This document shows positions 1 through 36,221 of a stretch of 36,221 bases of DNA, piece by piece. Each line of letters opens with the position of its first letter. Positions within the stretch are counted from its first letter, which is position 1. The position numbers and the translations under genes were made by a program. The notes beneath the pieces are model-generated. The model searched no databases, was not told where the DNA came from, and saw only the letters and a program-made list of their open reading frames with translations. The DNA is from Sulfurimicrobium sp. (GTDB taxonomy: Bacteria; Pseudomonadota; Gammaproteobacteria; Burkholderiales; Sulfuricellaceae): the NCBI GenBank assembly GCA_030690835.1, contig JAUYFW010000172.1, positions 1 through 36,221 on the forward strand, in the 5' to 3' direction.

Positions 1-836
1 ACCTGCGTCGTCGAGATGTTGGCATGGCCGAGCATTTCCTGCACTGCCCTTAAATCGCCGCTGGATTGCAGGACATGGGTGGCGAAGGAGTGGCGCAGCA
101 CGTGGGGATGGATGTTGGCGTTGATGCCGAGCTTGATGCCCCATTGCTTGAGCCGGAGTTGCACGGCGCGCGGCGTGAGGCGGGTGCCGGCTTTGCCCAC
201 GAACAGCGCTGTTTCGCTACTTTGCACCAGCAGGGTCCGCTGCGTCAGCCAGGTTTGCAGCGCTTCCACCGCCAATCTCCCGAGCGGGACGATGCGTGTC
301 TTGTTGCCCTTGCCGGTGACGCGCACTTCCCCCGCCGCGAAATCGAAATCCTGCAGGTTCGCCCCCACCAGTTCGGCCAGACGCAGTCCCGAGGAATAGA
401 GCAGTTCCAGCATGGCCCGGTCGCGTACCGCCAGGGCGTCCTCAGTCGGCACTTCCATCAGGTGCGCGGCCTGTTCCGGGGAGAGTGCCTGGGGCAGGGT
501 CTTGGCGGCTTTCGGTGCCTTGAGGCCGGCGCAGGGGTTGTGGATGAAGCCGTGAGCGTGACCGAGGTAGCCGTAAAAGCCGCGCCAGGCCGAGAGCATG
601 CGTGCCAGCGTGCGGCTGCTCAGGCCCCTGGCGTGAAGCTGGGCGATGAAACGCCGGATCTGCTGGATTTGCAGCTCGGCCAGTGGGGTTTCGTTCGCCA
701 AGCGGAACAACTCGGCGATATCGCGTGCGTAACTTTTTCCTGTCAGGGGCGACAGGCGGCGTTCATGCTGAAGATGGGAGAGGTACTGCCGCAGCAGTAC
801 GGCGTTGCCGCCCTCCTCCCCCGCCTTCTCAGCCAT
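1..836 (-). CDS. xerC: Tyrosine recombinase XerC (3' end truncated by window edge)
   Basis: Reverse-strand translation from ATG at 836 reads [40 protein letters not shown]... with integrase motifs [13 protein letters not shown] and [35 protein letters not shown] running off the window start. Start overlaps the DUF484 stop (TGATG). Confidence 0.93.
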   Translation of the reverse strand, partial: [278 protein letters not shown]

Positions 837-1510
837 CAGGCGGCGTCCTTGTGCTCGGAGATGTAGGGCATCAGGGCAACGCTGACCAGTTCGCCGATGC
901 GTTTGAGGTACAGGGTGCCCATTTCCGGGTAGAAACGCTGGGCGTCCTCGCTGGCCATGACCAGCAGGCCGAATACATTCTCCGCGCGCAGCGCCACCAC
1001 GGCGAAGGATTTCAGCAATTCGGCCGCTTCGCCGAACCAGGACGCCACTTCGAAGGGCGCAACGGTGTCGCAATAGGGCCGTACCAGGCCGTCCGCAAGC
1101 GCCTTGAGATCGCCGCTGACATCGGAGAATTCCGTCTGGTCGGTGGCTTGCGCGGGCATGGCCCAGACGCGCAGCGCCACGTGGGGCACGGCGAAATCAT
1201 CGCGCAGGCTGAGGGTGATGGTCGGCAGCAGGGATTCGAGGGTGCGGGCGGAGAGCAGGGCGAGGCTGAAACGGTGAACTTTCTCGCCGATCGCGTCGTT
1301 CTCCTCGCCGAATTGCAGCAGCTCGCGCAATTTCGATTCCAGCAGCTTGTTCTTCTCGCGCAGTTGCAGTTGCTGCCGCTCGGCGAGCGAAATCGCCCGT
1401 CCACCGTGGGGGTGTGGAATCGCGATGGCTTCCAGCAAACCGGGCTTGTCTTCGAAAAATTCCGGGTGTTGCGTGAGGAATTCGGCTACTGCCTCTGCGT
1501 TCAGATTCAT
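836..1510 (-). CDS. DUF484 family protein
   Basis: 224 aa ORF, MNLNAEAVAEFLTQHPEFFEDKPGLLEAIAIPHPHGGRAISLAERQ; classic DUF484 N-terminus and position between dapF and xerC. Confidence 0.9.
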   Translation of the reverse strand: MNLNAEAVAEFLTQHPEFFEDKPGLLEAIAIPHPHGGRAISLAERQQLQLREKNKLLESKLRELLQFGEENDAIGEKVHRFSLALLSARTLESLLPTITLSLRDDFAVPHVALRVWAMPAQATDQTEFSDVSGDLKALADGLVRPYCDTVAPFEVASWFGEAAELLKSFAVVALRAENVFGLLVMASEDAQRFYPEMGTLYLKRIGELVSVALMPYISEHKDAA

Positions 1511-1554
1511 GTTTGCATCCTTTTAATTCTAGAAAATCAGTTAACCAGGGCGTT

Positions 1555-1670
1555 CACGGAGGAAAAGCTAACCCCTCCCGGCCTCCCCTTCTCAGGGGAG
1601 GAGATGAAGGCCTCCCCCCTGACAAGGGGGGGATTGAGGGGGGTTGCCTTTTTCCATGCCCTCCGTGGTT
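1555..1670. repeat. Intergenic composite palindromic repeat (two G/C hairpins inside CACGGAGG/CCTCCGTGG arms)
   Basis: Hairpins cctccccttctcaggggagg (1582-1601) and cctcccccctgacaaggggggg (1611-1632), bracketed by cacggagg (1555-1562) and cctccgtgg (1660-1668). The CCTCCCCTGACAAGGGGAGG-type hairpins recur at 17406-17457. Confidence 0.7.
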
Positions 1671-1682
1671 TCGAACCAAGGT

Positions 1683-2513
1683 TTATACGTTTATTTCGCC
1701 TTCGAATACCGTCACCGCCGGGCCGGTCATCCATACCGGCTGGTCGCCTCCCGCCCAGCGGATGGTGAGCTCTCCGCCCCGGGTGCTGACTTGTACCCGT
1801 GCGTCCAGCAGCTCGCGCGTGATGCCGGCCACCACGGCGGCGCAGGCGCCGGTGCCGCAGGCCAGGGTTTCGCCCGATCCGCGCTCGAAAACGCGTAGTT
1901 TAATATGAGTTCGATCCACCACCTGCATGAATCCGGCATTGACCCGCGCGGGGAAGGCCGGATGATTCTCGATCAGCGTCCCCTGCTCGGCGACCGGTGC
2001 GTAATCGATATGGTCCACGACTTGCACGGCATGCGGGTTGCCCATGGAAATGGCGCTGATGTCGATGATCTTGTCCCCCACCGGGAGGGGGTAAGTCAGT
2101 GCTCGCTTGTCGGCAGTAAACGGAATTTCCTTGGGTTCGAAGCGCGGGGGTCCCATGTTGACGGTCACCTGGCCGTCCGCTTCAAGGCGCGGTTCGATAA
2201 TGCCCGAGGCGGTTTCGACGCGGATTGCGGTTTTGCCGGTCAGCCCCTTGTCGTGGACGAAGCGCACGAAGCAGCGCGCGCCGTTGCCGCACTGTTCCAC
2301 CTCGCCGCCGTCGGCATTGAAGATGCGGTAACGGAAATCGGCATCGGTATGAGTCGGTTTTTCTACCAGCAGAATCTGGTCGCAGCCGACGCCGAAATGG
2401 CGGTCGGCGAGAAAGCGGAATTGCTCGCCGCTCAGGGAAATATTCCGGGAGAAGCCGTCGATCACGACGAAATCATTGCCCAGACCATGCATTTTGGTGA
2501 ATTTCAGTAACAT
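1683..2513 (-). CDS. dapF: Diaminopimelate epimerase
   Basis: 276 aa, [20 protein letters not shown]; motifs [17 protein letters not shown] and [16 protein letters not shown]. Confidence 0.97.
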
Positions 2514-2514
2514 A

Positions 2515-2928
2515 TCAGGCCATCAACTCGACATAATCCTTGTAAATACAGCGGTCCATGACCACCGCCATGCCCGCCTCCTTCGCTCTTTGCGCCGCCG
2601 CTTCGTTGACGATGCCTTCCTGTATCCAGATGGCGGGAATTTTCAGCCGCAGGCATTCGTCCACGATGGCATCCACATGCCCGGCGGCGCGGAATACATC
2701 CACCAGGTCAATCGGCTCCGGCACGTCGGCCAGGGTGGCATAGGCCTTCTCCCCCAGCACTTCTGTGACAGCCGGGCGCACCGGAACGATGCGGTAGCCG
2801 AAGCCCTGCATCGCCTTGGCCACGAAATAGCTGGGTCGCGCGGGTTGCGGCGACAAACCCACCACCGCGATGGTGCGGACTTTTTTCAACAGGGCGCGAA
2901 TTTCATCCGACGCCGGGTTTTCATACAT
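2515..2928 (-). CDS. CoA-binding domain protein (YccU-like)
   Basis: 137 aa, [38 protein letters not shown]...[60 protein letters not shown]. Confidence 0.88.
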
Positions 2929-2952
2929 TAAGCGTTTCCTAATCCAGGCTGC

Positions 2953-3558
2953 TCAAGTGGCCTTCCTCGCCACCAAGTCCACCAGGGCCGACATGCCGCT
3001 ATGGCCCGGGCCTTCGCTGATCGCCATTTCGTGTTCGCGCAGTTGCAGGATTTCCATGGCGGCGAAATCGCGTTGCAAGTCTGTTGCGTTATACAGGTTG
3101 TCGCGATTGGAAGGGCCGCCGGTCTTGAATTCCAGTTGTTTCGGGGTGTAACCCTGTAACAGCAGCAGGCCGCCCGGTTTGAGAGCGCGCTGGATGGCCT
3201 GATGCAAGGCCGGACGCTGCTGCGACGAGGCGAACTGGATGAAGATCGCCACGATCACGTCGAAGCGGTTCTCGCCCCAGTTCCAGTTGTACAGGTCGGC
3301 CAACTCGGTTTGCAGGGAAACGCCTCTGGACTCGGCCAGCTGGCGCGATTTCTGCAAGGCCTTCCCGGAAAAATCCACCGCCAACACATCCAGTCCCTGC
3401 TCGGCCAGCCATACACCGTTGCGCCCTTCGCCGTCAGCGACCGAAAGCGCGAACTGGCCCGGCTTCAGCAGGTGGGCTTGCGATGCCAGGAAGGCGTTGG
3501 GCGTGGTGCCGTAGAAATACTCTGCGCCGCCGAAGCGCTCATTCCAGAATTCCTTCAC
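2953..3558 (-). CDS. Class I SAM-dependent methyltransferase (TehB-like)
   Basis: 201 aa, WNERFGGAEYFYGTTPNAFLASQAHLLKPGQFALSVADGEGRNGVWLAEQGLDVLAVDFS; Rossmann SAM-binding motif. Confidence 0.85.
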   Translation of the reverse strand: MKEFWNERFGGAEYFYGTTPNAFLASQAHLLKPGQFALSVADGEGRNGVWLAEQGLDVLAVDFSGKALQKSRQLAESRGVSLQTELADLYNWNWGENRFDVIVAIFIQFASSQQRPALHQAIQRALKPGGLLLLQGYTPKQLEFKTGGPSNRDNLYNATDLQRDFAAMEILQLREHEMAISEGPGHSGMSALVDLVARKAT

Positions 3559-3578
3559 CCTAAAAATCTCAGCATAGT

Positions 3579-4301
3579 CTACTTCCCGGCTTTACCGCCC
3601 AGCATTTCCTCCAGCTTGGCGGCAGGAATCATGCCCGGCACGCGGCGGCCATCGGCGAAGATAATCGCGGGCGTGCCCTGAATGCCGAGCTTCTTGCCCA
3701 GTTCCGCCGTTTTGGCCAGAGGGTTGTCGCAACTGCCGTCATTCTTGGGCAGGGTGTTGCGCAGCATCCAGTCTTCCCATGCCTTGGCGCGGTCCGGGGC
3801 GCACCAGATCTGTTTCGATTTCTTGCCCGCTTCCGGATGCAGTTGGTCGAGCGGGTAGAGGAAGTTATAAACCGTGATGTCCTTCACATTCTGCAGCTCG
3901 ACTTCGAATTTCTTGCAGTAGGGGCAGTCGGCGTCGGCAAACACCGCAATCTTGCGGCTGCCATTACCCTTCACCACCTTGATGGCGGAGTCCAGCGGCA
4001 GGGTGTCGAATTTCACTGCGGTCAGTTTCTGGAAACGCTCCTCGGTGAGGTTTTTCTGGGCCTTGAGGTCCAGCACCGAGCCCATGAACAGGTAATTGGC
4101 CTTCTCATCGGCATAGGCCAGTTGCGGCCCCTCCATCAGAACTTCGTAGAGGCCGCTATAGGGGGTCTTGCTGACCGTCTGCACCTTGGCGCCGGGGAAC
4201 TTGGCCTCGATGGTTTTCTTGATCTGCGCCTCGTCGGCGTGCGCCGAGGCGGTTAACAGGGCAAACAGCAGCGGCGCGGCAAGGATTTTGAGAGAGAACA
4301 T
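3579..4301 (-). CDS. dsbC: Thiol:disulfide interchange protein, DsbC family
   Basis: 240 aa with signal peptide, IAVFADADCPYCKKFEVELQ (CPYC active site) and C-terminal GTPAIIFADGRRVPGMIPAAKLEEML. Confidence 0.9.
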   Translation of the reverse strand: MFSLKILAAPLLFALLTASAHADEAQIKKTIEAKFPGAKVQTVSKTPYSGLYEVLMEGPQLAYADEKANYLFMGSVLDLKAQKNLTEERFQKLTAVKFDTLPLDSAIKVVKGNGSRKIAVFADADCPYCKKFEVELQNVKDITVYNFLYPLDQLHPEAGKKSKQIWCAPDRAKAWEDWMLRNTLPKNDGSCDNPLAKTAELGKKLGIQGTPAIIFADGRRVPGMIPAAKLEEMLGGKAGK

Positions 4302-4346
4302 GATTTTTCCTGGGTTGGCGTTGAGTATTAAAAGACAGGGGGAAGT

Positions 4347-5522
4347 TTAACCGAGTTCCCCGATGGCATGGCGCATCAGCCGATTTTTCAGGCCGCCGAG
4401 ATGGTTGGTCAGGCTCAGGCCCGTATTGCGCAGGGTGCGCAGCAAGGGGTCGGCATTGTTGAAGAGTTTGTGCAGCCCGTCGGTGACCAACTGCATGGCG
4501 AGGATGTCTTCCTTGCGCGCCCGTTCGTAGCGGCGCAGCAGGGAATAATCGCCGCAATCGCGTTGTGCCTCGCGTTGCAGCAGCACCTGGGCGAGCTGCC
4601 AGGCGTCCTTGAAGCCGAGATTGACGCCTTGTCCGGAGAGCGGGTGGACGTTGTGAGCGGCATCGCCGATCAGGGCCACGCGGGGTTTGACCAGGTGCTC
4701 CAGGTTGAGCAGGCGCAGGGAGAAGGCGGCTGGCGGTGTGATCAACTGTAGTGCGCCGAGGGTGTTTTTGCCCGCCTCCTGCACGCGGCGGCAAAATTCA
4801 TCACCCGGCAGTGCCAGCAGCTCCTGCGCCAGTGGTTCATCGGCCGACCAGACGATGGAGATTTTATTGTCCGGCAAGGGCAGGTAAGCCAGGATGCCGT
4901 CTTCGCGGAACCACTGGTAGGCGCAATTGCGGTGCGGTTTCTCGACCGTGAAGTTGGCTACCATGCCCGACTGGCCGTATTCGCGCGGCTGGGCCTCGAT
5001 GCCGGCGTTGGCGCGCACCCAGGATTCGCGTCCATCCGCGCCGACCACCAGCCTGCTGCGCAGCATGCGGCCATCCCGCAAAGTCAGAATGGCGTCGTCG
5101 TCGCTTACTTCCAGCGCGACACAGACAGCAGGGCAAATAATTTCCACATTGGATTGTCCCTGCAACGCCTGCCACAAGCCTTCCTGCACCAGGCGGCTCT
5201 CGGCGATGAAAGCCAGTTCCGCCACGCTGGCCTGGTATGCGGTGAAATCGAGCCGTGCCGCCACATCGTCGCCCCACACGTGCATTTCATGCACCGCTGT
5301 AATACGGCTTTGATCGAGGCCGCTCCACACGCCGCTCTGGTCGAGAAAGCGAGCGTTGGCTGGGTTGATGGCGTAGATGCGGCTGTCCCAGCTATCATCC
5401 TGGGGCAGGGGTGGCGGTGCGCGGCCCTCGATCAATGCCACTTTAAGCCCGCTATCCTTGAGCGCCACGGCGAGCGATGCGCCTACCAGCCCCGCCCCCA
5501 CGATTACGATGTCAAAATTCAT
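4347..5522 (-). CDS. UbiH/UbiF/VisC-type FAD-dependent hydroxylase
   Basis: 391 aa, MNFDIVIVGAGLVGASLAVALKDSGLKVALIEGR and GDAAHNVHPLSGQGVNLGFKDAW. Confidence 0.9.
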   Translation of the reverse strand: MNFDIVIVGAGLVGASLAVALKDSGLKVALIEGRAPPPLPQDDSWDSRIYAINPANARFLDQSGVWSGLDQSRITAVHEMHVWGDDVAARLDFTAYQASVAELAFIAESRLVQEGLWQALQGQSNVEIICPAVCVALEVSDDDAILTLRDGRMLRSRLVVGADGRESWVRANAGIEAQPREYGQSGMVANFTVEKPHRNCAYQWFREDGILAYLPLPDNKISIVWSADEPLAQELLALPGDEFCRRVQEAGKNTLGALQLITPPAAFSLRLLNLEHLVKPRVALIGDAAHNVHPLSGQGVNLGFKDAWQLAQVLLQREAQRDCGDYSLLRRYERARKEDILAMQLVTDGLHKLFNNADPLLRTLRNTGLSLTNHLGGLKNRLMRHAIGELG

Positions 5523-6691
5523 CAGCCTTTTGCTCCGAAAATCATTTTGCGCGCCACCAGGCGTTTCGCCCCCGGCAGCAGGTCCAGCGCCGCCAGCCCG
5601 AGTCCGCGCCCCAGGCCGACGCCCGCATAGTCATTGGAAAACAGCCGCACCAGCAGGTCGGTGAACAGGATGCTGCCGCCGGTGTCGCTACTGCGCCCCT
5701 CTCGGTAGCGTTGCAGCATGGCGGGGTTGCCGACCTCGGCATGGGGGGTGTTGATGATTTGCTCCCCCAGTTCCCAGGCATCGCGCAGGCCGAGATTGAA
5801 ACCCTGCCCCGCCACGGGATGCATGGCCTGGGCCGCGTTGCCGATCAGGGCCATGCGCTGCGCCGTGACCGGGCGGGCATATTTAAGACTCAAGGGAAAG
5901 CTGGCGCGTTTGCCGGCGCTGGTGAATGCGCCGAGGCGATCGCCGAAGCGCTCGTGCAGCTTGGCCAGAAAAGCGTTGTCGTCGAGTTGCAGCAGGCTCT
6001 CCGCTTCATCTGGCCGGGCAGTCCATACCAGGTCGTAACCCGCGCCGGAAGGCAGCAGCGCCATCGGCCCGAAAGGCGTAAAGCGTTCGAAAGCGACATG
6101 GCGCCGCGGCCGTTCCGCCGTGACATGACAGATTACGGCGGTCTGGTCGTAATCCACCACATGCCGCTCCACGCCCGACACTTGGCCCAGGCTGCGCCCG
6201 CCATCGGCAAGCACCAGCAGGCTGGCGGTCACCTCATGGCGTTGCCCAGCATGTTCGAACTCCGCCACGCCGAATCCCGGCGTGGATTTCACGCCGCTTA
6301 CCACGGCGCCGGTCAGATAGAGCGGGTTGGCCTGGCTTAGCGCCTGATGCAGGGCCTGACTCAGCGCGGAGTAATTGACCACATAACCCAGCGCATCCAC
6401 CCCGCTCTCGGCGGCGGTCAGCACCGCACGCCCAAACCCGCCGCGCTGCGAGATGTGAATGGTCTCTATCGGCGTCGCGCCCGCGATGCTGCCCCACACC
6501 CCGAGGCGCTGCAGCAGGATTCTCGCGCCGTAGGACAGGGCCAGGGCGCGGGGGTCGTCCGGGCGTGAAAAATCGTTCCGCGCTTCCAGCACCATCACCT
6601 TGCGGCCGCTGTCCTGCAGTGCCAGGGCTAGGGCTGCGCCCGCCGGCCCGCCGCCGATGATGAGCACGTCCACGTGATTAGGAATTGTCAT
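5522..6691 (-). CDS. ubiH: UbiH-like FAD-dependent hydroxylase; likely start ATG at 6691 (ORF track extends to 6769 through a repeat)
   Basis: MTIPNHVDVLIIGGGPAGAALALALQDSGRKVMVLEAR ... GNAAQAMHPVAGQGFNLGLRDAW. Upstream extension MRAKRSNLALYF...CFVALLLA is repeat-derived translation. Confidence 0.88.
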   Translation of the reverse strand: MTIPNHVDVLIIGGGPAGAALALALQDSGRKVMVLEARNDFSRPDDPRALALSYGARILLQRLGVWGSIAGATPIETIHISQRGGFGRAVLTAAESGVDALGYVVNYSALSQALHQALSQANPLYLTGAVVSGVKSTPGFGVAEFEHAGQRHEVTASLLVLADGGRSLGQVSGVERHVVDYDQTAVICHVTAERPRRHVAFERFTPFGPMALLPSGAGYDLVWTARPDEAESLLQLDDNAFLAKLHERFGDRLGAFTSAGKRASFPLSLKYARPVTAQRMALIGNAAQAMHPVAGQGFNLGLRDAWELGEQIINTPHAEVGNPAMLQRYREGRSSDTGGSILFTDLLVRLFSNDYAGVGLGRGLGLAALDLLPGAKRLVARKMIFGAKG

Positions 6692-6773
6692 TGCGAGGAG
6701 CAAAGCGACGAAGCAATCTTGTTTTTCCGTGGCAAAGTAAAGAGCGAGATTGCTTCGCTTTGCTCGCAATGAC
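6688..6773. repeat. Palindromic repeat copy A (gtcattgcgag...ctcgcaatgac)
   Basis: Imperfect palindrome gtcattgcgaggagcaaagcgacgaagcaatctt...agagcgagattgcttcgctttgctcgcaatgac; same family as 7081-7168 in opposite orientation. Confidence 0.92.
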
Positions 6774-6778
6774 GGGTA

Positions 6779-7069
6779 TTAAATTTCATCATACAAATCT
6801 TTCCAGTTCGGATTGAACCCATTGATCAAATCCAGCTTGTCCTGCCTCGACCCGCCCTTGATCTGTTTTTCACGGCTAATCGCCCCGTAAGCTTCCTCGC
6901 CAGTTTCAAAATATACCAGCTTATGCACGCGGTAGCGTTTGGTGAAGCCTTCATGAACATCCGTTTTATGCTCATATACCCGGCGTTTAAGGTCATTCGT
7001 CACGCCTGTGTAAAGTACCTTGTTGTTTTTATTGGTAAGGATGTAAACGAAGAACTGGCGTGGCATCAC
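6779..7069 (-). CDS. Small GIY-YIG domain nuclease (YhbQ-like); start GTG 7069 or ATG 7066
   Basis: MMPRQFFVYILTNKNNKVLYTGVTNDLKRRVYEHKTDVHEGFTKRYRVHKLVYFETGEEAYGAISREKQIKGGSRQDKLDLINGFNPNWKDLYDEI; motifs YIL...LYTGVTNDLKRRVYEHK, EGFTKRY, REKQIK. Confidence 0.95.
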   Translation of the reverse strand: MMPRQFFVYILTNKNNKVLYTGVTNDLKRRVYEHKTDVHEGFTKRYRVHKLVYFETGEEAYGAISREKQIKGGSRQDKLDLINGFNPNWKDLYDEI

Positions 7070-7080
7070 TCCACCCCGCC

Positions 7081-7168
7081 GTCATTGCGAGCAAAGCGAA
7101 GCAATCTCGCTCTTGCCGGTCAGCGTAAAAGAAACAGATTGCTTCGTCACTGCGTTTCTCGCAATGAC
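7081..7168. repeat. Palindromic repeat copy B, inverted relative to copy A
   Basis: gtcattgcgagcaaagcgaagcaatctcgctctt (7081-7114) is the perfect 34-nt reverse complement of 6740-6773; ends ...agattgcttcgtcactgcgtttctcgcaatgac. Confidence 0.92.
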
Positions 7169-8460
7169 ATTAGAATTTCGATCTCCGCCACTGTCTTCGG
7201 CGCCGCCGCGCTCAGCACCTCGCAGCCGTCTTCCGTCACCACCACATCGTCCTCGATGCGGATGCCGATATTCCAGAAATGATCCGGCACGTTGTCGGCC
7301 GGGCGGATGTAGCAGCCCGGCTCCACGGTCAGCACCATGCCCGGCATGAGCGCCCGCCACTCGCCGCCCTGTTTGTACTCGCCCACGTCGTGCACGTCTA
7401 GCCCCAACCAGTGGCCGGTGCGGTGCATGTAAAACTGCTTGTAGCTTTCCTTTTCCAGCACTTCGTCGAGGCTGCCATGGCACAGGCCAAAATCGATGAA
7501 ACCCTGGGCCAGCACCTTGAGCGCCGCCTCGTGGGGCTGGTTCCAGTGGTTGCCTGGTTTCACGTGGAACACCGCGGCCGTTTGGGCCGCCAGCACCAGC
7601 TCGTACACATCCTTCTGCGCCGCGCTGAATTTTCCGTTGACCGGGAAGGTGCGGGTGATGTCGGCGGCGTAACCGTCCAGCTCGCAGCCGGCGTCGATCA
7701 GCAGCATTTCGCCATCCTTGAGCGGCGCGTCGTTGAACACGTAATGCAGCACGCAGGCATTTGCTCCGCCCGCCACGATGGAGGTATAGGCTGGCGCCTG
7801 GGCGCCGTGGCGGCGGAACTCGTGCAGCAGCTCGGCCTCGATCTCGAATTCGCGCCGGCCTGGCCGCGTTTGCTGCATCGCGCGGATGTGGGCGGCGGCG
7901 GAAATCTTGCCGGCACGGCGCATGGTGGCGATTTCTTCGGCGTCCTTGATGAGGCGCATTTCGTCCAGCAGCGCGCGCACGTCCTGGATCGCGCCCGGCG
8001 CGGTGATGCCGCTGCGCACCTGTTCGCGCACGCTGTTCAGCCAGCCGACGGCGCGGGCATCCCAGGCGCTGTCGGCGCCGAGGTGAAAGAACAGGCTGGG
8101 CTGGTCGGCCAGCAACTTGGGCAGCATTTCGTCGAGCTGGGCGATGGGGTAAGCTTCGTCGAAACCGAATGCCTCCCGTGCGTCGTCCGGGCCGTGGCGG
8201 AAGCCGTCCCAGATTTCGCGTTCGAGGTTTTTTTCGCGGCAGAACAAAATACTCTTGGCCGGATTACCGGCCAGCAGCACCAGCACCGCTTCGGGCTCCA
8301 TAAAGCCGGTAAGATAGTGAAAGTAGCTGTCGAAGCGGTACGGGTAATGGCTATCCCGGTTACGCGCGCGCTCGGGGGCGGTGGGAATGACCGCGACCCC
8401 TGCCCCCATGGCGCCCGCGAGGCGCTGGCGGCGTTGCTGATATACTTGGACGTTGCTCAT
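7147..8460 (-). CDS. pepP: Xaa-Pro aminopeptidase P; likely start ATG 8460
   Basis: MSNVQVYQQRRQRLAGAMGAGVAVIPTAPERARNRDSHYPYRFDSYFHYLTGFMEPEAVLVL ... GGANACVLHYVFND, HRTGHWLGLDVHDVGEY. C-terminus MSLRETQ is encoded inside repeat B. Confidence 0.95.
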   Translation of the reverse strand: MSNVQVYQQRRQRLAGAMGAGVAVIPTAPERARNRDSHYPYRFDSYFHYLTGFMEPEAVLVLLAGNPAKSILFCREKNLEREIWDGFRHGPDDAREAFGFDEAYPIAQLDEMLPKLLADQPSLFFHLGADSAWDARAVGWLNSVREQVRSGITAPGAIQDVRALLDEMRLIKDAEEIATMRRAGKISAAAHIRAMQQTRPGRREFEIEAELLHEFRRHGAQAPAYTSIVAGGANACVLHYVFNDAPLKDGEMLLIDAGCELDGYAADITRTFPVNGKFSAAQKDVYELVLAAQTAAVFHVKPGNHWNQPHEAALKVLAQGFIDFGLCHGSLDEVLEKESYKQFYMHRTGHWLGLDVHDVGEYKQGGEWRALMPGMVLTVEPGCYIRPADNVPDHFWNIGIRIEDDVVVTEDGCEVLSAAAPKTVAEIEILMSLRETQ

Positions 8461-8551
8461 TGCACCAGATTCGATAAATTCATTAACGTGAAACTCGCGA
8501 AGCGAGCCTGCGTCCCTCTCTCCCTCTGGGAGAGAGCAAGGAGTGAGGGAA

Positions 8552-8606
8552 ACTGGCATGGCGAAGCGCTGTTTCATTATTTGGGGCGGCGCTTCGCCAT
8601 GTCAGT
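8552..8606. repeat. Hairpin with 18-nt near-perfect arms
   Basis: actggcatggcgaagcgc (8552-8569) and gcgcttcgccatgtcagt (8589-8606), complementary except for one position. Confidence 0.8.
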
Positions 8607-8640
8607 TATGATTATTCAGGATTTACCCGGCAAAAGCAAA

Positions 8641-9633
8641 ATGACCTTTTTCGACATATTGGCCGCAAAGCGGCACTGCGTCCCCCTCGCCCGCAGGCGG
8701 GAGAGGGTTAGGGGTGAGGGCATTGGACTGCTCTTGGCAAGCCTCGCTATATTCCATCTGGCCGGCTGCTCTTCGGTCACGCCTCGCGCCGAGCGTCCCG
8801 CATCCGCTGCCGCCAAACCGATCAAGGGCGGCGGCTATTATCTTGACGACGGCCCGGGCGATAATCCCCCCGCCAATCTCGATGCCATCCCGGACGCCGA
8901 GCCCAGGCCCGAACCCTTGAACAAGTTCGCCAACCGGCCCTATACCGTGCTGGGGCAGAGCTACACGCCTGCCACCCGGCTTGGCGCATACAAGGCGCGC
9001 GGCATTGCCTCCTGGTACGGTCGCCGTTACCACGGCCAGAAAACCGCCGTGGGCGAAACTTACGACATGTACGCCATGAGCGCCGCCCACCCCACCCTGC
9101 CCATCCCCAGCTACGCCCGGGTGACCAATGTCGGCAATGGCAAAGCGGTGGTGGTGCGCATCAACGACCGCGGACCGTTCCACAGCAATCGCCTGGTCGA
9201 CCTTTCCTACACTGCGGCCTACAAGCTGGGCGTGCTTAATGGTGGCACCAACCAGGTCGAGGTGGAAAGCATCGACCCCGGTAATTACCAGATGGCGGCA
9301 AGCAGACCCCCGGTCAATAACGCCGAGGTCAGCTCTGTTGCCACTGCGCAGCCATTGGCGCTGGTCGCCGCCACGCCGGCAGTGCCGCCTGCCACGGGAA
9401 CGGATGGCAGCGTCTTCCTGCAACTCGGCGCTTTCAGCTCGCGCGAAAATGCGGAGAACTTCAGCGGCAAGATGAAATTGGGCCTGGGACAACTGGTCGA
9501 AAAATTGCAGATCGTGGATGCCGGCGGCCTGTTCCGTGTTCGACTTGGGCCTTATGCCAGCCGTACCGAAGCAGGCGAGGCGGCCACCCGGATCGGCCAG
9601 GCGGCGAATATCTCGCCGGTGATTGCGCGCTAA
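8641..9633 (+). CDS. rlpA: Septal ring lytic transglycosylase RlpA family lipoprotein (start uncertain: ATG 8641 or 8599)
   Basis: GIGLLLASLAIFHLAGCSS lipobox; YKARGIASWYGRRYHGQKTAVGETYDMYAMSAAHPTLPIPSYARVTNVGNGKAVVVRINDRGPF (double-psi barrel) and C-terminal SPOR-like domain. Confidence 0.9.
   Translation: MTFFDILAAKRHCVPLARRRERVRGEGIGLLLASLAIFHLAGCSSVTPRAERPASAAAKPIKGGGYYLDDGPGDNPPANLDAIPDAEPRPEPLNKFANRPYTVLGQSYTPATRLGAYKARGIASWYGRRYHGQKTAVGETYDMYAMSAAHPTLPIPSYARVTNVGNGKAVVVRINDRGPFHSNRLVDLSYTAAYKLGVLNGGTNQVEVESIDPGNYQMAASRPPVNNAEVSSVATAQPLALVAATPAVPPATGTDGSVFLQLGAFSSRENAENFSGKMKLGLGQLVEKLQIVDAGGLFRVRLGPYASRTEAGEAATRIGQAANISPVIAR
8673..8722. repeat. Palindromic repeat (gcactgcgtccccctcgcccgcaggcgggagagggttaggggtgagggca)
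   Basis: Near-identical to the reverse complement of 29925-29973; a diverged partial relative occurs around 8510-8550. Confidence 0.85.
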
Positions 9634-9739
9634 ATGATGATCGCGAAATGATGGCCTACGCACTTTCCCGAGAGGGAGCGCAGGACCATCGCCGCTGCCC
9701 GGGGTTCCGCGCCCGGAGCGCCATCCATTCGGAAAGCAA

Positions 9740-10702
9740 ATGAGTTACCAGCCGCCTTTTTCAATTACCCCGGCGATTTTGCAAAGCGTGGCGGATATTT
9801 GTCAGTTGCTGGGCCGGTGGTCAGTGGTTGGCGACACCGCGCTATCGCCTCATTTGCGCCGCAACAATCGCATTCGCACGATTCAGGCTTCCCTCGCCAT
9901 CGAGAACAACACGCTCAGCCTGGAGCAAGTGACGGCGGTTATCGAAGGCAAGCGCGTGCTGGGTTTGCCGCGCGAAATTCAGGAAGTGCGCAACGCTTTT
10001 GCGGCTTACGAGAGTCTTGCGGACTGGCGGGCGAACAAGACCGATGATCTGCTGGCCGCGCATGGGATGCTGATGGCGGGGCTGGCTGACGATGCGGGCG
10101 CTTTTCGCGCGGGGGGCGTGGGTATTTATCGCGGCCGGGAGCTGGTTCACATGGCGCCACCCCCCAGCCGCGTGCCTGATCTGGTGGCGGACTTGCTGGC
10201 CTGGGTGGCGCGTGCCGAGGTTCACCCCTTGATTGCCAGCAGCGTATTCCATTACGAATTCGAATTCATTCACCCTTTTTCCGATGGCAACGGGCGCATG
10301 GGGCGGCTGTGGCAAACCTTGATCCTGAGCGAATGGCAGGCCCTTCTGGCCTATTTGCCGGTGGAAACGGTGATACGCGATCGGCAAGCGGATTATTACC
10401 GGGTCCTGGGCGAGGCCGATGCGGCTGCCGACGCCACCCCATTTGTCGGCTTCATGCTGCAAGCCTTGCTCGCGGCGATGCGGGAAGCAATGGCGCAAAC
10501 AGGTTCGGAGAAGAGTTCGGAGAAGAGTTCGGAGAAAATACTCGCCTGCCTACGCCAGACACCGAGTCTGTCAGCAAGAGACATTGCCCTGAAGCTGAAT
10601 ATGAGTCCGCGAGCGGTGGAAAAACAGCTTGCCGCGCTCAAGAAATCCGCTCGCCTGCGCCGGGTTGGGGCCGCCAAGGGCGGGCATTGGGAGGTGTTGT
10701 AA
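9740..10702 (+). CDS. Fic domain protein with inhibitory-helix motif and C-terminal winged-helix-like region
   Basis: HPFSDGNGRMGRLWQTLIL matches the Fic motif HPFx(D/E)GNGRxxR; TIQASLAIENNTLS matches (S/T)xxxE(G/N); C-terminal ACLRQTPSLSARDIALKLNMSPRAVEKQLAALKKSARLRRVG. Confidence 0.93.
   Translation: MSYQPPFSITPAILQSVADICQLLGRWSVVGDTALSPHLRRNNRIRTIQASLAIENNTLSLEQVTAVIEGKRVLGLPREIQEVRNAFAAYESLADWRANKTDDLLAAHGMLMAGLADDAGAFRAGGVGIYRGRELVHMAPPPSRVPDLVADLLAWVARAEVHPLIASSVFHYEFEFIHPFSDGNGRMGRLWQTLILSEWQALLAYLPVETVIRDRQADYYRVLGEADAAADATPFVGFMLQALLAAMREAMAQTGSEKSSEKSSEKILACLRQTPSLSARDIALKLNMSPRAVEKQLAALKKSARLRRVGAAKGGHWEVL
10503..10538 (+). repeat. Three tandem 12-bp repeats within the fic coding sequence
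   Basis: gttcggagaaga / gttcggagaaga / gttcggagaaaa, encoding the SEKSSEKSSEK linker. Confidence 0.95.
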
Positions 10703-10783
10703 GCCCGACCAGACCGCTAATGAGGAACCCGGACGCCAGTCGCCTGTCTGTTATAATTCACCGCCCTCACTCACGGACCCGAT

Positions 10784-11917
10784 ATGAAATACCTGTTGCT
10801 GATTTTCGCCTCACTATTCTCCACCCTTGCCGCCGCAGAGCAGGTCCTGCCGCTCCCCCCCGCCCCGCCTATCGCCGCCCGCGCCTACCTGCTCGCCGAC
10901 TTCCAGAGCGGACGCCTGCTGGTACAACAAGGCATCAATGATCGCGTCGAACCGGCTTCGTTGACCAAGCTGATGACGGCCTACCTGACCTTCACCGCCC
11001 TCAAGCAGGGACGGATCAAGATGGATCAGGTGCTGCCGGTTTCGGAGAAAGCCTGGCGCACCGAAGGTTCGCGCATGTTCATCGAGATCAACCGGCCTGT
11101 CACGGTAAACGAGCTGATCCACGGCATGATCATCCAGTCCGGCAACGACGCCTGCATCACGCTGGCGGAGGGTATTGCGGGCAGCGAGGAAGTGTTCGCT
11201 CAGATGATGAACCAGCAGGCGGTGCGACTGGGGATGAAAAACACCCATTACATGAATTCCACCGGCCTGCCGCACCCGCAGCATTACACCACGGCCTATG
11301 ATCTTTCGCTCTTGGCCGCAGCGATCATCCGCGACTTCCCCGAGGACTACAAGTTCTACTCGATGAAGGAATATCGCTACAACAACATCACCCAGCCCAA
11401 CCGTAACCGCCTGTTGTGGCTGGACCCCAGCGTGGACGGCATGAAGACCGGGCACACCGAATCCGCCGGCTTCTGCCTCATCGCCACGTCGAAACGCGAG
11501 CCGATGCGCCTGATCTCGGTGGTGCTGGGTGCCTCTTCCGACCATGTGCGCGCCACCGAAAGCCAGAAGCTGCTGAATTACGGCTTCCAGTTCTTCGAAA
11601 GCAAACGCCTTTACGCCAAAAATCAGACCATCTCCACCCTGCCGGTATGGAAAGGCAGCGAGAAAACGCTCAGGGCGGGGGTCAGCCAGGACCTCCTGGT
11701 CACCCTGCCCAAAGGCTATTACAGCCGCCTCAAAGCCACGGTGACCAGCAAGCAGCCGTTGCTCGCCCCGATTTCCGCCGGCCAGGTAGTGGGTACTATC
11801 CAGCTCACGCTGGACGACAAGCCCTTTGCCAGTTATCCGCTGGTGGCACTGGATAACGTGGCGATGGGTAATGTCTTCGGGCGTGCGCTGGATAGCGTCA
11901 AGCTGTGGTTCAAATAG
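10784..11917 (+). CDS. dacC: D-alanyl-D-alanine carboxypeptidase (PBP5/6 family)
   Basis: Signal peptide; PASLTKLMTAYLTF (SxxK), SGNDACITLAEG (SxN), DGMKTGHTESAGFCLIATS (KTG). Confidence 0.93.
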   Translation: MKYLLLIFASLFSTLAAAEQVLPLPPAPPIAARAYLLADFQSGRLLVQQGINDRVEPASLTKLMTAYLTFTALKQGRIKMDQVLPVSEKAWRTEGSRMFIEINRPVTVNELIHGMIIQSGNDACITLAEGIAGSEEVFAQMMNQQAVRLGMKNTHYMNSTGLPHPQHYTTAYDLSLLAAAIIRDFPEDYKFYSMKEYRYNNITQPNRNRLLWLDPSVDGMKTGHTESAGFCLIATSKREPMRLISVVLGASSDHVRATESQKLLNYGFQFFESKRLYAKNQTISTLPVWKGSEKTLRAGVSQDLLVTLPKGYYSRLKATVTSKQPLLAPISAGQVVGTIQLTLDDKPFASYPLVALDNVAMGNVFGRALDSVKLWFK

Positions 11918-12768
11918 TCTATTTGAACGGTGCCTTTCTGCCGCTGGAAGAAGCCCGCGTGCCGGTGCTGGACCGCGGCTTCATCTTCGGTGATGGCGTG
12001 TACGAGGTGATCCCGGCCTACTCGCGCCATCCTTTCCGTCTTGCCGAGCATTTGCAGCGATTGCAGCACAGCCTGGACGGCATTCGCCTGTTCAATCCCC
12101 ATTCGGATGTCGAATGGCATGAACTGGTGCGGGGGCTGATAGCGCGCAACGAGGGCGAGGACCAATACCTCTACCTGCACATCACGCGCGGCGTGGCCAG
12201 GCGCGACCATGCTTTTCCCCAGGACACGCCGCCCACCGTATTCATGATGAGCAGCCCGCTGGCGCCCGCCGCCCCAGCGCTGCGGGAACACGGCGTGGTG
12301 GCCATCACCGCGCCGGACAACCGCTGGCTGCGCTGCGACATCAAGGCCATTTCGCTGCTGCCCAACGTGCTGCTGCGCCAGCTGGCGGTGGACGCCGGCG
12401 CCGCCGAAACCGTGCTGTTGCGCGACGGCTTCCTCAGCGAAGGTGCGGCCAGCAACATTTTTGTCGTCAAGGATGGCGTCCTGCTTGCTCCGCCCAAAGA
12501 TCACCTGATGCTGCCGGGGATCACCTACGACGTGGTGCTGGAGCTTGCCGCCGCCCATGGCATTCCCTCGCGCGTGGCGCCGGTAGCCGAAAGCACGCTG
12601 CGTGGCGCGGATGAAATCTGGCTGACTTCCTCCACCCGCGAAGTGCAGGCCATCACCCGCCTCGACGGTAGCCCGGTTGGCACCGGCGAGCCGGGGCCAT
12701 TGTTCCGCAAAATGGACCAGTTTTACCAGGATTACAAAGCCACCATAATGCGCCAACCCTCGCCATGA
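11905..12768 (+). CDS. dat: D-amino acid aminotransferase (class IV PLP), GTG start overlapping dacC
   Basis: VVQIVYLNGAFLPLEEARVPVLDRGFIFGDGVYEVIPAYSRHPFRLAEHLQRL ... LRDGFLSEGAASNIFVVKDGVLLAPPKDHLMLPGITYDVVLELA. Confidence 0.92.
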   Translation: MVQIVYLNGAFLPLEEARVPVLDRGFIFGDGVYEVIPAYSRHPFRLAEHLQRLQHSLDGIRLFNPHSDVEWHELVRGLIARNEGEDQYLYLHITRGVARRDHAFPQDTPPTVFMMSSPLAPAAPALREHGVVAITAPDNRWLRCDIKAISLLPNVLLRQLAVDAGAAETVLLRDGFLSEGAASNIFVVKDGVLLAPPKDHLMLPGITYDVVLELAAAHGIPSRVAPVAESTLRGADEIWLTSSTREVQAITRLDGSPVGTGEPGPLFRKMDQFYQDYKATIMRQPSP

Positions 12769-13046
12769 ATGATCAGGATATGAGCACCCAGGAAACCCTG
12801 CTGGAATTCCCCTGCGCCTTCCCCATCAAGATCATGGGGCGGATGGAGGACGCTTTCGCCGCTACCATGGTGGAAGTCGTGCTGAGCCACGCGCCGGATT
12901 TCGACGCAGCCAGCGTGAGCATGAAAGCCAGCAGCGGCAACAAGTATCTGTCTCTCACCTGCACCATCAACGCCACGTCGAAACAGCAACTGGACGATCT
13001 TTACCGTGAAATCAGCGCGCATCCGCTGGTGGTGATGGCGCTTTAG
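12765..13046 (+). CDS. ybeD: DUF493 family protein (YbeD-like)
   Basis: 93 aa, ETLLEFPCAFPIKIMGRMEDAFAATMVEVV...LSLTCTINATSKQQLDDLYREISAHPLVVMAL; adjacent to lipB as expected. Confidence 0.93.
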   Translation: MNDQDMSTQETLLEFPCAFPIKIMGRMEDAFAATMVEVVLSHAPDFDAASVSMKASSGNKYLSLTCTINATSKQQLDDLYREISAHPLVVMAL

Positions 13047-13133
13047 AGCGTGAAGAGTGAAAGGTGAAATGTGAAAAGTTGGACTAGAGAGGCGCCATTA
13101 CCCGCTTCACACTTCACTTTTCACGCTTCACTC
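13047..13133. repeat. Imperfect palindromic repeat (gtgaagagtgaaaggtgaaatgtgaaaag...cttcacacttcacttttcacgcttcac)
   Basis: GTGAA-rich arm at 13048-13078 complementary to TTCAC-rich arm at 13105-13131. Confidence 0.75.
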
Positions 13134-13136
13134 AAA

Positions 13137-13820
13137 GTGCGATACCTCGGCATCGTGGAATATGAGCCCACCTTCCAGGCCATGCAGGACTTCACCGCCC
13201 AGCGCAATGCGGAAACCCCGGACGAAATCTGGCTGTTGCAGCATCCGCCGGTTTACACCCAGGGTCTGGCCGGCAAGCCGGAACACCTGCTGCGGACGAG
13301 CCAGATTCCGGTGGTGAAGATTGACCGCGGCGGCCAGATCACTTATCACGGCCCTGGTCAGGTCGTGGCGTATATCCTGCTCGACCTCAAGCGGCACGGC
13401 ATGGGCGTCAAGGAACTGGTGCGCCGCATGGAGCAGGCGGTGATCGATCTGCTGGCTGTCCATGGCGTGCTGGCCGCGCGGCGCGACAAGGCGCCCGGCG
13501 TGTACGTGAACAATGCCAAGATCGCCGCGCTGGGATTGCGCATCAGGAACAACTGCAGCTACCACGGCCTGTGTCTTAACGTGGACATGGATCTCACGCC
13601 CTACGCCAGCATCAATCCCTGCGGCTATGCCGGGCTGGAGGTGACGCAGACCCGCGACCAGGGCGTGAACGCTGATGCGGATACGCTGGCGGAGGAACTG
13701 GCGCGGCATCTGCTGTTGCAGTTGGGATATACTGAAAAACGAATTAACCACGGAGGACACGGAGAGCACGGAGATTCTTCCACGCAAACCTCCGTGTCCT
13801 CCGTGCTCTCCGTGGTTTAA
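13137..13820 (+). CDS. lipB: Octanoyl-[ACP]:protein N-octanoyltransferase; likely GTG start 13137 (ORF track from 13071)
   Basis: VRYLGIVEYEPTFQAMQDFTAQRNAETPDEIWLLQHPPVYTQGLAGKPEHLL...QITYHGPGQVVAYILLDLKRHG...KIAALGLRIRNNCSYHGLCLNVDMDL. Terminal ~25 aa are repeat-encoded. Confidence 0.94.
   Translation: MRYLGIVEYEPTFQAMQDFTAQRNAETPDEIWLLQHPPVYTQGLAGKPEHLLRTSQIPVVKIDRGGQITYHGPGQVVAYILLDLKRHGMGVKELVRRMEQAVIDLLAVHGVLAARRDKAPGVYVNNAKIAALGLRIRNNCSYHGLCLNVDMDLTPYASINPCGYAGLEVTQTRDQGVNADADTLAEELARHLLLQLGYTEKRINHGGHGEHGDSSTQTSVSSVLSVV
13742..13820. repeat. CACGGAGGACACGGAG-type palindromic repeat
   Basis: ttaaccacggaggacacggagagcacggag ... ctccgtgtcctccgtgctctccgtggtttaa. Confidence 0.9.
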
Positions 13821-13832
13821 ATCAAGGTTCTC

Positions 13833-14864
13833 ATGGCAGACCCAAAACTTCACAAAGGCGCCGCCAAGACGTCGCGCATCCCGATCAAGATCGTGCCCCA
13901 GGAGCCGTTGCGCAAGCCTGCGTGGATACGCAGCAAGGTGGCGTCGGGCGGAAAGTTCGGCGAGATCAAGCACATCCTGCGCGAGCACGGTCTGCACACG
14001 GTGTGCGAGGAAGCCTCCTGCCCCAATATCGGCGAGTGCTTCAGCCACGGCACCGCCACTTTCATGATCCTCGGCGACCTGTGCACGCGGCGCTGCCCGT
14101 TCTGCGACGTGGGCCACGGCAAGCCCCTGCCGCCGGATGCCGGCGAGCCGGAACAACTGGCGCGCACCATCGCCGCCATGAAGCTGAAATACGTGGTCAT
14201 CACCAGCGTCGACCGGGACGATCTGCGCGATGGCGGGGCCGGGCATTTCGCCGCCTGCATCGGCGCCGTGCGCGCTGCCTCGCCGCACACCCGCATCGAA
14301 ACCCTGGTGCCCGATTTCCGTGGCCGCATGGACGCCGCCCTGGAAATTCTCGGCAATGAGCCGCCTGACATATTCAACCACAACCTGGAAACCGTGCCGC
14401 GCCTTTACAAACAGGCCCGCCCTGGCGCCGATTACGCCCATTCGCTGCAACTGCTGCAGGCCTTCAAGCAAAAACACCCCGCCATCCCGACCAAATCCGG
14501 CCTGATGGTCGGCCTGGGCGAAACCGACGCGGAAATCCTTGATGTAATGCGTGACCTGCGCGCCCACGACGTGGACATGCTGACCATCGGCCAATACCTG
14601 CAACCCTCGCGCCACCACCTGCCGGTGACGCGCTTCGTGACACCGCAGCAGTTCGAGGCGTTCTCCCGCGCGGCAAACGAAATGGGCTTCAAGAATGCCG
14701 CCTGCGGACCGATGGTGCGGTCCAGCTATCACGCCGATTTGCAGGCGCTGGCAGCGTGGGATACCGAAAATCATTTCCGCACCCTGGCGGCCACCGGCGA
14801 TGTGCGCCAAGCGCTGGCAATCCTGGATCGGCTTGATGCCGAAGACAGTAAAACGGCATTTTGA
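13833..14864 (+). CDS. lipA: Lipoyl synthase (radical SAM)
   Basis: [41 protein letters not shown]; both Cys motifs present. Confidence 0.97.
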
Positions 14865-15118
14865 GTTGGGGCGTGATCTTTGAACAATCGTATTGCCGCA
14901 TTGGCAGCCGGGCCTATAAACAAGTTACCCGGCATCAGTCCGCCTCGCGCCCCTTGAATGTCCCTGATCTGCCGGTACGGGTAGGGGATGAGTTGGTTTG
15001 ATGGCCGCCGGATAAAACGCAGTCCATGTTTTTTAACCTGCCCCATTACAAAAATCCGGTTGACGATGATGCGACCGGGTATATACTAATAAACTATATT
15101 TCAATAGCCGGGGCCACC

Positions 15119-15352
15119 ATGAAAATCGCAAAACTGTTTCAAAATGGCCAGAGCCAAGCGGTCAGGCTTCCAAAGGAATTCCGCTTCGAGGGCGAAGAGG
15201 TGTTCATCAAAAAAACCGGTAATGTGGTGATGCTGATCCCGATTTTACATTCTTGGGATTCCTTGCTGGGTAGCCTGGATAAATTCACCCCCGATTTCAT
15301 GTCCGAGCGCAACCAGCCGCAACAACAGCCCCGTGAGGATGTTTTTGCATGA
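15119..15352 (+). CDS. vapB: VapB-type (AbrB/MazE fold) antitoxin
   Basis: MKIAKLFQNGQSQAVRLPKEFRFEGEEVFIKKTGNVVMLIP; overlaps the following toxin by ATGA. Confidence 0.9.
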   Translation: MKIAKLFQNGQSQAVRLPKEFRFEGEEVFIKKTGNVVMLIPILHSWDSLLGSLDKFTPDFMSERNQPQQQPREDVFA

Positions 15353-15756
15353 TTGTGATGTTGGACACCAATACCTGCATCGCACTGATCAAACGCAAGC
15401 CGGTTCACGCCTTACAAAAATTCAGTGAATATCAGGTCGGCGACATTGGCATCTCAGCCGTAACGCTGGCAGAGCTACGCTACGGCGTTTCCAAAAGCCA
15501 GCACCAAGCCAGAAATCAGGCGGCACTGGATGAGTTCATGCTGCCACTGGAATTTGCGGCATTCGATGAGCAGGCAACGGTCGCTTATGGGGTACTGCGT
15601 GCGGCGCTGGAAAAACAGGGCACTCCCATAGGCCCGCTGGATACCATGATAGCCGCGCATGCACTAAGTCTGGGCGTAACGCTGGTCACGAATAATACGC
15701 GGGAGTTTAATCGTGTCCCCGCGCTTACGGTCGTTGACTGGATCAAGCACGATTAG
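15349..15756 (+). CDS. vapC: VapC-type PIN domain toxin
   Basis: MIVMLDTNTCIALIKRKP...ISAVTLAELRYGVSKS...GPLDTMIAAHALSLGVTLVTNNTREFNRVPALTVVDW; conserved PIN acidic residues. Confidence 0.94.
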   Translation: MIVMLDTNTCIALIKRKPVHALQKFSEYQVGDIGISAVTLAELRYGVSKSQHQARNQAALDEFMLPLEFAAFDEQATVAYGVLRAALEKQGTPIGPLDTMIAAHALSLGVTLVTNNTREFNRVPALTVVDWIKHD

Positions 15757-15948
15757 CAGTATGTATTTTAATCCCCGTGAGCGAGGCGGGCTTTCAGTGT
15801 GTTGGCGGGACAATCGGGCTACGTCCCCTATATATTGATAATTCTAGATTTCTCAGTTGGCACGTATCTATAACTTGCCGAGCATTAAGCAGGCTGCGGC
15901 ATTCAAGCACTCTCCCAACTGGCGATGAGAAATTTGGATATTTGCGCT

Positions 15949-16377
15949 ATGGTCGACAGGCTCACTACTGAGCAACGGAGTTATCTAATGGCTCGCATAA
16001 GGGGCCGCGATACTGATCTTGAAATTTTGGTAAGGCGCAAATTATGGGCCAAAGGACTACGTTTCCGCTTAGGCCGAACAATGCCTCTGCCAGGAAAACC
16101 TGATTTGGTTTTCGTTGGGCCACGAGTAGCCGTGTTTGTCGATGGCTGCTTTTGGCATGGCTGTCCGTCCCACGGCCATATCCCAAAATCCAACACAACT
16201 TATTGGCAGAAGAAATTGATGAATAACATAGCAAGGGACAAATGGACGGATAGCAAACTCATCCACCTTGGGTGGCTACCTGTACGGCTATGGGAACATG
16301 AAATCAAGGAAAATGTGGACGACTGTGTGAAACGAGTTACAGAAGCCCTGAGTCTGCGCAGGGCCACACGGAAATAA
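15949..16377 (+). CDS. vsr: Very short patch repair endonuclease (alternative start 15925)
   Basis: MVDRLTTEQRSYLMARIRGRDTDLEILVRRKLWAKGLRFRL...LPGKPDLVFVGPRVAVFVDGCFWHGCPSHGHIPKSNTTYWQKKL. Confidence 0.95.
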   Translation: MVDRLTTEQRSYLMARIRGRDTDLEILVRRKLWAKGLRFRLGRTMPLPGKPDLVFVGPRVAVFVDGCFWHGCPSHGHIPKSNTTYWQKKLMNNIARDKWTDSKLIHLGWLPVRLWEHEIKENVDDCVKRVTEALSLRRATRK

Positions 16378-16398
16378 TTGGGGAAAGAGCAAAGAGCT

Positions 16399-17343
16399 AT
16401 GCCAACAGCGGTCTCATTGTTTTCAGGGTGCGGCGGGTCGGACGCAGGAGTGGTGTCGGCTGGATTTGAGGTGCTCATGGCCAATGACCTTCTACCTTAC
16501 GCCCGTGATGTGTATATGGCTAACCATCCAAACACCGAGTATGTGGTAGGTGATGTTGCCAAAATCGAAAAATTTCCGGCGGCAGAGTTGCTAGTGGGAT
16601 GTTATCCCTGCCAGGGGTTTAGCCAGGGGGGGGTGCGGGACTCATCCAGGAAGATAAATACCCTCTATTTGGAATTTGCGCGGGCATTGCGGGCTATCCA
16701 GCCCAAGGCTTTTATTGTTGAAAATGTTTCTGGCATGGTGAGGAAAAATTTTGCCCATCTGCTGGAGGATCAGTTCCGCGTCTTCCGCGAGGCTGGTTAC
16801 AGTGTCAAGGCGGATGTACTCAATGCGGTTGATTACGGCGTGGCGCAGGAACGCAAGCGCATTTTCATTGTCGGTGTGCGCAATGATCTGGGCTTGGAAT
16901 ATCAGTTTCCCCATCCGACCCACGGCAGTGGCGGAGCGGCTGCCCCCCTTTCTATCCGGGATGCGATTGGCGATATGCCGGAATGGCCGGAAGGAGAGTT
17001 TTACGACCGGGATTTCCACTGGTACTACCTCTCGCGGGATCGTCGCCGAGGCTGGGAACAGCCTTCCAAAACCATTGTGGCAAACCCGCGCCATATGCCA
17101 TTGCACCCAATGAGCCCGCCGCTCAAGAAACTGGAACACAACGTCTGGCAGTTTCAGACGGACTCCCCGGCGCGGCGCTTCAGCTATCGGGAAGCAGCGC
17201 GATTGCAGGGATTTTCCCGCGATTTTGTTTTTCCTGATACTGAGCGCGGCAGCCTGGATATGCGCTATAAGGTGGCGGGCAACGCTGTGCCGCCGCCGTT
17301 ATTTGAGGCGGTGGCACGAGCGCTGCCGGATGTGTGGGATTAA
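16399..17343 (+). CDS. dcm: DNA (cytosine-5-)-methyltransferase
   Basis: AVSLFSGCGGSDAGVVSAGFEVLMANDL (motif I), GCYPCQGFSQGG (motif IV PCQ), FIVENVSGM (ENV), QERKRIFIVGVRND, RRFSYREAARLQGFSRDFVF, KVAGNAVPPPL. Confidence 0.95.
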   Translation: MPTAVSLFSGCGGSDAGVVSAGFEVLMANDLLPYARDVYMANHPNTEYVVGDVAKIEKFPAAELLVGCYPCQGFSQGGVRDSSRKINTLYLEFARALRAIQPKAFIVENVSGMVRKNFAHLLEDQFRVFREAGYSVKADVLNAVDYGVAQERKRIFIVGVRNDLGLEYQFPHPTHGSGGAAAPLSIRDAIGDMPEWPEGEFYDRDFHWYYLSRDRRRGWEQPSKTIVANPRHMPLHPMSPPLKKLEHNVWQFQTDSPARRFSYREAARLQGFSRDFVFPDTERGSLDMRYKVAGNAVPPPLFEAVARALPDVWD

Positions 17344-17357
17344 GCGATAGCCGACCC

Positions 17358-17582
17358 GAATGGCACTTACTTAAGCATTTTGCATAGCCATCAAACCCCC
17401 CTTGGCCCCCCCTTGTCAGGGGGGAAGCGGGTTGGCTCCTCCCCTGACAAGGGGAGGCTGGGAGGGGTTGAAGCGTCGGGCAGGGGAAATGGTTAAGGGA
17501 AGCTCCAGATTTGGTGCTGGCTCTTCTGGCTTGACTGTTAGCTCCGAAATCTCCATGACGAATGCTTAAGTAAGTGCCATTC
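17358..17582. mobile_element. MITE-like element, 225 bp, 22-bp perfect TIRs, 11-bp perfect target-site duplication
   Basis: gaatggcacttacttaagcatt (17358-17379) / aatgcttaagtaagtgccattc (17561-17582); directly abutting atagccgaccc (17347-17357) and atagccgaccc (17583-17593). No plausible transposase ORF inside. Confidence 0.93.
17406..17457. repeat. Pair of G/C-rich hairpins inside the MITE
   Basis: cccccccttgtcaggggggg-type hairpin at 17406-17424 and cctcccctgacaaggggagg at 17438-17457; same family as 1582-1632. Confidence 0.8.
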
Positions 17583-17629
17583 ATAGCCGACCCCATTTAG
17601 TACAGAGGCGTATGCAGGCTGGGTAAAGG

Positions 17630-18547
17630 TTATGCGTAGTTCAGCACCGAAACTTCAGACAGCAGAGGGAGTGCCGGTAGCGATTCATGCAACGCGTACT
17701 GGGTGGCTAGGCGAACCAGCCTCAGCCGATCGACAATAATAGCCTGCCCGATGTCGTTCTCGTGAGCCCAGTCTCCGTCAGGATGGCGAAGGTCTAAGGG
17801 CAGGAAGTAGTAGCATGCCCACGGGTGCATGACCGGCAGATGGTGGTAATGTTTGGCGGGTGAGGCTTCGAGTTGTTTGAAGCGCCAGTCGCTTTTGGAG
17901 CAGCCACATTGGGCAAATGAAATGGGCATGCCCTTGCGTTCATCCGCCATCGGATGCCATGAGATCAGGTCAATGCCACCGTCTCCGGAGTCGCTCCGGA
18001 TGAAGTCGCGTTCCTTGAAGTTCGCGGTGCAGCGCAAGTCTGCGGCAACTTGGCACATTTTTTGGTAAAGAGTGCCTTGGTAGAGGGCATTATTCCCCGC
18101 ATTGGCCCAAGTGGCACGGATTTCAGCCCCATCTGGCATCAGCTTGGTGAATATTGCAAAGCAGGTTTCTTCAAAATTCCTGGCAAGGTCGGTGCGCCGA
18201 TTGCCTGGTATATGCCGCATCAACGCAGCCAGCAGCAAGTGCAAATAGGTGGTTTGTTTTGGCGTTCCGTCGTTACGCAGTTCCAGAGTGTCTTCATCGT
18301 CGGAAACAGCGAACGGATAGCTGTCGCCAAATTCATGACGCCGGACACCAGCAAAGTTAATGAGGTCACGCCAGCGCGATTCAGCCGCAAAGCCCTGACC
18401 GCGGGTGTCACGCATCCGGCGTTCCAGACCTGAAAGATCGCCCCGCGAGAAGCAGCGATCCGGATGAATCAGTGCCCGCAATTCGACGTAGTCTGTCCAG
18501 AGCAGCGGCGCCGTGCTGCCGGGAACGCTTTCCAGAGCTTCCAGCAT
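17630..18547 (-). CDS. Uncharacterised protein, possible PD-(D/E)XK-like restriction nuclease
   Basis: 305 aa; DFIRSDSGDGGIDLISWHPMADERKGMPISFAQCGCSKSDW resembles a D-GGIDLI...(E/Q) nuclease core. Starts 3 bp after the ParB-like gene stop. Family call is inference. Confidence 0.6.
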   Translation of the reverse strand: MLEALESVPGSTAPLLWTDYVELRALIHPDRCFSRGDLSGLERRMRDTRGQGFAAESRWRDLINFAGVRRHEFGDSYPFAVSDDEDTLELRNDGTPKQTTYLHLLLAALMRHIPGNRRTDLARNFEETCFAIFTKLMPDGAEIRATWANAGNNALYQGTLYQKMCQVAADLRCTANFKERDFIRSDSGDGGIDLISWHPMADERKGMPISFAQCGCSKSDWRFKQLEASPAKHYHHLPVMHPWACYYFLPLDLRHPDGDWAHENDIGQAIIVDRLRLVRLATQYALHESLPALPLLSEVSVLNYA

Positions 18548-18550
18548 GCT

Positions 18551-19639
18551 TTAGTCCTCCAGCTTTTCGCGCAGGTAGCTGCGAATTGAGCGGGAGTCTT
18601 CCGACAGGGTTTCAGCAAGTTCGAGGTGTTTTGTGGTGAGAGGTTTGGTTTTTGGAAGCATATTCCAGGCGAATCTTACGCGTTCGGAGGCGAGTTCCAG
18701 CGCCTTTTCCAATGCTACTTGTGGACCTTCGCTATATAGGTAGGCTTCGCTCAACTTGCCGGTTTCTTCCAGCATCTGCACGGACTCAGGGCTGCTAACG
18801 ACTTCGGCTAATTGATCCAGATTGCGGGATTCTCCGATGATCGTCCGTCCCTGAGCGTTCTTGGAAAACATCCATGCGAAGGCGCGTTTCAGGTTGCCTG
18901 TGTCAAGGCCGGGCATGTCGATATCGGTGCGCCCTTCTAACCCCAGCCAGTCGGTGATTTTGCTGTAGCTGAGAGCGGTCGTAAGGTAGGAGAACTCAAC
19001 ATCCTTGGCTTGTATCGGCAGGCCAAAAAAATTGGCTTCATCAGCGTGGATGTATAACGACAAGGCGGTAAGCAATTGCGCGACGTAATCAGAACGGCTG
19101 CCGATGTCCCTTGCCAGGGATTTCATCTGTTCGGGCTGTGAAAGTTCTGGGTAGAATTCGCGGCGGATGTCGGCCAAATATTTGGCTTTGGATAAAGCAT
19201 CCCATTCCCTGATACCGGTAATGTGCCGGTAGCCGAGGTAGCGCATGATTTCGCGACGGGATGAGTAAAGGATGCAGGGGAGTTCAGTAGGGGCGTCTTC
19301 AATGGCCTCGGCGCGGATTTGGGCAACGCTGGCGCCACGCCGGGCCGGGGGCAGGATTTGTTGGTTGAGCAACTTAACGGCAGCGAGGCGGCGATTCCCT
19401 TCGACGACGACATATTCCCCGTTTTCTTCCGTTACCAACAAGGGTTCACCCTCAAAATAGCCTTTCTGGCCAATGGATCGCATTAAGTCCTGAGCGCCTT
19501 CGTCGTCGAGCATTTCTTCAATGACGTCAGGTACGGAGTGGGCATTATTCAACCGGTAAAAGCGAGGATTCTCCGGATCGAAATTCAGGCTTGAGGTGGC
19601 AATTCGGACGACTTGATTCGGATTTTTTTGCATTGCCAT
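18551..19639 (-). CDS. ParB N-terminal-domain-like protein
   Basis: MAMQKNPNQVVRIATSSLNFDPENPRFYRLN...SIGQKGYFEGEPLLVTEENGEYVVVEGNRRLAAVKLLN; ParB/Srx-like EGNRRLAA motif. Confidence 0.85.
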   Translation of the reverse strand: MAMQKNPNQVVRIATSSLNFDPENPRFYRLNNAHSVPDVIEEMLDDEGAQDLMRSIGQKGYFEGEPLLVTEENGEYVVVEGNRRLAAVKLLNQQILPPARRGASVAQIRAEAIEDAPTELPCILYSSRREIMRYLGYRHITGIREWDALSKAKYLADIRREFYPELSQPEQMKSLARDIGSRSDYVAQLLTALSLYIHADEANFFGLPIQAKDVEFSYLTTALSYSKITDWLGLEGRTDIDMPGLDTGNLKRAFAWMFSKNAQGRTIIGESRNLDQLAEVVSSPESVQMLEETGKLSEAYLYSEGPQVALEKALELASERVRFAWNMLPKTKPLTTKHLELAETLSEDSRSIRSYLREKLED

Positions 19640-19956
19640 AACGGCTCCTAAGACCCTTAAAGCTTAGTCACGCCACATGTGTGCAGGCCAGTTGTTCTCA
19701 TCTGGGCAGTTCGAGTGGGGGGAGACATCAGATTGTTTGAGTAGATTTCCATGCGCTTTTCCGCCAAGTTGATGGAAAGCCGCTGAATATATAGCTTAAT
19801 AGCTCACCGCAAAACACGATAACGCAAACGCCGGCTACGGTAAAGCCATTTGCGGTGCTATCTATAATCCCAGATTGCTGTCATTCATGGTCGCTCATGG
19901 AATCGCCGATGAAGAGGTTCCTCGCGAATGAGATCAAAACCCGCACTCGCCCCGAG

Positions 19957-20024
19957 ATTTCCCGTTCGGGAAATTTATCTTGCTTTAGCATGCGTATCTC
20001 GCGATAATTTCCCGAACAGGAAAT
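19957..20024. promoter_or_regulatory. Two palindromic operators upstream of the HipB-like gene
   Basis: atttcccgttcgggaaat (19957-19974) and atttcccgaacaggaaat (20007-20024), 50 bp centre-to-centre. Confidence 0.85.
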
Positions 20025-20028
20025 AATC

Positions 20029-20274
20029 ATGAATATCCCCATCGACACCCCCATCGCCCTGGGTCAAACCCTCCGGGCAGCACGCAAGCGGCTTGGTCTG
20101 ACCCAGCCGCAACTGGCGCTTGCCGCGGGGGTCGGGGTGCGCTTTATCGTCGAGCTGGAGGCGGGCAAACCTACCTTGCGGCTAGAGAACGTCATGCGGG
20201 TAATTGGCTCTCTTGGCGGCGCGCTGACACTGACCGGCCTGCCTGAGGGAAACACTGTTGCTCCAGCTGCGTGA
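20029..20274 (+). CDS. HipB-type XRE family transcriptional regulator/antitoxin
   Basis: IALGQTLRAARKRLGLTQPQLALAAGVGVRFIVELEAGKPTLRLENVMRVIGSLGGALTLTG. Confidence 0.9.
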   Translation: MNIPIDTPIALGQTLRAARKRLGLTQPQLALAAGVGVRFIVELEAGKPTLRLENVMRVIGSLGGALTLTGLPEGNTVAPAA

Positions 20275-20367
20275 GGCCGTGCCGCTTTCCCCGCCACTGC
20301 AAGCCCAGCCCTTCGGCGACATGCGTTATTTAACGCCCCATCGTTTAATCGAATCTGGAGTAAATCA

Positions 20368-20838
20368 GTGATCAATAATGACGTATTACGCAGCGTTCGC
20401 TATGCGCTGGACTTGAGCGACACGAAAGTGGTGGCGATGATCAAGCTGGCCGAGCGCGACGTGGAGCCATCCGATGTCACGAGCTTCCTGAAGAAAGAAG
20501 AGGAAGACGGTTTTGTCGAGTGCGGCGATGATGTTCTGGTGTCGTTTCTGGATGGCTTGATCATTCACAGAAGAGGCAAGATGGAGCCCCGGCCGGAGCA
20601 GCACAAGAAAGCGGAACGCCGCCTGACCAATAACGCCATTCTGAAAAAACTGCGCGTGGCCTTTGAACTGAAGGAAGAAGATATGCACAAGATCCTGGAA
20701 CTGGCCGGGTTTGGCGTGTCCAAACCCGAGTTGAGCGCGTTGTTCCGGATGAAGGGCCATAAAAATTACCGGACATGCGGCGATCAGCTGCTGAGGAATT
20801 TCCTCAAGGGCCTGGTCATCCGGCAGAGAGGCGGTTAG
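20368..20838 (+). CDS. DUF1456 family protein (YehS-like)
   Basis: MINNDVLRSVRYALDLSDTKVVAMIKLAERDVEPSDVTSFLKKEEEDGFVECGDDVLVSFLDGLIIHRRGK... and a second similar half (NNAILKKLRVAFEL...FLKGLVIRQRGG). Confidence 0.93.
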   Translation: MINNDVLRSVRYALDLSDTKVVAMIKLAERDVEPSDVTSFLKKEEEDGFVECGDDVLVSFLDGLIIHRRGKMEPRPEQHKKAERRLTNNAILKKLRVAFELKEEDMHKILELAGFGVSKPELSALFRMKGHKNYRTCGDQLLRNFLKGLVIRQRGG

Positions 20839-20843
20839 AAACG

Positions 20844-21692
20844 ATGAAAATCCCAAAAAGACTCCAACCGCTGGTAGAAGATGGCCTGGTCGATGACGTC
20901 ATCCGCCAGCTCATGAGCGGCAAGGAGGCGATGGTCTTCGTGGTGCGCTGCGGGGAAGAGATTCGCTGCGCCAAGGTGTACAAGGAAGCCAATAAACGCA
21001 GCTTCCGCCAGAGCGTGGATTACACCGAGGGCCGCAAGGTCAAGAGCAGCCGCCAGGCGCGCGCCATGGAGAAGGGCTCGCGCTATGGCCGCAAGTCGCA
21101 GGAAGAGGCCTGGCAGAACGCCGAGGTGGACGCCTTGTACCGTCTTGCCGCCGCCGGCGTGCGCGTGCCGAAGCCCTATAACTTCCACGAGGGCGTGCTG
21201 CTCATGGAACTGGTGACCGACATCAACGGCAATGCCGCCCCACGGCTTAACGATGTGGTGCTGACGGAGGAACTGGCGCGGGCGTACCACCATGCACTGC
21301 TCACCGAGGTGGTGCGCATGCTTTGCGCCGGGGTTGTCCACGGCGATCTGTCCGAGTACAACGTCCTGGTCGGCAGCGACGGGCCGGTCATCATCGACCT
21401 GCCGCAAGCGATTGACGCCGCGGGCAACAAACACGCCAGCGGCATGCTGGAACGGGACGTTGAAAACCTGGCGAACTATTTCGGACGTTTCGCCCCGGAG
21501 CTGCGCAAGACGGACTACGGCAAGGAAATCTGGTCGCTTTACGAGGCCGGCGAGCTGCACACCGCGGTCAAGCTGACCGGCCGCTTCGAACGCGTCGAGA
21601 AGCCGGCCGATCTCGGCGGCGTGATGCGGGAAATCAATGCCGCGCTCGCCGCGGAGGCGGCACGACAGCGCCCGCAGGAAACGGAACAGTAG
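20844..21692 (+). CDS. RIO-family serine/threonine protein kinase (bacterial)
   Basis: MKIPKRLQPLVEDGLVDDVIRQLMSGKEAMVFVVRCGEEIRCAKVYKEANKRSFR...GVVHGDLSEYNVLVGSDGPVIIDLPQAID; RIO catalytic HGDLSEYN and metal-binding IIDLPQ. Confidence 0.92.
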   Translation: MKIPKRLQPLVEDGLVDDVIRQLMSGKEAMVFVVRCGEEIRCAKVYKEANKRSFRQSVDYTEGRKVKSSRQARAMEKGSRYGRKSQEEAWQNAEVDALYRLAAAGVRVPKPYNFHEGVLLMELVTDINGNAAPRLNDVVLTEELARAYHHALLTEVVRMLCAGVVHGDLSEYNVLVGSDGPVIIDLPQAIDAAGNKHASGMLERDVENLANYFGRFAPELRKTDYGKEIWSLYEAGELHTAVKLTGRFERVEKPADLGGVMREINAALAAEAARQRPQETEQ

Positions 21693-21770
21693 CGCGATGG
21701 TCTTGTGCCACGCATTCGACTGCTCGCCCGACGTTGTTCCGGCTTTAAAAGAAGCGTAGGGTACAACCCC

Positions 21771-22091
21771 ATGAAAGCCCGTTCGCGACTGCTACTGTTT
21801 CTGCTGCTTGCCTTCGCCTTGCTGTTTGCGCAGCAGGGCGCGGCGATTCACGCCCTGTCGCACCTGAACGAACCGGTACCCACCCAATCCCAACAGGACA
21901 AGCAGCTCCCGCACTCGCCCGCCTGCGACAAATGCGTGGTCCATGCCGGTGTCGGCAGCGCGCTTGCCGCCAGCGCATTGGCCATGCCGGCCGCAGTCGC
22001 CCACATACCGCATCCTGCGCTTGCCCCCCCGGCGCTGCTGTCGCGGCCCGCCCCGCTTTACCACGCCCGAGCCCCGCCCGTCCTCGTCTGA
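21771..22091 (+). CDS. Small secreted DUF2946-like protein
   Basis: 106 aa, signal peptide, HALSHL...SPACDKCVVHAGVGSALAA; ahead of a metal-transport cluster. Confidence 0.6.
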   Translation: MKARSRLLLFLLLAFALLFAQQGAAIHALSHLNEPVPTQSQQDKQLPHSPACDKCVVHAGVGSALAASALAMPAAVAHIPHPALAPPALLSRPAPLYHARAPPVLV

Positions 22092-22150
22092 GCAACGTCT
22101 TCAAACGGCCTTGATGGCCTTTATTGATCCTTTGTTTTGACGAGGTTCCC

Positions 22151-23530
22151 ATGTTTAGACGCAAAATTATTGCGTCCGGCATCGCACTGATGCTGGGCGC
22201 CCCCCTGTCCGCGTTCGCCGCAGATGGCGCGGACATGCTACAAATCCGCAACGAAATCAAAGCGCTGAGGCAGAGCTATGAAGCGCGCATCGAAGCGCTG
22301 GAGCAACGCCTGCAGCGCGCCGAAGCCATGGCCGGCAAGGCGGAGAACCGTGCCGCCCAGCTTGAACCCATCGCCACGCAGGCCACGGCAAGCACCCCGT
22401 CCAATGCCGCCAACGCTTTCAACCCCGCCATAGCGCTGATTCTGTCCGGCACTTACGCCAACCTGTCGCAAGACCCGGCGGATTACCGCATCAGCGGCTT
22501 CATCCCCGGCGGCGAAATTGCACCCGGCACGCGCGGTTTCAGTCTGGCCGAGTCGGAGCTGGTAGTGAGCGCCAACATCGACCCCAATTTCTACGGTTAT
22601 CTTACCCTCGCCCTATCGCCGGAAAACACGCTGGGCGTGGAAGAGGCGGCGATCCAGACCACCACGCTGGGGCATGGTCTCAGCGCCAAGGCCGGGCGCT
22701 TCTATTCCGGCATCGGCTACCTCAACGAACAGCATCCCCACGCCTGGGATTTCGTTGATGCTCCGCTGGCCTACAAGGCTTTTCTCGGCCGCCAGTATGG
22801 CAATGACGGGGTGCAACTGAAATGGATCGCCCCGACCGATACTTTCGTCGAACTGGGCGCCGAGGCTGGGCGTGGCAGCAACTTCCCCGGCTCGGAGCGC
22901 AACAAGAACGGCATCGGCTCGTATGCCCTGTTTGCCCACGCGGGCGACGACATAGGCACGGATCACAGTTGGCGTGCCGGTATCTCCTGGCTGCACAACA
23001 CGGCCAAGGCGCGGGCATATGACGACCTCGACATTGCAGGCAATCCGGTCAGCAATGCGCTGGATGGCGGCAGCAAGCTGTGGCTGGCGGATTTCGTGTG
23101 GAAATGGGCGCCCAACGGCAATGTTGCCGACCGCAACTTCAAGCTGCAGGGGGAGTACTTCCGCCGCCAGGAGAATGGCGACCTGACTTTCGACACTGCT
23201 TTCGCCAATAGCATCGATCGCTATAGCGCCACCCAGACCGGCTGGTACCTGCAAGGGGTTTACCAGTTCATGCCGCACTGGCGCGTGGGCCTGCGCGCCG
23301 ACCGGCTCGACAGCGGCACGGTGGATTACGGCGCAGTCAACAGCGCGAACCTGAGCGCACCCGTCTACAACCCCTCGCGCAACAGCCTGATGTTCGATTA
23401 TTCCCCCAGCGAATACAGCCGCCTGCGCCTGCAACTGGCGCAGGACAAGTCGCGCCAGGGCGTCACCGACAACCAGCTTTTCCTGCAATACATCATGAGT
23501 CTGGGCGCTCATGGCGCACACAAATTCTAA
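22151..23530 (+). CDS. Outer-membrane porin-like protein with N-terminal coiled coil
   Basis: Signal peptide MFRRKIIASGIALMLGAPLSAFAAD; coiled coil IRNEIKALRQSYEARIEALEQRLQRAEA; amphipathic beta-barrel pattern ending in an aromatic residue (HKF). Confidence 0.75.
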   Translation: MFRRKIIASGIALMLGAPLSAFAADGADMLQIRNEIKALRQSYEARIEALEQRLQRAEAMAGKAENRAAQLEPIATQATASTPSNAANAFNPAIALILSGTYANLSQDPADYRISGFIPGGEIAPGTRGFSLAESELVVSANIDPNFYGYLTLALSPENTLGVEEAAIQTTTLGHGLSAKAGRFYSGIGYLNEQHPHAWDFVDAPLAYKAFLGRQYGNDGVQLKWIAPTDTFVELGAEAGRGSNFPGSERNKNGIGSYALFAHAGDDIGTDHSWRAGISWLHNTAKARAYDDLDIAGNPVSNALDGGSKLWLADFVWKWAPNGNVADRNFKLQGEYFRRQENGDLTFDTAFANSIDRYSATQTGWYLQGVYQFMPHWRVGLRADRLDSGTVDYGAVNSANLSAPVYNPSRNSLMFDYSPSEYSRLRLQLAQDKSRQGVTDNQLFLQYIMSLGAHGAHKF

Positions 23531-23539
23531 GGAGCAGTC

Positions 23540-24445
23540 ATGAAAAACATGCTGAAAATAATACTGATGAGTGTGTTGGGCGCTTTTTCACTGCCCACAC
23601 TGGCCACCCTCAACATTCTCGCCTGCGAACCCGAATGGGGCGCGCTGGCCACCGAGCTGGGCGGCGACAGGGTGACGGTCTATAACGCCACCACCGCCCT
23701 GCAGGACCCGCACCACATCCAGGCCAGACCCAGCCTGCTCGCCCGCGCCCGCAACGCGGACCTGCTCGCCTGCACCGGGGCGGAACTGGAAGCCGGCTGG
23801 CTGCCGATTCTGCTGCGCCAGTCGGGCAACGCCAATATCCAGCCTGGCAAACCGGGTTATTTCGAGGCTGCGGCTTACGTGCGGAAGCTCGAAATCCCGG
23901 CCCGCCTCGACCGTGCCGATGGTGATGTCCACGCCTCGGGCAACCCCCATATCCAGACCGATCCGCGCAACATCGCGCTGGTGGCGGATGCGCTGGCCAA
24001 ACGTCTGAGCCAGCTCGACCCCGCCAATGCAACACACTATCAGGCGCGTCACCGGGCCTTTGCGGACAAATGGCAAGCCGCCATCCAGCGCTGGGAAAAA
24101 CAGGCGGCCCCGCTCAAGGGCATGCCGGTGGTGGTGCAGCACAAGGCTTTTCCCTACCTCAGCCGCTGGCTGGGGCTGCAGGAAATCGCAACGCTTGAAC
24201 CCAAACCCGGGGTCGAACCCGGCAGCGGCCACCTGGGCGAAGTGCTGACGCAACTCTCGCGCCAACCGGCGAAGATGGTTTTGCGTACCGTCTACCAGGA
24301 TGGGCGGCCTTCGGAATGGCTGGCCGAGAGGGCCAAAATCCACGCCGTGGCGCTGCCCTTTACCGTGGGCGGATCGGAACAGGCGCGTGATCTGTTCGGC
24401 CTGTTCGACGACACCATCCAGAAACTGCTGACGGCGGCAAAATGA
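23540..24445 (+). CDS. Zinc/manganese ABC transporter substrate-binding protein (ZnuA-like)
   Basis: LNILACEPEWGALATELGGDRVTVYNATTALQDPHHIQARPSLLARARNADLLACTGAELEAGWLPILLRQ...SGNPHIQTDPRNIALVADAL. Confidence 0.9.
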   Translation: MKNMLKIILMSVLGAFSLPTLATLNILACEPEWGALATELGGDRVTVYNATTALQDPHHIQARPSLLARARNADLLACTGAELEAGWLPILLRQSGNANIQPGKPGYFEAAAYVRKLEIPARLDRADGDVHASGNPHIQTDPRNIALVADALAKRLSQLDPANATHYQARHRAFADKWQAAIQRWEKQAAPLKGMPVVVQHKAFPYLSRWLGLQEIATLEPKPGVEPGSGHLGEVLTQLSRQPAKMVLRTVYQDGRPSEWLAERAKIHAVALPFTVGGSEQARDLFGLFDDTIQKLLTAAK

Positions 24446-25233
24446 ATATTTTTCCCCTTGGCCTGTACCTGCTGCTGCCCGCCTTCCTGGCCGGCCTGCT
24501 GGTGCTCGCCACCCATGTGCCCATGGGCATGCAGGTGCTGGCGCGGGGGATCGTGTTCATCGACCTCGCGGTGGCCCAGATCGCCGGGCTGGGCGTGATC
24601 GCCGCCGACCGCCTGGGGTTCGAGCCGCAGGGCTGGGCGGTGCAGATGTCGGCGGTGAGCGCGGCGTTACTGGGGGCGGCCCTGTTCACTTACACCGAGA
24701 AGCGCTGGCCGGAGGTGCAGGAGGCGCTGATCGGCGTGGTGTTTGTGCTGGCCGCAAGCGGTGGCGCGTTGCTGTTGGCCGGGAATCCTCACGGTGGTGA
24801 GCAACTTGAGGATCTTCTGGTCGGGCAGATCTTGTGGGTCAGCCCGGCCCAGTTGTGGCCGGCAGCCTGGCTCACCGCCATTTTACTCGGTGTGTGGCTG
24901 CGCTGGCGCGAGCACTTGGGGCGTTTCGGTTTTTACGCCGTGTTCGCCTGCGCGGTAACCGCATCGGTTCAGTTGGTGGGTATCTACCTGGTATTCGCCA
25001 GCCTGATCGTGCCCGCGCTGGCCACCCGCCATTACCCGCCCCGCTTGCGCTTGGCCCTGGCCTATTTGCTGGGCGGCATAAGTTACGCACTGGGCCTGAT
25101 GCTTTCCGCCTGGAGCGACCTGCCGTCTGGGGCGGTCATCGTGTGGGCGCTGGCTGTTTTGGGCTTGCTCGGAAGCTGGGCTGGTCCGAAATCAGGGAAT
25201 CCCCTATTGAGCAATCAGGGCAAAACGGCCTAG
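24442..25233 (+). CDS. Metal ABC transporter permease (ZnuB-like)
   Basis: 263 aa multi-TM, FIDLAVAQIAGLGVIAA...AALIGVVFVLAA-type motifs; overlaps the substrate-binding gene by 4 bp. Confidence 0.88.
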   Translation: MNIFPLGLYLLLPAFLAGLLVLATHVPMGMQVLARGIVFIDLAVAQIAGLGVIAADRLGFEPQGWAVQMSAVSAALLGAALFTYTEKRWPEVQEALIGVVFVLAASGGALLLAGNPHGGEQLEDLLVGQILWVSPAQLWPAAWLTAILLGVWLRWREHLGRFGFYAVFACAVTASVQLVGIYLVFASLIVPALATRHYPPRLRLALAYLLGGISYALGLMLSAWSDLPSGAVIVWALAVLGLLGSWAGPKSGNPLLSNQGKTA

Positions 25234-25282
25234 AATGCTAAAGTTGTTGTAGGACTATTTACACACCTTGTAGGACAACCCC

Positions 25283-26491
25283 GTGTTTTCTTTCTTACGC
25301 AAGTCCAAGCAAGCTGAGCCAGCCCCCGCCCCCGCCCCGAAAAAGCCGGCGCCTGCCGCCGTTGCGACCGCATCGGCACCCCAGCCCGAGCCTCGGCTTG
25401 CCTCATCCCCCATGGCTGTGCCGGCGCCCGCGGCGGCGCACCAGCCGGGTGAAGAAATCGTCGTGTTCGAAAGCATCAGCGCGGAAGCCGGATCGGCGGT
25501 GGAAGAAGCGGCGGTTTATTACGCCAACAACATGGCGGATCAGGCGCTGGCGACCTTGAGTCAGTATTTGCAGGATTACCCGGAAAAAAAGGAAATGCAG
25601 CCGTGGCTCATGCTGTTCGACCTGAATCAGGTACAGAACAACAAGCCGGCATTTGACGAATTGTCGATGCAGTTCGTGGTCAAGTTCGAGCGTTCCGCGC
25701 CGATCTGGAAAGTCCCCGCGGCGCCCGCGCCAGCCAGGAAGCTTGACGCCGGACAACAAAAAGACCTGCTGACCTTGGGCAGCAAACTTGCCGCCGGCCC
25801 GCAACTGGAAAAACTCTGCCAGCTGGCGCAGAGCGCAAACAACGCAAGGGTGGATTTACGCGATGTCGTCAGCGTCGAACTAGGCGGCTGCAAGTTGATG
25901 CGGGAAGGATTATCCAGCTGCCGCAAGAAAGGCAAGCTGCTCCAGCTCGAAGGCGTGGACCGCCTGATCGAGGTGGTGCAAAAGCAGATCGCGGCGGACG
26001 GCCATGGCGATGAGGATCGCCTGGCCTGGCTATTGCTCTTCGAGCTTTACCAATGGCTGGGCAGGGAAGCGGAATATGAAGAGCTCGCCATCGAGTACGC
26101 GGTAAATTTCGAAATCTCCCCGCCCGCCTGGGAGGCGGTCAAGCCGGCCCTGGTGGCCGCCCAGGAAAAATCCCCAACACCCTCCCCGGGGGCAACGGGA
26201 GCCGAAACTGGCGAATCCTTTGCCATGCGCGGCGTGATTTCCGAAGCCAGCCAGTCACAACTGCAGGATCTTTCCAACTACGCGGCGGACAGGCAGGAAA
26301 TCCGCATCAGCATGGCCGGGGTAACGCGGGTGGACTTCGTCGCCGTGGGCAACTTCATGAGCGCATTGATCAACCTCACCCAGGCGGGCAAGAAAGTTCT
26401 GATCCTGGAAGCGAACGAAATGGTACAAGCGCTGTTTCTCATGATGGGCGTGTCCGAGTTCGCCACGCTGATTCGCAAAAAGTCGCGCTGA
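25283..26491 (+). CDS. STAS-domain protein with tandem STAS-like halves
   Basis: 402 aa; Pro/Ala-rich N-terminus, ARVDLRDVVSVELGGCKLM...EGVDRLIEVVQ and C-terminal RISMAGVTRVDFVAVGNFMSALINLTQAGKKVLILEANEMVQALFLMMGVSEFATLI. Confidence 0.8.
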   Translation: MFSFLRKSKQAEPAPAPAPKKPAPAAVATASAPQPEPRLASSPMAVPAPAAAHQPGEEIVVFESISAEAGSAVEEAAVYYANNMADQALATLSQYLQDYPEKKEMQPWLMLFDLNQVQNNKPAFDELSMQFVVKFERSAPIWKVPAAPAPARKLDAGQQKDLLTLGSKLAAGPQLEKLCQLAQSANNARVDLRDVVSVELGGCKLMREGLSSCRKKGKLLQLEGVDRLIEVVQKQIAADGHGDEDRLAWLLLFELYQWLGREAEYEELAIEYAVNFEISPPAWEAVKPALVAAQEKSPTPSPGATGAETGESFAMRGVISEASQSQLQDLSNYAADRQEIRISMAGVTRVDFVAVGNFMSALINLTQAGKKVLILEANEMVQALFLMMGVSEFATLIRKKSR

Positions 26492-26510
26492 GTCATTACC
26501 TGCCGGGGTT

Positions 26511-26674
26511 AGCCCGGATGTTTCATGAGTTCGCGCGCCCTCGCTGGTCTTTTGATCGTTAGGAAAGATTTTGCTCGGTCGGGTGTATGAATAACTACAC
26601 CGCTCCTTCGCAAAACTTCCCTATCAATCAAAATCCTGCGCGATCATCACGCGAACCCATGAAACATCCGGGCT
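26511..26674. repeat. 164-bp inverted-repeat element immediately upstream of hslV
   Basis: agcccggatgtttcatg (26511-26527) perfectly complementary to catgaaacatccgggct (26658-26674), with partial complementarity continuing inward (gttcgcgcg... / ...cacgcgaac). Confidence 0.88.
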
Positions 26675-26705
26675 ATAATCAGCTTTTATCCTTCCGATCC
26701 GCCTT

Positions 26706-27242
26706 ATGGAACAATATCACGGCACCACCATTCTCTCCGTCCGTCGCGGCAGTAGCGTTGCCATGGGCGGGGACGGCCAGGTCACGCTGGGCAATATCGT
26801 GGTCAAGGCCACGGCGCGCAAGGTACGCCGCCTCTATCACGGCAAAATTCTCGCCGGATTCGCCGGCGGCACGGCGGATGCCTTCACCTTGTTCGAACGT
26901 TTCGAAGCCAAGCTGGAAAAGCATCAGGGTCACCTGCTGCGCTCCGCCGTGGAACTCGCCAAGGATTGGCGCACCGACCGCATGTTGCGCCGTCTGGAGG
27001 CGATGCTCACCGTTGCCGACCACGAAACCTCCCTGATCATCACCGGCAACGGCGATGTGCTGGAGCCGGAAGAAGGCCTGCTCGCCATCGGCAGCGGCGG
27101 CGCCTATGCCCAGTCCGCGGCGCGCGCGCTGCTCGATCACACCGACTTTACGCCAGCGGAAATCATCAAAAAATCCCTGACCATCGCCGCCGATCTGTGC
27201 ATCTATACCAATCAGAATCACATTATTGAAGTATTGGAATAA
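26706..27242 (+). CDS. hslV: ATP-dependent protease subunit HslV
   Basis: [67 protein letters not shown]. Confidence 0.97.
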
Positions 27243-27288
27243 TCAGCTGACAGCTGAATGCTGATGGCTGACAACTGAGAGCTAACTC

Positions 27289-28608
27289 ATGTCTGAAATG
27301 TCCCCGCAGGAAATCGTCCACGAACTCGACAAGCACATCATCGGCCAGGATGCGGCCAAGCGTGCCGTGGCCATCGCGCTGCGCAACCGCTGGCGGCGTT
27401 CCCAGGTCGCCGACCCGTTGCGCCAGGAAATTACGCCCAAGAACATTCTCATGATCGGCCCGACCGGTGTCGGCAAGACCGAAATCGCGCGCCGTCTGGC
27501 CAAGCTCGCCAACGCCCCTTTCATCAAGGTGGAAGCGACCAAATTCACCGAAGTGGGCTATGTCGGGCGCGACGTGGATTCGATCATCCGCGACCTGGTG
27601 GAAATTTCCATCAAGCAGATGCGCGAACAGGAAACACGCAAGGTCCAGTTCCGTGCCGAGGAGCATGCCGAAGAGCGCGTTCTCGATGCCTTGCTGCCAC
27701 CAGCACGCGATGGCAGTGATGCAGACAAGGAAAGCGCCACGCGGCAGAAGTTCCGCAAAATGCTGCGCGAAGGCCAGCTAGACGACAAGGAAATCGAGAT
27801 CGATGTCGCCGCCACTCAGGCGCACATGGAAATCTTCGCGCCGCCCGGCATGGAGGACCTCACTTCGCAGATCCAGGGCATGTTTCAGAACATGGGCAGC
27901 GCGCGCAGCAAAACCCGCAAGCTGAGGATACGCGAAGCGATGAAACTGCTGAGCGAGGAAGAAGCGCTCAAGCTGGTCAACGATGAGGAGCTTAAAATCG
28001 CCGCAGTGCATAACGCGGAACAGAACGGCATCGTTTTCCTCGACGAGATCGACAAGATCACCAGTCGTTCGGAAAGTTCGGGTGCGGAAGTGTCGCGCCA
28101 GGGCGTGCAGCGCGACCTGTTGCCGCTGGTGGAAGGCACCACCGTCACTACCAAGTACGGCATGGTCAAGACTGACCATATATTATTCATCTGTAGCGGT
28201 GCGTTCCACCTCGCCAAGCCCTCCGACCTCGTGCCCGAGTTGCAGGGCCGACTGCCCATTCGCGTCGAGCTGACCAGCCTGGGTGTGAGCGACTTCGAAC
28301 AAATTCTCACCAGCACCGACGCCTGCCTGACGCGTCAATATCAGGCGCTGCTGGAGACCGAGGGCGTTAAACTCGAATTCAGCACGGACGCCGTGCGCCG
28401 CCTGGCCGAGATCGCCTACGAGGTGAACGAGCGCACTGAAAATATCGGTGCGCGGCGCTTGCACACGGTGATGGAAAAGCTGCTCGAAGAAATCTCGTTC
28501 GACGCCGCCCGGCACGGTGGCGAGACGATATCCATCGACGCCGGCTATGTGGACAACCGGCTCAAGGAGCTGGCGCAGAGCGAGGATCTGGCGCGCTACG
28601 TGCTTTAA
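27289..28608 (+). CDS. hslU: ATP-dependent protease ATPase subunit HslU
   Basis: [37 protein letters not shown]...[44 protein letters not shown]. Confidence 0.98.
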
Positions 28609-30011
28609 TGTAGGTCGGGCTTCAGCCCGATATTTCGGGCTGAAGCCCGACCTACATCCCCGCTAGCATGGGATGATGGCAGCAAACGTTGCAGCAACGC
28701 CATCACCCGCCCGGTTGCCCCTTGGTGTTGTCGGCTGAATTCCAGCCCGGCCTGGCCCATGCGCAGGCGCAACTCCGGATCCAGTAACAATTTCCGCACT
28801 TCCCGCGCCAACTCGAATTCATCCGCGACCCGCAGCGCGGCGCCCGCTTCCACCGCGAGTTCAGCAGCGTCGGCAAAATTGAAGGTGTGCATACCGAGGA
28901 TCGTAGGCTTGCCCACGCTGCAGGCCTCGATCAGGTTCTGGCCGCCATAGGGCAACAGGCTGCCGCCGATGAATGCCACATCACAGGCGGCATAGTAAGC
29001 AAACATTTCTCCCATGCTGTCGCCCAGCAGCACCTGCGTCTCCGCGCTTACCGCCAGTTGCGCGCTGCGCCGCTGGTAACGTATGCCGCGCCGCTCCAGC
29101 AGTTGCGCGACCGCGTCGAAACGCTGCGGATGGCGCGGGACGATAACGGTAAGGAGGTCCGGGACGTCGATCTTCAGCAGTGCGTCGAGGATGCGCTCCT
29201 CTTCTCCTTCACGGGTGCTGGCGGCGAGAAACACCTTCCGGGTTGGGCCGAATCCCTGGCGCAGGCTGTGGCCAAGGGCCAAGGCCGTATCGGGAGGAGT
29301 TATGTCGAATTTGAGATTGCCCATCACTTCTATATCCTGCGCGCCCAGTTCCGCCAGGCGCCGGGCATCTTCCCTGGTCTGCGCGGCCACAGCGGCAAAC
29401 TGGCGCAAGCAGGTTTGAACGAGTCCGCCAAAGCGGGCGTAGCGCCGCAGCGACTTTTGCGATAAACGCGCATTCACCAGGCACAGCGGCACTTTAGCGT
29501 CATGGCAGGCCCCAACCAGGTTGGGCCAGATTTCGGTTTCCAGCAACAAGCCGAGTTGCGGCCTGAAATGGGCAAGGAAATGCCGCACCGCGAAGGGGTA
29601 ATCGTAGGGCAGATAACAGCGCAGTACGTCGTTGCCAAACAGTTGCTCGCCCGTTTCGCGCCCGGTTGGCGTCATGTGGGTCAGGAGAATCTGGTGCGCC
29701 GGGTAACTTGCCTGCAGGGCCTTGACCAGCGGTGCGGCAGCACGGGTTTCGCCCACCGAAACGGTGTGGAGCCAGATCACCGGGCGCATTGAGCGAGTCG
29801 CATAACGCCCGAAACGCTCACCCCAGTGATACAGGTATTCAGGCTGGCGCCGCGCCCGCCACAACAGGTGAAAAATCACATAGGGCAGCAGCAGATACAG
29901 AACGGAGGTGTAGATCCAGCTTGTTGCCCTCACCCCTGCCCTCTCCCGCATGCGGGAGAGGGGGACGCAGTGCGCCTTCGTCGCGGCTTTTCGGTTTGGC
30001 CGCCAGTTCAT
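28605..30011 (-). CDS. waaA: 3-deoxy-D-manno-octulosonic acid transferase (start may be GTG 29933 inside a repeat)
   Basis: [36 protein letters not shown]...[18 protein letters not shown]...[11 protein letters not shown]...[24 protein letters not shown]. Confidence 0.95.
28610..28655. terminator. Perfect 21-bp-arm palindrome at the hslU/waaA convergent junction
   Basis: gtaggtcgggcttcagcccga-tatt-tcgggctgaagcccgacctac; could act as bidirectional terminator. No clear T-tract, so function is inference. Confidence 0.7.
29925..29973. repeat. Palindromic repeat, same family as 8673-8722, opposite orientation
   Basis: tgccctcacccctgccctctcccgcatgcgggagagggggacgcagtgc. Confidence 0.88.
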
Positions 30012-30967
30012 GCCGCCATCACGCCAGAAAGTGCCGCGATGACCTCAGCCGGCTGTGGCACCTGGCCCGCCTGTCCCAGGTTCACGGCAGGGCCGGCGGA
30101 ATAAACCCCGGTCAATCCGGACTCGGAAGCGCAGTAGAGCGCAACCACCGGCACTTTTAGTGCGGCGGCAAGATGGGTCAGGCCAGTGTCCACGCCGACC
30201 ACCGCACGGGCATTGCCCAGCAGCGCAGCGGCCTGGGTTAAATTCAGCCGCTGGGCAACGACGGCGTTCATCATCTGTGCTGCGAGCCGTTCGCTACGCG
30301 CCTGCTCTTTCGGGCTGCCCCAAGGCAGAATGCAGCGTAGCCCGGAAGCGTGGAGGTGGGCCGCGAGCTCAAGCCAGTTAGACTCCGGCCATTCCTTGTC
30401 GGCACGGCTGGTGGCGTGGAGCAGCACGACATAGGGTTGTGCGCCGAGCCACGGCAATTCTGTTTGCGGGGTAGCAACGCCATAGTCCACTGGTGACTCG
30501 GGTTCATAGCCCAGCGCCCGTCCCGCCAGGCGGCGGTTGCGTTCCACCGCGTGCAGATTTTTCGGGATGGAGATGGTCTTGTCGTAGGCCAGCGCCGCGA
30601 TCGGCTCGCGCGCACTGGCGCGGTCAAAACCGCAGCGTGGGCCGGGAGCAAGGAGGCTGATGGCCGCGCTTTTGATCAATCCCTGGCTATCCAGAATCAG
30701 GTCGTAGCGCAGGCCTTGCAAGGCATGCCTGAATGCTGTCATTTCCCGCCAGGAGGCTGGATTCAGCAAGGCGCGCCGCCAGCGTCGCACCGCCACCGGA
30801 ATGACCCGGCTGACGCCGGGGTGCAAGGCGGGCAATTCGGCAAAATTTTCTTCCACCACCCAATCCACCCTGGCGTCCGGGAAATGCGTGCGAATGTCCG
30901 TGACGGCAGGGAGTTGATGGATGACATCGCCCAATGAGGAGGTCTTGACCAGCAATATTTTCAGCAT
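30008..30967 (-). CDS. waaC: Lipopolysaccharide heptosyltransferase I
   Basis: MLKILLVKTSSLGDVIHQLPAVTDIRTHFPDARVDWVVEENFAELPALHPGVSRVIPVAVRRWRR...NLTQAAALLGNARAVVGVDTGLTHLAAALKVPVVALYCAS; overlaps waaA by ATGA. Confidence 0.95.
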   Translation of the reverse strand: MLKILLVKTSSLGDVIHQLPAVTDIRTHFPDARVDWVVEENFAELPALHPGVSRVIPVAVRRWRRALLNPASWREMTAFRHALQGLRYDLILDSQGLIKSAAISLLAPGPRCGFDRASAREPIAALAYDKTISIPKNLHAVERNRRLAGRALGYEPESPVDYGVATPQTELPWLGAQPYVVLLHATSRADKEWPESNWLELAAHLHASGLRCILPWGSPKEQARSERLAAQMMNAVVAQRLNLTQAAALLGNARAVVGVDTGLTHLAAALKVPVVALYCASESGLTGVYSAGPAVNLGQAGQVPQPAEVIAALSGVMAA

Positions 30968-31009
30968 GCGGTATTTTAGCTTACCTTGGCTACGGCATAA
31001 TAACGAACC

Positions 31010-31762
31010 ATGCAAACCATGCCCTTTTCCGTCGTCATCATCACCCTGAATGCCGCACGGCAGCTCGAAGCCTGTCTGCAAAGCGCGGCTTTCGCGGATG
31101 AAATCATCGTCGTGGACAGCGGCAGCAGCGATGCCACGGCGGAAATCGCGTTAAAATACGGCGCCAGGGTGATTGTCCAGCCCTGGCTGGGTTTTGGGCG
31201 GCAAAAGCAGTTTGCCGTCAGTCAGGCGCGTAACGACTGGGTGTTATGCCTGGATGCGGACGAACGCGTGAGCGACGGCTTGCGCGAGAGTATTCTCGAT
31301 ACCTTGCAACAGCCGCGCTTCACGGCATACAAAATGGCGCGCAGCAACTGCTTCATGGGGCGTTATCTGCGCCACGGCGAGGGCTACCCTGACATGAGCC
31401 TGCGCCTGTTCGAGCGCCACCATGCGCGCTGGAGCGATGACGCGGTGCATGAAAAAGTGCTGCATGACGAAGCCGTCGGCACGCTGCATGGCGATCTGCT
31501 GCATGAATCGGCGGAAAGCCTCCCCGCTTACCTGGACAAACAAAATCGCTACACCACGCTGCAAGCGCAGACGATGTACCGTGCCGGGCACCGCGCCGGC
31601 CTCGGACGATTGTTGCTCAGTCCGCTAGTGCGGTTCATACGGTTCTATTTTTTGCGCCTGGGCTGCCTCGATGGGGTGCCGGGCCTGGTACATATACTCA
31701 TCGGCTGCAACAACAGCTTCGTGAAATACGCCAAGCTGATGGCCTTACAAAGGGAAAAATGA
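31010..31762 (+). CDS. Glycosyltransferase family 2 (WaaE/KdtX-like)
   Basis: FSVVIITLNAARQLEACLQSAAFADEIIVVDSGSSDATAEIALKYGARVIVQPWLGFGRQKQFAVSQARNDWVLCLDADERVS. Confidence 0.9.
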   Translation: MQTMPFSVVIITLNAARQLEACLQSAAFADEIIVVDSGSSDATAEIALKYGARVIVQPWLGFGRQKQFAVSQARNDWVLCLDADERVSDGLRESILDTLQQPRFTAYKMARSNCFMGRYLRHGEGYPDMSLRLFERHHARWSDDAVHEKVLHDEAVGTLHGDLLHESAESLPAYLDKQNRYTTLQAQTMYRAGHRAGLGRLLLSPLVRFIRFYFLRLGCLDGVPGLVHILIGCNNSFVKYAKLMALQREK

Positions 31763-31763
31763 A

Positions 31764-32771
31764 ATGAAAGTATTGGTAACCGGCGTGGCCGGCTTCATCG
31801 GCATGCACACCGCGCAGCGCCTGCTGGCCCTGGGCAATGAAGTGGTTGGCGTGGACAATCTCAACGATTATTACGATGTGCAACTGAAACGCGACCGTTT
31901 GCAGCAACTCGTGCCCTTGCCCGGCTTCAAATTCATTGAAATGAACCTGGCGGATCAGCAGGCCGCACAGCAACTGTTCGCCACGGAAAAATTTCAGCGC
32001 GTGGTAAATCTTGCCGCCCAGCCCGGCGTGCGTTATTCCCTGCAAAACCCTCATGCCTATGTCGAATCCAACATCGTCGGCTTCCTCAACGTGTTGGAGG
32101 GTTGCCGCCACAACCAGGTCGAGCATCTGGTTTACGCCAGCAGTTCCAGCGTTTATGGCGCCAACACCCACATGCCTTTTTCCGTGCATGACAACGTGGA
32201 CCATCCGGTGAGCCTTTACGCAGCTACCAAAAAATCCAACGAACTGATGGCGCATACCTATAGCCATCTTTTTGGCCTGCCTACTACCGGTCTGCGCTTT
32301 TTCACCGTTTACGGGCCATGGGGGCGCCCCGACATGTCGCCTTCGCTCTTTACCTCGGCAATTCGCGCCGGACGCGCGATCGACGTGTTCAATCAGGGCA
32401 AGATGCGCCGCGACTTCACCTACATCGACGACATCGTCGAAGGCGTGGTGCGCGTGCTGGACAAGACCGCCACCCCCGATGCCGCGTTCGACACCGCACA
32501 GCCGGACGCCGCCACCAGTTATGCGCCGTTCCGCGTGTACAACATTGGCAATCACGAGCCGGTGGAACTGATGTCTTTCATCGGCGCGATAGAAAATGCG
32601 CTGGGAAAAGAAGCCGTCAAGAACATGCTGCCGATGCAGGATGGCGACGTGGTTGCAACCTACGCTGATATTGATGACTTGCGCCAGGCAGTGGGCTTTT
32701 CGCCGGCAACGCCGCTAAAAGAAGGGGTGGAGAAGTTCGTGGCGTGGCATCAGGGCTACTACAAAATGTAG
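31764..32771 (+). CDS. NAD-dependent epimerase/dehydratase (UDP-glucuronate 4-epimerase-like)
   Basis: MKVLVTGVAGFIGMHTAQRLLALGNEVVGVDNLNDYYDVQLKRDRL...SSSSVYGANTHMPFSVHDNVDHPVSLYAATKKSNELMAHTYSHLFGLPTTGLRFFTVYGPWGRPDM. Confidence 0.95.
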   Translation: MKVLVTGVAGFIGMHTAQRLLALGNEVVGVDNLNDYYDVQLKRDRLQQLVPLPGFKFIEMNLADQQAAQQLFATEKFQRVVNLAAQPGVRYSLQNPHAYVESNIVGFLNVLEGCRHNQVEHLVYASSSSVYGANTHMPFSVHDNVDHPVSLYAATKKSNELMAHTYSHLFGLPTTGLRFFTVYGPWGRPDMSPSLFTSAIRAGRAIDVFNQGKMRRDFTYIDDIVEGVVRVLDKTATPDAAFDTAQPDAATSYAPFRVYNIGNHEPVELMSFIGAIENALGKEAVKNMLPMQDGDVVATYADIDDLRQAVGFSPATPLKEGVEKFVAWHQGYYKM

Positions 32772-32807
32772 GTTGGGTTAGGCGCGTTTTTTGCGCCGTA
32801 ACCCAAC
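32772..32807. repeat. Palindromic repeat/terminator-like hairpin at epimerase stop codon
   Basis: gttgggttaggcgcgttttttgcgccgtaacccaac. Confidence 0.85.
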
Positions 32808-32839
32808 AAATCCCAAGCGGCATGACAGGTGAACGGCCA

Positions 32840-33226
32840 TTACCAGAACAGTTCAACCGGATATCGGGCCATATGCCGGTCTGCTGTTACCAGCGCCAGC
32901 TTGTCCGCAGCAGCTTGCGCAACGAGCATACGGTCAAATGGATCGTTGTGGTGCGAGGGAAGGGTGGCGAGTTGCCAGATGTGGGGAAGGCTGACGGGCA
33001 GAATCGAGATGCCGTTTTCGTTCTTCTGCTGCTCGATAATCTCAGCCAGTGGCTGCTGAAATGAAAGTTTGCCTGCTGCTACCTTGATCTGCATTTCCCA
33101 CACGCTGGCGATGCTCAGGTAAAGCTGGTTTTCCGGATCTTCGCACGCCGCCAGTACGCGCGTAGGAACCTTGGAAATATCCTCCCACAGCCATATAAAA
33201 GCATGGGTATCCAGCAGCAAATTCAT
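32840..33226 (-). CDS. PIN domain toxin (VapC-like)
   Basis: MNLLLDTHAFIWLWEDISKVP...LYLSIASVWEMQIKVAAGKLSF...HHNDPFDRMLVAQAAADKLALVTADRHMARY. Confidence 0.93.
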   Translation of the reverse strand: MNLLLDTHAFIWLWEDISKVPTRVLAACEDPENQLYLSIASVWEMQIKVAAGKLSFQQPLAEIIEQQKNENGISILPVSLPHIWQLATLPSHHNDPFDRMLVAQAAADKLALVTADRHMARYPVELFW

Positions 33227-33468
33227 ACCGGCCCATCGCCCAGCCAGAACTCATCCGGAAAAGGCTCGTCGAAATCATCGCTGATATATAACACCCCTCC
33301 CTTATTTAGTCCGAACACGCGCCTCTTCTTTGGCTGTTCCAGCGGCACCAGCCTGATCAGCGGCTTGTTGGCCTTGGCGATGATCACCTCGTCGCCCGCC
33401 AAGGCCTGCGCCAGCAGTTCGGAGAGATGGGTCTTGGCATCGTGAATATTGACGATTCGGGTTTCCAT
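33223..33468 (-). CDS. Phd/YefM-type antitoxin
   Basis: METRIVNIHDAKTHLSELLAQALAGDEVIIAKANKPLIRLVPL; overlaps toxin start by 4 bp. Confidence 0.93.
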   Translation of the reverse strand: METRIVNIHDAKTHLSELLAQALAGDEVIIAKANKPLIRLVPLEQPKKRRVFGLNKGGVLYISDDFDEPFPDEFWLGDGPV

Positions 33469-33478
33469 TGCGCGGCAC

Positions 33479-33498
33479 CTAGCTAATAAATTAGCTAG
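33479..33498. promoter_or_regulatory. Palindromic putative operator of the phd-type/PIN TA operon
   Basis: ctagctaa-taaa-ttagctag, perfect 8-bp arms just upstream of the antitoxin start. Confidence 0.75.
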
Positions 33499-33563
33499 TA
33501 TTATGGCTGGATAGTCCGGATGTCAAGCGTAGCGCGCCACAGAAGAGCCGCCCTGCTTGACAG

Positions 33564-33580
33564 GTTCCGTAACGCGGAAC
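33564..33580. promoter_or_regulatory. Putative HigBA operator
   Basis: gttccgtaacgcggaac palindrome about 10 bp upstream of the higB ATG. Confidence 0.6.
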
Positions 33581-33590
33581 ATTATTGCGC

Positions 33591-33869
33591 ATGATTCACT
33601 CATTTGCATGTCCCGACACCGAAACGCTGTTTAACAGCCAAGTGGTTCCCCGTTTTACGAACATCGAGCGGGTGGCGCGTCGCAAGATGCTTCAACTGCA
33701 CGCGGCTACCGAGCTAAACAGCTTGAGGGTGCCGCCCGGAAACCGCCTGGAAGCGTTGAAAGGCGACCGCAAGGGGCGACACAGTATCCGCATTAACGAT
33801 CAATGGCGGGTGTGCTTCGAGTGGCGCGAGGATGGCGCGCATAGTGTTGAAATTGTTGATTATCACTAA
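33591..33869 (+). CDS. higB: HigB-type (RelE superfamily) toxin
   Basis: MIHSFACPDTETLFNSQVVPRFTNIERVARRKMLQLHAATELNSLRVPPGNRLEALKGDRKGRHSIRINDQWRVCFEWREDGAHSVEIVDYH. Confidence 0.95.
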   Translation: MIHSFACPDTETLFNSQVVPRFTNIERVARRKMLQLHAATELNSLRVPPGNRLEALKGDRKGRHSIRINDQWRVCFEWREDGAHSVEIVDYH

Positions 33870-33893
33870 GGAACTCCAAAAGGAGCACAGAAA

Positions 33894-34199
33894 ATGGCAC
33901 AACTACTTGACGAGATTCACCCCGGCGAAATTCTCCTGGAAGAATTCATGAAGCCCATGGGAATTACCGCCCGTAGACTCGCTGCCGACATTGACGTTTC
34001 GCCCAGCCGCATCAGCGACATTGTGCATGGCGCGAGGCCCATTACCGCCGACACCGCGTTGCGACTCGGACTTTACTTCGAGATGGAGCCGCGTTTCTGG
34101 CTGAATCTGCAAAGCGAGTATGACATGCGGACGGCCACGCGCAACTTGAAAGACAAGATTGCCCTGCGTATCCGGGCGCTTCACCCGGTTGCGGCGTAG
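33894..34199 (+). CDS. higA: HigA-type antitoxin (XRE)
   Basis: LLDEIHPGEILLEEFMKPMGITARRLAADIDVSPSRISDIVHGARPITADTALRLGLYFEMEPRFWLNLQSEYDM. Confidence 0.96.
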   Translation: MAQLLDEIHPGEILLEEFMKPMGITARRLAADIDVSPSRISDIVHGARPITADTALRLGLYFEMEPRFWLNLQSEYDMRTATRNLKDKIALRIRALHPVAA

Positions 34200-34267
34200 G
34201 GTGGGCAAAGCGTAGCGTGCCCACCGTTTAACCGCGTGGGCATGGCTTGGCAGCTTTTGCCCACCCT
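34198..34267. repeat. Palindromic repeat (agggtgggcaaagcgtagcgtgcccacc...gcttttgcccaccct)
   Basis: Outer arms agggtgggcaaa / ttttgcccaccct and internal gtgggc...gcccac stems; begins in the higA stop codon. Confidence 0.85.
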
Positions 34268-34314
34268 TGCTTAATTGAAAATCTATGTGGGTAGTGTGCA
34301 AAAAACGCAGGCAA

Positions 34315-34344
34315 TAAAAAACGGGCGCCGAGGCGCCCGTTTTA
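34315..34344 (-). terminator. Rho-independent terminator for the porin gene
   Basis: aaaaaacgggcgccgaggcgcccgtttt; read on the minus strand gives a GC stem followed by a T tract. Confidence 0.9.
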
Positions 34345-34378
34345 ATCTTCTTATCAGACCGGACTAGCCGGCCGGAAA

Positions 34379-35512
34379 TTAGAAGGAGTGCTTCATACCG
34401 AGGGAGAAACCGCTCGGGTCTTTGCCGGCAACGGTGCCAGGATTGTCGCCATGGCCGCCACCGAAGGCAGAGTACGATGCGCCAGTGCCAGCAGTTGCGC
34501 CAGAATCGTTGTTGGTCTTGGCGTAAGCAACATAAGCCGTGGTACGCTTGGACAGGGAGTAGTCCGCGCCCACAACGATCATTTTGGCGCCAGTGGCGCT
34601 ACAGTCAATACCAGTAGCGCAGCCGCTCAGGTCGTTAGCATTGTAGTATTGGCCCTTGATCGTGGTTGCACCCATCTTGTATGCGGCACCCAGACCCCAG
34701 GTTTTGCGTTCGTTCGTGGCGGCATCCAAAACGACGTTAGCGTCATTAAACTTGGCTTTCTGGTACAAGCCAACCAGTTTTACGTCACCGAAAGTGTAGC
34801 CACCAACGAGACGGATGATCTTGTCATCAGCAACGCCATTAGCTGCGGTGCCGGTATTCGACATGTTATGTGTTTCATAACCAAGACCAACCATCACCGG
34901 GCCGCTTTCGTAGTTACCCGAAGCGCTAACAGCAGTAATCGGGAGAGGAGCAGCGGCACCAGCACCAACGTTGGTCACGTAGGCAAGAATGCCGCTGAAG
35001 CCGCTAATGGTTGGGGAGACGTAGGCAACCACGTTGTCAGGACGCAGATCGAAAGTGGCACCACCGGCGCTGATCAGGTTACGCGATTCACCGATCTGGT
35101 CGCCGAACAGGTCAGCCTTGCGACCGAGCAGTTTCACCGGGGTGTCGTGACGGCCCAGGATCGCGGTACCGAAACCACCAGACAGACCCAGGAAGCTGTT
35201 GCGGCTGGTCAGGCTGTTGACGTTTGTGCCAGCACCGGTATCGCCCATGCCTACCAGGGATTCCATCTGCCAGATGGCTTTCAGGCCATTGCCCAGATCT
35301 TCGCTACCCTTGAAGCCGATGTAGGAAGAGTTGCTGGAAACGTTGGTTTTGCGATACAGGTCAGCAACAGGTACTGCGCCATTGTTGCCGCCGTTGAGGC
35401 TTTCCACGGACATGTGCACGGAACCGTAAATCGTCACGTTGCCGGAATCGGCCATTGCAGCAGCAGGGGCCAGAGCGGCAGCGATTGCGACAGCCAGAAG
35501 TTTTTTGTTCAT
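34379..35512 (-). CDS. Gram-negative porin (trimeric betaproteobacterial type)
   Basis: MNKKLLAVAIAAALAPAAAMADSGNVTIYGSVHMSVESLNGGNN...SSYIGFKGSEDLGNGLKAIWQMES...GMKHSF C-terminal Phe. Confidence 0.96.
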   Translation of the reverse strand: MNKKLLAVAIAAALAPAAAMADSGNVTIYGSVHMSVESLNGGNNGAVPVADLYRKTNVSSNSSYIGFKGSEDLGNGLKAIWQMESLVGMGDTGAGTNVNSLTSRNSFLGLSGGFGTAILGRHDTPVKLLGRKADLFGDQIGESRNLISAGGATFDLRPDNVVAYVSPTISGFSGILAYVTNVGAGAAAPLPITAVSASGNYESGPVMVGLGYETHNMSNTGTAANGVADDKIIRLVGGYTFGDVKLVGLYQKAKFNDANVVLDAATNERKTWGLGAAYKMGATTIKGQYYNANDLSGCATGIDCSATGAKMIVVGADYSLSKRTTAYVAYAKTNNDSGATAGTGASYSAFGGGHGDNPGTVAGKDPSGFSLGMKHSF

Positions 35513-35706
35513 ATGAATCTCTCCTAAGAGTTGAGTTTTAGAGTTGCTTAGTAGTTCGGATATCCGGGCTACTTAACCTCCCTATTGAGAAGTTGGTGCC
35601 ATTCTTGCAAAAAGTCAAAGCGGCTGGCAAGGCAAATTTGGGGTTTGCGCAACATGGAGAGGGATTGTGTGGTTTTTGTGCAACAGTTCTCTGGGTGAGG
35701 GGGGCG

Positions 35707-35997
35707 TCAATACCCGACTTCCCGCTGATGACGCACTGCCAGAATGACAGCCGCTTGACCATCATAGCGGTACAGCACGATATATCCACTATCGCCAAAA
35801 TCGATAAGCCATTCGCGACATTCGGGCTCCATGCCCTCGACAGGGCGGCCGATGCCGGGCTGATACGCGATGGGTTTCACACCGGTGCGGATTGCTGCTA
35901 CCGCTCGCCTGGCTGCGTCGGCGTTTTTTGCGGCCGGAAAGCGGTAAAGGCGTTGCACGTCGCCCAATGCCGCTGGTGACCAGATCAGACGTGACAT
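35707..35997 (-). CDS. RelE/ParE superfamily toxin
   Basis: MSRLIWSPAALGDVQRLYRFPAAKNADAARRAVAAIRTGVKPIAYQPGIGRPVEGMEPECREWLIDFGDSGYIVLYRYDGQAAVILAVRHQREVGY. Confidence 0.92.
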   Translation of the reverse strand: MSRLIWSPAALGDVQRLYRFPAAKNADAARRAVAAIRTGVKPIAYQPGIGRPVEGMEPECREWLIDFGDSGYIVLYRYDGQAAVILAVRHQREVGY

Positions 35998-36221
35998 TCA
36001 GGCGGCTCAGCATCTTGGCCGGCTTCCAGCTTGGCAAGCCAAACCTCAACCTCTTCACCCGTTACATGCAGGCCGGTTTCCTGATATTCCTGCCAGGCAT
36101 TGATGGCGTCCTGCCGGAACGCCTCGCGCTTTTCCTCGCGCTCGACGTACTGACGGATGGCCTCGCGCATCAGCCAGTGCGGGGTGCGGTGGCGGGCGTC
36201 AGCCAGGCGCTTCACGCGCTC
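35985..36221 (-). CDS. Ribbon-helix-helix (CopG-type) antitoxin, N-terminus beyond the window
   Basis: ...ERVKRLADARHRTPHWLMREAIRQYVEREEKREAFRQDAINAWQEYQETGLHVTGEEVEVWLAKLEAGQDAEPPECHV; overlaps the toxin start. Confidence 0.88.
   Translation of the reverse strand, partial: ERVKRLADARHRTPHWLMREAIRQYVEREEKREAFRQDAINAWQEYQETGLHVTGEEVEVWLAKLEAGQDAEPPECHV

Follow-up and report, generated by a model that had tools for sequence, protein, structure and literature searches.

In Neisseria, the site-specific GIY-YIG nuclease Ssn reportedly cuts single-stranded DNA at its repeat and affects transformation, and many homologues are said to have been noted. In the RAYT/REPIN systems, one dedicated enzyme of the single-strand DNA type, an HUH/Y1 transposase, is encoded by a gene flanked by a palindromic repeat (GTAG REPs), which is scattered over the genome as dimers. 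The CGTC REPs are widespread dispersed bacterial repeats, including dRS3 and Rickettsia RPE-4/6, for which no dedicated enzyme was described and no flanked transposase was found (Di Nocera 2013, PMC3733652).

Here, we analysed a window of 36,221 nucleotides from Sulfurimicrobium sp., in which a GIY-YIG nuclease gene lies between REP dimers. The host genome is designated G000; other G numbers denote comparison genomes, and L numbers denote homologue loci. The features of the locus are as follows.

5522..6689, minus strand: ubiH, host flanking gene (NCBIfam UbiH, 363 bits)
6687..7168, no strand: REP dimer–nuclease–REP dimer unit of 482 bp, inserted between pepP and ubiH; present in G000 and G018
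6687..6773, no strand: REP dimer downstream of the nuclease gene, inverted relative to the upstream dimer
6779..7069, minus strand: GIY-YIG nuclease gene, 95-96 aa, with a Pfam GIY-YIG match
7081..7168, no strand: REP dimer (REPIN-like) upstream of the nuclease gene, with arms GTCATTGCGAGCAAAGCGAAGCAATCT and GTCATTGCGAGAAACGCAGTGACGAAGCAATCT head to head
7147..8466, minus strand: pepP, Xaa-Pro aminopeptidase, host flanking gene (NCBIfam NF008131, 473 bits; cutoff 465)

Elsewhere in the window, a Vsr endonuclease adjoins a C5 cytosine methylase (15925-17343, plus strand, and 17630-19639, minus strand). Together with a convergent ORF that belongs to no known family and a protein hit by the PD-Lambda-5_A / PDC-M38A models, they make up a candidate restriction/defence cluster. 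A MazE-like antitoxin and PIN toxin pair of the VapBC type is located at 15026-15756 (plus strand).

The ORF at 6779-7069 matched PF01541 (57.6 bits, E = 1.5e-15), and both its assignment as a GIY-YIG gene and its coordinates were correct in the original prediction. Its start codon is GTG at 7069 or, more likely, ATG at 7066, as in the G018 orthologue. The catalytic set is intact (Y9, Y20, G22, R30, H34, E67, and N86), and Y9, Y20, G22, R30, E67, and N86 are invariant columns among 62 relatives, which places the protein in the GIY-YIG superfamily, characterized by the GIY...YIG core and the catalytic Arg, Glu, and Asn. The fold and catalytic residues are common to UPF0213/YhbQ (PDB 1zg2), the UvrC N-domain, and Slx1. 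In the AlphaFold model (pLDDT 93), residues 72-77 (GGSRQD, including R75) are located at the turn between helices 60-72 and 75-85 and at the start of the second helix, flanked by the conserved K71 and K78 and shortly C-terminal to the catalytic E67; this segment is the putative REP-reading part. A PADLOC run on the nuclease gave no match, and PHROGs gave weak matches only.

The inverted repeat copies predicted on both sides of the gene are present at 6687-6773 and 7081-7168, as two mutually inverted, hairpin-forming elements of 87 and 88 bp. Their inner inverted arms (6740-6775 and 7079-7114) are 100% complementary, as predicted, although over 36 nt rather than 34 nt. Each copy had been described as an imperfect palindrome. 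The elements do fold on themselves as single-stranded DNA (-26.6 and -24.0 kcal/mol; z = -6.1 and -5.7), but each is a REPIN-like, head-to-head dimer of a ~27-nt and a ~33-nt arm and not one palindrome. Single arms do not fold strongly (z = -0.01 and 0.83), with 5 bp plus 2 bp in the monomer, and the long stem is formed by the dimer only.

The half-site GTCATTGCGAG occurs four times in the window, all in these two elements. In the host genome, a draft of 374 contigs with 6.4% contamination, there are 46 exact half-sites (23+23; 0 for the reversed control pattern) and 16 exact REP dimers. The base preceding GTC at the dimer starts listed is C, T, or G (G in 2/12), and the tag is thus mostly CGTC or TGTC. 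The host repeat accordingly resembles the CGTC-tagged REPs (PMC3733652) in its terminal CGTC tag, often TGTC, the AT at the first stem positions, hairpin formation, an intergenic location, and its occurrence mostly as head-to-head heterodimers. In contrast, the monomer does not form the perfect 8-9 bp stem with a 4-5 nt loop, its stem being weaker (5 bp plus imperfect), the core is not named there, and a GIY-YIG nuclease is associated here, whereas no dedicated enzyme is described there. An Rfam search of the window gave no match, and a literature search with the letters of the repeat returned only matches that look like primer listings.

The pepP–ubiH locus was retrieved via PepP from eight genus members. 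The ~480-bp discrete unit proposed originally was borne out: the 482-bp unit occupies the junction in 2/8 (G000 and G018), whereas in G015, G016, G017, G019, G020, and G021, pepP directly adjoins or overlaps ubiH at a clean junction that contains neither REP nor nuclease. Since the empty sites carry no REP, the REPs and the gene apparently arrived together at this locus. The REP end supplies the ubiH start codon (6687-6689, caATGac), and the REP also encodes the C-terminal residues MSLRETQ of pepP (7147-7168); with its ends taken over in this way, the insertion of the repeat rewrote both gene ends. Between G000 and G018, 14/33 four-fold sites differ in the nuclease gene (0.42) and 83/191 in pepP (0.43), with protein identities of 93% and 84%, respectively. 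In the pepP tree, constructed without G017, G000 groups with G016/G019 and G018 with G020/G015. The silent divergence and this tree suggest that the unit has long been at this site and was either lost on two or more occasions or exchanged by recombination, and the silent-site rate, being the same as that of pepP, gives no sign of recent movement of the unit within the genus. A recent horizontal gain at this locus is, for the same reason, unsupported.

The association of the gene with the repeat extends well beyond this locus. The 80 best relatives (one genome per species, 55-93% identity) come from genera of Cyanobacteria and also from Chloroflexi, Nitrospirae, Aminicenantes, Ignavibacteria, WOR-3, Elusimicrobia, Omnitrophica, Brocadia, and others. 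When half-sites were counted at up to 1 mismatch and within 300 bp of the gene, GTCATTGCGAG was present on both sides in 61 of the 72 relatives whose flanks were complete (the G018 orthologue was not counted), compared with at most 3/72 for 20 permuted motifs; a looser figure of 78/80, allowing 2 mismatches, is superseded by this controlled count. Unflanked homologues, named originally as evidence against a nuclease–repeat unit, are clearly not what was found. The half-site density was 6.66/kb near the genes and 0.19/kb beyond 1 kb, a 35-fold local enrichment. In 38/80 relatives, the nearest arms are oriented head to head around the gene, placing it inside a single dimer, and two loci (L121 and L127) are without GTCATTGCGAG. 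Because this set was chosen by similarity, the uniformity of its REP type is in part due to shared ancestry, and a class-wide set with controls provides a fairer test.

Proteins from 274 genomes of the window's class were scored against the window protein. The scores were bimodal, with the subfamily at 74 bits or above and YhbQ-like proteins at 62 bits or below. CGTC-type hairpins, scanned for as GTC followed by an AT-hairpin, lie beside 52/68 subfamily loci (in 37 cases on either side of the gene) and 0/40 YhbQ-like GIY-YIG loci, whereas eleven alternative heads give at most 9/68. At 16/68 subfamily loci, the flank scan found no CGTC-type REP, and none was found in the surroundings of the S. 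meliloti pSymB nuclease gene; in Azospirillum lipoferum, the gene is located between sufB and sufC, and CGTC REPs flank it on either side. A search for phage carriage returned only matches of 36-42% identity and of the YhbQ-like kind, and the one examined locus is without REPs.

The REP type covaries with the enzyme. The cores across the subfamily are CCCGC, CCGGC, GCGAG, TTCGA, CTGA, and CCTGC, and the other CGTC-tagged REPs of the wider subfamily include GTCATTCCCGC and GTCATTCCGGC. On a tree of 146 proteins, poorly resolved over its 96 columns, the REP type changes 16 times (110 labelled loci), compared with a mean of 37.7 and a minimum of 34 after shuffling; for the class loci alone, the numbers are 13 and 28.5. 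The columns that best separate the GCGAG type from the CC types are 72, 73, 74, and 77, reading K(G/A)GSRxxK and KKWxRxWK, respectively. A relative with CTGA-type REPs on the Planktothrix agardhii plasmid p1 (L255) has an MmeI-type restriction enzyme on one side and the DISARM gene drmA on the other.

The N. gonorrhoeae homologue, which we take to be Ssn, the site-specific single-strand GIY-YIG nuclease, is 46% identical over residues 5-96 (96% of the query). The homology thus extends beyond the GIY-YIG core, including the C-terminal N..W.DL motif, and both proteins are small and have a cognate repeat that is dispersed in the host genome and placed around the gene, as the 46 half-sites and the 61/72 relatives document for the window's type. 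The Neisseria gene is embedded in GTCATTCCCGCG...GCGGGAATC repeats, which match dRS3, named CGTC-1 by Di Nocera 2013 (PMC3733652). In contrast, the window repeat has the core GCGAG instead of CCCGC and forms dimers with 27/33-nt arms, and the loop of the window enzyme reads KGGSRxxK where that of the Neisseria enzyme reads KKWNRAWK. As proposed in the original prediction, the window protein is thus related to the Neisseria nuclease and is paired with another repeat family. Two 2.17 Mb N. gonorrhoeae records filed as plasmids (NZ_CP119140.1 and NZ_CP119142.1) are, in view of their size, probably chromosomes. Another GIY-YIG clade, 40-42% identical, occurs in the congeners G017, G015, and G018 (L037, L038, and L051), with inverted copies of GGCTGAGCGNAGCCGAAGCC nearby; the inverted repeat at L051, as at L037 and L038, is of the GGCTGAGCG type, unlike the window REP, and this clade possibly represents a second nuclease–repeat pairing.

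Whether repeat numbers track the presence of the nuclease was a check proposed originally, and across genomes they do so significantly, with exceptions. In the window's class, GCGAG dimers were present in 17/58 subfamily-positive and 9/216 negative genomes (odds ratio 9.5, p = 3e-7), at least two of them in 14/58 and 2/216, and CCCGC hairpins in 26/58 and 27/216, respectively. GCGAG dimers occur in 7/9 genomes with a GCGAG-flanked nuclease; the genomes with a CCCGC-flanked nuclease have CCCGC hairpins in 9/9, and 8/9 are without a GCGAG dimer. In the set of 80, 42 of 43 nuclease-bearing genomes, which were picked by their nuclease, contain the half-site (median 35 copies; control 0-5). Among 100 genomes from the class to which the Anaerolineales MAG G307 belongs, at least 10 half-sites were found in 10/13 nuclease-positive and 20/87 negative genomes (odds ratio 11, p = 2.5e-4). 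On the other hand, the subfamily nuclease was not detected in the single-contig genome G101 (34 exact GCGAG dimers), in G408 (819 half-sites), or in the repeat-rich G427 and G400, so that abundance of the repeat outside the nuclease clade, originally named as counter-evidence, is found in part, with the association still significant. MAGs may lose repeat-bounded genes; single-contig G101 argues for real nuclease loss or another mover. A congener of G101, G226, has a CCGGC-flanked nuclease (L208). Genome-wide, the relation is strong, not obligatory (odds ratio ~10).

In G116, there are three copies of the subfamily nuclease, 92-98% identical as proteins, and two pairs of them share units of 356-406 bp, comprising the gene and adjacent REP, that are 95-96% identical in different surroundings.

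These data bear differently on the explanations that can be offered. A chance arrangement, or a misassembly in a repeat-rich region, might be suspected from the draft and partly contaminated host assembly, but it is refuted by the 482-bp unit at the identical junction in the independent MAG G018 and by the permuted-motif (at most 3/72) and YhbQ-like (0/40) controls, and its probability is practically nil. It is also very improbable that the REPs are moved by a RAYT or other Y1 transposase, the GIY-YIG gene being incidental. The host genome does have 11 Y1_Tnp matches, yet the motif at 0-1 mismatch is in the ~1.5 kb flanks of none of these 11 genes, so that no HUH/Y1 transposase adjoining the REP was found there and a RAYT is largely refuted as the mobiliser in G000; the subfamily-specific flanking would stay unexplained, and a CGTC-REP-flanked transposase was likewise not found by Di Nocera 2013 (PMC3733652). 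The window system shares the layout of RAYT/REPIN but differs from it in its GIY-YIG enzyme, its CGTC tag, and its occurrence across phyla, apparently the result of horizontal transfer.

Two further readings grant the nuclease a role at the REPs. It is possible, though doubtful, that the enzyme polices incoming or replicating DNA, for example limiting transformation, at REPs whose main role would be that of self-markers or fragile sites, with no mobility involved. The reported role of Neisseria Ssn in transformation is consistent with this, as is purifying selection on the residues (93% amino acid identity, against 84% for pepP, whose silent divergence is equal), whereas the patchiness within the genus (2/8), the scatter over phyla, and the duplicated units look like a mobile element. 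Rather unlikely, in our view, is that the REPs spread otherwise, with the nuclease gene as a homing-like passenger cutting REPs and inserting beside them, the repeat being its target and landing site and not its progeny. The abundance of repeats in genomes with no detectable nuclease and the gene's position inside a single dimer at 38/80 loci, as if inserted there, favour such a passenger. However, the empty sites at the window locus are without REP, the REP type covaries with the protein clade across phyla, and the G116 copies bring their REP along. The nuclease also resembles GIY-YIG homing endonucleases as a putatively site-specific nuclease encoded by a mobile gene, but it has no DNA-binding extension, and its sites flank the gene intact; a site interrupted by the gene and intact in empty alleles, as in homing, was not seen, the empty alleles being without REPs.

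An Ssn-type GIY-YIG nuclease with its cognate CGTC-tagged REP is, judging from these comparisons, the likely explanation. The near-constant adjacency in many phyla and the change of the repeat sequence with the enzyme make the REP the very probable target that the nuclease recognises and cuts, in line with the original prediction. The REP (CGTC + ATTGCGAG...GCAATCT), scattered in the genome mostly as head-to-head dimers, would form long hairpins when single-stranded. The nuclease would recognise a REP arm, probably exposed as single-stranded or hairpin DNA on the lagging strand or in incoming DNA, with residues ~72-77 reading the variable stem bases, and would cut close to the CGTC tag, after which repair could lead to deletion, copying, or exchange of REP-bounded DNA. 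To our knowledge, neither ligase nor integrase activity is provided by the GIY-YIG fold alone, and spread would therefore need host repair. By analogy with RAYT and REPINs, the autonomous unit would be the REP-flanked gene, from which the dimers without a gene would derive as non-autonomous forms.

The nuclease is thus a candidate for the "missing dedicated enzyme" of the CGTC REPs (Di Nocera 2013, PMC3733652). The covariation between REP core and loop, and the tie to the CGTC REPs as a class, may be partly contained in the work on Ssn already. We tentatively propose, at somewhat less than even odds, that CGTC REPs and small GIY-YIG nucleases across phyla constitute an autonomous/non-autonomous mobile pair parallel to RAYT/REPIN, with a readable code in which residues 72-77 match the variable stem bases. 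Such a specificity code might find use in single-strand DNA tools. For the CGTC REPs, the physical tie of the subfamily to the repeats, together with the covariation, names a candidate enzyme and provides a direct, testable code of specificity.
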